A stretch of DNA of 64,000 bases, taken from assembly GCA_012838955.1 (NCBI GenBank), contig DUOH01000038.1, positions 1 through 64,000 on the forward strand. The letters run 5' to 3'. Shown in pieces: positions 1-64,000 of the stretch; the stretch's first letter is position 1; each line of letters begins with the position of its first letter. The notes below the pieces were generated by a model. It was not told the origin of the DNA. It worked only from the letters and a program-made list of their open reading frames with translations, and did not search any database. The DNA is from Bacillota bacterium. GTDB taxonomy: Bacteria > Bacillota > UBA4882 > UBA10575. A program made the position numbers and the translations under genes.

Positions 1-16
1 AAAAGCGGGATGAAGA

Positions 17-826
17 TCATCTGCTCTCCCCTCCATCCTCATGAAAGTTTTGAAAATCGGAGAGATCTCCGTAAGGAAAAACCTCCCGCTGGCCGTCGAT
101 GCCTTTCTTCTCTGCCGATAAAGCAGCCTCTAGTTCCTCTTCAGATACTACCGTGGCGTGTTCAAAGACGAGACTGCCTTTGAAAGCGGGGATATAGAGT
201 TCGGCTTTTTCTTCAATGAAGATTCCCAGTTCATAAGGGAGGATCCGAGTCTGGACATACCCCCCGGGCATGGTTAGAGCCGCTTTTAGTGTTTTCTGAT
301 CGCCAATCGCCTTGATGATATAGGGTGGAGCGATGCGCTTCGTATCTACCAAAATGGTGGTACCTGCACAACTCAGACCAGTCCGGGTGGCAATCCTTTC
401 TCCGTTGATCGAGATTGCCTCTGCACCAGCAGCCCACAACTCATTGATCAATAACTCCAAGTGGTCATAGTGGATGATAAACAAGTTGGGATCCTCAAAT
501 GCCCTCAATTCCCTGGAAGCATCGGTCAGGATCACCTCGATGCCCTCTCCCTTTAAAGGATAAAGCCCAGAGGCCATGCGTAAACTCCTGACTTCGTCGT
601 CTTTGTCGTATTCATGCAGATACTGTCGGAGTCTATCTACTTCATCCTCCAGGCGGGTCCGATCCGTCTCCAGTTTATTGATTAACGCGGCTAAACTGTT
701 TACATTCTTCGTTGGTAGGTTCTGTTTGATCTTGGTTTCCGTCCGGAGCTGGAATACTAAGAGCATTCCCAGGAACATTGAGGCCAGACCTACACCTACC
801 TGCCAGCTTCGTATCTGTATCTGCAT
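17..826 (-). CDS. DUF881 family protein (YlxW/YlxX-like)
   Basis: 269 residues. An N-terminal membrane anchor (about residues 8-26) is followed by a coiled coil (about 45-75) and a DUF881 domain, which in firmicutes is found in division/sporulation-associated proteins of the YlxW/YlxX kind whose biochemical role is unknown. Motifs such as GIEVILTD, INELWAAGAEAISING and ILPYELG are typical of the family. GGCGGAGG lies only 3 bases before the ATG, so the start is slightly uncertain. It is the last gene of a minus-strand series after mbl, 253 bp away. The most likely setting is the inner membrane with the domain outside, but no function can be derived from the sequence. Confidence 0.88.
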   Translation of the reverse strand: MQIQIRSWQVGVGLASMFLGMLLVFQLRTETKIKQNLPTKNVNSLAALINKLETDRTRLEDEVDRLRQYLHEYDKDDEVRSLRMASGLYPLKGEGIEVILTDASRELRAFEDPNLFIIHYDHLELLINELWAAGAEAISINGERIATRTGLSCAGTTILVDTKRIAPPYIIKAIGDQKTLKAALTMPGGYVQTRILPYELGIFIEEKAELYIPAFKGSLVFEHATVVSEEELEAALSAEKKGIDGQREVFPYGDLSDFQNFHEDGGESR

Positions 827-1079
827 CTGCCTCCGCCTTTCAACGTTTGGTGTGGAAACGAACCTTCCCTACAGTTCGTTACGATGTTACGATTATTCAT
901 TATATTACGCAACCTATGGACCTGATGATGGAGGATCTTACCACACAAAACGCGCTTTGGAATTCCCGCCATCTCTGAAGTATTTCTGCAGAGCGACCGA
1001 AATTCCTCTTCTAACGGGCTTTCCTCACAGCGGAGAGTTTGATTAGGCGCATGTTCCTTCCCATAATGCTTAATACCTA

Positions 1080-2117
1080 TTATCTCTTATTACCTTCAAC
1101 TAAGACCCGTTTTAAGACGTCCAGGTTTTCCAGAGTTTTCCCTGCGCCCAGCACTACACAGGCCATTGGATCATCAGCCAGATTGACCTTCATCCCAAGT
1201 TCACTGGAGATTAACTGGTCCAGCCCACGTAAGAGGGAACCTCCTCCGGTCATTGTAATTTCTTTATTCATGATATCGGAGACAAGTTCGGGAGGAGTAC
1301 GCTCCACCACTTGCCGAATGGCATTAATCATCATACCGACTGGCTCTTTCAAAGCCTCCCGCATCTCTTTGGAGGTAAGCTTGATCGTCTTCGGCAAGCC
1401 AGTGATTTGATCCCTGCCTCTGACCTGCCCGCTCAGTTCTTCAGGTAAAGGAAAAGCCGAACCCAGACTGATCTTGAGTTCCTCGGCGCTGCGTTCTCCG
1501 ATCATTAAATTATAGTTTCTCCGAATAAACCTGGCGATAGCCTCGTCTAGGGCGTCGCCACCCACCCGGATCGACAGCCCGCTAACCACCCCGCCCAGAG
1601 AAATAACAGCGACATCACTGGTACCCCCGCCGATATTAATCACCATATTACCGATGGCCTCATGTACCGGCAGCCCTGCCCCGATCGCAGCCGCCACCGG
1701 TTCCTCGATCAGATACGCCTCGCGTGCCCCCGCTTTGATGGAAGCGTCAATGACCGCACGCCGCTCTACACCGGTAGTGCCCGTGGGAATACTCACCACT
1801 ACCCTGGGCTTGATAAAGATTCGTCCCCGGTAAGCAGAACGAATCAAATGCTGGATCAATTCTTTGGTTAATTCAAAATTGGCGATGACCCCTTCCCGCA
1901 TGGGGCGGATGGCCACAATATCCCCGGGAGTCCTCCCAATCATTTGCCAGGCTTCATCTCCCACTGCCAAGACCTGATTGGTGTTTTTGCGGACGGCTAC
2001 CACTGACGGTTCCCGGATGATAACCCCTTTGTTTCTGATATATACCAGGCAGTTGGCTGTTCCCAAGTCTATCCCTAAATCTTTAGAAAAGCGCCTCATC
2101 AAAATATGGTTCGGCAT
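1080..2117 (-). CDS. mbl: Rod-shape determining actin homologue MreB/Mbl
   Basis: 345 residues, full length for MreB/Mbl. Visible actin-fold motifs are the phosphate-1 loop LGIDLGTANCLVYI near the N-terminus, IPTGTTGVERRAV, the second phosphate loop NIGGGTSDVAVISLGG and the adenosine motif MTGGGSLLRGLD. MreB-family proteins polymerise under the membrane and guide lateral wall synthesis. No mreC or mreD follows, which favours the stand-alone Mbl or MreBH type over the mreBCD copy; the symbol is therefore tentative. An AAGGAAG ribosome binding site sits 7 bases before the ATG and supports this start over the internal Met at residue 7. The gene follows the unrecognised 155-residue gene by 33 bp. 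Confidence 0.93.
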   Translation of the reverse strand: MPNHILMRRFSKDLGIDLGTANCLVYIRNKGVIIREPSVVAVRKNTNQVLAVGDEAWQMIGRTPGDIVAIRPMREGVIANFELTKELIQHLIRSAYRGRIFIKPRVVVSIPTGTTGVERRAVIDASIKAGAREAYLIEEPVAAAIGAGLPVHEAIGNMVINIGGGTSDVAVISLGGVVSGLSIRVGGDALDEAIARFIRRNYNLMIGERSAEELKISLGSAFPLPEELSGQVRGRDQITGLPKTIKLTSKEMREALKEPVGMMINAIRQVVERTPPELVSDIMNKEITMTGGGSLLRGLDQLISSELGMKVNLADDPMACVVLGAGKTLENLDVLKRVLVEGNKR

Positions 2118-2150
2118 ACGGCAACTTCCTTCTCTTGCGCTTATTAATCG

Positions 2151-2618
2151 TTAAAACAGATCTCCTTCATTATTCAACTCCGACCGGAACTCTTGTCCCA
2201 TCTTATAAATAGCCCTCTCCATGTCAAAATTGGAGAAGACCATCTCTTCAGGTTCGATGATTTTGATCTTCCGAAATTCCTCTCGCAAGACAAAAGGGAG
2301 CAGATCTTCTAGAGAATCTGCGCGGACGGTTAGCTCCACCGGCGCATAGGCAAGGCACTCGCCCTGCTCCGCTTCGGGGATGGTGTAGATCTCCTGATCA
2401 GCCTGGATCTCCTCTAAAGCTACTCCTTGCCATGGCAGATTCTTGAGCATAGCCACACGTCGCTGACGGATATTCTCCGCCACTTCCTCCGGTTTAATCT
2501 TACCAAAGGCCAAGTTGGCAAGGAAGGATTGGCGGCCGGTCTCTCCGCAAAAGTCAAACCTGATCTTGGCTCTGATTGGGGAATAATCCCATGAATCACC
2601 TTTCTTTACCCGCAGCAT
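2151..2618 (-). CDS. Hypothetical protein, 155 aa, between rluB and mbl
   Basis: I do not recognise this family. The product is acidic and soluble, with no signal peptide or membrane segment. It begins MLRVKKGDSW and ends with an acidic tail, and has three cysteines that form no obvious metal motif. An AAGGGGGA ribosome binding site lies about 5 bases before the ATG, inside the end of the upstream pseudouridine synthase gene, which it overlaps by 23 bp; the two genes are therefore probably translationally coupled. mbl follows after 33 bp. Codon use looks like that of the neighbours. A link to cell shape or rRNA modification is suggested only by position. Confidence 0.7.
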   Translation of the reverse strand: MLRVKKGDSWDYSPIRAKIRFDFCGETGRQSFLANLAFGKIKPEEVAENIRQRRVAMLKNLPWQGVALEEIQADQEIYTIPEAEQGECLAYAPVELTVRADSLEDLLPFVLREEFRKIKIIEPEEMVFSNFDMERAIYKMGQEFRSELNNEGDLF

Positions 2619-3369
2619 CAGCTTCCCCCTTCTTCACGATCTGGGATTCTATGGACTTCAGGAGGCGCAGTTCCTCACCGGAAAGGCGCCGAAAAGCGCC
2701 TGGCTCCAAACAGCCTAATTTCAGTGGGCCAAGGGCGATCCGTTGCAGGGCGAGGACCGGATGGCCGATGGCCTGACACATCCGGCGCACTTGTCTTTTC
2801 CGGCCTTCGTGAATCACCAATCTTAAAATAGCATTCCCTGCTTTGAACGCAAATATATCTACTTTTGCCGGCGCGGTGAGGCCATCTTCCAATAGGATTC
2901 CTTTACGTAATGCAGTAAGGGCATCCGAAGAAGGCACACCTTTGACCAATACCTCATAGGTCTTTTCCACCTGATACCTGGGGTGAGTCAGGGCATAGGC
3001 AAGTCCTCCGTCATTGGTGAGCAGTAAAAGTCCGGTGGTATTATAGTCTAAGCGTCCGACGGGAAACAGCCTGATCCACTGTAACTGTGGGGCGCGGTTC
3101 ACCAGATCCAAAACAGTCGGACGGCCCTGGGGATCGTGTACTGTAGTCACATAACCCTCCGGTTTATGCAGGAGGATATAGACCTTTTCTGCTTCCGGCC
3201 GAATGTGTCTCCCGTCGACCAGCACTTGATCGTTTTCCGGATCGATTTTATGTCCCGGCTCCAGTACGACCCGGCTGTTGACGCTAACCCGGCCCGCAAT
3301 AATCATCTTCTCCGCTTGCCGGCGAGAGGCCACCCCGCACCGGGCCATAAATTTTTGCAGTCTCTCCAT
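2596..3369 (-). CDS. rluB: rRNA pseudouridine synthase, RsuA/RluB/E/F family
   Basis: 257 residues. An N-terminal S4 RNA-binding domain (residues 1-60, RLQKFMARCGVASRRQAE) precedes the synthase domain with the family motif GRLDYNTTGLLLLTND; Asp108 is the expected catalytic nucleophile. The C-terminal motif EGRKRQVRRMC is also typical. Such enzymes isomerise a uridine in 23S rRNA (RluB) or 16S rRNA (RsuA); RluB is the usual firmicute assignment but the target is not fixed by sequence. AAAAGGTG lies 5 bases before the ATG. The 3' end overlaps the next gene. Confidence 0.92.
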   Translation of the reverse strand: MERLQKFMARCGVASRRQAEKMIIAGRVSVNSRVVLEPGHKIDPENDQVLVDGRHIRPEAEKVYILLHKPEGYVTTVHDPQGRPTVLDLVNRAPQLQWIRLFPVGRLDYNTTGLLLLTNDGGLAYALTHPRYQVEKTYEVLVKGVPSSDALTALRKGILLEDGLTAPAKVDIFAFKAGNAILRLVIHEGRKRQVRRMCQAIGHPVLALQRIALGPLKLGCLEPGAFRRLSGEELRLLKSIESQIVKKGEADAAGKER

Positions 3370-3441
3370 GCCATCACCTTTTCCCGACAGTATTGCTTTT
3401 CCTCGCTAGGCGAGGCTATACAAAAGATGAGTAGGACGACG

Positions 3442-3466
3442 AAAAATGCCCCCTCCCGGGGGGCAT
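3442..3466 (-). terminator. Rho-independent terminator after phoR
   Basis: On the minus strand, ATGCCCCC pairs with GGGGGCAT around a short loop and is followed by TTTTTC. It lies 25 bp past the histidine kinase stop codon and separates the two-component operon from rluB. Confidence 0.8.
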
Positions 3467-3490
3467 ACGTACCGAATTCATCTTGTTCCT

Positions 3491-4813
3491 TTATTCTTCC
3501 TTATACTTAGGTAGAGTAAAATGGAAGGAACTTCCTTTACCCTGTTCACTTTTTACCCATACTTTTCCGCCTAAATTCTCCACTATGTGTTTGACGATGG
3601 ATAATCCCAAACCGGTTCCTCCCATCTCTCTAGAGCGGGCCTTGTCCACCCGGTAAAATCGTTCAAAAATCCTGGGGATACTCTCCTGCGGGATACCGTA
3701 GCCGGTATCAGAGATAATAAACTCCATCATCGAACCCCGGTCTTTCTCCTCCACTTTGATGGAGCCTTCCGCCGGCGTATACTTTATAGCATTATCAATC
3801 AAGTTCACCAGTACTTCTCGGACTTGATCCTCATCAGCCCAGACCGCCGACGGACCCAATTCCACAGAGAAGCTGAGGTTCTTCTCGGTAATCCGCGGTT
3901 GCAGTGTTTGTCTGACCTCTTCCACCAGTGGCGGCACGAAGGTGCGAGTTCGCTTCGGCTCAATCTGGCCCGACTCTATCCTAGACAGATCAAGAAGATC
4001 GCTGATTAACCGGTTCAGGCGGTCGGATTCCTGATAGATAATGGTCAAAAACCTCTTGGTGGCCTCCTTATTCTCCAGCCCGCCGTCGAGGATGGTCTCG
4101 ACAAAGCCCTTGATCGAAGTAATCGGCGTACGTAATTCATGGGAAACATTGGCTACAAACTCCGTACGAACCGTTTCCAGATGCCGCAGACGAGTCAAAT
4201 CTCTGACCATCGCCAACACACCCTGAGTCTCTTCGCCTTCAGCCAGACAAATAGGTGTCACTTCAAGCTTGATATATCTCTTTGCCCCGTGTTCCAACTG
4301 CATCTCTCTGGTCTGTGGTTTACCCGTGACAAAGACCTGGTGAAATAGTTCGGCCAATTCAAATTCTTTCCAAACCTCCCTGGGAAACTTGCCCAGAGCT
4401 GAACCGGCATCCAATTTAAAGATGCGCTCAGCCGCAGGGTTAATAAAGGAGAGCCTCCCTGTGGAATCCGTGGCCACTACCCCTTCCACCATACTGAAGA
4501 GGATCGACTCCACCTTTCTGCGCGCCTCAATCTCCCGGTACAGCTTATTGTCCAGATACTCCAGGCGGTTACCTAGAAAGATCATGAACTCCTTATAACC
4601 AAAAGAGAACGGTTCGGCAGACGTCTTCTGTGCCTGCCGCTGTAAATCACGAAGAGGATTAATAAATGAGCGTTTTAAAAAATACCCGACAACCACAAAC
4701 CAGATCAGCAACAGGACGGCAATCCCCGGTCGAATCCAAAACAAACGAAAGATGATGATCGGTAGGATAAATAAAGTTAAGCCAAGAATAAACTGTGTAT
4801 GGAGTCGACGCAT
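3491..4813 (-). CDS. phoR: Sensor histidine kinase, PhoR/WalK-like
   Basis: 440 residues. Two adjacent N-terminal membrane segments (about 9-27 and 30-46) leave almost no extracytoplasmic loop, so it lacks the large external sensor of classical PhoR. A PAS-like domain (about 100-210) is followed by HisKA with phospho-accepting His225 (NVSHELRTPITS), then an ATPase domain with the N box (LVNLIDNAIKYTP) and G boxes (DTGYGIP, GGTGLGLS). It autophosphorylates and passes phosphate to the response regulator encoded 2 bp upstream. GGAGG lies 7 bases before the ATG, overlapping the regulator's stop. The phosphate-starvation role of PhoR is inference from architecture; WalK-like roles are possible. 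Confidence 0.92.
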   Translation of the reverse strand: MRRLHTQFILGLTLFILPIIIFRLFWIRPGIAVLLLIWFVVVGYFLKRSFINPLRDLQRQAQKTSAEPFSFGYKEFMIFLGNRLEYLDNKLYREIEARRKVESILFSMVEGVVATDSTGRLSFINPAAERIFKLDAGSALGKFPREVWKEFELAELFHQVFVTGKPQTREMQLEHGAKRYIKLEVTPICLAEGEETQGVLAMVRDLTRLRHLETVRTEFVANVSHELRTPITSIKGFVETILDGGLENKEATKRFLTIIYQESDRLNRLISDLLDLSRIESGQIEPKRTRTFVPPLVEEVRQTLQPRITEKNLSFSVELGPSAVWADEDQVREVLVNLIDNAIKYTPAEGSIKVEEKDRGSMMEFIISDTGYGIPQESIPRIFERFYRVDKARSREMGGTGLGLSIVKHIVENLGGKVWVKSEQGKGSSFHFTLPKYKEE

Positions 4814-4815
4814 CC

Positions 4816-5520
4816 TTATGCCTCCCGAATTCTATACCCTACCCCACGTACTGTCTCCAACCAGTATGGTTGGGCCGGATCTTCCTCAATTTTTTGGCGA
4901 AGCCGCCGGACGTGAACATCCACTGTTCTGGTGTCCCCGAAGAACTCGTACCCCCAGAGGTTTTCCAGTAAATATTCTCTGGAGAAGGCTCTACCCGGGT
5001 GTGAAAGCAATAAGTGTAATAGATCAAATTCTTTGGGCGTGAGTTCGATCTCTTTCTGGTTTACCAAGACTTTATGTTGGCGTAAATCCATCTTAATCGG
5101 CCCTAAAATAATAGCCTCTCTTTCTTCGGACTCATTAAAGCTCTTGTCTACCCGGCGCAGAACCGCACGCACCCTGGCCACCAGTTCCCTGGGAGAAAAG
5201 GGCTTGGTGACGTAATCATCGGCCCCGGATTCGAGCCCTAAGACCCGATCAGCCTCTTCCGCCTTGGCGGTCAACATGATGATGGGTATATCACGGGTAG
5301 TCGTATTCTGTCTAGTTCGGCGGCAAATCTCCAGTCCGTCTATGCCGGGTAGCATTAGATCCAGTAAGATTAGATCCGGGTGCTCCGCTTGAATCTTCTG
5401 CCAGCCTTCCTCACCGGTCTTTGCCTTGGAGACCAGCCACCCCTCTTTTTCCAGGTTATAGGAGACTAGCTCCAATATATTAGACTCATCTTCCACGATC
5501 AGTATGCGTTCCTTGGACAT
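4816..5520 (-). CDS. phoP: OmpR-family response regulator, PhoP/PhoB-like
   Basis: 234 residues from the chosen start. The receiver domain has the acidic pair ED, phospho-acceptor Asp54 (ILLDLMLPG), Thr in IIMLTAKAE and Lys in YVTKPFSPREL. The C-terminal winged-helix DNA-binding domain carries GYEFFGDTRTVDVHVRRLRQKIE. The ATG at 5520 is preferred because AGGAGG lies 7 bases upstream; an ATG at 5526 would sit one base after it. Transcription probably starts from the promoter at 5550-5578. It is paired with the kinase downstream. Whether the regulon is phosphate (PhoP) or wall stress (WalR-like) cannot be told from sequence. Confidence 0.93.
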   Translation of the reverse strand: MSKERILIVEDESNILELVSYNLEKEGWLVSKAKTGEEGWQKIQAEHPDLILLDLMLPGIDGLEICRRTRQNTTTRDIPIIMLTAKAEEADRVLGLESGADDYVTKPFSPRELVARVRAVLRRVDKSFNESEEREAIILGPIKMDLRQHKVLVNQKEIELTPKEFDLLHLLLSHPGRAFSREYLLENLWGYEFFGDTRTVDVHVRRLRQKIEEDPAQPYWLETVRGVGYRIREA

Positions 5521-5549
5521 ATCCATCCCTCCTGTTTTTCCATATGTTA

Positions 5550-5578
5550 AGTCTATCCCACTGATTATTTGCTGTCAA
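5550..5578 (-). promoter_or_regulatory. SigA-type promoter of the phoPR operon
   Basis: Minus strand: TTGACA, a 17-base spacer, then TAGACT. It lies about 30 bp before the phoP start codon and is followed by an AGGAGG ribosome binding site. Confidence 0.75.
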
Positions 5579-5623
5579 TTCCCTGTTCTGAAAGTCTATT
5601 GCCTCATGCAGTATATAAACAAA

Positions 5624-5743
5624 CTATACCGGTAAAACCCACACCGTCACTGCCAAAGGTTCTTCTGCTTCAGCCGGAAGGTAAAGCAACCAAAGAAGAA
5701 TAATAAAACGCAGAAGAAAAAGAAAAAATAATGGCGCAAGCAA
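5624..5743 (-). CDS. Candidate 39-aa membrane peptide, TTG start
   Basis: A short open frame gives a peptide of 39 residues starting MLAPLFFLFLL, with a single strongly hydrophobic stretch and then the tail LPAEAEEPLAVTVWVLPV. GGGAGG lies only 2 bases before the TTG, which is poor spacing. A second TTG 4 bases further on has ideal spacing but gives a different 30-residue frame rich in Phe. A possible promoter (TTGACT, 17 bases, TATCGA) lies upstream at 5784-5812. The stretch is otherwise empty. This may be a real small protein or chance; I cannot decide. Confidence 0.25.
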   Translation of the reverse strand: MLAPLFFLFLLRFIILLWLLYLPAEAEEPLAVTVWVLPV

Positions 5744-5987
5744 GTCCTCCCTTCATTCAATATGTACAAGATGAGCACCGGGTTCGATATGGAACAGCTT
5801 TGTGCTAGTCAACTCTGATTTACAGTGTAACCAAACCACCTATTAACAATTATTCTAAGTCTTCCCTGATAAATCCTGCGCAAATAGGATAAAAATGTAG
5901 TAAATCCTGACCTGCGAAGGAAGATGGAGTTTAGGGCTGACCAACAGATCCGGGTCATCCAAACCGTTTTTCAACATGACTTGCAAG

Positions 5988-6014
5988 AGAAAACCGGCCG
6001 TCTACACGGCCGGT
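5988..6014 (-). terminator. Terminator after trxA
   Basis: Minus strand: ACCGGCCG, a 6-base loop, CGGCCGGT, then TTTCT. It begins 16 bp after the thioredoxin stop codon. Confidence 0.8.
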
Positions 6015-6029
6015 TCGTGCCTTGAGTTA

Positions 6030-6347
6030 CTATAACCACTTTTCCAGGCGGGAGACGATCTCTTTTTTCGGATAAGCCCCCACCATCTGATCCACGGGTT
6101 TTCCGTCTTTAAACACAATCAGAGTAGGGATGGACATGATATTATAATTTGCCGAGATCTCCATATTTTCATCGGTATTCACTTTTCCGATCTTAACCCG
6201 ACCCTCATATTCTGTGGCTAATTCATCGATGATCGGCCCTACCATCCGGCAAGGACCGCACCAAGGCGCCCAAAAATCAACTAGCGCCACCCCTGAAGCA
6301 TCCAGAATTTCACTCTTGAAATTGTCTTTAGTTAACGTCAATGCCAT
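6030..6347 (-). CDS. trxA: Thioredoxin
   Basis: 105 residues with the canonical WCGPC redox site (Cys30, Cys33) in DFWAPWCGPCRMVGP, the cis-proline motif IMSIPTLIVFKDG and the terminal helix; no signal peptide, so cytoplasmic. It reduces protein disulfides and depends on thioredoxin reductase, which is not in the window. GAGGAGG lies 8 bases before the ATG. The gene is 18 bp downstream of a CsoR-family repressor and has no promoter of its own that I can see, so it is expected to be expressed from the repressor's promoter. Confidence 0.97.
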   Translation of the reverse strand: MALTLTKDNFKSEILDASGVALVDFWAPWCGPCRMVGPIIDELATEYEGRVKIGKVNTDENMEISANYNIMSIPTLIVFKDGKPVDQMVGAYPKKEIVSRLEKWL

Positions 6348-6365
6348 CTTATCTTCCTCCTCGCT

Positions 6366-6677
6366 TTAAGAAAATTTCTTAAATACCTCCATAAATTTGG
6401 CCAGGGCAGTATCCGGGTCTCCTCCTCTGGAAATCTCCTGTTTTATACAAGCACCCATCTGGTTGCTGAGCATTGTCATCGCCACTTGCACCACTGCGGA
6501 TTTCAAGGCTGCCAGCTGCATCATAATCTCTTGACAGGAACGCTCCTCCTCAATCATCCGTTGGACTCCCCGGGCCTGTCCCTCAATTCTCCGGAGACGC
6601 TTTAATAGGTTATCCTTTATTTCCCCGGAGAAACCCCATGCTTCTTCCGTCACTCTCAGCACCGCCTTTCTTACCAT
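6366..6677 (-). CDS. CsoR/CstR/RcnR-family (DUF156) repressor
   Basis: 103 residues. The all-helical fold is shown by LLKRLRRIEGQARGVQRMIEEERSC and QLAALKSAVVQVA. Family members are tetrameric repressors that sense Cu(I) (CsoR: Cys-His-Cys), Ni/Co (RcnR) or persulfides (CstR: two Cys). Here Cys48 and Cys77 are present, but the His four residues before the second Cys is replaced by Gln73. That argues against classical copper sensing and is more like a thiol or persulfide sensor. Co-transcription with thioredoxin supports a thiol-redox role; this is inference. A CsoR-like operator overlaps the start codon. A GTG at 6653 is an alternative start with a better-placed AAAGGCG. Confidence 0.88.
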   Translation of the reverse strand: MVRKAVLRVTEEAWGFSGEIKDNLLKRLRRIEGQARGVQRMIEEERSCQEIMMQLAALKSAVVQVAMTMLSNQMGACIKQEISRGGDPDTALAKFMEVFKKFS

Positions 6678-6690
6678 ACCCCGTACCGTA
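6672..6690 (-). promoter_or_regulatory. Putative CsoR-family operator, autoregulatory
   Basis: The minus strand reads TACGGTACGGGGTATGGTA, a G-tract flanked by TAC/GTA half-sites. It closely resembles the CsoR operator I recall from the B. subtilis copZA promoter (TACCC-TAC-GGGGGTATGG). It overlaps the expected transcription start and the ATG, so bound repressor would block its own operon. Confidence 0.6.
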
Positions 6691-6697
6691 TATTTAA

Positions 6698-6726
6698 ATT
6701 ATATGCCAATCTTTTGCTGTTGTCAA
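6698..6726 (-). promoter_or_regulatory. Consensus SigA promoter for csoR-like/trxA operon
   Basis: Minus strand: TTGACA, 17 bases, TATAAT; a perfect consensus. The 5' untranslated region would be only about 14 bases if the ATG at 6677 is used. Such a strong promoter suits a unit held off by a repressor. Confidence 0.88.
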
Positions 6727-6837
6727 CCGGTTTTCTTGGAAAAAAACGTCTTCTCCTGTTACTTATCGAATTTTTCTCTCCCATCCCCGCTTCTTCCATG
6801 GGCTGGACCCTTCTCCGAAAATCATGCTTCAGCAAGT

Positions 6838-6871
6838 AAAAACACCCTTAGGCTTAGCTAAGGGTGTTTTT
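6838..6871 (-). terminator. Terminator after ddl
   Basis: CACCCTTAG and CTAAGGGTG form a 9-bp stem with a 6-base loop, flanked by A5 and T5, so it could work in both directions. It lies 20 bp past the ddl stop codon. Confidence 0.85.
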
Positions 6872-6891
6872 ACCAAAAATCTTTGATCCGG

Positions 6892-7986
6892 TTAATTCCA
6901 GGTCATTTTGATCTCCTTCTTCTCAGCATACCGCTCCAAAGCCAGATCAACCAATTCCTCCAGGAGTCTTTGGTAAGGAATTCCCGTGGCCTCCCACATC
7001 TTTGTAAACATACTAATCTGTGTAAATCCAGGCATGGTGTTGATCTCATTCACCACCACCCGCTCATCCCGGTCCAAAACAAAAAAGTCCACTCTAGCCA
7101 AGCCGGAACAGTCAATGGCTTTAAAGGCTTTAACGGCCAGGTTCTGTATTTCTTTGGTCTTTTCCGGAGTCAACGGCGCCGGGATTAGCAGTTTCGATTG
7201 GTTCAATACATATTTGGCCTCATAATCATAAAAATCGGCGTTTGAGACTATCTCTCCAGGTAACGATGCCCTTGGTCGGTCATTCCCTAAAACGCTGCAC
7301 TCAACCTCTCTCCCCTCGAGAAAGGCCTCAATTACCAGCTTTCGATCATACATAGCCGCCTTTTCCATGGCAGACTGCAATTCTTCCCGGCAACGAGCTT
7401 TGCTAATTCCCACGCTCGAACCCATATTGGCCGGTTTGACAAAGCATGGGTACCCCAGCTTCTCTTCGATCTCCTCCGCAACCTCCTGCGGGGATTCCCG
7501 CCACTCCCGGCGCAAGTAAACCAGATAATCGCCGACGGGCAAACCCTCCATCTGAAATACCTTTTTCATCAGCGCCTTATCCATACCCACAGCTGAAGCT
7601 AGGATTCCTCCACCGATATACGGAATCCCGGCCAGCTCCAACAAGCCTTGAATACTGCCGTCTTCGCCCATTGGACCATGAAGTAAGGGAAAGACCAGAT
7701 CCACTTCTTCTTTTAATCTCCCTAACAAAACCCCGGCCGGGTTACTTACGAGCGAATAGTCGTTCTCCGCTCCCTGCTCACTTATGGGCTTTACCTGCAG
7801 ATCCTTTGACTGGACCAAGCTCTGCGGTGATAAACCCGGAATCCACTGTCCGTCACGAGTAATCCCGATCGGAAGCACTTCGAATTTTGAGCGGTCAAGC
7901 GCTGCCTTTACCGAGGCTGCTGATAAGACTGAAACCTCGTGTTCCCCCGATTGCCCACCATAGATTAGAGCCAGTTTTCTCCCCAT
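6892..7986 (-). CDS. ddl: D-alanine--D-alanine ligase
   Basis: 364 residues; ATP-grasp enzyme that makes the D-Ala-D-Ala dipeptide for peptidoglycan. Seen are the N-terminal GGQSGEHEVS, HGPMGEDGSIQGLLE, the ATP-grasp loop KPANMGSSVGI, DYEAKY (the Tyr-bearing motif of true D-Ala ligases rather than D-lactate ligases), ARVDFFV and the metal site VNEINTMPGF. TGAGGT lies 7 bases before the ATG. It is slightly long for the family because of an insertion after the first domain. It is a single gene unit ending in a strong terminator. Confidence 0.96.
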   Translation of the reverse strand: MGRKLALIYGGQSGEHEVSVLSAASVKAALDRSKFEVLPIGITRDGQWIPGLSPQSLVQSKDLQVKPISEQGAENDYSLVSNPAGVLLGRLKEEVDLVFPLLHGPMGEDGSIQGLLELAGIPYIGGGILASAVGMDKALMKKVFQMEGLPVGDYLVYLRREWRESPQEVAEEIEEKLGYPCFVKPANMGSSVGISKARCREELQSAMEKAAMYDRKLVIEAFLEGREVECSVLGNDRPRASLPGEIVSNADFYDYEAKYVLNQSKLLIPAPLTPEKTKEIQNLAVKAFKAIDCSGLARVDFFVLDRDERVVVNEINTMPGFTQISMFTKMWEATGIPYQRLLEELVDLALERYAEKKEIKMTWN

Positions 7987-8121
7987 CGAACAGACCTCAC
8001 TCCTTTTTTATGCATGCCTGCGGTTCAAGCCCGGGCGGTAAAACTTCCCGCGCTTCGCCTTGTAACCTTCTCCTCTTGGCACTGGTAATTCCGGCTAAAC
8101 CAAGATTACCGTTATATTATA

Positions 8122-9291
8122 CTATGGGAGAAACGGTATGGGGTTTACCGGTTTACCGTCTTTTCTCACTTCAAAATGCAAATGCGGACCAGTGCTCAGC
8201 CCGGTATTACCGGATAATGAGATGGTCTGCCCTTTGGTCACGATATCCCCTTCCTTCACCAGTAAACGGGAGTTATGACCGTAAGCGGTCGAGATGCCGT
8301 TTCCATGGTCAATAGCGATAAAATATCCGTACCCGCCGTTCCAACCACTAACCAATACCCTGCCGCTATCGGCCGCCGCCACCGCCGTCCCCGTCGGCAC
8401 AGCCAAATCGATGCCTGAATGAAACTTGTTCTTCTTCAAAATAGGGTGCATACGCCAACCAAAGTTGGAAGAGATCCGCGCCTTTACCGGCCAGATCATT
8501 TGGCCTGAACCCAATGCTTCTCCAGAGTGTTGCTTTCTTTTGATCTGTTCCTCGATCTCTTTGGAAGTCTTCTCCAGTTCATCCAAGGCGGTCTCGAGTT
8601 TTCTCCGGTCACTCTGGATGACTTGGAGTTCCCTTTTGGCCTTGGAGATTAAGACCACTTTTTGCTCCTGGTTCTTGGCTGCTTGCGTTTTTAACTTATA
8701 ATAATTGTTCCGCTGATTCTGAAGGCTTTTCTTTTTTTCTTCATACTCTTTTTGTTTGGCCGTAATCTCTTCCTTGGTCGCCTCCACCTCGCTGAGCAGA
8801 AATAAATCATTACGCAAGAAGTAAGATATTGCCTCAAATTTGCTGACAAAATCAGCGAAACTCTTTGCGGAGAGCAACCCTTCAAGATAACCGGAGAATC
8901 CATATTTATACGCTGCCACTAAACGCTGGTTCAACAGATCTTGTCTGTTATCGATCTGCTTCTCCAGGGTGCGACGTTCCCGTTCAATCGCTGCCATCTC
9001 CTTCTCCAATTTGGAGATGTTTCGTTCCGCTGATCTGAGTTTGGCGTTGAGATACTCCAGATCCCGCTCAATCCGATCCAACTCTCTTTGGGCTTTAGTT
9101 AATGAATTTAATACGGACCTTTCTTGCCGCTTCTTTTTGGTCAATTCTTCTTTGGTATCGGCAATTTGATTGTTTATAGCCTCCAGATCCTGTATACTCG
9201 CGACCACAGGAGGAGGGGCTTTCACCAACCCCGCGGAAAAAAAGGATAAAAAAAGGATCATAATCATTAATCCTGCGCGCGAAATCCTCAT
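8122..9291 (-). CDS. Coiled-coil M23 metallopeptidase (EnvC/PcsB type)
   Basis: 389 residues from the chosen start. A signal peptide or anchor (MRISRAGLMIMILFLSFF) is followed by a long coiled coil (about 30-260) and a C-terminal M23/LytM domain with zinc motifs HSGIDLAV and HLHFE and a second His in YGHNS. Proteins of this build are activators or hydrolases of the FtsEX divisome complex. In this window ftsEX lies at 46.7-48.3 kb beside ctpA but without such a gene, so this may be its partner; that is inference. AGGGTGAG lies about 5 bases before ATG 9291, while the upstream ATG at 9324 has no ribosome binding site. Confidence 0.9.
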   Translation of the reverse strand: MRISRAGLMIMILFLSFFSAGLVKAPPPVVASIQDLEAINNQIADTKEELTKKKRQERSVLNSLTKAQRELDRIERDLEYLNAKLRSAERNISKLEKEMAAIERERRTLEKQIDNRQDLLNQRLVAAYKYGFSGYLEGLLSAKSFADFVSKFEAISYFLRNDLFLLSEVEATKEEITAKQKEYEEKKKSLQNQRNNYYKLKTQAAKNQEQKVVLISKAKRELQVIQSDRRKLETALDELEKTSKEIEEQIKRKQHSGEALGSGQMIWPVKARISSNFGWRMHPILKKNKFHSGIDLAVPTGTAVAAADSGRVLVSGWNGGYGYFIAIDHGNGISTAYGHNSRLLVKEGDIVTKGQTISLSGNTGLSTGPHLHFEVRKDGKPVNPIPFLP

Positions 9292-9397
9292 TGCACTCAC
9301 CCTTTTTTGTAACGTTCCATCCATAGAGAATAATCGCTACCGTTATAGTATTTTTCGCTATCGCCTCCTTTGATCCTGCTATGATTAGACCCAATTT

Positions 9398-10825
9398 TCA
9401 CCCTCCCACTCCCGACTCGCCAAAATCTGATCCAGTAGCAGCCGACCAGTTCGCCGTTGACTTTGCTTCCATATATTTTACGCCGGTAAAATCAGCATAT
9501 AGACGATCCAGCGCCACCAGATCCTCCCGATTGACCTCCTGTAGATCCTTTTTCCCCAATGCCCTGGTTAATACGATCATCTCCTCCAGGCAACTGTGAA
9601 AGTAATTACTCAAGGTTTTGGCGCCTTGCTCCACATCATATTCTTTGACCTTTCTCCCATTATAAAACAGAATTTCTGTCGGCGGCTCCCAGGGGATGGT
9701 CTTGGTCACTTGTACATTGGACATGGTCAGAGCAGCGATGGTGCCGACAATTACCGCATCCGCCCCCAAAGCCAAGCATTTTAAGAAGTCGCCCGGTGAA
9801 ACCAGTCCGCCGCCGATGATCAAGGACACTTGACCGCGCACTCCCCTCTTCTGTAAATGGTTATCAGCCCGGCACAAACAGAGCAGAGTAGGCAGGCCCA
9901 TATCATCCAGTATAATACCGGGACCGCCATGAGTTCCGCCTTCCTTGCCGTCGATGACGATTACATCTGCGCCTCCGTCGATCAGCACATCCAATTCTTT
10001 CTCTAAGTGATGGGTGCCACCGATCTTTACTGCAATGGGAACACCCCCGGTCACCGTCTTCAGCCTTTCAATTAATCTCCGCCAGTCCGTAAAGTCTTCC
10101 ACCTCCGGCAATCTGGCTTCTACTAACACATCCAACCCGGGAATGGCTGAAATCCTTTGGGCGAATTCCGCAGTTACTTTATAGCCGGGGATCCGTTTCG
10201 GCGCCGCTCCCCATCCTCCCTGCCCCAAAGCAATCTCAATCATGTCCGCCTGTCTGAGAACTTCTTCGGATTTTGCCCAATAACCCCTGCTGTATTGGAG
10301 GATATACTTATCAGCCACCGCCCTGACTTCGGGCAAAAAAGGACCACTCCCTGTATTGACCGGCGTCCCAGTTAGCATAGAGTTTCTGGCCAGGGCAAGC
10401 TCTGTTTTTAAGCTGACCGCTCCACCATAAGCCCAACCGCCAACCATGATCGGCATTCTGATCGTCAACGGCTTTTGTGCTTTCGGGCCGAGCACTACTT
10501 CGGTCTTAATCGGTGTGGAGGCAGGTAAAGGCGGCCGGGTGAAACACACCGGGTTGAATTGAATACGATCCATGTAAAATAAACGACGGTTCGTTCCGAA
10601 AGGCCGCTCCAGCATTTTGCCGCTGATCGCGCGAAAACCGGCTTCCATAAAATCACGGATTCCGATCTTCTTGATTAATGTGAAATACTCCAGGAAGGGT
10701 CCGTTTCTAACCAATCGCCTAAGAGTACTCTCCATTCTTCGCTTACCTACCAAAACCAGGAGAAACAGCCCGCTTCTGAGGCCCAGGAGACTACCGGCTA
10801 GTAGCATTAGGGTTATTACTTCCAT
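9398..10825 (-). CDS. Glutamate synthase FMN-domain-like protein, paralogue 1
   Basis: 475 residues. An N-terminal hydrophobic anchor (about 4-26) is followed by a TIM barrel like the FMN/2-oxoglutarate domain of the glutamate synthase large subunit (GltB). Motifs include RPFGTNRR, PIMVGGWAYGG, NTGSGPFLPE, AVKIGGTHHLEKE, VIDGKEGGTHGGPG and GADAVIVGT. The [3Fe-4S] cysteine cluster of real glutamate synthase is absent; PWEPPTEIL stands in that region. No amidotransferase domain is present. It is the most canonical of three tandem paralogues. The substrate is unknown; a flavin-dependent oxidoreductase at the membrane is the safest statement. Confidence 0.85.
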   Translation of the reverse strand: MEVITLMLLAGSLLGLRSGLFLLVLVGKRRMESTLRRLVRNGPFLEYFTLIKKIGIRDFMEAGFRAISGKMLERPFGTNRRLFYMDRIQFNPVCFTRPPLPASTPIKTEVVLGPKAQKPLTIRMPIMVGGWAYGGAVSLKTELALARNSMLTGTPVNTGSGPFLPEVRAVADKYILQYSRGYWAKSEEVLRQADMIEIALGQGGWGAAPKRIPGYKVTAEFAQRISAIPGLDVLVEARLPEVEDFTDWRRLIERLKTVTGGVPIAVKIGGTHHLEKELDVLIDGGADVIVIDGKEGGTHGGPGIILDDMGLPTLLCLCRADNHLQKRGVRGQVSLIIGGGLVSPGDFLKCLALGADAVIVGTIAALTMSNVQVTKTIPWEPPTEILFYNGRKVKEYDVEQGAKTLSNYFHSCLEEMIVLTRALGKKDLQEVNREDLVALDRLYADFTGVKYMEAKSTANWSAATGSDFGESGVGG

Positions 10826-10829
10826 CCGG

Positions 10830-12227
10830 TTACACCACCTTACCCTGCGGAGGAAAGAAGGCTAGTTCCGCTCCGCTCAATTGTGCCATCTCCGGAGTAA
10901 GCGCAGCGATGTCTACCAAGGAGAGCTCCTGCAGAGAAGTTAACCCCAGATTCCGCAGGCCTAATTTGATCTCCGCATGGCAGCTTTTTAAGAAGTTGGC
11001 CACACTCTGCGCCCCCTGATCAACGGAGAACTTCTTCTGCAGCTTCCCAGTGTCATATAGCAACTCCGTAGGCGGCTCCCAGGGTAGAACTTTAGCGCTC
11101 TGGGTATGGGCCATGACCAGTAACAAAATGGTACCAAGCGCCACCGCATCCGCGCCCAAGACTAAAGCTTTCAGTACTTGTCCGGGATTATAAAAACCGC
11201 CGGAGACGATTAAGGAGATATACTCCGTCAATCCACGGGCTTGCAGAAATTTAGCGGTCCGGCAGAGCGCCGGCAGGGTCGGCAACCCGTAATCGTCGGC
11301 AGTAATTCCCGGACCGTAAGCGATTCCCGCTTCCGCCCCGGCGATACTGAGAAAATCAATATTCGCCTCAGTAATGACGCCCAACTCCTCTTCCAGTAAG
11401 TTGGTGGCGGCGATCTTCACTCCAATCGGCGCGCCATTGGTTACTCGACGCAGATAGGCCACTAAATCCCGGAGTTTTTCCCCATCATCCACTCCGGGGA
11501 GACCCGCCTCTTCCAACAAGTTCTGACCTGGCTGTAACTTCATGTAATCCCGGAACTCCGGGCTGAACTCCTCATATTTGTGGAGCACCGGAGCGGATCC
11601 ATATGCCCCATAGCCTAACTGGATTTCAACCGCATCCGCCTGCCTGAGAACTGCTTCCTCTTTCCCCCAATTGCCCCTGTGGTACTGGATAACCAGCCTT
11701 TTCGTGTGTTTTCTTTCTTCAGGCAGAAAGGCGCCGGAACCGGTATTAGTGGCTGTCTTCATCAGGTCCGCCGCTTTCGCCAAGGCGACTTTGGCCGGTA
11801 GGGAAAGTCCCCATCCGTAACTCATTCCAGCGATCATTAGCGGCAGATCAATTACCAGCGGCCGTTTGGCTCTGGGCCCAATCGTTACTTTAGTGTCGAT
11901 GTCCACGGATTCGACCACCGGTTTTCTGACGAAATAGACTGTGTTCAGAGTGAGTTGATCCCAATCCGACAGCCTTTTCCCGGCGCCAAAGGGACGCCTC
12001 AGGATCCCACCGCTGCTTCCTCTGAGATCTCCCTCGATTAAGTTCCGGACGCCCACTTTGGAGATGACATTATACATTTCAAAGATATTCTCGGGGTAGG
12101 GGTCTTTGATTAGAGTCCTGATCAACCTGTCAATAAAGAAGTTAAGCAAAGGCCGCCATAACAGGAGGGCCAGCAAAGAAAAGGCCAGTAAACTCCCGAG
12201 TAATGCCAGAAAAAAATGGACTATCAT
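10830..12227 (-). CDS. Glutamate synthase FMN-domain-like protein, paralogue 2
   Basis: 465 residues, same build: hydrophobic N-terminus (about 3-28), then the FMN barrel with RPFGAGKR, LMIAGMSYGWGLSLPAK, NTGSGAFLPEERK, GVKIAATNLLEEEL and GADAVALGT. The Gly-rich GGTH loop of paralogue 1 is changed to EAGIAYGPG, while PWEPPTELL is kept. The [3Fe-4S] cysteines are absent. The stop lies 4 bp before the paralogue 1 start, and the gene follows paralogue 3 by 16 bp, so all three are one operon. A G-rich stretch (CCGGGGGG) 8 bases before the ATG is the only ribosome binding site candidate. Confidence 0.85.
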   Translation of the reverse strand: MIVHFFLALLGSLLAFSLLALLLWRPLLNFFIDRLIRTLIKDPYPENIFEMYNVISKVGVRNLIEGDLRGSSGGILRRPFGAGKRLSDWDQLTLNTVYFVRKPVVESVDIDTKVTIGPRAKRPLVIDLPLMIAGMSYGWGLSLPAKVALAKAADLMKTATNTGSGAFLPEERKHTKRLVIQYHRGNWGKEEAVLRQADAVEIQLGYGAYGSAPVLHKYEEFSPEFRDYMKLQPGQNLLEEAGLPGVDDGEKLRDLVAYLRRVTNGAPIGVKIAATNLLEEELGVITEANIDFLSIAGAEAGIAYGPGITADDYGLPTLPALCRTAKFLQARGLTEYISLIVSGGFYNPGQVLKALVLGADAVALGTILLLVMAHTQSAKVLPWEPPTELLYDTGKLQKKFSVDQGAQSVANFLKSCHAEIKLGLRNLGLTSLQELSLVDIAALTPEMAQLSGAELAFFPPQGKVV

Positions 12228-12243
12228 TATATATACCCCCCGG

Positions 12244-13614
12244 TCATCTCTCTTTCTGCTTCGTGGTGGAACAGGTTACAGGGCGCCGACCAGACGGGTC
12301 AGGTGCTCCACACCAGGAAATTCCTAGGCAGGAAGCGATCTCTTTGCTACCGGTAGAAAGGTCTTCCTTGCCAACCTCCCGCAAGTGCGCCCGGCCTAAA
12401 CATAACGCGATTTCCTGCATCTCCCTGCTGGCCTCTTGCAGATAGTCCCGCACCCTTTCCGCTGCGAACAGTATGTCTAGCCTCGGCCTGAATTGACCCT
12501 TGATCCATCGCGAAGAAAAGTTGGCAAACCCCCTCCCGCCCTTACCCGCACTGAGCGCTTTCAAGGCGGCGGTACCGATGAAAACCGCATCCGCGCCTAA
12601 AGCCAACGCTTTTAGAAAATCCGCTGGTGTCCGCAGACCACCCCCGGCCAACAAGGAAATCCTGTCGGCCAGCCCCTGTCGGCGAAGATATTGTACGGCC
12701 CGATTAACCGCATGAAGGGTGGGAATTCCCATTTGTGCGGCTGGCGACGCCGGATCACCCTCTCCGGCCTCCATTCCGTAGATGGCAATATAATCCGGTT
12801 GTGCGCCGGTGATGATCTCCAACTCCTCTTCAAGACATTGGCTGGCGCCGATCTTTACCCCCACCGGTACCCCGCCGCTCTTCCGGCGCAAGCCACTGAT
12901 TAAGCCTGCCAAGTCAGCCCGGTCCTTAATACTCAATAATTTGACGGGAATAACCGCCGGTTCTCCGGGCTCAGCCCCTAATAGAGCACGGAGCTTCTCG
13001 TTTCTGGCCAGTCGCTGCAGGGGAATATTCACCGTCATTGACCCACAGGGACCATGTCCCAGTTGAATTTCGACTGCATCAGCCGCGCTCAAAGCCGCCA
13101 AGTCTTTATCCCAGCGTCCCCTGGCGAACTGGACGATTAGCTTCTCCGCTGCACTCCGTTCCGTTACGAGCAAGGGACCGTTTCCCGTATTGGCGGCTGT
13201 CCCGGCCATAGTAGCTCCCAGGGCCAAAGCCTGTTTTGCTTCTGCGTGTAAGGCAGTCTGATAACCCATACCGCCGAGGATGACCGGGATCTGTAATTTC
13301 AAAGGTTTCTTGGCGCACGGTCCAATCGTCACCTCAGTACCGATTTTTCGGGCAAGTAGTTCCGGCGGACGATGGAGATAGACCGGGTTAAAAAAAAGTT
13401 GGTCCCATAAAGAGAAGGCGAGTTTTCTCTCCCGGACCTGACTTTCCTTTCTCACCCAAGATTTTGCAGCATGATCCGTATAGCATAGGGCTCGCCTACG
13501 CCGTTCTATAGAATCTCCTGATTTAAACGGGCCCAGCCGCAGCGCACCCGTGGCTCCCAGTGCTACCCCACTAATCCCTATGCCCAGTAAAACTAGGCAG
13601 AACCGGAAATCCAA
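12244..13614 (-). CDS. Glutamate synthase FMN-domain-like protein, paralogue 3 (divergent)
   Basis: 456 residues from a TTG start with AGGAGG 8 bases upstream; an upstream ATG at 13647 has no ribosome binding site. A membrane anchor (LVLLGIGISGVALGATGAL) is followed by the same barrel: PVILGGMGYQTALHAEA, NTGNGPLLVTERS, GVKIGASQCLEEEL, GADAVFIGT. It is the most diverged copy: the flavin-loop region reads YGMEAGEGDP and the PWEPPTE motif of the other two is missing. It also has a Cys-containing C-terminal tail. It is the first gene of the operon. The trio suggests a hetero-oligomer with unequal subunits, but this is inference. Confidence 0.8.
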   Translation of the reverse strand: MDFRFCLVLLGIGISGVALGATGALRLGPFKSGDSIERRRRALCYTDHAAKSWVRKESQVRERKLAFSLWDQLFFNPVYLHRPPELLARKIGTEVTIGPCAKKPLKLQIPVILGGMGYQTALHAEAKQALALGATMAGTAANTGNGPLLVTERSAAEKLIVQFARGRWDKDLAALSAADAVEIQLGHGPCGSMTVNIPLQRLARNEKLRALLGAEPGEPAVIPVKLLSIKDRADLAGLISGLRRKSGGVPVGVKIGASQCLEEELEIITGAQPDYIAIYGMEAGEGDPASPAAQMGIPTLHAVNRAVQYLRRQGLADRISLLAGGGLRTPADFLKALALGADAVFIGTAALKALSAGKGGRGFANFSSRWIKGQFRPRLDILFAAERVRDYLQEASREMQEIALCLGRAHLREVGKEDLSTGSKEIASCLGISWCGAPDPSGRRPVTCSTTKQKER

Positions 13615-13838
13615 TATTCTTCCCTCCTCACTCCCTATTTTAACCATTTTTCGCCAATCTAACCATCAACCCAAATTTATTCCACAATTGGCATGTACCT
13701 TTAATTCCCACCAGGAAACACCTGCTCAGGTTAGAATTATTCATTCAACAACAAAACTGTAAGTAAAGGGAGGCTATGCGCGGAAGACCAAAAACAAGCA
13801 ATTTATGCTCTTTAAAAAATACAGAAAGGGAGTGTAGA

Positions 13839-14786
13839 ATGACTGTCAAAAAATCAAAGATCTTTCTTAGCTTAATGATCACCGGTGGGTTGCTGGCATC
13901 CTTCTCTACCTCAATTAGCGCCAGAAGCTATCAGGTGAAACCGGGAGATTCCCTATATAAGATCTCCAAGAGTTTTGGTACGAGCGTCAGTTCTATCCAA
14001 AGTGTAAACCAGTTATGGTCCTCCAACATTTATCCGGGTCAGATTTTAATCATCCCTGAAACCGGGCAATCCGGCTCTGCCAAGTACACGGTAAAGTCCG
14101 GTGATACTCTGTATTTAATCGCCCAGCGCCACAATGTAACCGTGAATCAGTTGCGTTCGGCCAATGGGATCTGGAATGATTATCTATGGGTAGGACAAAC
14201 CCTCTATATCCCCAAATCAACTTCTGGTTCATCCGGAAGTGGACAAGAGTATTATACGGTGCGCTCCGGTGACAGCCTGTATCTGATCGCCAACCAGTAC
14301 GGAACCAGTATCAACGCGATTAAGTCCGCAAACAACTTGTATAACAACACTATTTATCCCGGACAAAAACTACGTATTCCACAAACGCAAAATGTACCGC
14401 CAGCAAGCTCCTCCTTCTCCGCTTCAGACATCGAGCTCTTAGCCAGACTGGTACGGGCCGAGGCGGAGGGAGAACCCTATGAAGGAATGGTCGCCGTAGC
14501 CGCCACCGTGCTCAACCGGGTGGCAGACCCGCGTTATCCCAACAGCATCCCTGAGGTCATCTATCAAGTGGTCAATGGTGTGCCCCAATTCAGTCCGGTC
14601 ATCGACGGTAGAATCAACCTTCCGGCTACCGCCACTTCACGAAAGGCCGCCCAGGATGCGCTCAACGGCTGGGATCCCTCCCGTGGAGCAACCGGCTTTT
14701 ACAATCCGGCAAAAACCAGTAATTGGTGGGTAAAATCCCAGCCATCCACTACCAGAATCGGTGACCACGTCTTTTTTAAATACTAA
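13839..14786 (+). CDS. LysM-containing cell wall hydrolase, SleB/CwlJ type
   Basis: 315 residues. A signal peptide (about 1-30) is followed by three LysM repeats (each starting near YxVKxGDxLYxI, about 32-75, 82-126 and 138-182) and a C-terminal Hydrolase_2 domain with LLARLVRAEAEGEPYEG, whose Glu is the likely catalytic residue, and ATVLNRV. The domain is that of spore cortex-lytic SleB/CwlJ, so the protein probably cleaves peptidoglycan at the surface or in spores. ATG 13839 is chosen because AAAGGGAG sits just upstream; an in-frame ATG at 13776 would add 21 residues ahead of the signal peptide. Confidence 0.9.
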   Translation: MTVKKSKIFLSLMITGGLLASFSTSISARSYQVKPGDSLYKISKSFGTSVSSIQSVNQLWSSNIYPGQILIIPETGQSGSAKYTVKSGDTLYLIAQRHNVTVNQLRSANGIWNDYLWVGQTLYIPKSTSGSSGSGQEYYTVRSGDSLYLIANQYGTSINAIKSANNLYNNTIYPGQKLRIPQTQNVPPASSSFSASDIELLARLVRAEAEGEPYEGMVAVAATVLNRVADPRYPNSIPEVIYQVVNGVPQFSPVIDGRINLPATATSRKAAQDALNGWDPSRGATGFYNPAKTSNWWVKSQPSTTRIGDHVFFKY

Positions 14787-14788
14787 AT

Positions 14789-14860
14789 AAAAGAGGTTGT
14801 CCCTTTGTCTTCCTTTTTGGATCCAAGAAATCCACTGAGACAAAGGGGACAACCTCTTTT
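14789..14860. terminator. Large bidirectional terminator
   Basis: AAAAGAGGTTGTCCCTTTGT pairs with its near-perfect complement across a loop of about 30 bases. It ends in CTCTTTT on the plus strand and its mirror on the minus strand. It separates the convergent LysM hydrolase and ABC importer genes. Confidence 0.8.
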
Positions 14861-14915
14861 ACATAGTTTAAGCAACGAGCTATCTTTTGTCCGTTCTAGT
14901 GAAGCTGTGACGAGA

Positions 14916-15908
14916 CTACTCTCCTAAGAAACTCTGATTGAGCAGTTTATCGATGGGCGTTTCTCTTTTGATGAACCCCATCTCCAGCATAAGTTGTTGA
15001 GAATCAAGCCAGGCCCGGGGATCCGAATACCCTAAGCCCCGCCGGATAGTATATTTATTCTCCCAGAGTTCCAGGGAGGCCAAGAAGACCTGTTTTTCCA
15101 GGGCCGCTTGTTTCTTGCCGAGTTCCGGCAGGTAGGAGAGGGTAATCTCAAAAGCCTCCTCCGGATGAGCCAACGTATACTGCATTCCTTTACGCGTTGC
15201 CCTGATCATCGCCCCCACCTTCTGCGGAGCGAGGGATATCTGTTTTTCTCCGGTAATTAACCCGTGTCCCACCAAAGAAAAATACTCCCACGACGGAATC
15301 TCCGTAATCTTGTACCCCTCCGCCCGGAGCTTCTGGGGTTCATTATTGGTAAATACCACTACCGCGTCTACTCTGCCTTGGGTCAATGAGGCAATCTGCG
15401 TGTATCCGATATCAACTAGTTCTACAGCGGACTCTTTGACTCCGCCCGCTCTCAAGATGGCTTTGGTCGCCAATAGACTGGTACCGTAGAGGGGTAAACC
15501 GATCTTCTTCCCTTGTAAATCCTGAGGTTTTTTTATCCCCGCCTCCTCCAGCGCCACCACGCTTGGGGGAAACTTCGTAAACAGACTCAATAAATAAGTA
15601 ACAGGTATTCCTTGACTGCGGGCGGTGATTACTTGATCTCCCCCGGCTACGGCAAAATCCAGATGGCCGGCGCCCACTAATTGCAGGGCGTCAATATCCA
15701 TTCTGTAATCAAAGTCGACTTTTATTCCTTCCTCTTGAAAAAAACCTTTCACCTCCGCTACATACCATGGGGCAAACTGTACATTCGGAATATAGGTCAT
15801 GGCCAACGTAACTTCTTGCAGTTCTGGACCGGACAGAGCCAATCCGCAGCCAAACAGAAGAAAGAAAGCAGGTAAGATTAGAAGAAAGGTCTTTTTGCTC
15901 ATCCGCAC
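14916..15908 (-). CDS. ribY: ABC importer lipoprotein, NMT1/THI5-like, probable flavin binder
   Basis: 330 residues. A lipoprotein signal (LLFG-Cys21) is followed by an NMT1/THI5-like periplasmic-binding fold: YIPNVQFAPWYVAEVKGFF, GHLDFAVAGGDQVI, GKKIGLPLYGTS. Members bind thiamine precursors, aromatic sulfonates or flavins. Because the operon is led by an FMN riboswitch, the flavin-specific RibY assignment is favoured; this is inference from regulation. GTG 15908 has AAGGAG 4 bases upstream, and ATG 15902 has it at 10; the start is uncertain by two codons. Third gene of the importer operon, 51 bp after the permease. Confidence 0.87.
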   Translation of the reverse strand: MRMSKKTFLLILPAFFLLFGCGLALSGPELQEVTLAMTYIPNVQFAPWYVAEVKGFFQEEGIKVDFDYRMDIDALQLVGAGHLDFAVAGGDQVITARSQGIPVTYLLSLFTKFPPSVVALEEAGIKKPQDLQGKKIGLPLYGTSLLATKAILRAGGVKESAVELVDIGYTQIASLTQGRVDAVVVFTNNEPQKLRAEGYKITEIPSWEYFSLVGHGLITGEKQISLAPQKVGAMIRATRKGMQYTLAHPEEAFEITLSYLPELGKKQAALEKQVFLASLELWENKYTIRRGLGYSDPRAWLDSQQLMLEMGFIKRETPIDKLLNQSFLGE

Positions 15909-15959
15909 TCAACTCCTTTTTTTTAATTGTACTAAATCAAACCGGAGCAACTGCCTCCT

Positions 15960-16748
15960 CTATCTTCTCCTCTTCCAAGGCATCGCCAAATACTCAGCAA
16001 TGAAAAAAAGTAAATAAAATCCGATCCCCAGAACCGCCAGGGCAATAATGGCGGCAAAAAGAAGAGGAGTATCAAAAGATCCCCGGGCAAAGTTGACAAT
16101 ATAACCCAAACCCTTACCGGCACCGGCAAATTCCCCTGATACGGCGCCGATGACCGCGAGGGCGCCCCCCAACCTTAATCCACTAAAGATGTAGGGCAGG
16201 GCGGAAGGGAATTCCAACCTAAAAAAGATCTGCCATTTAGTCGCCCCCATGATCGCCAATAATTCACGCAAACGCGGATCAGTACTGCGTAGTCCGGCGA
16301 TCCCGGTGGTGAGCACTGAAAAAAAAGTAATCAACGCCGCTACCAGTACTTTAGAGGCAATTCCAAAACCAAACCAGATTACCAGTAAGGGCGCTAAAGC
16401 CACAATCGGCACCGCCTGTATCCCCACGAAATAAGGGGTTAATAACCGCTCGAGCACGGGATTTTTGGCCAAAAAGTAACTGACCGGAAGGGCAATCAGC
16501 GCTCCCAGGCAAAATCCCCCGCCTGCTTCTCCCAGGGTAGTAAGGAAATGCATAAAGAAGAGTTGCGGCTGGTTAAAGAATTCCAAGCTCCGTTCCAATA
16601 CGAGACGGGGTGAGGGAAGGATAAACGGGTCGTAAAACCCGGACAAATATTCCCATAAATAGAGAAAGCCCGCGAGCCCCACCGGAAGTAAGAAATACTC
16701 ATAGTACCTGCTCATTAACCCACTTTTACCTCTTACTTTTCCCGGCAT
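15960..16748 (-). CDS. ribX: ABC importer permease, probable flavin uptake
   Basis: 262 residues with about six membrane segments. The TauC/SsuC-type signature for coupling to the ATPase is at AIMGATKWQIFFRLEFPSALP. Six bp separate it from the upstream ATPase gene. The family transports small anionic or aromatic compounds; riboflavin or a flavin precursor is inferred from the FMN riboswitch. A second possible start is the Met at residue 12. Confidence 0.9.
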   Translation of the reverse strand: MPGKVRGKSGLMSRYYEYFLLPVGLAGFLYLWEYLSGFYDPFILPSPRLVLERSLEFFNQPQLFFMHFLTTLGEAGGGFCLGALIALPVSYFLAKNPVLERLLTPYFVGIQAVPIVALAPLLVIWFGFGIASKVLVAALITFFSVLTTGIAGLRSTDPRLRELLAIMGATKWQIFFRLEFPSALPYIFSGLRLGGALAVIGAVSGEFAGAGKGLGYIVNFARGSFDTPLLFAAIIALAVLGIGFYLLFFIAEYLAMPWKRRR

Positions 16749-16754
16749 CCTTCC

Positions 16755-17564
16755 TCACCCCCACCCTTCCTCCAGAAGTTCTTGAACCTGCCCTACCAAG
16801 CGACCGAATTCAGTTGTCCCCACTAATTTTAATGAGCGGGGAAAATCCAGATCAATCCGGACCTCGCCAATCACCCGTCCGGGCTTTTCTCTCATGACGA
16901 GCACACGATGGGATAAAAACACCGCCTCAAATATATTGTGGGTAACCAGTAAAACCGTGATCCCCGTCCGCTCCCAAATCCGTAGAAGTTCCAGATGAAG
17001 CTGGCTCCTGGTAATGGCGTCCAAAGCAGCAAAGGGTTCATCCAAAAGCAGCAACCGCGCCTGGCCGACCAAAGCCCGGGCCAAAGCAGCCCGTTGCTTC
17101 ATCCCCCCGGATAACTGATGAGGGTATTTATCCTCTACTCCGGTGAGATTAGCCAAGGCCAAGGCTTCTCTGGCCCTCAGGTAAGTATCCTCCTTCTTGC
17201 TTGCGCTCAGCTCCAGAGGAAGCCGGACATTATCCAGGACTGTCCGCCACGGTAATAAAAGAGCGTCTTGCGGAACCAGACTCAAACGGGTCCAACCTGT
17301 GATTTTATTCTCCCCAAAGACTTTGATCTCTCCGGCTGTTGGTCTGAGGACGCCCGCAATCAACCGCAACAAGGTGGATTTTCCGCAGCCACTCGGTCCC
17401 ACCAAGCTGATAATCTCTCCGGCGTCAATCTGCAAGTTCACTCCTGCCAGTTCCGGAAGTCCGTCGTCCTCAAAGGCAGAGGCCAAATCGATCACTTCAA
17501 CCACTTTCTCCCCGGACGCCACCCCTCTCACCCCCCGCGATCCAGATCCCGCAATGACCATCAT
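16755..17564 (-). CDS. ABC importer ATPase, probable flavin uptake
   Basis: 269 residues. Walker A GPSGCGKST, Q loop (SLVPQDALLLPWRT), signature LSGGMKQR and Walker B LLLLDEPFAALD are all intact, as is the switch His in LLVTHNIFEA. It is most like TauB/SsuB/ThiZ ATPases. It is the first gene after the FMN riboswitch and terminator. The first 18 or so residues (Gly/Ser/Arg rich) lack similarity to the family and no clear ribosome binding site precedes ATG 17564, so the true start may be an internal GTG. Confidence 0.9.
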   Translation of the reverse strand: MMVIAGSGSRGVRGVASGEKVVEVIDLASAFEDDGLPELAGVNLQIDAGEIISLVGPSGCGKSTLLRLIAGVLRPTAGEIKVFGENKITGWTRLSLVPQDALLLPWRTVLDNVRLPLELSASKKEDTYLRAREALALANLTGVEDKYPHQLSGGMKQRAALARALVGQARLLLLDEPFAALDAITRSQLHLELLRIWERTGITVLLVTHNIFEAVFLSHRVLVMREKPGRVIGEVRIDLDFPRSLKLVGTTEFGRLVGQVQELLEEGWG

Positions 17565-17575
17565 GCGGAGAAAGT

Positions 17576-17600
17576 AAAATACCCTGAAACAAGTCAGGGC
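17576..17600 (-). terminator. Intrinsic terminator of the FMN riboswitch
   Basis: Minus strand: GCCCTGA, loop, TCAGGGT, then ATTTTA. It lies just after the riboswitch aptamer and 12 bp before the first gene, the usual position of an expression-platform terminator. Confidence 0.82.
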
Positions 17601-17612
17601 ATTTCAAATAAA

Positions 17613-17765
17613 CCTTCTTTCATCCGGACTATACCGTCGGTTCTGGAGTTGCACCAGATCAGCTCAGTCTTACCTGAGGTCGTGGACTTAGGCCCATGAG
17701 CCTTCACCACCGGTCGGGAATTGTATTGCCACCTCATGTGGCAATCACGCACCCTGCCCTGAAGG
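17613..17765 (-). promoter_or_regulatory. FMN riboswitch (RFN element)
   Basis: On the minus strand the conserved RFN blocks appear in order: CAGGGTG near the 5' end, ATTCCCGACCGGTGGT, CATGGGCC region, GATCTGGTGCAACTCC, ACCGACGGTATAGTCCGGAT and closing GAAGAAGG. The P1 stem is CCTTC with GAAGG. A variable stem GATTGCCACATGAGGTGGCAAT lies inside P2. FMN binding would favour the adjacent terminator and shut off the importer. Confidence 0.95.
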
Positions 17766-17874
17766 AAATGGTCTATGCAATTGTCTGAGGCATAAACATC
17801 TATGCCTAAGTTTACTTTAATTATATGCCAGGGGCCGGAGAATGAAAAGTAAAGGGTAGGTAAATGCGGGCAAA

Positions 17875-19566
17875 CTAGAGCTTGACTTCCAATACGGCAA
17901 CGGGTTTACCCACACCCTCCTTCTCAAAGATCGTTCGGAAGCTGTCGGCCGGTAGATATTTCCGTCTGATCCTAATCGATAAGCCGGGGTAGGTTAGAAC
18001 CTGCTTGACAACTTCCCCCGGTAACGGGGTCTCCTCTCGATAACGAATAAGAAGTTCCCGCCGTTGTAAACTGACTGCCACCGGTAACAACCGATATCCC
18101 CCGCTCGGACGGCGCCCGGCGGAGATGAAAAACTCCAGTTTGTCTTCGTCCGGAGAGACGCCAGCCAACGGATCACTGGAGGTCAACACCTCATGCGCGG
18201 GTTCCTCCTTCCCTTCTGTACAGCAATCCTCATAGGGGATGGGTCTACCTTTTAGATCCTCTTTAAAAACAAATTCCGCCTTGATCCCCAGGCTAAAACA
18301 GGAAAAAAGGGTGGCTGCCACCTTCTTCTTGATCTTTCTTTGCATCTTTCGCAGAGGACCGCCGTTTGCCTCAATTTGCCTGTTCACCCGGGCTAATCCC
18401 AAGACTAGCCTGGCTAGACGGTCGGCATTATGTCGCACTAAGCCGTTGGTTTGTAACAAAGAGTCCACAATCGGCACTGATCCAAGGCGGGAGATCTTTT
18501 CCCGGTCCGGCGCCACCGGAATGGCCCCCTCCTCGGCATAAGTCATCCGCGCCTTCTCAGGTACAGGTTGATTATTAACAATTACATAATCAATAAGGTT
18601 CTCCCCAATATGATCGATCAGGGCCCGTAAATGGTCTGAAGCGGTAAAGCCGGTTGTTTCTCCTGGTTGCGTCATTACGTTGCAGATATAAACCTTTGGG
18701 GCGGTGGTTCTATGAAGAGCCTCGGTGATTCCTTCCACCAAAAGCGGAGGAATTACACTTGTATAAAGGCTACCGGGGCCTAGAATCACCACATCCGCTT
18801 CTTCAATGGCCTTGATCGCCTCAGGAAGCGCTTTGGCACCAGCCGGTTCCAAATAGACACGGCGAATGGAAGAAGGACTCTTACCAATCGCCGATTCCCC
18901 ATTGATCTTTCTTCCGTCGCTCAACTCGGCATTTAGTTGCACGTTCTCCAAGGTTGCCGGGTAAACCCGGCCTTTCACCGCCAAAACCTGACTGGAGGCT
19001 TCAATGGCCTTTTCAATATCACCGGTAATCTCAGTCATGGCCGCGATAAAAAGGTTACCGAAGTTATGGCCGGCGAGCCCGGTTCCCCCATTGAACCTAT
19101 ATTGCATCAACCGTTCCATCAGGGGTTCCAGATCGGCCATAGCAATCAAGCAGTTACGGATATCTCCCGGGGGTAGGATTCCGAATTCCTGCCGTAACCT
19201 ACCGGAGCTGCCGCCGTCATCAGCCACGGTGACGATGGCGGTCAAGTTGTTCGTTACTTTCTTCAACCCCCGCAACACAGTGCCTAACCCAGTTCCGCCA
19301 CCTATGATCACGATCCGGGGCCCGTTTCCTGACGGATGAGTGGTGCTCCCATCAGTCCCTGTGGGTGTCCAGGTGATCAACTGCCAAAACAGAATCTGTG
19401 TGTAATAACCTCCTCCAACCAGGGCGATTAGAATCGGAAACAGGCCGTACCAGCGGAATTTTTCACTGAGCAAAATGACTAAGAGCCCGGTCACTACGAG
19501 AAAAACAGTAGTAAAAAACCACATTATCCACTTTCGTTTCAACCTGCCCAATCCGCTCCTGGCCAT
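17875..19566 (-). CDS. yvcK: YvcK/CofD-family protein with C-terminal PrcB_C-like domain
   Basis: 563 residues, about 120-240 longer than usual. Two N-terminal membrane segments (about 12-32 and 38-60) precede the YvcK domain (about 84-395: IIGGGTGLGTVLRGLK, VADDGGSSGRLR, LPPGDIRNCL, NGGTGLAGHNFGNL, LGPGSLYTSVIPPLL). YvcK binds UDP-GlcNAc and affects wall and carbon metabolism. After a linker, residues about 477-540 read ISAGRRPSGGYRLLP and PGEVVKQVLTYPG, which match my memory of the PrcB_C domain. I know of no such fusion. The frame is continuous. It follows rapZ, as is common, but whiA, the usual next gene, is absent. Confidence 0.9.
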   Translation of the reverse strand: MARSGLGRLKRKWIMWFFTTVFLVVTGLLVILLSEKFRWYGLFPILIALVGGGYYTQILFWQLITWTPTGTDGSTTHPSGNGPRIVIIGGGTGLGTVLRGLKKVTNNLTAIVTVADDGGSSGRLRQEFGILPPGDIRNCLIAMADLEPLMERLMQYRFNGGTGLAGHNFGNLFIAAMTEITGDIEKAIEASSQVLAVKGRVYPATLENVQLNAELSDGRKINGESAIGKSPSSIRRVYLEPAGAKALPEAIKAIEEADVVILGPGSLYTSVIPPLLVEGITEALHRTTAPKVYICNVMTQPGETTGFTASDHLRALIDHIGENLIDYVIVNNQPVPEKARMTYAEEGAIPVAPDREKISRLGSVPIVDSLLQTNGLVRHNADRLARLVLGLARVNRQIEANGGPLRKMQRKIKKKVAATLFSCFSLGIKAEFVFKEDLKGRPIPYEDCCTEGKEEPAHEVLTSSDPLAGVSPDEDKLEFFISAGRRPSGGYRLLPVAVSLQRRELLIRYREETPLPGEVVKQVLTYPGLSIRIRRKYLPADSFRTIFEKEGVGKPVAVLEVKL

Positions 19567-19649
19567 TCCCTTTCCCCCTTACCAGACAATGAAATAAACA
19601 CGAACCGGTTTAAATCGAAGATGTGCACTGGTGTTCAAAAGAGAGTTAC

Positions 19650-20507
19650 TCAAATATCCCTGTGTTCTACTACGGCTTTATAACCCTTGGCGCATAAAAA
19701 CTTCCCTAATTGATTGGCGATTGCAACCGAGCGGTGTCTGCCCCCTGTACACCCAATACCGATAATCAATTGGGTCTTGCCCTCATTGATGTATTGCGGC
19801 GCCAAAAATTCCATTAAACCATAGAGCTTACGTAAAAACTTTGATGTAACCGGCCATTTCAATACATAATCTTCTACTTCTTTATTGTTACCGGTCAACC
19901 CTTTTAATGAATCAACGTAAAACGGGTTGGGGAGGAAGCGCACATCAAAGACGAGGTCCGCATCGAGAGGAATACCGTTCCGGAAACCAAAAGACACAAT
20001 GGTAAAGATCATTCTCTGTTCTTCCACAACCTGGCTGTACTTCTCCACAATCACCTCTCTCAACTGCCTTACCGTCAGGTTGCTGGTATCCACGATCAGG
20101 TTGGCCTTTCCTCTAATCTCCTCTAACTTGGCTTTTTCTGCCCTAATCCCGTCCAGAATTCCCCCTTCGCTGGAGAGGGGATGGGGACGCCGGGATTCTT
20201 TAAACCTACGCACCAGCACCTCTTCGGCGGCTTCCAGGAAGATCACCTCATGAGTCAGGTTGTTCTGTTCCAGTATTTCCAGGGAAGAAGAGATACTGTT
20301 AAAAAAGTCACCACCCCGCACATCTACTACTAATGCTATTTTATTGATCCGCCCTTCGGATTGTGCACAAACCTCGGCGAACTTCGGAATTAAAACCGGA
20401 GGAAGGTTATCGACACAAAAAAAGCCCAGATCCTCAAAGGCCTTCATCGCCTCGGATTTTCCCGCGCCTGACAGTCCGGTAATGATAACAAAACGTATGA
20501 ACTGCAT
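19650..20507 (-). CDS. rapZ: RapZ/YvcJ nucleotide-binding protein
   Basis: 285 residues. P-loop ITGLSGAGKSEAMKAFEDLG, Walker-B-like region, FFCVDNLPP, and the C-terminal GCTGGRHRSVAIANQL motif that is diagnostic of the family. In E. coli RapZ is an RNase adaptor controlling GlmS; in Bacillus YvcJ is a GTPase/ATPase of unclear role. GAGGGGAG lies about 7 bases before the ATG. It precedes yvcK by 83 bp, the normal order of this pair. Confidence 0.96.
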   Translation of the reverse strand: MQFIRFVIITGLSGAGKSEAMKAFEDLGFFCVDNLPPVLIPKFAEVCAQSEGRINKIALVVDVRGGDFFNSISSSLEILEQNNLTHEVIFLEAAEEVLVRRFKESRRPHPLSSEGGILDGIRAEKAKLEEIRGKANLIVDTSNLTVRQLREVIVEKYSQVVEEQRMIFTIVSFGFRNGIPLDADLVFDVRFLPNPFYVDSLKGLTGNNKEVEDYVLKWPVTSKFLRKLYGLMEFLAPQYINEGKTQLIIGIGCTGGRHRSVAIANQLGKFLCAKGYKAVVEHRDI

Positions 20508-20725
20508 GTCGATGCTCCCCTCAGATGTCGTTCAAAAGCACACATCATATATTTATTAGTTCCAGCCGATATTAGCTACTGTTACATAACCTTCTTCTTG
20601 AAAAAGAAAAATCCTTTCGGAAACGAATGGTAAATCACTATGTAAAGTAAATTTCTCTTTCTTCCGCTTCGGACCTCGCCTTAGTTAGGGAAAGACTTAT
20701 ATAAAAACAAATCCATCATTATACG
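20508..20725. other. Intergenic leader upstream of rapZ
   Basis: No gene seen. The minus strand has a TATAAT box at 20718-20723, but with no good -35 element; it may be a weak rapZ promoter. Confidence 0.4.
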
Positions 20726-20757
20726 AAAGACCTCTGGACTAAGTTCAGAGGTCTTTT
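20726..20757 (-). terminator. Terminator after the GT4/nucleotidyltransferase operon
   Basis: AAAGACCTCTG pairs with CAGAGGTCTTT around a short loop, about 100 bp past the stop at 20858. The U-run is short (TTT) on the minus strand and longer on the plus strand. Confidence 0.65.
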
Positions 20758-20857
20758 TCTCAAACCGCTATTGTGCAGACAGATATATCTCTTTACGCAT
20801 TAGCGCTTGTCTTTTCCATACCAAATAAGCCTCCACTCAGGCAGACCAAGGGAGCTC

Positions 20858-23338
20858 CTACCGAATCTGCATCTCGTTGATGCGCCCCATGTACATTTTA
20901 GCTAAAGCGTCTGCTGCTTCTTTAGAGGTAGCTTCAGTATAGATCTGAAATACCGGATCCTCGGCGTCAGGCAGGACTAACGCCCAACCTTGGTCGTGGA
21001 AGACCTTCAAACCGTCTGTGGTTTCAATCTCATGCTCTTTGCTCTCTTCAAAAAGTGTCCTCATAATCCTGCCCTTATCCTCCCAAGAGCACTGTACTTC
21101 TTTTTGAATCGTATAGAAGGAAGGGAGCTCTGAGATGATCTGCGACAGGCTCATCTTCTCCTTGGCCAACAGCTCCAAGATTTTGGCCAGGGAAAAGACG
21201 GAGTCAAAATTCGGTTGAAAATGGCTCTTCCCATCCTGTCCCGGAAAGATCTTCTCCGTCACTACCATCTCCATTAAAGACCTGGCATTGGCCTTGGTTC
21301 GGACTACGTTACCGTGATGTTTTTCCGCCAGTTTCTCAATGGCTTGGGAAGCATAGACCGGTACGGCCATGGTGGGCTTTTGTGAGTGCTTGAAGACTAA
21401 AAGAGTGAGTAAAGCCGTAAAACATCGGTCATCAAGACGGTTACCCTTTTCATCGATTAGAATGAGCTTTTCCGCATTTTGATCAACCACAACCCCCAAA
21501 TCCACGTCTTCCGTTGGCATCAACGCTGAAATTTCTCTCACGACTACGGAGATCTTCTCCTCTTCCTGATGTGAACCGGCTACAGCAGCGTCAACCTCGC
21601 AGTGCCGGACTGTACAACCCAACTTCTCCAAGACAGTGGATAATAGTATAGATAAACATGAGGAATCAGGCTTTACCATCACTTTAAAGGCGGAATTCCT
21701 AATGATCTCCACATCAACAGCGCTCAGCATCTTTTCTACATAGTCCTCTAAGAGACGCGGTACATAGGCCAACCCGCCCATCTTATCCCGGCTTACCCGG
21801 CGGAACTCTTCGGTAAAGAAAGCTTGCTCCACCCGGCGCTGGGTGTTACGATCAATATTCAACCCTTGCCCGTCAAAAAACTCAATCAAAACATTCTCCT
21901 TATTAGTTGGGGAGATACGCAGATGTGCCCCAGCTTCCGCCCCTAAGGTCACTATGGCAAACCTGGTAGCCGCAGTGGAAAGGGTTCCCAGGTCAAAAAC
22001 GTCAATACCGCTGCCCATGATTCCGGCGATTAGGGCTTGCTTCAGTATTCTGGCGGGCTGACAGTTATCCACTCCGACCACTACTCGGTGACCTTCCGTG
22101 AGGTTTGTTCCAAAAGCCGCGCCAAGCTTCGCAACGAATTCCGGCGTGAGTTCGATGTTGGCGGTTTTGTCAACTCCCAGGTTCCCAAAGAGGTTGTTAC
22201 TGCATGATGAGCCCCAGACCAGACTATTGTTAACCACTGAACCGCTTTCTATATACTTGCCCGGCCAGACCTTTATTCCGGGTTTCAATAATGACCTGGC
22301 GCCTACCGTACAGCCGTCACCGAGCACTGCCCCTTCATAAATGGCGGCCTTATGCTTGACATGGTTATAAGAAGCTAGGATCGCCCCTCTTGCTTCCGTA
22401 TAAGCGCCAAGGTAAACGTGGTTCCATAATATACACCGTTTTACGGTGGATTCCTCTTCCAAGAAACTATAGTTGCCCAAGACAGAAAGAGAGCCGACTC
22501 TCGCCCCCTTTTTCACTCGGCAATACTCACCCAAAAGTACCGGAGGTTCCAGCACCGCCCCATGCTCAATCTCAGCGCCTTCCCCAGCCCAAATCCCCGG
22601 GGAGATCTCATGACCGGGGATGGGAAGTCTGATCCTTCCGCTTAACATGTGGTAGTTTGCCTGTCGGTATTGTTCAAGGTTACCAACATCCGACCAATAT
22701 CCGTCCGCCACATATCCGAAGAGCGGTTCTCCTTTGGCCAGCAGTCCGGGAAAGAGATCCTTGCTGAAATCAACCGGTTTGTCCTTGTCGTAGTAAGATA
22801 AAACCTCGGGTTCCAGAATATAGATGCCTGTATTTACTGTATCGCTAAAAACCTCGCCCCATCCCGGTTTCTCCAAAAAACGACGGATTCTGCCCTCTTC
22901 ATCCGTAATCACTACGCCGTACTCCAAAGGCGCCTCCACTTTTGTCAGGACCAGAGTGGCTAAGGCCTTTTTTTTTCGATGAAAGTCGATGGCCGCCTCG
23001 AGATTAATATCGGTTAAGGCATCACCACTGATTACCAAGAAGGTTTCATTCAGAAAATCCGCGGCATTCTTGACACTGCCCGCCGTCCCCAAAGGATTTT
23101 CTTCCACAAAGTATCGCAGGGAAACCCCATAGTCGGCCCCGTTCCCAAAGTAGTTTTTGATCAACTCCGGCAAGTAAAAAAGAGTAACTCCAATCTCTGT
23201 CAGACTGTATCGGCGCAGGAGGTGAATTATATGTTCCATCATCGGGCGTGCGGCAATCGGAACCATCGGTTTGGGAATTTTGCAGGTCAATGGTCGTAGC
23301 CGTGTGCCCTTCCCCCCGGCCATGATTACTGCTTTCAA
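20858..23338 (-). CDS. Sugar-phosphate nucleotidyltransferase / phosphomannomutase-like fusion
   Basis: 826 residues in three parts. Residues 1-235 form a nucleotidyltransferase with AGGKGTRLRPLT and the metal motif SGDALTDI. Residues about 250-370 form a left-handed beta-helix of hexapeptide repeats. Residues about 375-826 are a phosphohexomutase-like region. The family is annotated mannose-1-phosphate guanylyltransferase/phosphomannomutase. The mutase active site usually reads TASHNP; here the equivalent stretch is LRISPTNKEN (about residue 473), with no phospho-serine in register, so the mutase is probably inactive or altered. It overlaps the upstream GT4 gene by 4 bp (ATGA), indicating translational coupling and a shared polysaccharide or glycogen-like pathway. 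Confidence 0.88.
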   Translation of the reverse strand: MKAVIMAGGKGTRLRPLTCKIPKPMVPIAARPMMEHIIHLLRRYSLTEIGVTLFYLPELIKNYFGNGADYGVSLRYFVEENPLGTAGSVKNAADFLNETFLVISGDALTDINLEAAIDFHRKKKALATLVLTKVEAPLEYGVVITDEEGRIRRFLEKPGWGEVFSDTVNTGIYILEPEVLSYYDKDKPVDFSKDLFPGLLAKGEPLFGYVADGYWSDVGNLEQYRQANYHMLSGRIRLPIPGHEISPGIWAGEGAEIEHGAVLEPPVLLGEYCRVKKGARVGSLSVLGNYSFLEEESTVKRCILWNHVYLGAYTEARGAILASYNHVKHKAAIYEGAVLGDGCTVGARSLLKPGIKVWPGKYIESGSVVNNSLVWGSSCSNNLFGNLGVDKTANIELTPEFVAKLGAAFGTNLTEGHRVVVGVDNCQPARILKQALIAGIMGSGIDVFDLGTLSTAATRFAIVTLGAEAGAHLRISPTNKENVLIEFFDGQGLNIDRNTQRRVEQAFFTEEFRRVSRDKMGGLAYVPRLLEDYVEKMLSAVDVEIIRNSAFKVMVKPDSSCLSILLSTVLEKLGCTVRHCEVDAAVAGSHQEEEKISVVVREISALMPTEDVDLGVVVDQNAEKLILIDEKGNRLDDRCFTALLTLLVFKHSQKPTMAVPVYASQAIEKLAEKHHGNVVRTKANARSLMEMVVTEKIFPGQDGKSHFQPNFDSVFSLAKILELLAKEKMSLSQIISELPSFYTIQKEVQCSWEDKGRIMRTLFEESKEHEIETTDGLKVFHDQGWALVLPDAEDPVFQIYTEATSKEAADALAKMYMGRINEMQIR

Positions 23339-24687
23339 TTGAGCGCCTCCTTTTCAGAATGATAAGTATTTCTCTGCTCCAGCCGAGTATTACGCTGATC
23401 ATACGTATAGCGGCTGGTTGTCAAGGACTTCCGCTCCGTATTTATCCAAGCGGAATTCTGACCGGTCGCCTTCCATTCAAGCTCAGCCTGGGATCTCCAG
23501 TCAGAATTCTCATATTCCGCCCGTACCTCTTCGTAGACGTTGATTGTCTCTTCCGCAATCTTATCCCAGCTATACACGGTTTCCACCTCCGACCAGGCCT
23601 GCCTCTTCATCTCCTGTGCCTGCCCGGGATGGGTAATCATCCAAATTATATTATCCGCCAGCGAATCAGGGCTATTGCTAAAGGCTTTCAGCCCGTTTCT
23701 CCCATGATGCACCACCTCCCCCAAACCTCCGGTATCAGTCACTACTACCGGTGTTCCGGCTGCCATCGCCTCCAGGGCCACAATACCAAAAGGTTCATAG
23801 ATGCTGGGAAAGACCGCCACCGAGGCTGTGTTAAAGAGAGCGTTCCTGATCTGGTCGTCTATGTATCCGGTGAAGTAGATTCGCTCGTATATGCCCAACC
23901 GACGGGCTTTCTCCTTTAGATGGGCTTCATATGGACCCTTTCCGGCGATGACAAACTTGACATCATTTACTCTGCTCAAGACCTTGACTGCCGCTTCCAA
24001 CAAAAGATCAAGACCTTTTTCAAAAACCAACCTCCCTACATAGAAGACGATCTTTTCATGGGGCGCCGCATACCTATTCCTGATCTCCTGCGGGTTCACG
24101 GATAGACTGCGAAAAGCTTCAGGAAAAACTCCGTTGGGAATGATTCTGATTTTATCTTCAGGCAATTGGAAGATCCGTCTTAACTCCGCAAACATATAGC
24201 GGCTGCAACAGATGACCCGCCAGGCTTCATAACCAAGCCACCATTCGATATTACTGATATAACGCTGGGTCTCATTGTGGAGACCGTTGTTCCGGCCCCA
24301 TTCCGTGGCATGAATCGTTGCCAGCATGGGGATACGCCATACATGTTTCAAAAGCTTACCCGCATAAGCCACCAACCAATCATGAGCATGAATCAGATCA
24401 AAGGTCTCTCCCTGTTTAGCCAAGCCCATGACTTTTTCCACCAAGTTTAAGTTGAGCTGCAGAGTCCAGGAAATAAAGTCGGGTGGTTCCGGATTATCCA
24501 TCTTACATCTATGCACAGTTACCCCTTTTTCATACTCCTCTTCTCCGGATTCCGCCGTTCCGACTGTGAGCACATGTACCTCCTGGCCCCGTCGGCATAA
24601 AGCGATTGACAGATCATGCACGTGGGGGGCGATTCCCCCAATCACCTTAGGCGGGTACTCCCAACTCAACATTAAAACCCTCATCAT
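23335..24687 (-). CDS. Glycosyltransferase family 4, glycogen-synthase-like
   Basis: 450 residues, GT-B fold. N-terminal MLSWEYPPKVIGGIAPHV, acceptor-side HAHDWL, the hinge motif YVGRLVFEKGLDLLLEA and the nucleotide-sugar site PSIYEPFGIVALEAMAAGTPVV with the E-x7-E pattern are all present. It resembles archaeal and clostridial GlgA-like GT4 enzymes that use ADP- or GDP-sugars. The last 60 residues, after NVYEEVRAEYE, are polar, low in hydrophobicity and not part of the fold. First gene of a two-gene operon with the nucleotidyltransferase, which may make its donor. Confidence 0.9.
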   Translation of the reverse strand: MMRVLMLSWEYPPKVIGGIAPHVHDLSIALCRRGQEVHVLTVGTAESGEEEYEKGVTVHRCKMDNPEPPDFISWTLQLNLNLVEKVMGLAKQGETFDLIHAHDWLVAYAGKLLKHVWRIPMLATIHATEWGRNNGLHNETQRYISNIEWWLGYEAWRVICCSRYMFAELRRIFQLPEDKIRIIPNGVFPEAFRSLSVNPQEIRNRYAAPHEKIVFYVGRLVFEKGLDLLLEAAVKVLSRVNDVKFVIAGKGPYEAHLKEKARRLGIYERIYFTGYIDDQIRNALFNTASVAVFPSIYEPFGIVALEAMAAGTPVVVTDTGGLGEVVHHGRNGLKAFSNSPDSLADNIIWMITHPGQAQEMKRQAWSEVETVYSWDKIAEETINVYEEVRAEYENSDWRSQAELEWKATGQNSAWINTERKSLTTSRYTYDQRNTRLEQRNTYHSEKEALN

Positions 24688-24949
24688 TATTCCATTCCTT
24701 TCTTCAAAATCTGGAGAATATGGTGTCTACTAGTATAAATCCCAATCTATATTAGTTTTATTCTCTCCATTCCGCAGGAGATCATGCGCCTGTCCCCCTG
24801 ATTCCCGGCGCTTCCCCCTTCGTAATTTGCAAACTTATTTTTTAATTTACATTTTCTCCAGACAAATATTTTATTAGCCCATGCATATATTTAGTATGTA
24901 TAAATTTTTATGGTGGAATTTACCACCGAACTGATGGGAGGAATGCTTG

Positions 24950-25633
24950 ATGGATATAACACAAAGCTTGTCACGGATCATAAAAACATACCAAAATTAC
25001 TTTGGAACTCTTTTTGTCTCCACCTTAATCGCGTGTGCCTTCTCCTTTTTATCTTGTGGTTTTTTCGCCGGTCCGTTCCTCGGCGGCCTCCTCCTTTACA
25101 ACCTCCGGCTCTGGCAGGGAAGAGAAGGCAACCTCGCGGCCGCCACCAAAGAAGTCTTTGGCCACTTTGACCTGGCCTTCCCTTGTCTGCTTTTATTTCT
25201 CTTTACCGGCCTCCTCTGGTCTGTGGCCTCACTCATCGGCCACATTCCCTTCCTCGGCTCTCTATTTGTTTTCCTCTTTCATCCATTGCTCTTCTTCTTT
25301 TTTTGCTTGGCTTTACTCTTTATCATCGATAAAGGATATACCCTAATCCCTGCTCTAACCGGCGCGTCTCGAATTTTTCTCACCAACGCGCCGAACATCG
25401 CCCTTTATGGTTTGATCACCGGGCTGCTCGGTCTTTCCGGTGCGCTTTTTCTGATCCTGCCTATCATATTGACCATCCCCCTTACTTTCCTCGCCGCTTC
25501 TCTGGCCTATTATGAGCTCTCTGCCACAGCTTCTGCCTTGCCCAGGATTGACCGTCATTCTATGCTCATCGTCTCCATCTGTATTACTGTTCTGATTTTG
25601 GCAGGCTTGATCTTTAAATACAGCGGCCGATAG
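24950..25633 (+). CDS. Polytopic membrane protein of unknown function
   Basis: 227 residues from ATG 24950, with GGGAGG 8 bases upstream; an adjacent TTG at 24947 is an alternative. About six membrane segments cover most of the length (for example FLSCGFFAGPFLGGLLLY, LLFLFTGLLWSVASLI and the final IVSICITVLILAGLI). The layout recalls small DUF975-like or DUF4013-like proteins, but I cannot place it. It stands alone between divergent and convergent neighbours. A hairpin GGTGG-AATTTA-CCACC lies in its 5' leader at 24912-24927. Confidence 0.8.
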   Translation: MDITQSLSRIIKTYQNYFGTLFVSTLIACAFSFLSCGFFAGPFLGGLLLYNLRLWQGREGNLAAATKEVFGHFDLAFPCLLLFLFTGLLWSVASLIGHIPFLGSLFVFLFHPLLFFFFCLALLFIIDKGYTLIPALTGASRIFLTNAPNIALYGLITGLLGLSGALFLILPIILTIPLTFLAASLAYYELSATASALPRIDRHSMLIVSICITVLILAGLIFKYSGR

Positions 25634-25792
25634 CGTCTGCGCAATGGAGCCGGGCGATTACGAGGCTCCGGCCTTTCACAACAACATACGCCCTGTGCTA
25701 TCTGGCCCTACCAGCGGAGACTTCTACCGCACAGAAGGCGTCCGGAACACCTACTACAAAAGATATGGCCGCCACTGGATGGTTTCTTCTAC

Positions 25793-25843
25793 AAAAAACA
25801 GGCTGCTCCACAAGGAACTGAAAGTTCCAGTGAAACAGCCTGC
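25793..25843 (-). terminator. Terminator of the pan operon
   Basis: Minus strand: AGGCTG, an inner stem of GGAACT and AGTTCC, then CAGCCTGTTTTTTG. It lies about 40 bp past the panD stop. Confidence 0.85.
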
Positions 25844-25880
25844 TTCTGATCGGATATTTTAATGAGGCGGATACTTAAGC

Positions 25881-26237
25881 CTATCTGCCTGAACGCGGTT
25901 TGTTCTGATCATTCACCAAGACCACCTTGGGCTTGAGTTTTCTGGCTTCTTCGTCACTGAAGAGGCCATAAGAGATGATGATTATTTTATCACCCGGCGC
26001 CACCAGCCTGGCGGCAGCTCCATTCACACAGATCACTCCCGAGCCGGGCGGTCCCTCAATGACGTAGGTATCAAAACGGGCTCCGTTATTCACGTTAACT
26101 ACTTGTACTTGCTCTGCCGGTAGAATATCGGCCTTCTCCATTAACTCCCGGTCAATGGTAATACTACCTTCATAATGCAAATTCGCATCCGTAACCGTAG
26201 CCCGGTGGATCTTTCCTTTACACATCATTCTAAACAC
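25881..26237 (-). CDS. panD: Aspartate 1-decarboxylase
   Basis: 118 residues. This pyruvoyl enzyme makes beta-alanine from aspartate for pantothenate. The self-cleavage site is visible as YEGSITID with Gly24-Ser25; Ser25 becomes the pyruvoyl group. [12 protein letters not shown] and [20 protein letters not shown] are further family motifs. Fourth gene of the pantothenate operon, 6 bp after panC. Confidence 0.97.
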
Positions 26238-26243
26238 CTGGGT

Positions 26244-27098
26244 TTACCTCCTTCCCGGCCGCACAGTGATATTATCAATCAGCCTGGTCTTGCCTACGCG
26301 GGCGGCGAGCGCGATCAAAACTTCTCCGGTAATGGTGGACACCGGTCTTAAGGTAGCGCTCTCCCTGAACTCCAAATACTCCAAAGAAACCAGTGGTTCT
26401 CCGGTGATCATCCTCTTCATGCTCGCGCTTAGACGCTGTACACTGTCTTCTCCCGCCGCCACTTGCTCTTTGGCATAGAATAAGCTCTTTGACAGCACCA
26501 AAGCGGCTTTTCTCTCTTCCGGACTGAGATAGGTATTACGGGAACTCTTGGCTAAGCCGTCCGCTTCCCGTACTGTTGGCACCGGCTTGATCTCCACAGG
26601 AAAGTTCAAGTCCCTGACCATCCTCTGAATCACCCTTAATTGCTGAGCGTCTTTTTCTCCAAAATACGCCCGGTCCGGTTGGACGATGTTAAAAAGTTTG
26701 GTAATGACCGTGGTCACTCCACGAAAGTGTCCTGGCCGTGAAGCCCCGCACAAGCCCTGGGAGATCTCGGTTACTTCTACATAACTCTGAAACCCTTGGC
26801 CGTACATCTCTTCTGCTGTTGGGTTAAAAACCAGATCAACTCCGGCTTTTTCCGCTAATTCCCGGTCCCGCTCTTCATCTCTAGGATAACGCTGGAAGTC
26901 TTCATTGGGCCCAAATTGGATCGGGTTGACAAAAAGCGAAACCACCACATAATCATTTTCTTGACGCGCTTTTTCCATCAAAGCCAAATGTCCTTCATGA
27001 AAATAGCCCATGGTAGGGACAAGACCAATGGTTGCTCCGTCCTTCGTCCATTCGCTTATTACCTCCCTAATCTCCGGGATTCTTTTTATCCAATACAT
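26244..27098 (-). CDS. panC: Pantothenate synthetase
   Basis: 284 residues. Ligates pantoate and beta-alanine with ATP. HIGH-type motif LVPTMGYFHEGHLALM, NPIQFGPNEDFQRYPRD, YFGEKDAQQL and KSSRNTYLS are all present, so all catalytic regions are intact. It follows panB by 104 bp and precedes panD by 6 bp. Confidence 0.97.
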   Translation of the reverse strand: MYWIKRIPEIREVISEWTKDGATIGLVPTMGYFHEGHLALMEKARQENDYVVVSLFVNPIQFGPNEDFQRYPRDEERDRELAEKAGVDLVFNPTAEEMYGQGFQSYVEVTEISQGLCGASRPGHFRGVTTVITKLFNIVQPDRAYFGEKDAQQLRVIQRMVRDLNFPVEIKPVPTVREADGLAKSSRNTYLSPEERKAALVLSKSLFYAKEQVAAGEDSVQRLSASMKRMITGEPLVSLEYLEFRESATLRPVSTITGEVLIALAARVGKTRLIDNITVRPGRR

Positions 27099-27202
27099 TT
27101 ATCTTCCATCCTTTCCGCAGACCCATTCTACCTATAGTTCTTCGCCTAATCCTGTCCAGTAGCGAAGTGAATGATCATAAGCGCATGGGTTAATACAGGA
27201 CA

Positions 27203-28045
27203 CTACTTCTCCAGGAGCCGTTTGAAGGCAACCAATTCAGTTTCATCCATCCGTCTGGTGTTTTCTTCAGTCGGAAAGATCCCTTCCTTTACTTCCCGTA
27301 CATACGTCCGGAGTCCGTCCAGGATCGCCTCGCCAACCTTGGCATACTCTTTAGCGTGCCGCGGCTTAAAGTTACCCGCCAGACCAAAAAGGTCATGGAA
27401 GACTTGTACTTGGCCGTCACAGGCCGGACCGGAACCGATCCCAATTGTGGGAATGGTCAAAATCTCAGTCACTTTCTCCGCCACTTCCCAGGGAACAAGT
27501 TCCAAGACAACGGCAAAAGCTCCAGCCGCTTCCAAAGCGCGCGCCCCTTCCACCAGTTCCACAGCTCCCTGACTGGATTTTCCCTGAAAATAGAAACCAC
27601 CGAATTTATGAACGGACTGTGGAGTGAAGCCCAAGTGTCCCATAACCGGAATACCGGCGGCTACTATCTGCTCAACAGTATTTGCTACTTCTTTTCCGCC
27701 TTCCAACTTTACGGCCTGTGCTCCGCCTTCTTGGAGCAATCTTCCGGCATTTCTTAGCCCGTCCTCGAGAGTGTGATAGGATAAGAACGGAAGGTCTGCC
27801 ACAATGAGCGGGGTTTTTCCTCCACTGGCTACGGCTTTGGTATGGTGAATCATATCTTCCATCGTTACCTGTACGGTGGTATCATAACCCAGGACCGTCA
27901 TGCCCACGGAGTCCCCGACCAAAATCAGATCAATGCCGGCTTGATCGGCAAGGACAGCCATAGGATAGTCATAGGCCGTAACCATGGTAATCTTTTCTTT
28001 TGCCTTTTTCTTCTTTAAAATCGTGGAAACTGTGACCTTTTTCAT
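27203..28045 (-). CDS. panB: 3-methyl-2-oxobutanoate hydroxymethyltransferase
   Basis: 280 residues. Transfers a hydroxymethyl group from methylene-THF to ketoisovalerate, giving ketopantoate. Motifs MVTAYDYPMAVLADQAGID, LVGDSVGM, KLEGG, GHLGFTPQSVHKFGGF and IGIGSGPACDGQVQVFHD define the family. The start overlaps the upstream DUF2520 gene by 4 bp (ATGA). Confidence 0.97.
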   Translation of the reverse strand: MKKVTVSTILKKKKAKEKITMVTAYDYPMAVLADQAGIDLILVGDSVGMTVLGYDTTVQVTMEDMIHHTKAVASGGKTPLIVADLPFLSYHTLEDGLRNAGRLLQEGGAQAVKLEGGKEVANTVEQIVAAGIPVMGHLGFTPQSVHKFGGFYFQGKSSQGAVELVEGARALEAAGAFAVVLELVPWEVAEKVTEILTIPTIGIGSGPACDGQVQVFHDLFGLAGNFKPRHAKEYAKVGEAILDGLRTYVREVKEGIFPTEENTRRMDETELVAFKRLLEK

Positions 28046-28944
28046 CTCTTTCCATCATCCTCCTCAGTAGATAGCGCTGCTCTGAACTTATTTACCTGTT
28101 CTTCTCCTATATATCCATACTCGCCCGCCAACTCCAACGTATGTTGGAGCATAACCCGGTAGAACTCGACATACTCCGGCGCCCAGTCCTGAAGTCTATC
28201 CAAATGAAGGCTGACTGTGCCTAAATCACCTCTGGTGACCGGACCGGTGAGGGCATACGGCACTCCTTTATTCTTAATATTCTTTACTGCTTGCTCGATC
28301 AAAGGACCTGCTACTGAATAGAAAGACTCCTCCGGCACCCCGCATAAACCCAGCAGCCGGGAACTGATATATTCCAGAGTAACCAGGAAATTGGCAGCAA
28401 TACAAGCCGCCGCATGATATAATGGTTTCCTCCCCGGGGGAAGAATAAATGCTTTACCGCATAACGCCTGTACCAACTCCTCCCCTCGCTGCCGGGCTGC
28501 TTCGTCCCCGTCAAGCGCGAACCAACTACCGGGTAAAGCCTTCCAACCGTGATCCCGGTCGGCAAAGGTCTGGAGCGGGTGAATGGAGCCGATAATTCCC
28601 CCTTTTTCCCTAATGGGGCGCAGCACCTCCGCTTCCAATACACCGCTGGTGTGAAAGAAGAACTTCTCTTTCAGCGGCTCTGTTGTTCTGCTGATCTCCT
28701 TGGCAAAACCGCCAACCAGATCATCCGGAACAGTAAGAAAGATCAGATCCGCTTCGGCGACCGCTTGAGTGACATCCACCGCAATTCCGGCCTTTACTTT
28801 ATCGGCCAAGCCCTGTAGATACTCCGACCGTCGACCACAGACCGTGCTAATCTCCCACCCGGCATTGAAGAGTCCCAGGGCAAAAGCAGAGCCGACCCTG
28901 CCGGGTCCGATGATCCCTACCCTTCTTTTCTCTTCTCCTAACAT
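28042..28944 (-). CDS. panG: Rossmann/DUF2520 protein, probable ketopantoate reductase (PanG-like)
   Basis: 300 residues. An N-terminal NAD(P)-binding fold (GIIGPGRVGSAFALGLFNAG, DLIFLTVPDD) and a C-terminal DUF2520 domain (HPLQTFAD, HAAACIAANFLVTL, ALTGPVTRGD). No panE is seen, and the position just before panB in an otherwise complete pathway fits the missing ketopantoate reductase. As I recall, PanG of Francisella is a ketopantoate reductase of this type; that recollection and the gene symbol should be treated as provisional. AAGGGA lies 4 bases before the ATG. Confidence 0.85.
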   Translation of the reverse strand: MLGEEKRRVGIIGPGRVGSAFALGLFNAGWEISTVCGRRSEYLQGLADKVKAGIAVDVTQAVAEADLIFLTVPDDLVGGFAKEISRTTEPLKEKFFFHTSGVLEAEVLRPIREKGGIIGSIHPLQTFADRDHGWKALPGSWFALDGDEAARQRGEELVQALCGKAFILPPGRKPLYHAAACIAANFLVTLEYISSRLLGLCGVPEESFYSVAGPLIEQAVKNIKNKGVPYALTGPVTRGDLGTVSLHLDRLQDWAPEYVEFYRVMLQHTLELAGEYGYIGEEQVNKFRAALSTEEDDGKR

Positions 28945-28987
28945 GCTATCCCTTCTTAATGATATTAGTTAGGGTATTTCCCTTCAT

Positions 28988-29022
28988 AAAAAATACCTCC
29001 CGCCGGAGAGAGGCGGAAGGTA
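28988..29022 (-). terminator. Terminator in the pan operon leader
   Basis: Minus strand: TACCTTCCGCC, loop TCTCTCC, GGCGGGAGGTA, then TTTTTT. It sits 44 bp before the first codon of the pan operon and about 285 bp after folB, so it either ends folB transcripts or serves as an attenuator. Confidence 0.8.
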
Positions 29023-29306
29023 ATAAAGACATTCAAAGTATTCTTCGACCCCCGTCTCGGTCCTGATGGATCCCAGCGGTAAATTTAATAGTCAATAACT
29101 CCCAAACAACCAACCAGCAGCGGCAATCTCCCCAGCTCTTGAGTATGGCCTTTCCGGTCCCATCTCGTTCTTACTGGAACTGTCATGGTCTGTACGAAGA
29201 TCGCGCCGCTCGTCACCGGTCACTCATCTTTCGTTTTTTCCATGAACACCGCTACTTTGATAAGTTAGACTTGGCAGAAATATAATTGTAGGCATACAAA
29301 CCTGTT
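29023..29306 (-). promoter_or_regulatory. Structured leader of the pan operon, possibly pan RNA motif
   Basis: No gene seen in about 280 bp. The minus strand can form several stems, one being GAG-A-TGG with CCA-TA-CTC (near 29145-29171), which has bulged adenosines. A published RNA called the pan motif occurs upstream of panB operons and is described as stems with conserved bulged A residues. I cannot verify a match by eye. The T-box sequence AGGGTGGNACCGCG is absent. Confidence 0.4.
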
Positions 29307-29681
29307 TTACTCAAGTATCTTATTGGCTGGACGGCGAACCTCCACCTCCAGGCAGTCCATGATCCCTCCACTTGGAGGGTTTGGCTTTCTGACCCGAACC
29401 ACAATTTCATCTAAGGTATAAGCGGAAAGAATCTCTTCCGCAATGGTATCGGCCAACGCTTCCATGAGATTAAACCCGCGCTCTTCTACTACATCCTTGA
29501 CAATAGTATAGATCTCCACATAATTAACGGTGAGTTCAAGATCGTCGGTAGAACCGGCCGGTTTTAGATTGAGGTACAGTTCCACATCAACCTCAATTCT
29601 CTGGCCCAATTCTTTTTCTGCTTCAAACGCGCCATGGTAGCCATAGAATACCATATTTTTTAAGAGGAGTCGATCAGCCAA
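29307..29681 (-). CDS. folB: Dihydroneopterin aldolase
   Basis: 124 residues from TTG 29681, chosen because GGAAGG lies 7 bases upstream; the ATG at 29708 has none. FYGYHGAFEAEKELGQRIEVDVEL, the central FNLMEALADTIAEEIL and VRVRKPNPPSGGIMDCLEVEV are classical. The enzyme splits dihydroneopterin in folate synthesis. No other fol gene lies nearby, so it stands alone between the pan leader and the nad promoter. Confidence 0.94.
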   Translation of the reverse strand: MADRLLLKNMVFYGYHGAFEAEKELGQRIEVDVELYLNLKPAGSTDDLELTVNYVEIYTIVKDVVEERGFNLMEALADTIAEEILSAYTLDEIVVRVRKPNPPSGGIMDCLEVEVRRPANKILE

Positions 29682-29806
29682 TTTAATCCCTTCCTTTATA
29701 AAGAACATTTTACCCTATTCCGAAGAATATGTGAATAGCTTTTACCCTGATTCCCCCAACACGCTGAAAAAACTTGTTGCTTTTCCTTGCTATGGCTGGA
29801 GATTTA

Positions 29807-29836
29807 TTGACAAGCACAACTGAAAAAAGGTAGAAT
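29807..29836 (+). promoter_or_regulatory. SigA-type promoter of nadABC
   Basis: TTGACA, an 18-base spacer, TAGAAT, with an AAGGTGG ribosome binding site and ATG following at 29868. No clear NiaR operator was recognised. Confidence 0.8.
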
Positions 29837-29867
29837 AAAAGATGAATATTTTTAAGGTGGCTATATT

Positions 29868-30785
29868 ATGTCATGCACAAATCGGATTAAAGAAGAGATT
29901 TTAGAATTAAAGGCTGAGCGACGCGCCATAATCCTGGCCCACTCTTACCAGAATGAAGAGGTGCAAGATATCGCCGATTTTGTTGGTGATTCTTTCGCTT
30001 TAAGCCGGATTTCCGCTGAAAACGACAGTTCAGTGATTGTCTTTTGTGGAGTTCATTTTATGGCGGAGAGCGCCTATATCCTATCACCACAGAAGACCGT
30101 TTTATTACCGGTTCCGGAGGCAGGCTGTCCCATGGCGGATATGGCAGAGGTCGAGGACGTTCTGGAATGGAAGGAAAAGTATCCACAGGCGGCCGTGGTT
30201 TCCTATGTAAATTCTTCGGCTGCAGTCAAAGCAGTGAGTGATATCTGTTGTACCTCGGCAAATGCTATCAATGTTATTAAATCCCTTGACCAGAAAGAAA
30301 TAATCTTTTTACCCGATCAGAATCTCGGGAGTTACATCGCAAGCCGGGTACCGGAGAAAACCATTCATCTCTGGCCCGGGTACTGCCGCACTCATCACCG
30401 GGTCACTCCCGAAGAAGTGCTACGAGTAAAGGAGCTTCATCCGGAAGCGGAGATCCTAATCCATCCCGAATGCCGCCCTGAGGTTGTTGCCTTAGCCGAT
30501 TTTGTAGGGAGCACCACTCAGATTATTAAACAGGTTTCCCGCTCTACTGCAGACTCCTTTGTCATCGGTACGGAGATGGGAATCATCCACGGGCTCACCA
30601 AGAAGTATCCGCAGAAGAAATTTTATCTGCTCTCACCCGGCTTGATCTGCCCGAACATGAAAAAGATTACTCTACAAGATGTTTTACACTCCTTAAAAAA
30701 TCTACAGCCTGTCATTACCGTACCTGAACCAGTCCGTTCCCAGGCCTATAAAGCCCTCGATCGAATGTTGCAAATTGGTTCCTAA
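29868..30785 (+). CDS. nadA: Quinolinate synthase
   Basis: 305 residues. Condenses iminoaspartate with dihydroxyacetone phosphate to quinolinate. The three [4Fe-4S] cysteines are seen in EAGCPMADM (Cys87), PGYCRTHH and LICPNMKK. Substrate motifs LAHSYQNEEVQDIADFVGDS and VNSSAAVKAVSDICCTS are intact. AAGGTGG lies 7 bases before the ATG. First of three genes covering the whole de novo route from aspartate to nicotinate mononucleotide. Confidence 0.97.
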   Translation: MSCTNRIKEEILELKAERRAIILAHSYQNEEVQDIADFVGDSFALSRISAENDSSVIVFCGVHFMAESAYILSPQKTVLLPVPEAGCPMADMAEVEDVLEWKEKYPQAAVVSYVNSSAAVKAVSDICCTSANAINVIKSLDQKEIIFLPDQNLGSYIASRVPEKTIHLWPGYCRTHHRVTPEEVLRVKELHPEAEILIHPECRPEVVALADFVGSTTQIIKQVSRSTADSFVIGTEMGIIHGLTKKYPQKKFYLLSPGLICPNMKKITLQDVLHSLKNLQPVITVPEPVRSQAYKALDRMLQIGS

Positions 30786-30802
30786 AGGGGGTTGCCATCT
30801 TA

Positions 30803-32443
30803 ATGGCGCTATTTATCTCTAACAAAGACCTGCCATACACCCCTTTTCTCGTCATTGGGAGCGGAATTGCCGGTCTTTACACTGCTTTGAAACTTTCGGA
30901 GATCGGAGAAGTCACTCTGGTCACCAAAGAAACTTTGGTCGAGAGTAACACTGCTTATGCGCAAGGCGGGATCGCGGCCGCCATCAGTCCTACCGATTCC
31001 CCGGAATTTCATTACCAAGATACCATCAGAGTCGGGGGCGGACTTTGCCAACCTGAGGCCGTGCGGCTCTTGGCGCAAGAGGGCCCACGGCGTGTACGGG
31101 AGCTAATGGCGTTAGGTGTGCCCTTTGACCAGACCGCCGGAGAACCGGCTCTTACCCAAGAAGCGGCTCATAGCAGGAGAAGAATTCTACACGCCGACGG
31201 CGATGCCACCGGCCGTGAGATCTCCCGCGTCTTAACAAGGTATGTCATTAGAAATTCTCGCATCAGAGTAATTGAAAACCGTTTTGTTGTTTCCCTCTTA
31301 ACTGCCGATGGAGTGTGCCATGGGGCTCTAACCATGAAAAAAAAGATCGAACGCCTGGAAGACTGTGAACCTATCCTCGCCGGAGCAACCATCCTTTGTA
31401 CCGGTGGATGCGGACGTGTCTATTCCGCTACCACCAATCCGCAGGTAGCAACAGGAGACGGTTTGGCCATGGCTTATCGCGCTGGCGCCCCATTGACGGA
31501 TCTGGAGTTTATGCAGTTTCACCCCACCGCGCTCTTTTTGCCGCCCGCCCCGCGCTTTCTCATCTCCGAAACAGTACGGGGAGAGGGTGCGCTTTTACGC
31601 AATAAAAAAGGGAAACGGTTTATGCCCGGGTATCATGAGCAAGCGGAATTGGCGCCTAGAGATGTGGTAGCCCGCGCTATTTATCTGGAGATGCAAAAGA
31701 CAGATACGGACCATGTCTATCTCGATCTCTCGGTATTAACTCCGGAACTAATCAAAATGAGGTTCCCTAATATCTACGAAACCTGTTGCAAATATGGTTT
31801 GGACATCACTAAAGAACCGATTCCCGTGGCTCCCGCCGCCCATTATATGATGGGGGGAATCGTTACGGATCTCTGGGGCCGTACAGGCCTTCCCCACCTG
31901 TTTTCCTGTGGAGAAGCGGCAAATACCGGAGTGCACGGGGCTAACCGTTTAGCCAGTAACTCTCTGCTCGAAGGTTTGGTCTTCGGTCACCGTATTTACG
32001 AATATCTTAAGGGAAAAGCGCCCTCTGTCCCTCCGATAAATATCGGTTTTAAGGCGGAAATCGAAACCTCCACCGATCCCCAACTTACTAAAGTCCTGAT
32101 CACAAAGGTACAGGACTTGATGACCAAGAATATGGGGATCATACGCGATCAAGAGAAACTGCAACGCGCTCAAGTCCTTCTGGTGGAAGACAGCGGTACT
32201 GTGCAGCCTGGCTTTTCTCATCAAACCTTCAGTGAAGAATACCTGGAATTACAGAATATGCGGTTAGTTGCCGGGCTGATGATTCAAGCGGCTTCATTCC
32301 GCACAGAAAGCCGCGGTAGCCATTTCCGTACCGATTTTCCGCAAACCAATCCGGACTGGACAAAAAAGATCTTTTTATTCAAACCAGGTAAAGTAAGAAT
32401 CGTTCCCGGCAACGTCCTTCCCAACTGGTCTTGGCCCAGCTAA
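30803..32443 (+). CDS. nadB: L-aspartate oxidase
   Basis: 546 residues. Flavoprotein of the succinate dehydrogenase family. FAD-binding GSGIAGLYTALKLSE, the SNTAYAQGGIAAA motif, HSRRRILHADGDATG, FMQFHPTAL, and GEAANTGVHGANRLASNSLLEGLVFG are present. It makes iminoaspartate for NadA. An anaerobe would reoxidise it with fumarate. The Arg-rich C-terminal helical domain is somewhat short and ends in an unusual tail (LPNWSWPS). 17 bp after nadA. Confidence 0.96.
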   Translation: MALFISNKDLPYTPFLVIGSGIAGLYTALKLSEIGEVTLVTKETLVESNTAYAQGGIAAAISPTDSPEFHYQDTIRVGGGLCQPEAVRLLAQEGPRRVRELMALGVPFDQTAGEPALTQEAAHSRRRILHADGDATGREISRVLTRYVIRNSRIRVIENRFVVSLLTADGVCHGALTMKKKIERLEDCEPILAGATILCTGGCGRVYSATTNPQVATGDGLAMAYRAGAPLTDLEFMQFHPTALFLPPAPRFLISETVRGEGALLRNKKGKRFMPGYHEQAELAPRDVVARAIYLEMQKTDTDHVYLDLSVLTPELIKMRFPNIYETCCKYGLDITKEPIPVAPAAHYMMGGIVTDLWGRTGLPHLFSCGEAANTGVHGANRLASNSLLEGLVFGHRIYEYLKGKAPSVPPINIGFKAEIETSTDPQLTKVLITKVQDLMTKNMGIIRDQEKLQRAQVLLVEDSGTVQPGFSHQTFSEEYLELQNMRLVAGLMIQAASFRTESRGSHFRTDFPQTNPDWTKKIFLFKPGKVRIVPGNVLPNWSWPS

Positions 32444-32508
32444 TGCTGGTTTTCTAAAGGTAGGTTTTCCTCTTGTCGTACCAGTAATCAACTAAAAGAG
32501 AAGGATGG

Positions 32509-33369
32509 GTGATCAAGTTGTTGTTACTTACGAAACAATCTTTTACTGAAATAGTACGGCTAGCGATTGAAGAAGACTTGGGAGCAGGGGACATCACTAC
32601 TAACTCCACTATTCCACCGTCTCTAACCGGAACCGGTAGATTTATCTCAAAAGATTCGGGGATTATCTGTGGCTGGCCCGTAGTACGGGAGGTCTTTGCG
32701 CAACTAAATCCCGATATTAAACTGGAGATCTTCTTGGATGACGGAACCGAAACCAGTCCTGGTGAGACTCTAGGGGTGATCTCCGGCCCGGTACGGGAGA
32801 TTCTCTCCGGTGAGCGTGTGGCCTTGAACTTTCTTCAACATCTGTCCGGAGTGGCCACCCGTACGCATACACTGGTCGGACTGATTTCAGAATACCCTGG
32901 AGTACGGCTGGTTGATACCAGAAAGACTATACCCGGCTTTAGAGCACTCGACAAATACGCCGTCCGGGTGGGGGGCGGGCATAATCACCGTCATAACTTG
33001 ATGGATGCTGTTTTGATCAAAGACAATCATATTGCCGCTGCCGGCAGCATTAAAAAGGCGGTGGAGTCTGCCCGGGCGCGTATTCCGCACACTATGAAGA
33101 TAGAAGTGGAAGTAGGATCAGAAACACAGGTCTTGGAAGCATTGGAAGCCGGGGTAGACGTTATTATGCTGGACAATATGACTCCCCAGCAAATCAAGGC
33201 CATGGTCAAGCTGATCAATAAGCGTGCTTTAATCGAGGTCTCGGGAAAGATCACGGAAGAAAATATAAAGAAGATTGCCGCTTGTGGAGTAGATATCATC
33301 TCCTCGGGCGTCCTCACCCATTCAGTGAAAGCCTTAGATATCAGCTTAAATATTGATCTTCATAAATAA
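32509..33369 (+). CDS. nadC: Nicotinate-nucleotide pyrophosphorylase (quinolinate phosphoribosyltransferase)
   Basis: 286 residues. Motifs AIEEDLGAGDITTNSTIP, GERVALNFLQHLSGVAT, DTRKTIPGFRALDKYAVRVG, GGGHNHRHNLMDAVLIKDNH and VIMLDNM identify it. It makes nicotinate mononucleotide from quinolinate. The annotated start is GTG; a TTG at 32518 is also possible given GGATGG upstream. Last gene of nadABC, 65 bp after nadB. Confidence 0.96.
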   Translation: MIKLLLLTKQSFTEIVRLAIEEDLGAGDITTNSTIPPSLTGTGRFISKDSGIICGWPVVREVFAQLNPDIKLEIFLDDGTETSPGETLGVISGPVREILSGERVALNFLQHLSGVATRTHTLVGLISEYPGVRLVDTRKTIPGFRALDKYAVRVGGGHNHRHNLMDAVLIKDNHIAAAGSIKKAVESARARIPHTMKIEVEVGSETQVLEALEAGVDVIMLDNMTPQQIKAMVKLINKRALIEVSGKITEENIKKIAACGVDIISSGVLTHSVKALDISLNIDLHK

Positions 33370-33498
33370 TTGTGTTTTGCACGCGTAGCGTACGTACCGG
33401 ATGGGGATGGGGATGCGTACGTATTAAAGTAGGCGCAATCCGGTATCTAGTGTACCGGCTGCCTTTGCACACATCTCCGTCCCTGAACCCCTCAGGTG

Positions 33499-33541
33499 AA
33501 AAAAACGGCTCTCCCTTGCTGAAGAGGAGAGCCGTTTTTTT
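33499..33541. terminator. Bidirectional terminator between nadC and the beta-barrel gene
   Basis: AAAAACGGCTCTCC and GGAGAGCCGTTTTTTT form a strong stem with a 10-base loop, giving U-runs on both strands for the convergent genes. Confidence 0.88.
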
Positions 33542-33613
33542 CAGGTTTAATTTTAAATATAGGTTTCATATACAGGCTTCTTTCGCCGTCAGTATCTATC
33601 TTCACCGGACAGG

Positions 33614-34792
33614 CTAAAATCTAAACCCGCCGGTCAGAAAGGCGCCCACGCTGTCTTCACCCTGTACAGCAGCTAAGTCCAGGAGGAGTGGGCCGAGTTT
33701 TCCACCTACTCCGGCGGTGAAGCGCACATCATCATCGGCAGTGTATCCCCCCACACGCAAGAAGATAACACCCAAAATAGGCTGTTCCACCCCGAGATGG
33801 AAGGAGTTCTCTTCTTTGCTGGAGAAGGCGATCTCGTAATCCGCCGCGATTAACGTTCCCGTGACCGGAAGCTTCAATGCCCCGCCCACCGCTAGAATGG
33901 TCGGAGGTTTATAGGTCTCGGTATAATCTTCGGTGGTTAATAAGACATTAGTATACCCTTTTTCAATTTCTTGTTCTAGCCTTTTTTGGGCTTCTTCCAC
34001 ATCACCTTCAGCATCTGTAATATAATCCTTTAACTTGTTTTGAAGATCTTCAGTATTGGTGTTGCTTCTTTTTCCCTCAAGCTTGATTCCGCCTAAAGGA
34101 ATATTACGTAGAACCGCGCCTACCCGCACCCGATCACTTACTTTGAATAATCCGCCGACATCGAGCAGGTATCCCATACCCGTTCCGTATTTCACTTCGC
34201 CATTTGGTGCTTTTAACGGTACTTTTAGTCCCTCTATGTCCAGCATAACGTCTTCTATCTTATAATCGGCAACCCCTCTACCTAACGCAACCCCTTTAAG
34301 ATTGACTCCTACCCCGAGTAGATCCGTAAATTCCCGGGCAATCGAGAGGGATACCACCAACGGCACATTACCTTCCAGGTCGCCATTTTTTCTATTTAAG
34401 CCTCCGGAGTGAATATTCGGGTCAAAAAATAGATTAACAGCGAAATGGGAGAAGTTTATTCCGGCTCCGAGATTTACCATCATTTCTAGCTTTTTAATTT
34501 CTAAGTTCTCCAAATCAGTAAAGGAACCGACCTTTTCAAGCTTTTCGAGCTTGTCCCGGAGTTTCGAAAACTCGTCCCACTCTCCAAGTGCGCCGAGAGT
34601 AGGGGTTAGTCCGAATCTTATTTGAGTTAACCCTGCCGGATTCCAATAAGCTGCTGTGCCATCGTCGGCCACCGCAGTGAAGGCGCCGCCCATCCCCATG
34701 GCCCGCCCGCCCATTCCGGTTGAGGCCAGAGCAGTCTGGGCCGAGACTGTCAGCAACAGCACAGTGACACCGACTATCCAAAGTTTCTTCAT
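33614..34792 (-). CDS. Outer-membrane beta-barrel protein, TraF/PorV-like
   Basis: 392 residues from ATG 34792 (GGAGG 8 bases upstream). A signal peptide ending QTALAS precedes the motif GMGGRAMGMGGAFTAVADDGTAAYWNPAGL, typical of FadL-related TraF/PorV/UPF0164 outer-membrane proteins. The rest alternates like beta strands and ends in an aromatic residue (FLTGGFRF), as outer-membrane barrels do. A helical, charged insert lies at about 225-260. The presence of this protein implies a diderm cell. Function is unknown; members serve in secretion or small-molecule passage. Confidence 0.85.
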   Translation of the reverse strand: MKKLWIVGVTVLLLTVSAQTALASTGMGGRAMGMGGAFTAVADDGTAAYWNPAGLTQIRFGLTPTLGALGEWDEFSKLRDKLEKLEKVGSFTDLENLEIKKLEMMVNLGAGINFSHFAVNLFFDPNIHSGGLNRKNGDLEGNVPLVVSLSIAREFTDLLGVGVNLKGVALGRGVADYKIEDVMLDIEGLKVPLKAPNGEVKYGTGMGYLLDVGGLFKVSDRVRVGAVLRNIPLGGIKLEGKRSNTNTEDLQNKLKDYITDAEGDVEEAQKRLEQEIEKGYTNVLLTTEDYTETYKPPTILAVGGALKLPVTGTLIAADYEIAFSSKEENSFHLGVEQPILGVIFLRVGGYTADDDVRFTAGVGGKLGPLLLDLAAVQGEDSVGAFLTGGFRF

Positions 34793-34945
34793 CAAAGAGG
34801 CCTCCTTCGCCCACCCAGTCCCGATCGTATGCAGATCAAAGTAATTATTTATACATCTTATATCGGCAACAATTACATGAAATTTAATACTTTAACCAAA
34901 AAACAATAAAAACAATCTCTCTGATCAAGCCTGAAACTATTTACC

Positions 34946-36649
34946 CTATTTATTTCGCCACAGGTTATTCTCTCTATTCAAATCCGGCCACCAGGCATCA
35001 GGATCCAACCACACTACTTGTACGGGCTCTTCAGTCTCGACGATGACCGTTTCTTTACCATGCTCGGCAAGATCAATCCGGTACCGGATGGTCTCTGTTT
35101 CTGTTTGAACCTCCACATCCACTTGGCCCTTGAACCTGTCCCCCGCACCCGAGAGGAGAACCGCAGTTCGGTACCCCTCCGCCATCTGTTGGCTGGCGCA
35201 GGAGACGATCTCCAGGTCCAGATGGAAGGCATTCTCAAAAAAGTACGCAAAAAACCACTGCAGATCGAGCCCGCTTATTTTCTCCGCAACCGTTTGAAAA
35301 TCTCCGATCGTAACAGTCCCCCCGGTATACTCCTGATATGTTTCTTTCAAAATCTGTAAAAATTCTTCTTCCCCTGTTAGGTAAGAAAGGGCATGCAGAA
35401 CCAAGGGGGTTTTACACTCTGCCAACTGTTGTTGCCAGTCTAAGAAAGGAGTGATCTCGTTCAAAGGCTTCTCATACCAGAGGAACTTCTGTTTAGACAG
35501 GAGATATCTCTCATACCACTGATCTATAATCCCGGACGCCGCCTCAGGAGAGTATACTTCTTTAGCCGCCAGATAGGCGTTGTAGGCGGTCAAACCCGTC
35601 AGCAAGGCCGCTCCCCCGCTGCCTTCCGGTCGCACCGCCCCGCCCCACCAAGCCTGCGCAAGCCCGGCGGCTAGCTCGAAGATAAAATCATTCTTCAATT
35701 CCGCCCCGGCTCCCTCGGTCTCAATCTGATCTTTTCCCTTAAAACCAATTACCGCGCTGTAAAGGTTGGCTCTGGTCTGCGTATCCTGTTTATCTGTAAT
35801 CAAATAGTAGCGGCTTCGCTCCGGCAGCTCCCCAATTCTGGTTGTATAGTATGTATTTAATTCTGTAACCGCCTGTTGCAGTAGTAATCTTTCTTCACCG
35901 GCCAGCGTCCGATCGGCCCAGAACCTGAGTTCTTCCTCCTGCCACAGATTATGCAGGTGTTTGTTGATCAGCAGTAAAGAGAAGGGATGGGAGACTAAAT
36001 ATTCGTGTAACTTCACATCTTCTTTGAGCTCCACAACGGGTGTGGAAAATCCGGAAAAATATGGCTCCCACTCTTGATCAATAATGCAGCGAAAGGTAAT
36101 TGCGCCCTCTGTCAGCCCCAACGGTTGCGGATACCATTTTTGGGCCGAAGAATATAGTAAATAATCTTGAGCAACAGGGGCCTTCCCCGAATAGATTAAG
36201 AAAAGCTGCACATCGTCTCCTGCTTTCAAACGGGGCAAATAAACCCGCCAACATTTGACTTGTCCATGCTTAAACCAACACTTAACCGGTAAATCCTCTT
36301 CATTATACTTTACTGAATCAAATTGAAAGCCTTCATAGAGCATTAAGGGTAAAAACCCTTTAAACTCTTTCTGCACTTCAAAATCGAGCACACATTTGAC
36401 GGTGATAAAATCAGGGGCAAACCTGGCTTCCACATTATATTTGGGCTTACTAAAAGACTGATTATAGAACCCGTCATTCGCTATAACCTGTTCGATTCGT
36501 CGATTGGAAAGACGACCGATCTGGGCGACACAAACTTCTTTAATTGGGGAAATAGCAATTACTACTGCAATCATAAAAAGCGCAATCCTAAAAAAAACTG
36601 AGCCGAACTGCATTAACCCTTTGCTAGCCTTCTGAACCGCTCTAATCAT
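34946..36649 (-). CDS. Exported M1-aminopeptidase-like protein lacking the zinc site
   Basis: 567 residues. A signal or anchor segment (about 15-40) is followed by a beta-rich domain (about 60-215) and a region with M1 gluzincin topology. In active enzymes HExxH-QW-WG and a downstream NEG Glu bind zinc; here the matching stretch is LAQAWWGG (about 330-337), with no HExxH, and LLTGLTAY has Thr for the third zinc ligand. The typical M1 C-terminal motif is kept (GDFQTVAEKISGLDLQWFFAYFFEN, about 444-468, split here for reading). It is therefore likely a catalytically dead M1 relative. It lies 153 bp upstream of the beta-barrel gene on the same strand. Confidence 0.78.
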   Translation of the reverse strand: MIRAVQKASKGLMQFGSVFFRIALFMIAVVIAISPIKEVCVAQIGRLSNRRIEQVIANDGFYNQSFSKPKYNVEARFAPDFITVKCVLDFEVQKEFKGFLPLMLYEGFQFDSVKYNEEDLPVKCWFKHGQVKCWRVYLPRLKAGDDVQLFLIYSGKAPVAQDYLLYSSAQKWYPQPLGLTEGAITFRCIIDQEWEPYFSGFSTPVVELKEDVKLHEYLVSHPFSLLLINKHLHNLWQEEELRFWADRTLAGEERLLLQQAVTELNTYYTTRIGELPERSRYYLITDKQDTQTRANLYSAVIGFKGKDQIETEGAGAELKNDFIFELAAGLAQAWWGGAVRPEGSGGAALLTGLTAYNAYLAAKEVYSPEAASGIIDQWYERYLLSKQKFLWYEKPLNEITPFLDWQQQLAECKTPLVLHALSYLTGEEEFLQILKETYQEYTGGTVTIGDFQTVAEKISGLDLQWFFAYFFENAFHLDLEIVSCASQQMAEGYRTAVLLSGAGDRFKGQVDVEVQTETETIRYRIDLAEHGKETVIVETEEPVQVVWLDPDAWWPDLNRENNLWRNK

Positions 36650-36893
36650 GAAAAATCCTCCGGTGTTTAACTTTTCTTCAATGTTATTGCTTATTTAAAA
36701 AAATATCCTTCAGCGCACAACGGATAGATAGATGTATTAAACAACAATGAAAGGTATATGATGTTATTTCTCCCAAATTTAAGTTGTTCCTTCTTTTCCT
36801 GCGTCTTCTTTGAATTTTTGTTATATTTGTCGAAAAGTTTTCGTAAAAAAAGTCTTGTCTAAAAAATCTTGATAAATAAGACGGAAAAACCCA

Positions 36894-36948
36894 CTCTCCT
36901 TCGCCATATTTTAATCCTTTCCAGAAAGGACTTTACTGGCGAAGAGAG
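36894..36948 (+). promoter_or_regulatory. Nested hairpin in the 5' leader of the DUF1015 gene
   Basis: TTCGCCA (36900-36906) pairs with TGGCGAA (36937-36943), enclosing TCCTTTC/GAAAGGA; outer bases CTCT and AGAG extend it. No U-run follows, so it is not an intrinsic terminator. The rest of 36650-36893 is AT-rich with no gene seen. Confidence 0.5.
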
Positions 36949-36971
36949 AAGAGAAGTAAAGTTATATCAGA

Positions 36972-38381
36972 GTGAAGGGATGTTTGGGGAAAGTGCATTA
37001 TTTACAAGAAAAATTCGCTGAAATCGGACTGACTATTCCGGAAATACTACTGCCCAACGCTGAAGTGGATCTGGAAAAATGGGCTGTAGTAGCCTGCGAT
37101 CAATTTACTTCAGAAAGGGAGTACTGGAGACAAGTGAAGGATTATGTGAATGAACAGCCTTCCACACTTCATCTGATCTTTCCAGAAGTATACCTGGAGG
37201 ATCCGGATACTGAAGAAAGAATCGCTAAAATCCGGCAACATATGACCAACTACTTAGCTAGCAACACCTTCTGCCCGCAACCACCTGGCTTTATTTATGT
37301 TGACCGAAGAACACCGTATACCTACTCTAGAAAAGGCCTGATTGTAGCGGTTGATCTGGAACACTATGACTACCGTCCGGAAGCCAAAACTTTAATTCGC
37401 GCCACTGAAGGTACGATCCTGGATCGTTTGCCTCCCCGAATCAAGATTCGCGAAGGCGCGCCAGTAGAGTTACCGCACATCATGGTCTTAATTGACGACC
37501 CCGAAAAGACGGTGATCGAACCTTTGTCCGCAGAGGTTGATGCGAACAACCTGCAAAAATTATACGATTTTGATCTAATGCTGAACAGCGGGCATCTCCG
37601 GGGATACCTGGTTAATGATGAACGCCTGTTAACTGGGGTTCTTCGGGCGTTGCAAAGATTAACCGAACCCGCCATATATCGGGCTAAGTATCAAGTGGAG
37701 GAACCCCCTTTGCTCTTTGCCGTTGGCGATGGAAACCATTCCTTAGCTACAGCCAAGGCGGTATGGGAGAGGATAAAAGAAGCGCATACCCGCGCGAACA
37801 AGGTAAATGAAGATATTATGAATCATCCTGCCCGGTACGCTTTGGTGGAATTGGTTAACCTCTATGACGAGGGTTTGGTCTTCGAACCCATCCATCGGGT
37901 ATTATTCAGTGTGGATCCCACTGCTGTGCTTGAAGGAATGAAGAATTATTTCTCCTGTGAAATTCAGTACATGAACGGGGTTAACATCCCTGAATATCTG
38001 AAAACTACAAAACAAACTTTTCCGGATGACTGTGCGTGCCGCATTCATCTGATTGGTTTTGTCAGTTCCCAGGGCGCCGGAGTTATTAAGGTTCAGAACC
38101 CTGCTTTTAATCTGGAGGTAGGAACCTTACAGTCTTTCCTCGACGACTATCTACAGAACAACAAATCAGGTAAGATCGATTATATTCACGGAGATGAGGT
38201 AGTTACCACCTTGGGTTCGCAACCGGGAAACCTCGGATTTTACCTCCCGGTTATGGACAAAAGAGACTTGTTTACCACCGTAATTTTAGACGGCGCTCTG
38301 CCCAGAAAGACATTTTCCATGGGAGAAGCCGTGGAAAAACGATTTTACCTTGAATCTCGAATCATTTCGCAACTACGTTAG
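36972..38381 (+). CDS. DUF1015 family protein
   Basis: 469 residues, matching the firmicute DUF1015 type. Recognisable stretches are WAVVACDQFTSEREYW, YVDRRTPY, FAVGDGNHSLATAKAVWE and DYIHGDEVV. The family occurs beside serine/phosphoglycerate genes in other bacteria and its enzymatic role is unknown. No signal peptide, so cytoplasmic. The start used is GTG 36972; internal TTG 36984 or GTG 36993 are alternatives, since AAGGGA and GGGGA lie between them. Single gene unit. Confidence 0.88.
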   Translation: MKGCLGKVHYLQEKFAEIGLTIPEILLPNAEVDLEKWAVVACDQFTSEREYWRQVKDYVNEQPSTLHLIFPEVYLEDPDTEERIAKIRQHMTNYLASNTFCPQPPGFIYVDRRTPYTYSRKGLIVAVDLEHYDYRPEAKTLIRATEGTILDRLPPRIKIREGAPVELPHIMVLIDDPEKTVIEPLSAEVDANNLQKLYDFDLMLNSGHLRGYLVNDERLLTGVLRALQRLTEPAIYRAKYQVEEPPLLFAVGDGNHSLATAKAVWERIKEAHTRANKVNEDIMNHPARYALVELVNLYDEGLVFEPIHRVLFSVDPTAVLEGMKNYFSCEIQYMNGVNIPEYLKTTKQTFPDDCACRIHLIGFVSSQGAGVIKVQNPAFNLEVGTLQSFLDDYLQNNKSGKIDYIHGDEVVTTLGSQPGNLGFYLPVMDKRDLFTTVILDGALPRKTFSMGEAVEKRFYLESRIISQLR

Positions 38382-38438
38382 TGGTTTATACCTAAGCTTA
38401 CCGGTATCGTCTTTTCTTCCTAGGAATTTTCTTAAATG

Positions 38439-38462
38439 ATTAATCATTAGATTAATCATTAG
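38439..38462. repeat. Two tandem copies of a 12-bp AT-rich repeat
   Basis: ATTAATCATTAG occurs twice in a row, preceded by TG to give the palindrome TGATTAATCA. It lies between two convergent genes. It could be a protein-binding site or slippage product. Confidence 0.6.
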
Positions 38463-38513
38463 CAACAACTTTTATAAGTCGCTGTTTATAGCTGAAAAAA
38501 GAAGAACCCATGT

Positions 38514-38552
38514 AGGGAAAGAGCCTTGACTGTTGGTCAAGGCTCTTTCCCT
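38514..38552. terminator. Perfect hairpin between convergent DUF1015 and uvrA genes
   Basis: AGGGAAAGAGCCTTGAC pairs perfectly with GTCAAGGCTCTTTCCCT over a 5-base loop. No U-run follows on either side, so termination is probable but not certain. Confidence 0.65.
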
Positions 38553-38652
38553 CCTCCTGGTCAGGTCGCCAAAGCAAAGCGTCCGGACTTCCTTTCCCCG
38601 GCGTCCATAACCACCAAGCACAGGTTTTATCTTTGTTTACAATTGATCTGCA

Positions 38653-41499
38653 TCAAGCTTCTTTTTTAATCCGCTTGTCCCCTAACACTTTACGCAGAAA
38701 CTGACCGGTGTAGGAGGCGGGTTCCTCCGCCACTTCTTCCGGAGTGCCGGTCGCCACCACCTGCCCACCCCGATCTCCGCCCTCCGGTCCCAGGTCCACT
38801 ATATAATCGGCGGTTTTAATTACATCCAGATTATGCTCGATCACGAGCACGGTATTACCGCTTTCCACCAAACGTTCAAGCACTTCCAGGAGTTTCTGCA
38901 CATCAGCAAAGTGCAGACCGGTGGTGGGCTCGTCCAAAATATAAAGAGTACGGCCATTGCTCCTTCTGGAGAGTTCGGTGGCGAGTTTGACCCGTTGCGC
39001 CTCTCCACCCGAGAGAGTAGTAGCAGGCTGACCCAGTTTAACGTAGCCCAAGCCTACGTCATATAGGGTTTGGATCTTCCTTTGGATCCTGGGGTGATTC
39101 TGAAAAAACTCCAGTGCTTCTTCAACCTGCATCTCCAGGATGTCGGCGATGGTCTTATCTCTATATTTTACCTCCAACGTCTCACGGTTATATCGTCTCC
39201 CCTTGCACACTTCACATGGAACATAGACATCGGGCAGAAAGTGCATTTCGATCTTGATGATCCCATCACCGGAGCATGCCTCACACCTTCCGCCTTTAAC
39301 ATTAAAGGAGAAACGGCCGGGTTTATACCCCCGCATCTTGGCCTCAGTGGTACTGGCAAAGACCTGACGAATATCGTCAAACACCCCGGTGTAAGTTGCA
39401 GGGTTTGACCGCGGTGTCCGCCCGATGGGAGATTGGTCGATATTGATTACCTTCTCTAAATGCTCCACTCCTTTGATCCCGGAATGGGCCCCGGGAACAA
39501 CACGCGCCGCCCGGTTCAGCTTGTGGGCTAAGACGGGGTAGATGATTTCATTAACCAAAGTACTCTTCCCCGACCCCGATACCCCGGTGACGCAGATAAA
39601 GCACCCCAAAGGAAATTTTACATCGATCTGCTTTAGATTGTGCTCACTGGCGCCTTTGACCTCCAGCAACTTGCCATTACCGCTCCGGCGGCGGGCCGGA
39701 ACGGGAACCTGTAGCCTTCCGGAGAGATACTGACCGGTCACCGACTCCGTGCAGGCCATGATGGTCTCCAGATCCCCGCTAGCCACCACTTCACCGCCGA
39801 AATTCCCGGCCCCGGGGCCGACATCGATGATATAATCGGCCTCCCGCATCATTTCTTCATCGTGTTCCACTACGATCAGAGTGTTCCCCAAGTCCCTCAG
39901 ACCTTTTAAGGTGTCGATCAGGCGTTGATTATCCCGCTGATGCAGTCCGATACTGGGCTCATCCAGTATATATAAGACCCCGACCAAGGAGGATCCTACC
40001 TGGGTGGCTAGGCGGATGCGTTGGGCCTCCCCTCCGGATAAAGTGCCTGCCGCGCGATCCAGCGTCAGATAGTCAAGGCCTACATCAATGAGAAACCCCA
40101 GCCTCAGATTGATTTCTTTTAAAACTTGGTGGGCGATGAACCTTTCCTTCTCTGTAAGCGGTAATTTCTGGAGGAACTCCCGTGACTTCATCACAGTGAA
40201 CGCCGTCAACTCACTGATATTTACCCCTCCGACCGTTACCGCCAGACTCTCCCGGCGGAGGCGGGCGCCCCGGCAATCTCCGCAGGGCCGGATCGTCATA
40301 TACTTCTCCTGAATCTCTTGGCGCATGTATTCGGAGTTGGTGTCGCGGTGACGCCGGGCAATATTATTAATAATCCCTTCAAAACGTACCTGTTGGCGCC
40401 ATTCCCTCCCGTTCTCTCCTTTATATGAGATCTCAATCTTTTCTCCCTGCGATCCATAGAGGATCGCATCCAACTGCTTCTTGCTGGCCTTTTTCAAGGG
40501 GAGATCCGGATCAAGGCCATAATGCCTGGCTACGCCCATGAGGTACTGCATGGACCAGGAGGACCGATCGGAACTCCAGGGTAAAACCGCTCCATTATTC
40601 AAAGAGCGCTCCAAATCCAACACCTTGGCCGGGTCGACCTCCATCTTGAACCCAAGACCGTCACAAGACGGGCAGGCGCCATAAGGTGAGTTAAACGAGA
40701 ACATCCTGGGAGTAAACTCTTCAAAACTAAATCCACACTCCGAACAGGCAAAATTTTCACTGAAGAGTTCTTCCTCTCCCTCCAGCGGAGCAATGATCAC
40801 CAGACCCTTCGCTAAACCCAGCGCGGTTTCTATTGAATCAGCCAACCGCGTTTCAATCCCTTCCCTGATGATTAACCGGTCAACCACTACTTCAATCCAG
40901 TGTTTCTTATACTTTTCCAAACGAACCTCTTCGTCCAGGTTCCGGACTTCACCATCTACCCGCACTCGGACAAAACCGTCTTTTTTCAAATCGGCAAATA
41001 CCTTCTCATACTCGCCTTTTCTTCCCCGCACTACCGGAGCTAAGACTTGAAACTTAGTCCCCTCTGCCATCTCCAAAACTCGGTCTACGATCTGTTCTAC
41101 AGTTTGCTTGGTGATGGCCCGGCCACACTCCGGGCAATGGGGGTGTCCGATTCTAGCGTAGAGTAACCGGAGGTAGTCGTAGATTTCAGTCACCGTCCCC
41201 ACTGTGGAGCGGGGATTATTGGAAGTGGTTTTCTGATCAATGGCGATCGCAGGAGAAAGACCCTCAATACTATCTACATCTGGCTTATCCATTTGGCCCA
41301 AAAACTGCCGGGCATATGCGGAGAGCGACTCCACATATCTGCGTTGCCCCTCCGCGTAAATAGTATCAAAGGCCAGCGAAGATTTGCCTGATCCGGAGAG
41401 TCCGGTGAAGACCACCAATTTGTCCCGGGGGATCTCCACATCGATATTCTTCAGATTATGAACCCTGGCGCCTTTGATTACAATCTTATCCTTACTCAT
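38653..41499 (-). CDS. uvrA: Excinuclease ABC subunit A
   Basis: 948 residues, full length. Two ABC modules: Walker [15 protein letters not shown] and [13 protein letters not shown], signatures [13 protein letters not shown] and [13 protein letters not shown], and both zinc-binding Cys sets ([33 protein letters not shown]). It recognises DNA lesions with UvrB in nucleotide excision repair. The start lies 3 bp after the uvrB stop, so the two are co-transcribed, probably under LexA control. Confidence 0.98.
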
Positions 41500-41502
41500 G
41501 AT

Positions 41503-43476
41503 TTATTCCTCCAAAAGCTTCTGCCATTCCAACATCTCATCCCGGAGTTTGGCTGCTGTTTCAAACTCCAACTCTTTGGCGGCCTTCAGCATCTCCTGCT
41601 CCAACCGGGCGACAGTCTTTTCAATCTCAGCCCGGCCGATCTTCTTAGTAGCCACCTCATAGAGGACTTTATCTTCAGCAACTTGTTCTGTGCTGATCAG
41701 ATCCCGTACTGCCTTCTTTATAGTCTCAGGAGTGATGTTATGCTCGGCGTTGTACTGTAATTGCTTTTCCCGCCGGCGCCTGGTCTCTTTCAAGGCCCGC
41801 TCCATAGAGTCAGTGATTACATCAGCATACATAATCACCCGTCCGGAAACATTGCGCGCCGCCCGCCCGATAATCTGGATCAGAGTGGTCTCCGATCGTA
41901 AAAAGCCTTCTTTATCAGCATCCAAGATCGCCACCAGCGTCACTTCGGGCAGATCCAGACCCTCCCGAAGCAGGTTAATCCCAACCAACACATCAAACTT
42001 GCCGAGCCTTAAGTCCCGTAGAATCGAGATCCGATCCAGAGTATGCACCTCACTATGGAGATACTGTACTTTAAAACCGGCTTCTTGCAGATACTCTGTT
42101 AAATCCTCGGCCATCCGCTTGGTCAGGGTGGTCACCAGCACCCGCTCCTGCTTAGCCACTCTGATCCGGATCTCCTCCATTAAGTCGTCAATCTGTCCCT
42201 TAACCGGTCTGACCTCCACCTCCGGATCGACTAAGCCGGTGGGGCGGATGACCTGTTCCACCACTTGCCGGGCTCTGGTCAATTCGTAAGCAGCCGGGGT
42301 GGCGGAGACGTAAACCACCTGATGCACTGCGCGTTCAAACTCGTCAAAACGCAAAGGACGGTTGTCCAAAGCAGACGGCAAGCGGAACCCGTACTTCACC
42401 AGGTTCTCCTTGCGCGCTCTGTCTCCGGCATACATCGCTCGCAACTGAGGCACGGTCACATGGGACTCGTCGATGAAGACCAAAAAATCATCGGGGAAAT
42501 AATCCAGCAGAGTCGCTGGCGCTTCCCCCGGCGCCCGTCCTGTTAGATACCGGGAGTAGTTTTCAATACCCTGGCAATATCCGACTTCCTGCAGCATTTC
42601 CAGATCGAATCTGGTGCGCTGTTCCAAACGTTGCGCTTCCAGAAGTTTCCCTTCACTTCTCAGTTTAGCCAATTCGCTTTCTAATTCTTCCTCGATGCCT
42701 GCGATCGCCAGTTTCATCTTCTCCTCACTGGTGATATAGTGAGTGGCCGGGTAGATGGTGACGGTTTCTTTCTCTCCGAGCACCTCTCCGGTTAAGGGAT
42801 CCACTTCAATCATGCGGTCTATTTCGTCGCCAAAGAGTTCAATCCGGATGATATTTTCTCCATAGACTGGATAAATCTCAATGGTATCCCCTCGCACGCG
42901 AAAGGTACCGCGGGCAAATCCCAGATCGTTTCTGGAGTATTGAATCCCTACCAAACGCCGTAAGATTTTATCTCTATTTCGCACGTCGCCATGCTGCAAC
43001 GATAAGGTCATACCCTTATAATCCTCTGGTGATCCCAGACCATAAATACAAGAGACACTGGCGACAATTAAGACATCCTTCCGCTCAAACAGGGCGGAAG
43101 TGGCGGCGTGGCGCAGTCGGTCAATCTCCTCGTTGATACTGGAATCCTTCTCTATATAAGTGTCAGTCTGCGGGATATAAGCTTCTGGTTGATAGTAATC
43201 ATAATAACTGACGAAATACTCCACGGCATTCTCCGGAAAAAACTCTTTAAACTCACTATATAACTGTGCGGCCAAGGTCTTGTTATGGGCGATCACCAGA
43301 GTCGGCTTGTTCACCCTGGCTACTATATTAGCCATGGTATAGGTCTTGCCTGAGCCGGTGACCCCTAGGAGAACTTGATCCCTGTAGTTCAGTTCCACAC
43401 CGCGCGTCAGGACGGCGATGGCCTCCGGCTGATCCCCGCTGGGCTGATAAGGAGATACCAGTTCAAATCGGGACAT
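41503..43476 (-). CDS. uvrB: Excinuclease ABC subunit B
   Basis: 657 residues. Helicase motifs [25 protein letters not shown] and [15 protein letters not shown], the beta-hairpin [21 protein letters not shown], and the C-terminal UVR motif ([22 protein letters not shown]) for UvrC contact. It verifies damage and recruits UvrC. AAGGAG lies 11 bases before the ATG. A LexA-like box sits 82 bp upstream. Confidence 0.98.
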
Positions 43477-43557
43477 GCCATAATCATCTCCTTAGCATAA
43501 TAAAGTCCGATTCTTCTTCACTCTGCATTCATTCATGCATATAGTTAGAGACTCTGT

Positions 43558-43571
43558 CGAACATATATTCG
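43558..43571. promoter_or_regulatory. LexA/DinR box upstream of uvrBA
   Basis: CGAACATATATTCG matches the Gram-positive LexA consensus CGAACRNRYGTTYG at all but one position (A for G at position 10). Its location before uvrB is where SOS boxes are found in Bacillus. Confidence 0.75.
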
Positions 43572-43764
43572 CCATCCTTACGTATAACCCTTCTTTGAAG
43601 CAATGGAAAAGACATTGAGATCAGTTTTCCCCAGATGGTGTCAAAACTGTGATACGCAGGGCATCGTAAACAGACCAGAAGATTAAGTCTCACCCAGCCA
43701 GACTTGGACCAGAAAATTTAACATGATTCCGGAGATTCCTGTCTGTCTCAGAATGGGAAAGATA
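43572..43764. other. Intergenic, nothing recognised
   Basis: No plausible gene, repeat or RNA signature was seen between the LexA-like box and the terminator of the deacetylase gene. Confidence 0.5.
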
Positions 43765-43795
43765 GGAAAAGAAAGAGAAAGCCCGAAAACGGGCT
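43765..43795 (-). terminator. Terminator after the divergent deacetylase gene
   Basis: Minus strand: AGCCCG, TTTT, CGGGCT, then TTCTCTTTCTTTT, 19 bp past the stop. Confidence 0.75.
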
Positions 43796-43813
43796 GTACC
43801 TGTACGCTCAGGA

Positions 43814-45175
43814 TTATCTTCCAACACCGGCCTGACTATCAAGGTGTACTAAACTTGAAACCGGAACGATCTCTACTCCGGCCTGGATAAACCGGGGCAA
43901 GCACTTGGCGATGGCGTGAGCGACTCCCGGACGGGTATGGGCAATCCCCACCGCCGTCCCGTTGGTTAAAGCCTTCTTCAGCAGTATTTCCATTTGGCCT
44001 TCAATCTCATCCACCCCATAGTAATCAATAAACACATCGCGCACAGTAGATGACACTCCGTACTGCACCGCCACTTCCCACGCAACAGAGGTAGCCACCG
44101 TCCTGCTGTCCACGAAAAAAAGGTTTCTGGCCTTCAACTCACTCATGATTAAACCCAGCAGCACCGGGTCTTGAGTGGCTTTCGATCCCATGTGGTTATT
44201 CACTCCGCGCACTCCGGGAATTGCTTCCAGATTCCTTCTTAACTGCTGCAAAGCCTCACTGGCAGTCATCTGGCTGGTGATCCCGCCCGGGCCCCAATCC
44301 ACGGTTGTATCCAAGGGTTCCAAGGGGAGATGCAGGATCACCTCATAACCTTTATCCAGAGCCTGATCAGCGTGGGATACTGAAAATTCTCCTCCGGGCA
44401 GGACGGCAAAGGTCAACGGATACGGGATGGTGAAAAAATCCAACGTGGGTTGGTTCACAAAACCTACATCATCGATGATCAACGCTACTTTTGACCTCGT
44501 CGATGGCCTTAACTCCGGAAATGTCTCCAATCTAGGCGCATATAAGGGTTGTGGTTTGGTCCTCAATAAATCTGGGTTAACCCTGGAAAACAAGGCGGAA
44601 TCGGCGATACCTGCCTCCGCAGCCGCCCTCCCTCCGGCGCCCATCTCCCCCTCGTTCTCTTGACGGAAGAAGTTCATCCTCAATACAACTCCTGCTTCTT
44701 GCGGAACTCCGATCTCCACTTGCATGACGGGTTCAAAACCCACCTGAAGCCAAGAAAGCTTATTGATGGCCACCCCAAGCTGATGCCGGTCCAGGGAGGC
44801 CTGGATCTGATCGACATAGTCCCGCAGTTCCTCCAAGGTAAGCGTAGGAGGAACAGAAAAGCTCCTTTCCCTTACGCCCGATCGGTCATGGTCCGGACCT
44901 CTGCTTGCTATGAACTGGTCCGGGGTTTCCCTTGGCACCCACCCATTTTGCCCAGCTAATAGATTAATGATCTCCTCGATCTGAGCCTGCGCATCAAGTA
45001 CTGATTCTTCTACCTGTTGCTTGCCTTCAATGACCGGTGATGATTCTTCACGGCCCGCTTTTCTATGAAATTCTGAGTTATGCTGGAGGGACATAGTAGT
45101 GAAAACCGCCAAAACCAAAAAAGAAAGATAGATCAGACAGATTTCCAGCCATCCACCGGGTTTGCTAGTGCGCAT
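43814..45175 (-). CDS. Divergent polysaccharide deacetylase (YibQ/DUF610)
   Basis: 453 residues from ATG 45175, preceded by GGAGGAAGG; a TTG at 45193 is the alternative. An N-terminal anchor (about 11-30), a coiled or variable region (to about 220) and a NodB-fold domain with VALIIDDVGF, FAVLPGG, ILHLPLEP, GVNNHMGSKAT, FFVDSRT and IAHTRPG. YibQ-type proteins are thought to remodel envelope glycans; catalytic activity is unproven. In E. coli yibQ lies beside envC; here it follows ctpA and ftsEX, which fits a role in septal wall processing. Confidence 0.9.
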   Translation of the reverse strand: MRTSKPGGWLEICLIYLSFLVLAVFTTMSLQHNSEFHRKAGREESSPVIEGKQQVEESVLDAQAQIEEIINLLAGQNGWVPRETPDQFIASRGPDHDRSGVRERSFSVPPTLTLEELRDYVDQIQASLDRHQLGVAINKLSWLQVGFEPVMQVEIGVPQEAGVVLRMNFFRQENEGEMGAGGRAAAEAGIADSALFSRVNPDLLRTKPQPLYAPRLETFPELRPSTRSKVALIIDDVGFVNQPTLDFFTIPYPLTFAVLPGGEFSVSHADQALDKGYEVILHLPLEPLDTTVDWGPGGITSQMTASEALQQLRRNLEAIPGVRGVNNHMGSKATQDPVLLGLIMSELKARNLFFVDSRTVATSVAWEVAVQYGVSSTVRDVFIDYYGVDEIEGQMEILLKKALTNGTAVGIAHTRPGVAHAIAKCLPRFIQAGVEIVPVSSLVHLDSQAGVGR

Positions 45176-45278
45176 CCTTCCTCCACCTGCCAAAAGAATA
45201 ACCGGTACACCGCTAATGGTCTACCGGTAATCTACATAAACTAAAATACCGATTCATCGCTGGTCTGAAGCAAACCTA

Positions 45279-46553
45279 CTAAGCCACTTCTTTCTCTTGC
45301 CAAGATGCGTGCAAGATCTTTTCCCTCAAGACTTCCAGGGCTTTTTCTTTCTGTTTTTCATCGATCTTTTGCAATTCCTGGTAAGCTTCACCCTTTAACT
45401 GCCGATCGCCGCCGGTGTCATCCGTATACTTCTGTATAAGGTCCTCTTTCTCCTCAGCTGTTCCGACCAGGACATCCGGGGTAATTCCTTTTTCATGAAT
45501 AGAGTTGCCTCCAGCCGTCAGGTAATTAGCTACTGTTAAAGTAAGGGCGCCTCCTCCCCATAAGGGGATTACATCCTGCACCACACCTTTACCGAAGGTA
45601 GTGGCACCCACCAGTGTTCCTGCGTTTCGGTCTTTGATGGCTCCGGCTACTATCTCCGAAGCGCTGGCGCTCCATTCATTAACCAAAACCACTAAGGGAA
45701 ACTCCGGACCCTCATAGGGAATGGCCGGATAAACCATTTCCCGACCTGTCCGGGGCTGAACATAGACGATCGGTCCGTTCCGCACGAATTTACTGGCTAC
45801 TTGGACGGCGGAGTTTAATAACCCTCCTGGGTTATACCTCAGGTCCAGGACGAGCCCGGTCACCTTTTCTTCGCTGAAATAAGCCAAGGCTTTCTCCAGA
45901 TCTGCGGCAGTGTTTTCGTTAAACTGAGATAGCTCTAGCCAGCCGATCTTCCCCGCCACCGGGTCGGATTTCACCTGCCACTCCACGGTGGGTATTTTGA
46001 TTATCGTCCGTACCAGCTCCACATCGAAGAGGTTATTCCTTCTTTTGATGGTCAGTTTAACCTTTGTGTCGGACGGCCCCCTGACTTTGGCTACCGCCAC
46101 CTCTTGCGCCATTTCTTTGGTAGGTTCCCCATTAATGGCGATGATTTCATCCCCTTGCAGCAGTCCCGCGTCTTCGGCAGGGGTCCCTTTCATCGGACGC
46201 ATAATGATTAATTGGTCCTCTTTATACTCTAGATAGAGACCAACGCCGCCGTAAGAGCCCTCCGTCTCAGAGATGAGTTCCGCATACTGCTCAGTCGACA
46301 AATATCTGGTATAAGGATCATCCAGCGACGCTAAGAGATCTTGAATATTTCCCTTCTGCACATAAATATCAAGGAGGTGAAGAAGGCTCACCGGTTTATA
46401 GTAATTAAATTTGATATAAGGGATGATTTGCAGGGCCAAGCTAACGTCCTTATACCTACCCTGCGTGATACCGACACCGAATCCGAAAAAAAACACTAAA
46501 AAAAAGAAGAGGAGCACAACTCCAACTAGTCTCTTTCGCCCGACTTTTGTCAC
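45279..46553 (-). CDS. ctpA: C-terminal processing protease, S41 family
   Basis: 424 residues from GTG 46553, with AAGGAG 8 bases upstream; an ATG at 46607 lacks a ribosome binding site. An N-terminal membrane anchor, a PDZ domain (about 90-170, SYGGVGLYLE, LQGDEIIAING) and the S41 catalytic domain with Ser in WSASASEIVAGA and Lys in TTFGKGVVQ. Such proteases trim envelope proteins, some in sporulation or wall-hydrolase control. It follows ftsX by 182 bp and precedes the deacetylase gene by 103 bp. Confidence 0.95.
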   Translation of the reverse strand: MTKVGRKRLVGVVLLFFFLVFFFGFGVGITQGRYKDVSLALQIIPYIKFNYYKPVSLLHLLDIYVQKGNIQDLLASLDDPYTRYLSTEQYAELISETEGSYGGVGLYLEYKEDQLIIMRPMKGTPAEDAGLLQGDEIIAINGEPTKEMAQEVAVAKVRGPSDTKVKLTIKRRNNLFDVELVRTIIKIPTVEWQVKSDPVAGKIGWLELSQFNENTAADLEKALAYFSEEKVTGLVLDLRYNPGGLLNSAVQVASKFVRNGPIVYVQPRTGREMVYPAIPYEGPEFPLVVLVNEWSASASEIVAGAIKDRNAGTLVGATTFGKGVVQDVIPLWGGGALTLTVANYLTAGGNSIHEKGITPDVLVGTAEEKEDLIQKYTDDTGGDRQLKGEAYQELQKIDEKQKEKALEVLREKILHASWQEKEVA

Positions 46554-46735
46554 AACCGTCGCTCCTTTTTTCACCGAAAGGCGCTTTACAAAAAATCTAC
46601 TTATCATTATGAAACTCTGCTCTATTATATGCCTTTATTTGACGCGCGCATACGTATCCTGTCTCTTTGAACCCGGTAAAGTTTTTCGCCTGTTTTAGCC
46701 CCTTTAATTGCGCGCACATCCGTATCCCACCCGTT

Positions 46736-47608
46736 TCAGACTTTAAGGTATCTTCTGACCGACAAGATACTACCGAGGGCGCCGAAGAATATTCCCATGA
46801 TCAACAGGAAGACAATCAGATCCATGGTTACCTCAAAACTGCTTAAGACAGGCAGGATCCGCGCAAAGCTTTTTGCTTTTCCGTAAAGTATGGTATACCC
46901 TTGGAAAAGTAGAAGTATGGAAACTAGGGCGCCGGTGATCCCCAAATAGATCCCTTCCAACAGAAAGGGCCACCGCACGAAGGAATCAGTCGCCCCCACT
47001 AGCTTCATGATTTCAATCTCATTCCGCCGGGCATAAACGGTAAGTTGAATAGTGTTGATTACAATATACAAGACAGCAAAGACGGTAAGAGAGATTAAGA
47101 TCAGCCCCACAATCCAAATCAGGCGAACAAAAAGATTCAGGAAACGCACAAAATTCCGTCCATAAACCACTTCTTCCACACCGGAAATTCTTTCGATCTT
47201 TACGGCAATAGCCTCCACATCGGCGCCTCTAACCGGATAAATGTTAAAACTATCAGGCAAAGGGTTCTCTCCATGAGAAAAAAGATCGGTCTGGCCGAAC
47301 ATTTCACCGAGAATACGTGCCCCTTCTTCCTTGGAAATGAACTTCACACTCTTCACCCCGGGGATAGAGGAGAGCCTTTCTTCCATCACTTGCCTGTCCG
47401 GGGCGTTTTTGGTGAGAAATGCCCTCACCTCAAGTTGGTTTCTTGCTCTTTGCCCCCAATACTGCAGGTTGGAGGTTACTAAGTAAAGGCCGCCGAAGAT
47501 TAATAGGGCCATGGTAATGGTTCCGACCGCTGCCAAAGACATCAATTTATTACGGAAGATGCCTCTCACTGCCTCACGGGAAAAATAGCGGACAGTTCTA
47601 ATCTTCAA
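46736..47608 (-). CDS. ftsX: Cell division protein FtsX
   Basis: 290 residues with four membrane segments (about 25-47, 170-195, 215-240 and 262-283) and a large external loop between the first two. The conserved RNEIEIMKLVGATDSFVRWPF stretch follows the second segment. With FtsE it forms an ABC-type complex that switches on peptidoglycan hydrolases at the septum. It overlaps ftsE by 11 bp. Confidence 0.96.
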   Translation of the reverse strand: MKIRTVRYFSREAVRGIFRNKLMSLAAVGTITMALLIFGGLYLVTSNLQYWGQRARNQLEVRAFLTKNAPDRQVMEERLSSIPGVKSVKFISKEEGARILGEMFGQTDLFSHGENPLPDSFNIYPVRGADVEAIAVKIERISGVEEVVYGRNFVRFLNLFVRLIWIVGLILISLTVFAVLYIVINTIQLTVYARRNEIEIMKLVGATDSFVRWPFLLEGIYLGITGALVSILLLFQGYTILYGKAKSFARILPVLSSFEVTMDLIVFLLIMGIFFGALGSILSVRRYLKV

Positions 47609-48284
47609 GGCTGTAACCTCCTTTCAGTTCATCCCGGATAATCCGGCCGTTCTCGATGGCCACCACTCTCCTTCTGAGCCGGTCGACAATATCCTTGTTA
47701 TGAGTGGCCATCACCACAGTAGTGCCGCGCTTATTAATCTCTTTTAGTAGCTCCATGATTCCCCAGGAAGTTTCGGGGTCTAAATTACCGGTGGGCTCAT
47801 CCGCCAAAAGGAGATGCGGGCGGTTTACAATCGCCCTGGCTAAAGAGACCCGTTGTTGTTCTCCTCCGGAAAGTTCGGAGGGGAATTCGTTTCGCTTATG
47901 GGTTAAGCCCACCAAATCCAAGACATAATTGACCCTTATTTTAATCTCCCGGGTATCGGCTTCGATCACTTCCAAAGCAAAGGAGATGTTCTCATAAACG
48001 GTTTTATTCGGCAATAACTTAAAGTCCTGAAAAATGACGCCGATATTTCTCCGGAAATACGGAATCTCGTTCTTTTTAAGAAGGGCGACATCCATATTGC
48101 CTACTTTCAATAGGCCGGAGGTTGGCAATTCCTTACGGATGACCAGATTAATGAAGCTGGATTTTCCCGCTCCGCTGGGTCCGACTAAGAAAACAAACTC
48201 GCCTTTGTCGATGTGTAAGGAGAAATCTTGCAGCGCCACTACTCCATTACTAAATCTTTTAGTAAGATTTCTCGTAGTAATCAA
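47598..48284 (-). CDS. ftsE: Cell division ATPase FtsE
   Basis: 228 residues. Walker [13 protein letters not shown] loop, signature [15 protein letters not shown], Walker [13 protein letters not shown] and switch His in MATHNKDIV. The start is TTG with AGAGGT 8 bases upstream. First gene of the ftsEX unit. No third gene of EnvC type follows, unlike many firmicutes. Confidence 0.96.
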
Positions 48285-48384
48285 CCTTAACTACCTCTCT
48301 TTGCGCTATTTCACTTTATTCACTTCGACATACCCCCACAATCTCCTCCAGTAAAATCAGGGTATTGAGTTAAGCCCAATGAAA

Positions 48385-48410
48385 CAAAAAACCGCTCTTG
48401 TGGAGCGGCT
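48385..48410 (-). terminator. Terminator after the 115-aa gene
   Basis: Minus strand: CCGCTC, loop ACAAG, GAGCGGT, then TTTTTTG, 23 bp past the stop. Confidence 0.88.
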
Positions 48411-48432
48411 TGCCCGTGTGCACAGGCCAGCA

Positions 48433-48780
48433 TTATTCTCTGAAAAGGAAGCGATATCCGTTGTCAGTTGCTTCTGGATAACCTCTTAGTGACGGTGCTG
48501 TCTGGAGCAGACGGAAATCAATCCGCATAAAGGTCTGAAAATCATTGATCTTAACCACTTCACCCACGGCAATACGGCGTAAAGTATGGTCGTAATAATG
48601 CAAGATCTCTAAATTGTGGCCTTCACCAACAACCCCGCTGCGGATGGCAGTAACCAATGCCGGTTGGATCAGTTCTACCGGATAAGCCAGGTGATAGAGA
48701 AAACCGCTCCCCAAAGAGTTAATTGTTTCTAGAGTCCATTCCTTCTCTACTAACAGTTGTAAGGTCCTCTCCTTTTCCAC
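48433..48780 (-). CDS. Hypothetical protein, 115 aa
   Basis: I do not recognise this family. GTG start with GGGGGG/AGGGGGG about 6 bases upstream, a strong site. The product is soluble, mixed alpha/beta by eye, with HLAYPVELIQPALVTAIRSG, EILHYYDHTLRR and FQTFMRIDFRLL as its more conserved-looking stretches, and no cysteine. It is a single gene with its own terminator between ftsE and leuB. Confidence 0.75.
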   Translation of the reverse strand: MEKERTLQLLVEKEWTLETINSLGSGFLYHLAYPVELIQPALVTAIRSGVVGEGHNLEILHYYDHTLRRIAVGEVVKINDFQTFMRIDFRLLQTAPSLRGYPEATDNGYRFLFRE

Positions 48781-48860
48781 ACTGATCCCCCCTTCCTTCA
48801 GCCTCCTTTCACTATTATATGTGGCTAAACTGTCAGGAGTGTAAAAAGGAGAAGTTCCAT

Positions 48861-49946
48861 CTATACTCCATTACTTTGTTCAATCTCTTTGATCACCAAG
48901 TTCCCCATCTCTTCGGTGCCGATCTGGATCATGCCGTTGCTCATCAGATCTGGTGTGCGATAGCCCTTGGCCAGCGCCTTGGCTACTGCCTGCTCTATGG
49001 CCCGGGCCGCCTCTTCGCTCTGTAAAGAATATCGACAGAGCATAGCTACAGAGAGGATAGTTGCCAAGGGGTTGGCTTGATCCTGTCCGGCGATGTCCGG
49101 GGCGGAACCATGGGCTGGTTCATAAAGAGCGACCTCCCCGCCGAGACTGGCCGAGGGCAACATGCCCAGGGAGCCGGCGAGCACCGATGCTTGGTCGCTT
49201 AAGATATCGCCGAACATATTCTCTGTAACCAGCACATCAAATTGGGCCGGATACTTCACCAGTTGCATAGCGCAGTTATCCACATACATGTGTTCCAATT
49301 CCAGATCAGGATATGCTTCATGCAGCTCCCCGGCGGTTTCCCGCCACAACTGAGAACTGGTCAAGACGTTTGCCTTGTCCACAGAAGTTACTTTCTTCCG
49401 GCGGCTCCCAGCCGCGGAAAAGGCAAACTCCAAAATTCTTCTGATCTCACTCTTGGTATACTCCAGGTTATCCCCGGCGATCTCCTCCCCGTCCTCCCTG
49501 GTCCGCCGGTACTTTTCTCCAAAGTACAAACCACCCGTCAATTCCCGTACCATCAATAGATCAACGTCTTTGATTAATTCATTCTTGAGGGGTGAGGCGT
49601 TGAGCAGTTCCGGATAGGCCTTAACCGGCCGCAGATTGCAGTAGAGCCCCAGCATTTTTCGTAAAGGCAGCAAAGCGGCCCGCTCCGGACGTAACTCCGG
49701 AGGAAGGCGATCCATCTTCGGGCTGCCGACCGCCCCTAAGATGATCGCCTGAGAGCTCCGGCACAACTCCATAGTCTCCTCGGGTAGGGGATGACCGTAT
49801 TTTTCGTAAGCATCCTCACTGATTAAGCCGTAGTTGAATTCCAGCTCAAACCGGAAGACTCTAGCGGCCTTCTTTAAGACTTCAACCGCCACCGGCGTCA
49901 CCTCGCGTCCAATCCCATCACCGGGTAAGACCGCAATCTTAAACAT
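48861..49946 (-). CDS. leuB: 3-isopropylmalate dehydrogenase
   Basis: 361 residues. LPGDGIGREVTPVA, LLPLRKMLGLYCNLRPVKAY, VRELTGGLYFGEK, DKANVLTSSQLWRE, VTENMFGDILSDQASVLAGSLGMLPSAS and EPAHGSAPDIAGQ are diagnostic. It oxidises and decarboxylates isopropylmalate in leucine synthesis. Last gene of the leu unit, 7 bp after leuD. Confidence 0.97.
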   Translation of the reverse strand: MFKIAVLPGDGIGREVTPVAVEVLKKAARVFRFELEFNYGLISEDAYEKYGHPLPEETMELCRSSQAIILGAVGSPKMDRLPPELRPERAALLPLRKMLGLYCNLRPVKAYPELLNASPLKNELIKDVDLLMVRELTGGLYFGEKYRRTREDGEEIAGDNLEYTKSEIRRILEFAFSAAGSRRKKVTSVDKANVLTSSQLWRETAGELHEAYPDLELEHMYVDNCAMQLVKYPAQFDVLVTENMFGDILSDQASVLAGSLGMLPSASLGGEVALYEPAHGSAPDIAGQDQANPLATILSVAMLCRYSLQSEEAARAIEQAVAKALAKGYRTPDLMSNGMIQIGTEEMGNLVIKEIEQSNGV

Positions 49947-49953
49947 CTTCCCC

Positions 49954-50463
49954 TCACCCTTCCTTCTCGGTTAGTCTTAATTTCACATAAGAAATCAGAC
50001 CACCGGTGGAGATTAATTTTTGCATGAATTCCGGAAACGGTTTGCTTTGATAAATCCGGCCGGTGGTATGATTGATGATCTTTCCTTCTTCCAAGGAAAC
50101 CTCTACCACATCTCCGTCTTTAATCTCTGCGCTGGCCTCCACAGACTCTAAAATCGGTAGACCGATATTGATCGCGTTCCGATAAAAAATCCTGGCGAAT
50201 GTCTGGGCAATTACACACGAAATCCCAGCGCTTTTAATGGCTAAAGGCGCATGTTCCCGGGAACTGCCGCACCCAAAGTTTTTCCCGGCTACAATTACCT
50301 GGCCAGGCTGTACTTTTTGGGCAAAAGACGGATCCACGTCTTCCATACAATGGGCCGCCAACTCCTGCGGGTCCGAGGTATTCAGATAACGGGCGGGGAT
50401 GATCAGGTCGGTATCAACGTCATCCCCAAAGCGCCAAACTTTTCCCTTAATCATGTTAGTCAT
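49954..50463 (-). CDS. leuD: 3-isopropylmalate dehydratase small subunit
   Basis: 169 residues from ATG 50463, with GGAGGTG about 8 bases upstream; the open frame extends further upstream but only as read-through of the leuC region. [37 protein letters not shown] and [12 protein letters not shown] identify the swivel domain. It works with LeuC. The start overlaps the region just after the leuC stop, spaced 2 bp. Confidence 0.95.
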
Positions 50464-50465
50464 GA

Positions 50466-51734
50466 TCACAACACCTCCTCTGGATGGGCAATCCGCCCCT
50501 TCACCGCTGAAGCGGCTGCCACTGCCGGACCGGCCAGATAGACCTCGCTTTCCGGATCTCCCATCCGGCCGACAAAATTCCGGTTTGTAGTGGAGACCGC
50601 CTTCTCTCCTCGGGCCAAGATGCCCATATGACCGCCTAAGCACGGGCCACAGGTTGGTGTGGAGACTACCGCGCCCGCTTCCAGGAAGACTTCGAGCAAG
50701 CCTTCGCGCATGGCCTCTTTATAGATTTCTTGTGTGCCCGGAATGATGATTAACCTGACCTCCTGGTGAACGGCCTTTCCTCGAAGCACGGCAGCGGCTT
50801 CCCGCAGATCCTTCAGTCGGCCGTTTGTACAAGAACCAATCACTACTTGATCGATGCGCACATCAGTAAAGTCCTCAACCGCCTTGGTATTCTCCGGTAA
50901 ATGCGGCGCCGCTACTTGCGGGCCAATCTTGGACACATCGATCTCAATCTCCCGGATATATTCGGCCTGAGGATCACTGGAGTATACTTGATAGGACCGC
51001 TTGAGCCGACCTTTGATGTATGACAAGGTCTTCTGGTCCACACTGCAGATCCCGTTCTTGGCCCCGGCCTCAATCGCCATGTTAGCCATGGTGAAGCGAT
51101 CATCCATACTCAATTCGCTAATGGCCTCGCCCACAAATTCCATGGCGGAATACAAAGCGCCATCCACCCCGATCAAGCCGATCGTATATAGGATCAGATC
51201 CTTCCCTCCGACCCAAGGACGGAGAGTCCCATAATAATTTAGTTTGATGGAAGGAGGGACCTTCAGCCAAATCTCCCCCAAGGCCATGACCGCGGCCATG
51301 TCAGTACTGCCTACCCCGGTAGAAAAGGCGCCCAGCGCTCCATAGGTGCAAGTGTGAGAATCCGCTCCGATCACAATATCTCCGGGTCCGACCAGTCCCT
51401 GTTCGGGTAAGAGGCAGTGTTCAATCCCCATCCGCCCCACCTCAAAATAGTTGGTAATTCCGTATTCTTTGGCGAACTCCCTGACCTTCTTGGCCTGCTC
51501 GGCAGATTTTATATCTTTATTGGGAGTAAAATGATCAGGCACCAAAGCCACGGCGTCACGGTCAAAAACCTGATCTACACCGATCTTCTCAAACTCCTTG
51601 ATTGCTACCGGCGCCGTAATATCATTGCCTAACACCAAATCCACCCGGGCATTGATTAACTCCCCCGGTTCCACCTGTTCTTTACCGGCGTGCGCCGCCA
51701 AGATCTTCTCCGTAATAGTCATCGCCCTTCCCAT
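50466..51734 (-). CDS. leuC: 3-isopropylmalate dehydratase large subunit
   Basis: 422 residues from ATG 51734 (AGGGTAGG 8 bases upstream). A GTG at 51743, which overlaps the previous stop as GTGA, and an ATG at 51722 are alternatives. Aconitase family; the [4Fe-4S] cysteines are in GSCTNGRL and [32 protein letters not shown] is also typical. It isomerises 2- to 3-isopropylmalate together with LeuD. Confidence 0.96.
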
Positions 51735-51739
51735 CGCCG

Positions 51740-52573
51740 TCACCTACCCTTTTCTCTTTTCTTTCCAGTAGCCAATATGATTGGAATATGGGCCGATTGG
51801 CCTTGACTGCCTGTGGTGAAACAGTCGCATCCCAGCTTTTCCACGTTTACTTCCACAAATCCAGCTTCCTCAAACCAGTCTTTTAACTCTTCCGCGTGGA
51901 ATCCTAACCATAGATCAGACTTTTCCTGTTTAACCCAGGTGTGCCGGTGTTCCGTCACATCAGTAAGGATGGCCCGACCGCCGGGTTTTAAGATCCGGCA
52001 GAATTCACGTAGCGCTTCCCCGGGATCGCTCAAGTGATGTAGCAACATGTTGGCGAAGACCAGATCGTAATCGTCGCTGCTGAGGGGCAACTCTTCCGCC
52101 GCGCCCTGTAAAAACCGGATATTGTGCAAGTCCGCTTTCTCCATTTCCCGCCTGGCCACATTCAACATCTCCCGGGAAGCGTCGACCGCCATCACCTCTT
52201 CGGCTCGCTCCGCCAAAGCTTTAGTTAAGTATCCTGTTCCACAGCCGATATCCGCCACTCTCATCTCCGCAGTGACTGCTACTTTATCCATTAACAAATT
52301 TCGTAAGTCATTCCCGTAACATTTCACCCGGGTGGCGTCATATTCCGGAGCCAACTGGTCAAAGTATTCCCGGACGTTCTGCTCGGCGGCGCTGTACTGC
52401 TGGGAATCGCCTTCCGCCAGCCACCGCAGAAGAGCTGTTCTGGAGAATCGCCATTCCCTACCGATTTTCCTGGCTGGAACCTCTTCTTCCCGCAAAATCT
52501 TCTGCAGAGTTTTTGTACTGACTCCCAGCAAAGCACTGGCTTCTTCCAGATTTAAAACTTCTTTCTCCTCCAT
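51740..52573 (-). CDS. Excisionase-type HTH fused to a class I methyltransferase
   Basis: 277 residues. Residues about 5-55 form an excisionase/MerR-like helix-turn-helix ([42 protein letters not shown]). Residues about 70-270 form a UbiE-like methyltransferase with motif [24 protein letters not shown] and [14 protein letters not shown]. The gene overlaps or abuts leuC and is the first gene after a consensus promoter, so it leads the leu operon. It might be a SAM-binding regulator or a modified transcription factor; methyl acceptor unknown. The C-terminal GCDCFTTGS stretch resembles methyltransferases in metal- or arsenic-related systems only loosely. Confidence 0.85.
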
Positions 52574-52667
52574 AACCCCTTCTACTTCCTATCGTATCCG
52601 GCACCGTCACGGTGGTCTAAGGCGTAGCGCCACCCCGCGCCTGCCGAATCTGATCTAATTTGGCTCC

Positions 52668-52697
52668 ATTATATGCAGGGGACACCGATCCTGTCAA
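52668..52697 (-). promoter_or_regulatory. Consensus SigA promoter of the HTH-methyltransferase/leuCDB operon
   Basis: Minus strand: TTGACA, 18 bases, TATAAT, a perfect match to both boxes. The 5' leader of about 90 bases contains GC-rich stems (CACCGTGACGGTG; GGCGCGGGGTGGCGCTACGCC region) and no T-box. Confidence 0.88.
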
Positions 52698-52901
52698 GAA
52701 CTATTTTCCTCTATTTTCGTTTATTTTCCCCCACCGGTCACCCAGCCGCTTCTAATGCACTTGTTACCGATCCAAACCCCTTACCACCCATGCTTACAAA
52801 TTTTACATATTATCTGCGTCTACCGGTAAAACTAAAGTTCAGGTATTCTATTGAGCAATTCTTATCTAAGTTCCTATTTAACAGAATAGAGGTGGATAAA
52901 T

Positions 52902-53225
52902 ATGGATATTTTCTGGTATTGGGTCTTATGGGTCTTTGCGGTCTCCTTTAACTTACTGGTAGTCTCTTTTATCGCCATCTTCTTCTTAAAAGGTCATCAA
53001 GAGCGCCTCCACTACTTTCAGGAGTATAGTGAAGATGACACCCTTTTCATACCAGCGTTTAGACAGAGGAAAGTCAGACAGAAGGACAGAGATCTGTCCG
53101 GACAGAGGGACAGAGACTTGTCCGCAGAATGTGTGAAAGCCCACGTGATAGAGGAAAGCCTATCCAAAAAGAAAAAGGCTCCCGGATCACTCACTCCTCG
53201 TCCGCGCCTTGCAGATACGGAATGA
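52902..53225 (+). CDS. Small single-pass membrane protein with an 8-residue tandem repeat
   Basis: 107 residues. One membrane segment (about 3-30: WYWVLWVFAVSFNLLVVSFIA) followed by a charged cytoplasmic tail containing the duplicated unit (Q)(K/R)DRDLS(G/A). AGAGGTGG lies 6 bases before the ATG. I do not recognise the family. It lies 27 bp ahead of the radical SAM gene and is probably co-transcribed. The repeat is DNA-level (see the repeat entry) and may be a recent insertion, so the tail may not be functional. Confidence 0.7.
   Translation: MDIFWYWVLWVFAVSFNLLVVSFIAIFFLKGHQERLHYFQEYSEDDTLFIPAFRQRKVRQKDRDLSGQRDRDLSAECVKAHVIEESLSKKKKAPGSLTPRPRLADTE
53077..53124. repeat. Two 24-bp tandem repeats with internal palindromes
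   Basis: Two 24-bp units differ at three positions. Each contains an inverted repeat, the first GGACAGA-GA-TCTGTCC. The pattern recalls REP-like sequences seen next to RAYT transposases in firmicutes; that comparison is from memory. Confidence 0.7.
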
Positions 53226-53252
53226 AGTAAAATCCGACTAGGTGGTTTCGCT

Positions 53253-54140
53253 TTGAGAACAACAGAATTGGCTTATTTTGCCTCTTTTTTTTTCCGAAAT
53301 ATCATTGGCCAACGTGGTGAACCTTTAATCCTGGGCTTAGGTGTGACGAACCGTTGTAACCTCCTATGTCAGCACTGTGTCTTCCGCAGTGATCATGCCG
53401 ATCTCTCCTATGAACGAGCGGTTGGCTTGATCCGCTGTTTTTACCGACAGGGCGCCCGCATCTTGTTTATCCAAGGAGGAGAGCCCTTTCTCTGGAAAGA
53501 CGCCGGACGCACCATAGAAGATCTGATCCATGCAGCCAAAAATGAGGGCTATTTCAGAGTAGCGGTCGCTACTAACGGTACTTTTCCGCTGGACACCGCG
53601 GCGGATCTGGTCTGGGTCAGTGTGGACGGGGGCAGAAAAAACCATAATAGGATTAGAGATGGTTCTTATGATGCGGTCCTCAAGAACTTGATAGAAAACA
53701 CCCATCCCAGAGTCAACATAAATATGACCATCAATCGACTCAACCAGACTGATCTGGAAAAAGTAGCCGCCTTAGCCCGGGACTTACCTGCTGTGCAAGG
53801 GGTTTCTTTTAACTTTCACACACCCTTTCCCGGAGTGGAGGACCTGGCCATATCGGTCGAGGAGAAGAGAAGCTGTATTACGCGGATTATTAAACTAAAA
53901 AAGAGCGGTTATCCAGTAATCAACAGTTATACCGCATTACAAGGGCTGCAATGGAATAACTATCCGCGACCGGTCAGCTTGATTTGCCTAATTGAAAAGG
54001 GTGTAGTCTACTCCTGCTGTTTTGGACGAACACACCCCGTAGTCTGCCGGGATTGCGGTTATGGGATCGTCGCCGAGCTATCCCTATTATCCCAGGGTAA
54101 CCTAAAGGTAATCCCGGGAGCGTTGAGACTTTTCCGATGA
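53253..54140 (+). CDS. Radical SAM protein with C-terminal Cys cluster
   Basis: 295 residues, TTG start with AGGTGG 7 bases upstream. The radical SAM motif is CNLLCQHC (Cys35, 39, 42); IQGGEPFL is the SAM-binding GGE motif. Near the C-terminus Cys245, 255, 256, 265 and 268 form a SPASM- or auxiliary-cluster-like group (SLICLIEKG, CRDCGYG). The build resembles small PqqE/HpnH-like enzymes that modify peptides or lipids; the substrate is unknown. It is followed 18 bp later by a UbiA-type prenyltransferase, suggesting a shared pathway for a prenylated cofactor or quinone. Such a role is inference. Confidence 0.85.
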   Translation: MRTTELAYFASFFFRNIIGQRGEPLILGLGVTNRCNLLCQHCVFRSDHADLSYERAVGLIRCFYRQGARILFIQGGEPFLWKDAGRTIEDLIHAAKNEGYFRVAVATNGTFPLDTAADLVWVSVDGGRKNHNRIRDGSYDAVLKNLIENTHPRVNINMTINRLNQTDLEKVAALARDLPAVQGVSFNFHTPFPGVEDLAISVEEKRSCITRIIKLKKSGYPVINSYTALQGLQWNNYPRPVSLICLIEKGVVYSCCFGRTHPVVCRDCGYGIVAELSLLSQGNLKVIPGALRLFR

Positions 54141-54158
54141 TGAACAGGAGATGGTCAG

Positions 54159-55439
54159 GTGCTTAATGAACAGTCTTTATGGGAACTGAATAAGAAACAT
54201 CCCCAACTGGTCCTGGCTTATGAAGGGACGCGTCTTTATTGTCAAGTGGTTGACTTCACCATGAACAGAACCGGACTGATCTGGTTGAAGATACACGCGA
54301 AACATGGTTTCTCCCTCTCTTTGCAACGGACAAAGAGAGTCGGTTTTCTGCTGCAAGCCAATGATGGGACCGGACTGAGCGGTAACGCCCTAGTCTTGCA
54401 GAAAGGCACACGGATTGGGCTTCTTCCCTACCGCTTGACTTCTCCTGAGAATCTAGAGAGTTACATCTTGACGTTTCAAGGATGGGTTCCGGAATTTACG
54501 TCCTCGCGCCCGCCTGCTGCTACAGAGTCGCTCTGCTTTTGGCTGAAGGCCGTCCGCTACAAATCACTGCTTCTATCGGCTCTTTCCGTATTGATAGGCT
54601 CCCTCTTCGCTCTGGTCAGCGGAGAATTCAGCCTGTATCTTCTTCTTTTATCGATCTGTGGCGGAATTTTAACTCATGCGGCCGCCAATTTCTTCAGCGA
54701 TTATCATGACTATGTAAACGCAGTTGATTCTACCCAAGCCATCTCTTCGATCACCGGTGTCTTGGCCCGGGAAGAAGTAGAACCGGCGACAATTCTCTCC
54801 GCCGGGTTTATCTCCCTTTGTCTGGCTTTGTTGCTTACCAGTTTTGTAACTGCCACCCGCGGATTATCTCCTCTCCTCTTCATCATAGCCGGTCTCCTTG
54901 GCGCCGCCACTTACTGCTGGAAACCGATTGCTTACAAATACAGAGGATGGGGAGAAACTATCGTCGGTTTGTTAATGGGCCCCCTCATGGTTCTCGGTTC
55001 TTACTTTATTCAAACAGGAGATTTCAGTTGGCCGGTGCTCCTGATCTCCCTGGCGCTGGGGATGATCATCTTCTCTGTTTCGCTAGTCAATAACCTGCGG
55101 GATCTTCCCGAAGACCAACGGGCCGGAATCACTACCTTACCGATGAAATTGGGGGTATCCCGGACCAAAATTCTCTACTACTCTTTCAACATTCTCCCTT
55201 TTATCTTTTCTCTCTTGGTCATCCTCATCTATCCCTCATTAATCATGCTGATTCTGGCCTTTCTCAGTCTGCGTCCGGCTTGGCAGGCAGTGGTAAAGCT
55301 AGCCAAGACCAAAGATAATGTAGCAGATATCCGCTTAAACTCCCCTACACTGGACTATCCCATCAATTCCATTCGTTTTTATCTTAGTTATGCTTCGTGG
55401 ACCAGTATCGGACTGCTGATTACCTATTTGTTCCAGTAA
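54159..55439 (+). CDS. UbiA/MenA-type prenyltransferase with extra N-terminal domain
   Basis: 426 residues. GTG start with AGGAG 8 bases upstream. Residues about 1-125 form a soluble beta-rich domain that loosely recalls FMN-binding split-barrel (PNPOx-like) proteins, for example ALVLQKGTRIGLLP. Residues about 128-426 are a UbiA-family prenyltransferase of about nine membrane segments. The Asp motifs are NFFSDYHDYVNAVD (about 177-190) and NNLRDLPEDQRAGITTLPMKLG (about 310-331). MenA is the nearest family, so the enzyme attaches a polyprenyl chain to an aromatic or similar acceptor. No other menaquinone gene is in the window. Confidence 0.85.
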   Translation: MLNEQSLWELNKKHPQLVLAYEGTRLYCQVVDFTMNRTGLIWLKIHAKHGFSLSLQRTKRVGFLLQANDGTGLSGNALVLQKGTRIGLLPYRLTSPENLESYILTFQGWVPEFTSSRPPAATESLCFWLKAVRYKSLLLSALSVLIGSLFALVSGEFSLYLLLLSICGGILTHAAANFFSDYHDYVNAVDSTQAISSITGVLAREEVEPATILSAGFISLCLALLLTSFVTATRGLSPLLFIIAGLLGAATYCWKPIAYKYRGWGETIVGLLMGPLMVLGSYFIQTGDFSWPVLLISLALGMIIFSVSLVNNLRDLPEDQRAGITTLPMKLGVSRTKILYYSFNILPFIFSLLVILIYPSLIMLILAFLSLRPAWQAVVKLAKTKDNVADIRLNSPTLDYPINSIRFYLSYASWTSIGLLITYLFQ

Positions 55440-55545
55440 CCTTCTTCCCATCGCCGCTTGGGTTGGTGTTAAGATCTTATTATGAAAGACTATCTTTTAG
55501 AGGGGTTTGACACTGACCGTCGAAGATGACCATATCATAATAAGG

Positions 55546-55570
55546 CCAGATCGATTAAAATATGATCTGG
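55546..55570. repeat. Inverted repeat CCAGATC-N11-GATCTGG
   Basis: Perfect 7-bp arms 82 bp before the MurG2-like start codon. A second, weaker inverted repeat (CTTATTATG ... CATAATAAG) spans 55475-55544. They could form an operator or leader hairpin for the downstream gene. Confidence 0.55.
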
Positions 55571-55651
55571 AAAGTCACCGGTCCCTGGGTCTATCCGGGG
55601 ACATCACGAAATACCCAACCCAAACCTAAACTTTGGCGAGGAGTGAAAGAT

Positions 55652-56728
55652 GTGAGAAGAATTGTGCTGACCGGAGGGGGAACCGCCGGTCACGTCATGC
55701 CTAATCTGGCCCTCATCCCGGAACTCAAAAACAGCTGGGAGGTTTATTATATTGGAAGCGAGACCGGTATGGAGCGGGAGATTATCCGGCAAGCCGGTGT
55801 TCCCTATTTTTCGATCGCTACCGGTAAATTACGCCGCTATCTTTCTCTGAAGAATCTAACTGATCCGTTTTTAGTCATTAAGGGGTTGACCCAAGCCTAC
55901 TTTATCCTGAGAAAACTCCGTCCCCTAGTGGTCTTCTCCAAAGGTGGCTTTGTCTCAGTGCCTGTAGTTATAGCGGCCTGGTTGAACCGGATTCCAGTTG
56001 TCTTACATGAATCTGATTTGACCCCGGGGTTGGCCAACCGCCTTTGTCTACCTTTTTCCAGACTGATCTGCGCCACCTTTCCCGAGACCATCCCTTTCCT
56101 CCCGGCCAAAAAAAGTATACTGACTGGAAACCCGATCCGCAGGGAAATTTTTATGGGCTCCAAGGAAGAAGGCCTTTCCATCTGCGGATTTACCAAGGAG
56201 AAACCGGTCTTGTTGGTCACCGGTGGCAGCCTGGGTTCTGTCAAGATCAATCGCCTAGTCCGCTCTGTCCTCCCAGATCTGCTCAGTATCTTTCAAGTAG
56301 TTCACATTTGCGGTAAAGGTCATCTCGACGAAACGCTGAAGAACAAACGAGGGTATGCGCAATTTGAATTCATCTCCACCGAATTGCCTTCGATTCTGGC
56401 TGCGGCTGACATCTGTCTGTCCCGGGCTGGGGCTAATTTCATCTTTGAATTATTAGCCTTAAAAAAACCCACCCTCCTCATCCCCTTGTCCAAACAAGCC
56501 AGTAGGGGTGATCAGATTTTAAACGCCCGCTCCTTTGAGAAACAACATTTCAGTATGGTGCTTATGGAAGAGGAGATTACTGAGGAACGTCTAGTGGAGA
56601 AAATTAAGGAGTTATACGCCAACCGTCTCCGCTTCACTGCGGCTATGGAAAAAAGCGGTCAACAAAACGCTTCCGCTAAAGTGATCAAACTCCTCCACTC
56701 CCTGGCTAATTCCTCGGGAAACCTTTGA
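55652..56728 (+). CDS. murG: MurG2-like UDP-GlcNAc transferase (GT28)
   Basis: 358 residues from GTG 55652 (GAGGAG 8 bases upstream); the open frame extends 30 codons further without a site. VLTGGGTAGHVMPNLALIPEL, PLVVFSKGGFVSVPVVIAA, VTGGSLGSVKIN and LSRAGANFIFELLALKKPTLLIPL give the family. Canonical MurG has GGSQGA; the GGSLGS form is that of firmicute second copies (MurG2). It transfers GlcNAc to lipid I or a similar undecaprenyl-linked acceptor. It is outside a division cluster and follows the prenyltransferase by about 210 bp. Whether it is the essential MurG here cannot be told. Confidence 0.88.
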   Translation: MRRIVLTGGGTAGHVMPNLALIPELKNSWEVYYIGSETGMEREIIRQAGVPYFSIATGKLRRYLSLKNLTDPFLVIKGLTQAYFILRKLRPLVVFSKGGFVSVPVVIAAWLNRIPVVLHESDLTPGLANRLCLPFSRLICATFPETIPFLPAKKSILTGNPIRREIFMGSKEEGLSICGFTKEKPVLLVTGGSLGSVKINRLVRSVLPDLLSIFQVVHICGKGHLDETLKNKRGYAQFEFISTELPSILAAADICLSRAGANFIFELLALKKPTLLIPLSKQASRGDQILNARSFEKQHFSMVLMEEEITEERLVEKIKELYANRLRFTAAMEKSGQQNASAKVIKLLHSLANSSGNL

Positions 56729-57253
56729 TCTGTAGCAGAGCGCTGAAAGGCATCACTACTTTTCTATCCAGCTTTAATCCTTGTTTTCTCTATCTGTTTT
56801 CTCCGTGAATAAATGGCGTTTGGAGGTTTCCCTTTCCGTTCAATTCAACCTTCCTCCCCTTAATAACCTGATCTTTGTTTTTACATACAATCCTAAAAAA
56901 TGAAAGTTTCTCCATAAACACCGTGTTAATAATGGTCTTGATTAGACATAATCAAAAAATCTGCTATAATAGTAAATACAAATTATCCTGCCACTTAACA
57001 ATGGATTAGTGGCGCTTTTATTCCTCAAATTCGAAAGGAGGAATGCAGCTCTTTTCTTCCAAGCTCCAAGCCATGGATAACTTTACCTTACGATTAAAAT
57101 GGCTCACCATAACTGAGTAATCTTCAAATTTTGTATACTAGTAGAGGAGTAAAGCGCACACCTTAAATCTGTCTGCTACTACATGATAAAAGGCTAGGAT
57201 GTAAATGTTTTCTATCATTTGCATTACCCAAACGGAAAGGAGTAGCGCCAGAT
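56729..57253. other. Intergenic leader upstream of the glucan synthase gene
   Basis: No real gene seen. It holds a promoter (see 56944-56971), a small hairpin CCACT/AGTGG at 56992-57014 and a 25-codon open frame at 57043 that begins one base after AAAGGAGG and so is unlikely to be translated. Confidence 0.5.
56944..56971 (+). promoter_or_regulatory. Putative promoter of the cyclic glucan synthase gene
   Basis: TAGACA, 16 bases, TATAAT. The leader to the start codon would be about 275 bases long. Confidence 0.65.
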
Positions 57254-60200
57254 ATGATCAGGCAAAGTAACCTTCTACTTGATGAACTGCTTGAGTACGC
57301 CCCTCAACTAGCAAAAGAACACCATGAAGTGGGTACTTCAAAAAGAGTCACCATTCAACGCCAACTTAAGAAAGACCTCCAAAAGTTAGACTCCATTTAC
57401 TATGAAATTTTAGATAGATTTGAAAAGCAGGTTGAGCTATCCACTGCTGGGAAATGGTTGATTGACAATAGATACCTTCTCCATGAACAATATCACTATA
57501 TACAGAAGAACTTGCGAAAAGATTTCTTCCGCCGTTTACCGGTGTTGACCTCGGGCAGGATGAAGGGATCACTACGTATCTACGCCATCCTGCATCATCT
57601 CTTAAAACAGTCGGACGGTAGCGCTAATCCGGATGTACTATTGAGTTTCTTATGGTCTTACCAACAAACCCAGCCCTTAACCATTGGGGAATTGTGGGCT
57701 GTTCCCCTTGTCTTGCGGTTCGTTATCTTTCATCAAATGCGCGAATTATATGAGGAGATTAACCGTTTTCGCTTATCAAAGGCTCAGGAGACATTATGGA
57801 AGAACAAGGTGGTCCCCCTCCTGAAGAGACAAACCAGAGATCTAAACAAAGCCATTTTGAGCATGGAAAAGCATTTAGATCTGTCCGATCCTGCAGTTCT
57901 GCTCTTCCTGGAGAAACAATTCCGCCGGGCCGCCGGTTTTAAACCTTTATCAAAATGGTTGGAAGCGCGTTCTACTGCTCAAAACCTTCCTCTGCCCAAA
58001 CTTCTGGAAGAAGAGGAGAATGCCCAGGCGCGAAGCGGGGTAGTGGCTGGTAATCTCTTTACCAGCTTACAGGAGATTAACCGGACAAACTGGACGGAAT
58101 ATTTTGAAGAATTAAGCCTGGTTGAACAGTCTTTACGTCAAGATCCGGCCCGGGTCTATCCGGAGATGGATTTTGAAAGCCGCAATCTGCTCCGCAATGA
58201 GCTTGAGTTACTAGCCAGAGACACCCGTACCTCTGAAGTGAAAGTGGCAGAAACAGTCTTATCACTGGCCCAAGCGGGAAAAGGAACCGGAGATGACCCG
58301 CTCAAGGGGCATGTCGGTTACTATTTGCTGGATGAAGGTTTATCCCAACTCACTAAAGCGCTTGGCAGTAAAAGGTTTGGCATGCGACAGGTCAGAAGTG
58401 TTATGCGGGCCAATCCTAATCTTACCTATTTTTCTCTATTGGGGTTACTCTTCACACTCCCCTTTGCTCTGCTTTTGCAGACAGTTTATTCCCTGTTGAA
58501 CCTTGGTCCACTCCAGTTGATCATCTGTGGCCTTTTAATGGTTGCGCCCATCGGTGAAATCGCAATCAGGATCCTACATGCCCTCTTAATGCGAATTGTT
58601 CCTCCCCGGCCGTTACCCAAAATAGAGTTTAGAAACGGGATTCCCATTGAGTATTCAACTATGGTCGTGGTCCCAACCCTACTCACTTCCTCATCTGATC
58701 TGCGGAAACTACTCAAGCAATTAGAAGTGTATCATTTGGCGAACCAGGATCCGCATATCTATTTTGCTTTGTTGACGGATTTTGCCGATGCTCCCACTCA
58801 AGAGGAAGCCAGTGATTCCCAGCTCCTAAAGGAAGCTCTAGACGGAATTGCCGCTTTGAACAAACGCTATCCTCACCCGGATCAATTGGAGTATTTCCAC
58901 TTACTACATAGAGAACGCCGGTACAACCCACAAGAGGGCGCCTGGATTGGCTGGGAACGAAAACGTGGAAAACTTATAGAGTTCAATGCTCTCCTCGCCG
59001 GAGAAGAAGAGACCAGCTTCACAGTGATCAGCGGCAACCGGGAGCTTTTGAAGACCATCAAGTATGTGATTACTCTGGATTCCGATACTCAACTTCCGAA
59101 GGAAGCGGCCATGCGTCTGATCGGCGCTATTGCTCATCCGCTAAACACGCCTGTGGTTGACGAGGAAAAAGGAATCGTCGTCAAGGGTTATGGGATCTTG
59201 CAGCCGAAGATTACAGTCAGTAACGCCAGCGCCAACCAAACTCTCTTTTCTCTGCTGCATAGCGATCAAACAGGAATCGACATCTACAGCTGCGCAGCTT
59301 CCAACCCTTATCAGGATCTGTTTGGACGGGGGATTTTTACAGGGAAGGGGATCTATGACGCCAGAGTTTTTCATCAGATTTTACGGAAGCGTTTTCCGGA
59401 AAACTCTGTGCTCAGTCATGACCTGTTGGAAGGAAGTTTCTTGCGCGCCGGTTTGGTAACAGATATCGAACTACTGGACGACTTTCCCTCCTCTTTGTTG
59501 GGTAATTTAGCACGGAAACACCGTTGGACCAGAGGAGACTGGCAGTTATTGCCCTGGTTGAAAAAGACCGTTCGTAACCAGGATGGGGAGAAAGTCCCTC
59601 TACACTTGCCCCCTATTGCTCATTGGCAGATGATTGACAATCTACGTCAAAGCTTATTAATGCCTTCCCTTCTCTTCTTAATCTGGATGGGGTTCTCACT
59701 TCTGCCCGGCGGAAGTATCCATCCTCAACCCCAGCACTGGATAGTTATTGCTTTCCTGATCAGCGCTTGCTTCGCCGAGTTCTCTAGAGCCGCAGGAGTT
59801 GGAACCTCTTTCTTGCTCTGTCTGGGGAGGCAGCTATTTACCTTAATAACCCTGCCTTATCAGGCAGTCACGATGCTGGATGCGATTTTCCGCGCTTTAT
59901 ACCGGATGACCGTCTCTCATCGCCATCTCTTGGAATGGACGACTGCGGCGGAAGCCATGAAACAGTCAGCCGCCGGTTCCTTTAGACAGACCTGGCGCCG
60001 CTTGTGGCAAGGGCAGTTAGTCACCTTAGCCGGTCTCGCCGTGATTGGACAAGTTAATCCCCCGGCTCTGCCCTGGATTGGCCCTTTATCCCTACTTTGG
60101 CTCTCTGCTCCAGTCTTCGTCCATCTGTCAGCGTTACCACTCTCTCCTAAAAAGCCAAAGCTTACTACCGGAGAACAGGCCTACCTCCGGCGATTAGCCC

Positions 60201-63200
60201 GGCAAATCTGGCATTTCTTTGAAGCAACCGTCACCGCGCAAGACCATTGGTTACCTCCGGATAATCTGCAAATTGAACCGGAAAATGGATTGGCTCACCG
60301 TACCTCTCCGACCAATATCGGACTGTACTTAACTTCCATCATTACCGCGCGTGATTTTGGCTTTATTACCACCGCCCAAATGATACAGAGGATCGACGAT
60401 ACAATAGGTACTTTAGAAGAATTAGAAAAGTGGCGCGGACACCTCTACAATTGGTATAACACGGAAAACTTGCAACCATTGCACCCATTGTATATCTCGA
60501 CAGTGGACAGTGGTAACCTCGTTGTTTACCTGCTGACTGTCAGGGAAGGCCTGAGGGAATGGTTAAGCCAGCCCTGGACCAAGGCTCTGCCCCAGGGGCT
60601 GCTGGATACTTTCTACTACGCGCCAGAACCAACGGAAGAGGAGAATAGCTACAGCGCTTCTTTAGCCTCCTGTCTTGATCGCCGTTTATCCCTCTGGGAT
60701 TGGTATTCCTTACTGAAGACGATGCAACAAAGAGAACTGGCCTCGAGCCAATGCAGAAGCATGATCCACCACCAGCTACAAGAGATGGAATGGTTCTTTC
60801 CCTGGCTGAAAACAATAGACCCGCAGGATCCCGCGGCTGGTCAGGATTTGTTTACCATAGAAAACCTCTCCCAGATTGACGCTTATCTTGCGCGCACGGA
60901 ACACATAAGTGATGAATCCTCCGGTCTGCCAGATGGAGAGGACATACGTAGTCTGTTGGCGTTGTCAAAGCAGAGATGCACGACACTGCTGGAAAAAGGG
61001 GAAACGCTGCTCAACCGGATCGAGGAATTAATCACCGCCCACGATTTCAAAGTCCTCTACGACCGGTCTCACCGCCTTTTCTCCATCGGGTACAATGTCG
61101 CCGACGGTCGGCTGGATCCAACCTTCTATAACCTACTGGCCTCCGAAGCCAGGCAGGCCAGTTTTGCCGCGATCGCTTTAGGGCAAGTCCCAGTGAAACA
61201 CTGGTTTGCTTTGAGCCGTACCTCTACGTTAATCCGCAGGCGACCGGTTTTACTCTCTTGGACCGGTACGATCTTTGAATACTTAATGCCTTTACTAGTC
61301 ATGACCACCCATCCTAACACCTTATGGGAGAAGACATACCGTGCGGTGGTGAAGAGTCACATTACGTACGGAAAACGCACCAAGTTACCGTGGGGAATCT
61401 CCGAATCCGGATATTATCTTTTTGATCAGCATCTAAACTATCAGTACAAAGCCTTTGGTGTACCGGATTTGGCCATCAAACATAGTCAGGAGAAAGAAAA
61501 AGTGGTGGCGCCTTATGCTACCATCTTAGGGGCGATGGTCTATCCCAAAGAAGCCGTGGCCAATCTGCTCCGCTTGGAGAAGTATAACACAGCCGGTGCA
61601 TATGGGTTCTATGAGGCCATTGACTTTTCACCCCATCGACTGCATGAAGGGCAAGCATACGCGGTAGTCAAGAGTTATATGGCCCATCACCAAGGCATGT
61701 CCTTCATCTCTCTGGGCAATCTCTTCCATGATAACCAGATGCAGCGCAGGTTCCTGGCGGATCCCAGGGTCAAAGGCACAGACCTGTTACTGCATGAACA
61801 GATCCATAAGCCGACTCTAATCAAGACCAAGAGGATCCCAGGGAAACTTGGGAAAGAGCCTCATCATTTATTCGAAGAAACCCTTGAACCACGTAACTTT
61901 ATTACACCGGACACTCCGCTGCCTAAAACCTGGTTCCTATCGAACGGGCGCTATTTTGTAATGGTGTCTAATAGTGGTGGTGGTTTTAGCCGGTACGGCG
62001 ACCTGCTCCTGACCCGCTGGGAAGAGGATCCGGTTAAAGATAGTTTTGGCTCCTTCTTTTATATAAAGAACCTGACAAAAGAGAAGATTTGGTCTCCCTC
62101 GTTTCAACCTTGCCGCGACAGTTCGGCCCACCTGGCGATGGGTTCGGATCCGGGTAAAGTTATTTTTACTAGATCAGATGAAGATTTCTTCACCGAGATG
62201 GAGATCTGTGTCTCTCCGGAGATCGATGCCGAGCTTAGACGGATTTCCTTGACCAACCGAGCGGCATATCCGTGTACCCTTGAGGTTACCAGTGTGCTGG
62301 AGCCCGTTTTGGCGCCTAAAAAAGCCTACCAGGCTCATCCCACCTTTAGCCGACTCTTTGTGGAAACTCGGGCCTTTACGGAGTTCGAAGCTTTGGTTGC
62401 TTGCCGAAGAACCGGCGCTTCCGTTCCTAATTCCTGGCTGGTTCACAGCGTTCATGTTCACGGCAAACCCATCGGCCCCTTAGAATATGAGACTGATCGC
62501 TCGCGCTTTGTAGGCCGCGGCAGTTCATACCGCATCCCTACTGTAATCGAGACTAACCAACGACTATCGGGAACTACTGGAGCAGTCTTAGATCCGATTC
62601 TCTCCCTCAGGCGATGCGTGGAGGTAGAACCGGGAGCCACCGTCCAATTGACTTTCATCACAGGCCTGGCTTCATCTGAAGAAAAAGCCTTGGCCATTGC
62701 CGAACATTTCTCTTCCGCCTCCCGGATTCAACACACCTTTGATTTGGCGCAGATCGAATCTCACCTGGAACTGAGAAGGCTTAACCTTACAACACAACAG
62801 ATCAACGTCTTTCAATTCATAGCCGCGCAGCTTTTTTACCTTAACTATAGCCGGAAAGGGCGAAGTGAATATTTACGGAAAAACGTTAAGGACCAATCAA
62901 CTCTTTGGGCCTACGGGATCTCCGGGGATCTTCCCATAGTACTGGTACACCTCAAAGACGAGGATGGTCTGGACTTAGCCGCTCAGATCCTACAAGCCCA
63001 TCGCTACTGGAAGTTAAAGGGTCTATCTGTAGATTTGGTACTCCTCTCTGCACAGCAGGGTAGTTACCAGCAGAACCTCAATGATAACCTCCGGCTACTG
63101 GTGGAAACGATTGATCCTCATCCCCCACAAGAGCAGGGTAAAGTCTTTATCCTGTCTACAGCCGGTATGCCGGAAACAGATTTGATTCTACTGGAAACCG

Positions 63201-64000
63201 TGGCCCGCATCTCACTACAGAGTGATGAAGGCTCGCTACTTTCTCAATTACAATTGAATCTGGATGCTCGCCAAAAACTACCGGTTTCCCGACAGGTTTA
63301 CCTTCCCGTTCCCAACCTGGACGTCTTCGTCCCGATGGAACCCCCGGAGGACCTGGTCTTTTTCAACGGGTGGGGCGGCTTTACTCCCAACGGTACAGAA
63401 TATATCATTCATTTGCGGGCCAAAGACTTACCTCCGGCCCCCTGGATCAATGTGATCGCTAATCCTCAATTCGGATTTACGGTCTCCGAATCGGGAGGCG
63501 GGTTTACTTGGGCTGAAAACAGCCGGGAATACAAGCTTACTCCCTGGTCAAATGATCCGGTTTTGGATCCCTCCGGAGAGATCTGTTATCTACGAGATGA
63601 AGAAACCGGTCTGCTCTGGTCTTTAAATGCCTTACCCATTAGAGACAGCGAACCATATACCATTCGCCACGGGCAAGGCTACACCCGTTTTCATCATCAG
63701 AGTCATGGAATAGACCAGACAGCCCTAGTTTTTGCGCCAACAAATGCCCCTGTAAAAATTGTCAGTTTAAAACTCCGAAACAACCAGGATTATGCCAGGG
63801 AATTAGCAGTCACTTATTACCTGGAGTGGACTTTGGGTGTCCACCGGGAAGAGACCTCTCCTTTTCTCCTCACGGAGTATGATCGGAGCAGTGGCGCTCT
63901 GTTGGCCCGTAATGTCTTACAAAAGGCCTTCTCCGGGTATTATGCTTTTTTAGGGATGTATACTGACGGGCCGGAGATCTCCCGCAGTTGGACCTGTGAT
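57254..64000 (+). CDS. ndvB: Cyclic beta-1,2-glucan synthase, 5' part (NdvB-like, GT84-GH94)
   Basis: The frame opened at ATG 57254 stays open to the window end: 2249 codons, 3' end missing. Order: an N-terminal helical domain (KWLIDNRYLLHEQYHYI); two membrane segments (about 390-445); a GT84 synthase with TLDSDTQLP (about 607-615), SHDLLEG (721-727) and HRWTRGDW (about 755-762); more membrane segments (about 800-970); a glucoamylase-like domain (YGFYEAIDFSPHR, SYMAHHQGMS); and GH94-like carbohydrate-binding domains (SNSGGGFSRYGDL, SESGGGFTWAENS). Such enzymes make periplasmic cyclic glucans. AAAGGAG lies 11 bases before the ATG. The catalytic GH94 core should lie beyond the window, in about 600 more residues. 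Confidence 0.9.
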   Translation, partial: MIRQSNLLLDELLEYAPQLAKEHHEVGTSKRVTIQRQLKKDLQKLDSIYYEILDRFEKQVELSTAGKWLIDNRYLLHEQYHYIQKNLRKDFFRRLPVLTSGRMKGSLRIYAILHHLLKQSDGSANPDVLLSFLWSYQQTQPLTIGELWAVPLVLRFVIFHQMRELYEEINRFRLSKAQETLWKNKVVPLLKRQTRDLNKAILSMEKHLDLSDPAVLLFLEKQFRRAAGFKPLSKWLEARSTAQNLPLPKLLEEEENAQARSGVVAGNLFTSLQEINRTNWTEYFEELSLVEQSLRQDPARVYPEMDFESRNLLRNELELLARDTRTSEVKVAETVLSLAQAGKGTGDDPLKGHVGYYLLDEGLSQLTKALGSKRFGMRQVRSVMRANPNLTYFSLLGLLFTLPFALLLQTVYSLLNLGPLQLIICGLLMVAPIGEIAIRILHALLMRIVPPRPLPKIEFRNGIPIEYSTMVVVPTLLTSSSDLRKLLKQLEVYHLANQDPHIYFALLTDFADAPTQEEASDSQLLKEALDGIAALNKRYPHPDQLEYFHLLHRERRYNPQEGAWIGWERKRGKLIEFNALLAGEEETSFTVISGNRELLKTIKYVITLDSDTQLPKEAAMRLIGAIAHPLNTPVVDEEKGIVVKGYGILQPKITVSNASANQTLFSLLHSDQTGIDIYSCAASNPYQDLFGRGIFTGKGIYDARVFHQILRKRFPENSVLSHDLLEGSFLRAGLVTDIELLDDFPSSLLGNLARKHRWTRGDWQLLPWLKKTVRNQDGEKVPLHLPPIAHWQMIDNLRQSLLMPSLLFLIWMGFSLLPGGSIHPQPQHWIVIAFLISACFAEFSRAAGVGTSFLLCLGRQLFTLITLPYQAVTMLDAIFRALYRMTVSHRHLLEWTTAAEAMKQSAAGSFRQTWRRLWQGQLVTLAGLAVIGQVNPPALPWIGPLSLLWLSAPVFVHLSALPLSPKKPKLTTGEQAYLRRLARQIWHFFEATVTAQDHWLPPDNLQIEPENGLAHRTSPTNIGLYLTSIITARDFGFITTAQMIQRIDDTIGTLEELEKWRGHLYNWYNTENLQPLHPLYISTVDSGNLVVYLLTVREGLREWLSQPWTKALPQGLLDTFYYAPEPTEEENSYSASLASCLDRRLSLWDWYSLLKTMQQRELASSQCRSMIHHQLQEMEWFFPWLKTIDPQDPAAGQDLFTIENLSQIDAYLARTEHISDESSGLPDGEDIRSLLALSKQRCTTLLEKGETLLNRIEELITAHDFKVLYDRSHRLFSIGYNVADGRLDPTFYNLLASEARQASFAAIALGQVPVKHWFALSRTSTLIRRRPVLLSWTGTIFEYLMPLLVMTTHPNTLWEKTYRAVVKSHITYGKRTKLPWGISESGYYLFDQHLNYQYKAFGVPDLAIKHSQEKEKVVAPYATILGAMVYPKEAVANLLRLEKYNTAGAYGFYEAIDFSPHRLHEGQAYAVVKSYMAHHQGMSFISLGNLFHDNQMQRRFLADPRVKGTDLLLHEQIHKPTLIKTKRIPGKLGKEPHHLFEETLEPRNFITPDTPLPKTWFLSNGRYFVMVSNSGGGFSRYGDLLLTRWEEDPVKDSFGSFFYIKNLTKEKIWSPSFQPCRDSSAHLAMGSDPGKVIFTRSDEDFFTEMEICVSPEIDAELRRISLTNRAAYPCTLEVTSVLEPVLAPKKAYQAHPTFSRLFVETRAFTEFEALVACRRTGASVPNSWLVHSVHVHGKPIGPLEYETDRSRFVGRGSSYRIPTVIETNQRLSGTTGAVLDPILSLRRCVEVEPGATVQLTFITGLASSEEKALAIAEHFSSASRIQHTFDLAQIESHLELRRLNLTTQQINVFQFIAAQLFYLNYSRKGRSEYLRKNVKDQSTLWAYGISGDLPIVLVHLKDEDGLDLAAQILQAHRYWKLKGLSVDLVLLSAQQGSYQQNLNDNLRLLVETIDPHPPQEQGKVFILSTAGMPETDLILLETVARISLQSDEGSLLSQLQLNLDARQKLPVSRQVYLPVPNLDVFVPMEPPEDLVFFNGWGGFTPNGTEYIIHLRAKDLPPAPWINVIANPQFGFTVSESGGGFTWAENSREYKLTPWSNDPVLDPSGEICYLRDEETGLLWSLNALPIRDSEPYTIRHGQGYTRFHHQSHGIDQTALVFAPTNAPVKIVSLKLRNNQDYARELAVTYYLEWTLGVHREETSPFLLTEYDRSSGALLARNVLQKAFSGYYAFLGMYTDGPEISRSWTCD

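Follow-up and report, generated by a model that had tools for sequence, protein, structure and literature searches.

What do three adjacent genes for glutamate-synthase-like FMN proteins contribute to a bacterium of the Bacillota, and do their products form one enzyme? The genes lie in the window (the whole 64 000-nucleotide stretch of DNA that was analysed) in the order P0003, P0002, P0001, with spacers of 16 bp (P0003/P0002) and 4 bp (P0002/P0001). All three proteins match the Glu_synthase domain PF01645 over ∼ 310–325 residues (E 4e-47 to 8e-55), with scores of 162–187 bits against a curated cut-off of 20.4. The highest hydropathy of a 19-residue N-terminal segment is 2.1, 2.6 and 2.0 in the three proteins. 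The ORFs, the domain matches and the hydropathy thus agree with an earlier sequence-only reading of the locus as a tight string of three tandem, diverged and N-terminally anchored paralogues of the GltB FMN-barrel type. The same reading held that the amidotransferase domain was missing, and indeed Pfam found no match to it in P0001, P0002 or P0003. The GXGXG domain (PF01493) matched neither these proteins nor any other in the whole genome. Translation of P0003 most likely begins where the earlier reading placed it, at the TTG in position 13614, which follows an AGGAGG by 8 bases; an alternative in-frame ATG lies upstream at 13647.

Table 1. Positions of the three genes and of neighbouring features in the window.
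Feature	Position	Strand	Description	Evidence
P0003	12244–13614	−	456 aa; clade C; N-terminal anchor; divergent within clade C (no PWEPPT, no GGTHG loop)	ORF, Pfam, tree, alignment, model
P0002	10830–12227	−	465 aa; clade B; N-terminal anchor; PWEPPTE; loop EAGIAYGPG	
P0001	9398–10825	−	475 aa; clade A; N-terminal anchor; PWEPPTE; loop EGGTHGGPG	
Shine–Dalgarno AGGAGG	13623–13628	−	Serves the P0003 TTG start	Sequence
Two GGTTA(A/G)A copies	13636–13664	−	Upstream of P0003; kept at clade-C genes of relatives	
Conserved block TTTCCTGGTGGGAATTAAAGG (read on the minus strand)	13698–13718	.	Between the divergent LysM/hydrolase gene and P0003	
LysM + Cell Wall Hydrolase_2 (PF07486) protein	13776–14786	+	Divergent; adjoins clade C in 14 loci	
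M23 peptidase with PcsB-like coiled coil	8122–9324	−	Follows clade C in relatives, the B–A pair in the window	
D-Ala-D-Ala ligase (Ddl)	6892–7986	−	Conserved further neighbour	

Alignment with E. coli GltB (from the K-12 record) placed N/T/P of P0001, H/V/P of P0002 and A/G/A of P0003 in the columns of the [3Fe-4S] cysteines, so these ligands are missing from all three proteins, as had been claimed. The cysteines are generally missing from a large family and their loss is no peculiarity of this operon; the window genome carries five genes of the cysteine-less family, the three described here and two further copies (C62 and C14). In place of the cysteine motif P0001 and P0002 have E(F)PPT; P0003 falls inside the family and has lost the motif. 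The flavin loops (GKEGGTHGGPG in P0001, GAEAGIAYGPG in P0002 and GMEAGEGDP in P0003) differ in the way the sequence-only reading gave them, and PWEPPTE is confined to P0001 and P0002. The near-invariant columns of the family number 45, of which P0001 keeps 44, P0002 43 and P0003 39. P0003 retains NTG, K265, GG and LGAD among them; the columns it has lost belong to the linker that follows the anchor, or correspond to Q372/P381 in P0001 numbering. P0003 and P0002 were modelled with AlphaFold (mean pLDDT 84.1 and 90.8), and each model begins with a long helix, spanning residues 14–38 and 2–41 respectively. With both models Foldseek ranked glutamate synthase chains first and FMN hydroxyacid oxidases and flavocytochrome b2 next, and a profile search of solved structures agreed on glutamate synthase. 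Given the conserved core residues and the predicted fold of P0002 and P0003, P0001, P0002 and P0003 are all likely to bind FMN at the barrel. The columns kept by P0003 and its confidently predicted barrel argue against a dead protein unable to bind the cofactor. According to the positive-inside rule, basic residues mark the cytoplasmic side of a membrane helix; here they come after the N-terminal helix, which would place the barrel on the cytoplasmic side.

A tree of 76 rows, comprising cysteine-less proteins and cysteine-bearing GltB, united the cysteine-less proteins in one branch (100/100) apart from cysteine-bearing GltB. Within it P0001, P0002 and P0003 belong to three old clades, A, B and C respectively. 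Clade C is found in nearly all genomes of the bacterial family to which the window genome belongs, at a conserved locus consisting of a divergent LysM/Hydrolase_2 gene, the clade-C gene, the M23 peptidase gene and ddl; in 14 relatives the P0003-type gene stands alone there. P0002 clusters with G024, a genome belonging to a different family of the class (100/94), and P0001 lies inside clade A of that same family (100/96), several genera of which have B and A in tandem. P0003 is the native single copy at the conserved locus. P0002–P0001 is most likely an older pair that was inserted here by horizontal transfer, since its two members have this placement in the tree and since in relatives the M23 gene directly follows clade C, where the window has the B–A pair. 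We therefore reject a three-gene unit in favour of a composite of a native clade-C gene and a B–A pair. Nor did the idea of the three genes as a conserved set survive the wider comparison: clade C occurs alone in the 14 relatives, P0001-type and P0002-type genes also occur singly, and among the genomes examined the three-gene set is present in the window genome only.

The earlier reading had taken the motif differences as a sign of divided roles. The divergence itself is real (P0003 sits on a branch of length 1.08), but the loss of the loop and of PWEPPTE from P0003 is late, as most of its orthologues retain both GGTHG and PWEPPT. A second long-branch group (G003, G008 and G010, all of one genus) has likewise changed both motifs. 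Separate and younger tandem duplications are found in Bacillus (63–83% identity within the pair) and in Peptococcaceae (67–74%), compared with ∼ 40% identity in the old B–A pair. Two genomes, G002 and G013, carry a cysteine-bearing GltB in addition to cysteine-less copies. In the intergenic region (13636–13718) a palindrome-like TTCC..GGGAA and the GGTTA(A/G)A copies are kept between the LysM/hydrolase and clade-C genes of relatives. A scan with a loose B. subtilis consensus found no sporulation-sigma-like promoter above background. The window hydrolase is of the SleB catalytic-domain type only, and cortex is its putative substrate.

The strongest signal was absent from the sequence-only reading: the tie of the family to endospore formers and to germination genes. 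Occurrence was examined in 201 genomes of one class, the Bacilli, with family matches accepted at E up to 1e-55 and SpoVAD as a proxy for sporulation. The cysteine-less family was present in 55 of the 147 SpoVAD-positive genomes vs none of the 54 SpoVAD-negative genomes (Fisher p = 1.5e-9, a statistic that ignores kinship among genomes that are not independent; p = 1.3e-8 once the seed genomes are left out). The remaining 92 of the 147 SpoVAD-positive genomes lack the family, which is therefore no core spore gene. Among the nearer relatives of the window genome, G023 (89% complete) has a B–A pair and no SpoVAD match and is a possible exception; G047 (78% complete) has a family copy and a DpaA-like gene, also with no SpoVAD match. 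Named genomes, scanned at the 80 loci nearest to P0001, were mostly from genera of endospore formers (such as Bacillus, Paenibacillus, Brevibacillus, Moorella, Pelotomaculum and Desulfosporosinus), together with MAGs.

GerA genes and family copies were then located in 29 whole genomes. In at least 10 of them a family copy and a listed GerA gene are no more than 5 kb apart, where ∼ 0.9 would be expected (∼ 11 times chance). At the loci nearest to P0001 a ger gene lies within three genes of 21 of 88 copies, and the label 'ger neighbour' requires at least seven changes on the tree. Pfam confirmed GerA, GerB and GerC neighbours. One clade-A relative of P0001 is located directly upstream of a complete GerA–GerC–GerB set (L078); another (L074) has SpoVAD and SpoVAEB as neighbours. 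In ∼ 11 of 15 relatives spoVAD is no more than a few kb away from the clade-E copy, which has SpoVAC and SpoVAD nearby; genes for CotJC-like Mn catalases adjoin B–A genes, and cortex-hydrolase-like genes adjoin some family copies. Counted per copy, only a minority are close to spore genes.

Several further features of these loci were observed. The spoVAC–spoVAD–spoVAEb set of the window genome (L191:5258–7385) lacks the clade-E gene that most relatives have just downstream; the clade-E copy of this genome is found on a different contig, and its sister in the tree comes from a different family of the class. Four relatives have a gene for a thiamine-diphosphate enzyme that separates spoVAD from the clade-E gene (L068:7640–9298). 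A protein of ∼ 82–118 aa is encoded directly upstream of family members, on the same strand, at 10 loci (L169:7656–7937 and nine similar ones) from Paenibacillus, Pelotomaculum, Shimazuella, Hazenella and others and is a candidate partner; the one example searched gave no Pfam match. In Bacilli, DUF2071 (YqjF-like) genes adjoin family members (L158:6968–7717 and seven similar loci).

The restriction to SpoVAD-positive genomes and the proximity to germination and spore genes together point to a role in spores, and we consider the link of the cysteine-less family to spores likely. The locus had previously been read as encoding an obligate hetero-oligomeric membrane flavin oxidoreductase of three proteins with divided roles. 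The tight gene string, the tandem B–A pairs of several genera, the separate tandem pairs of Bacillus and Peptococcaceae and the strong divergence of P0003 at two motifs would fit such a complex. However, 14 relatives have clade C as the only such gene at the locus, A and B can be found singly as well, most of the 29 genomes examined have a single copy at E below 1e-80, and the triple is peculiar to the window genome, so that an obligate complex of three appears unlikely. We also think it rather unlikely that these are general metabolic or stress flavoproteins that lie near germination genes as a result of common lineage and the layout of the genomes. B. subtilis YerD is a stand-alone GltB-like protein, likened to the window family by this description and not by sequence. 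It is given as a SigB-controlled osmotic-resistance protein with no spore role stated (PMC7522486), and in two thirds of the genomes examined every family copy is more than 5 kb away from the nearest listed GerA gene. A general function is nevertheless hard to square with a family found in 0/54 SpoVAD-negative genomes, with GerA proximity that is ∼ 11 times chance and arose repeatedly, and with different spore modules adjoining separate clades.

Two more specific enzymatic roles were considered. Stand-alone glutamate synthases that replace GltB in a genome without GXGXG proteins would be in keeping with the absence of PF01493 and with a fold and core residues of the glutamate-synthase type. 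Yet the proteins have no Fe-S ligands, amidotransferase domain or GXGXG partner, the genome encodes a strong ELFV dehydrogenase (glutamate-dehydrogenase type), and G002 and G013 have kept their cysteine-bearing GltB as well; with PF01493 absent and the ELFV dehydrogenase present, such a replacement is very unlikely. An alternative dipicolinate synthase, oxidizing dihydrodipicolinate beside the SpoVA channel, is suggested by the SpoVA neighbours and by an aminotransferase gene near B–A pairs (c15), which we take to encode LL-diaminopimelate aminotransferase. This proposal is barely credible, because the window genome has a DpaA-like gene (E 8e-84, though under the curated cut-off), as do most family-bearing relatives.

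We propose instead that the family probably consists of FMN oxidoreductases of the spore membrane that are linked to sporulation or germination, and we lean towards the fuller reading of cysteine-less, tethered FMN oxidoreductases that serve endospore formers in spore formation or germination. Many members would be held by one N-terminal helix in the forespore or spore membrane, with an FMN-binding barrel facing the cytoplasm, which in the forespore or spore is the core. The substrate may be a small keto-, imino-, hydroxy- or amino acid that is reduced or oxidized, with a soluble electron donor taking the place of the lost Fe-S cluster, and the redox step would be part of spore formation or germination, whichever the timing. 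In the window, the native P0003 lay by cell-wall-lytic genes and the P0002–P0001 pair from a related lineage would have landed directly downstream; P0001, P0002 and P0003 may act jointly. A more tentative suggestion, on the doubtful side, is that these are inner-membrane-tethered enzymes working with germinant receptors or the SpoVA channel, an unrecognised flavin redox component of the germination apparatus.

Among known systems, glutamate synthase (GltB/Fd-GltS; PF01645; PDB 1ofd, 1ea0 and 7mfm) is the best structural match and shares the FMN-barrel domain and the NTG, Lys, GG and LGA(D/E) core positions. Unlike GltB, the window proteins lack the amidotransferase domain, GXGXG and the [3Fe-4S] cysteines and have a membrane helix and the E(F)PPT motif. 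The stand-alone, cysteine-bearing GltB of archaeal type (L100 in G002) is likewise a single PF01645 domain of similar length, but it has retained the cysteine cluster and branches separately in the tree with full support. MgsABC (N-methylglutamate synthase) and GlxBCD are glutamate-synthase-like systems split over several proteins, with the FMN subunit on its own; they depend on amidotransferase-like and GXGXG partners, whereas the window genome has no PF01493. Family members are located within or beside GerA-type operons in Bacillus, Ammoniphilus, Brevibacillus, Paenibacillus and Peptococcaceae, but the window genes themselves are not in one. In the open-access papers searched we found neither a description of the family as part of a germinant receptor nor a connection between the cysteine-less branch and spores or germination.

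The domain is already known, and automatic annotation would call these genes 'FMN-binding glutamate synthase family protein', a database name that can mislead where the cysteines are missing. How nutrient sensing by Ger receptors is converted into the release of ions and dipicolinate is incompletely understood. Flavoproteins that are confined to spore formers and recur in ger operons would suggest that sporulation or germination includes a redox or metabolic step, and the family offers a gene that can be deleted in tractable laboratory strains.
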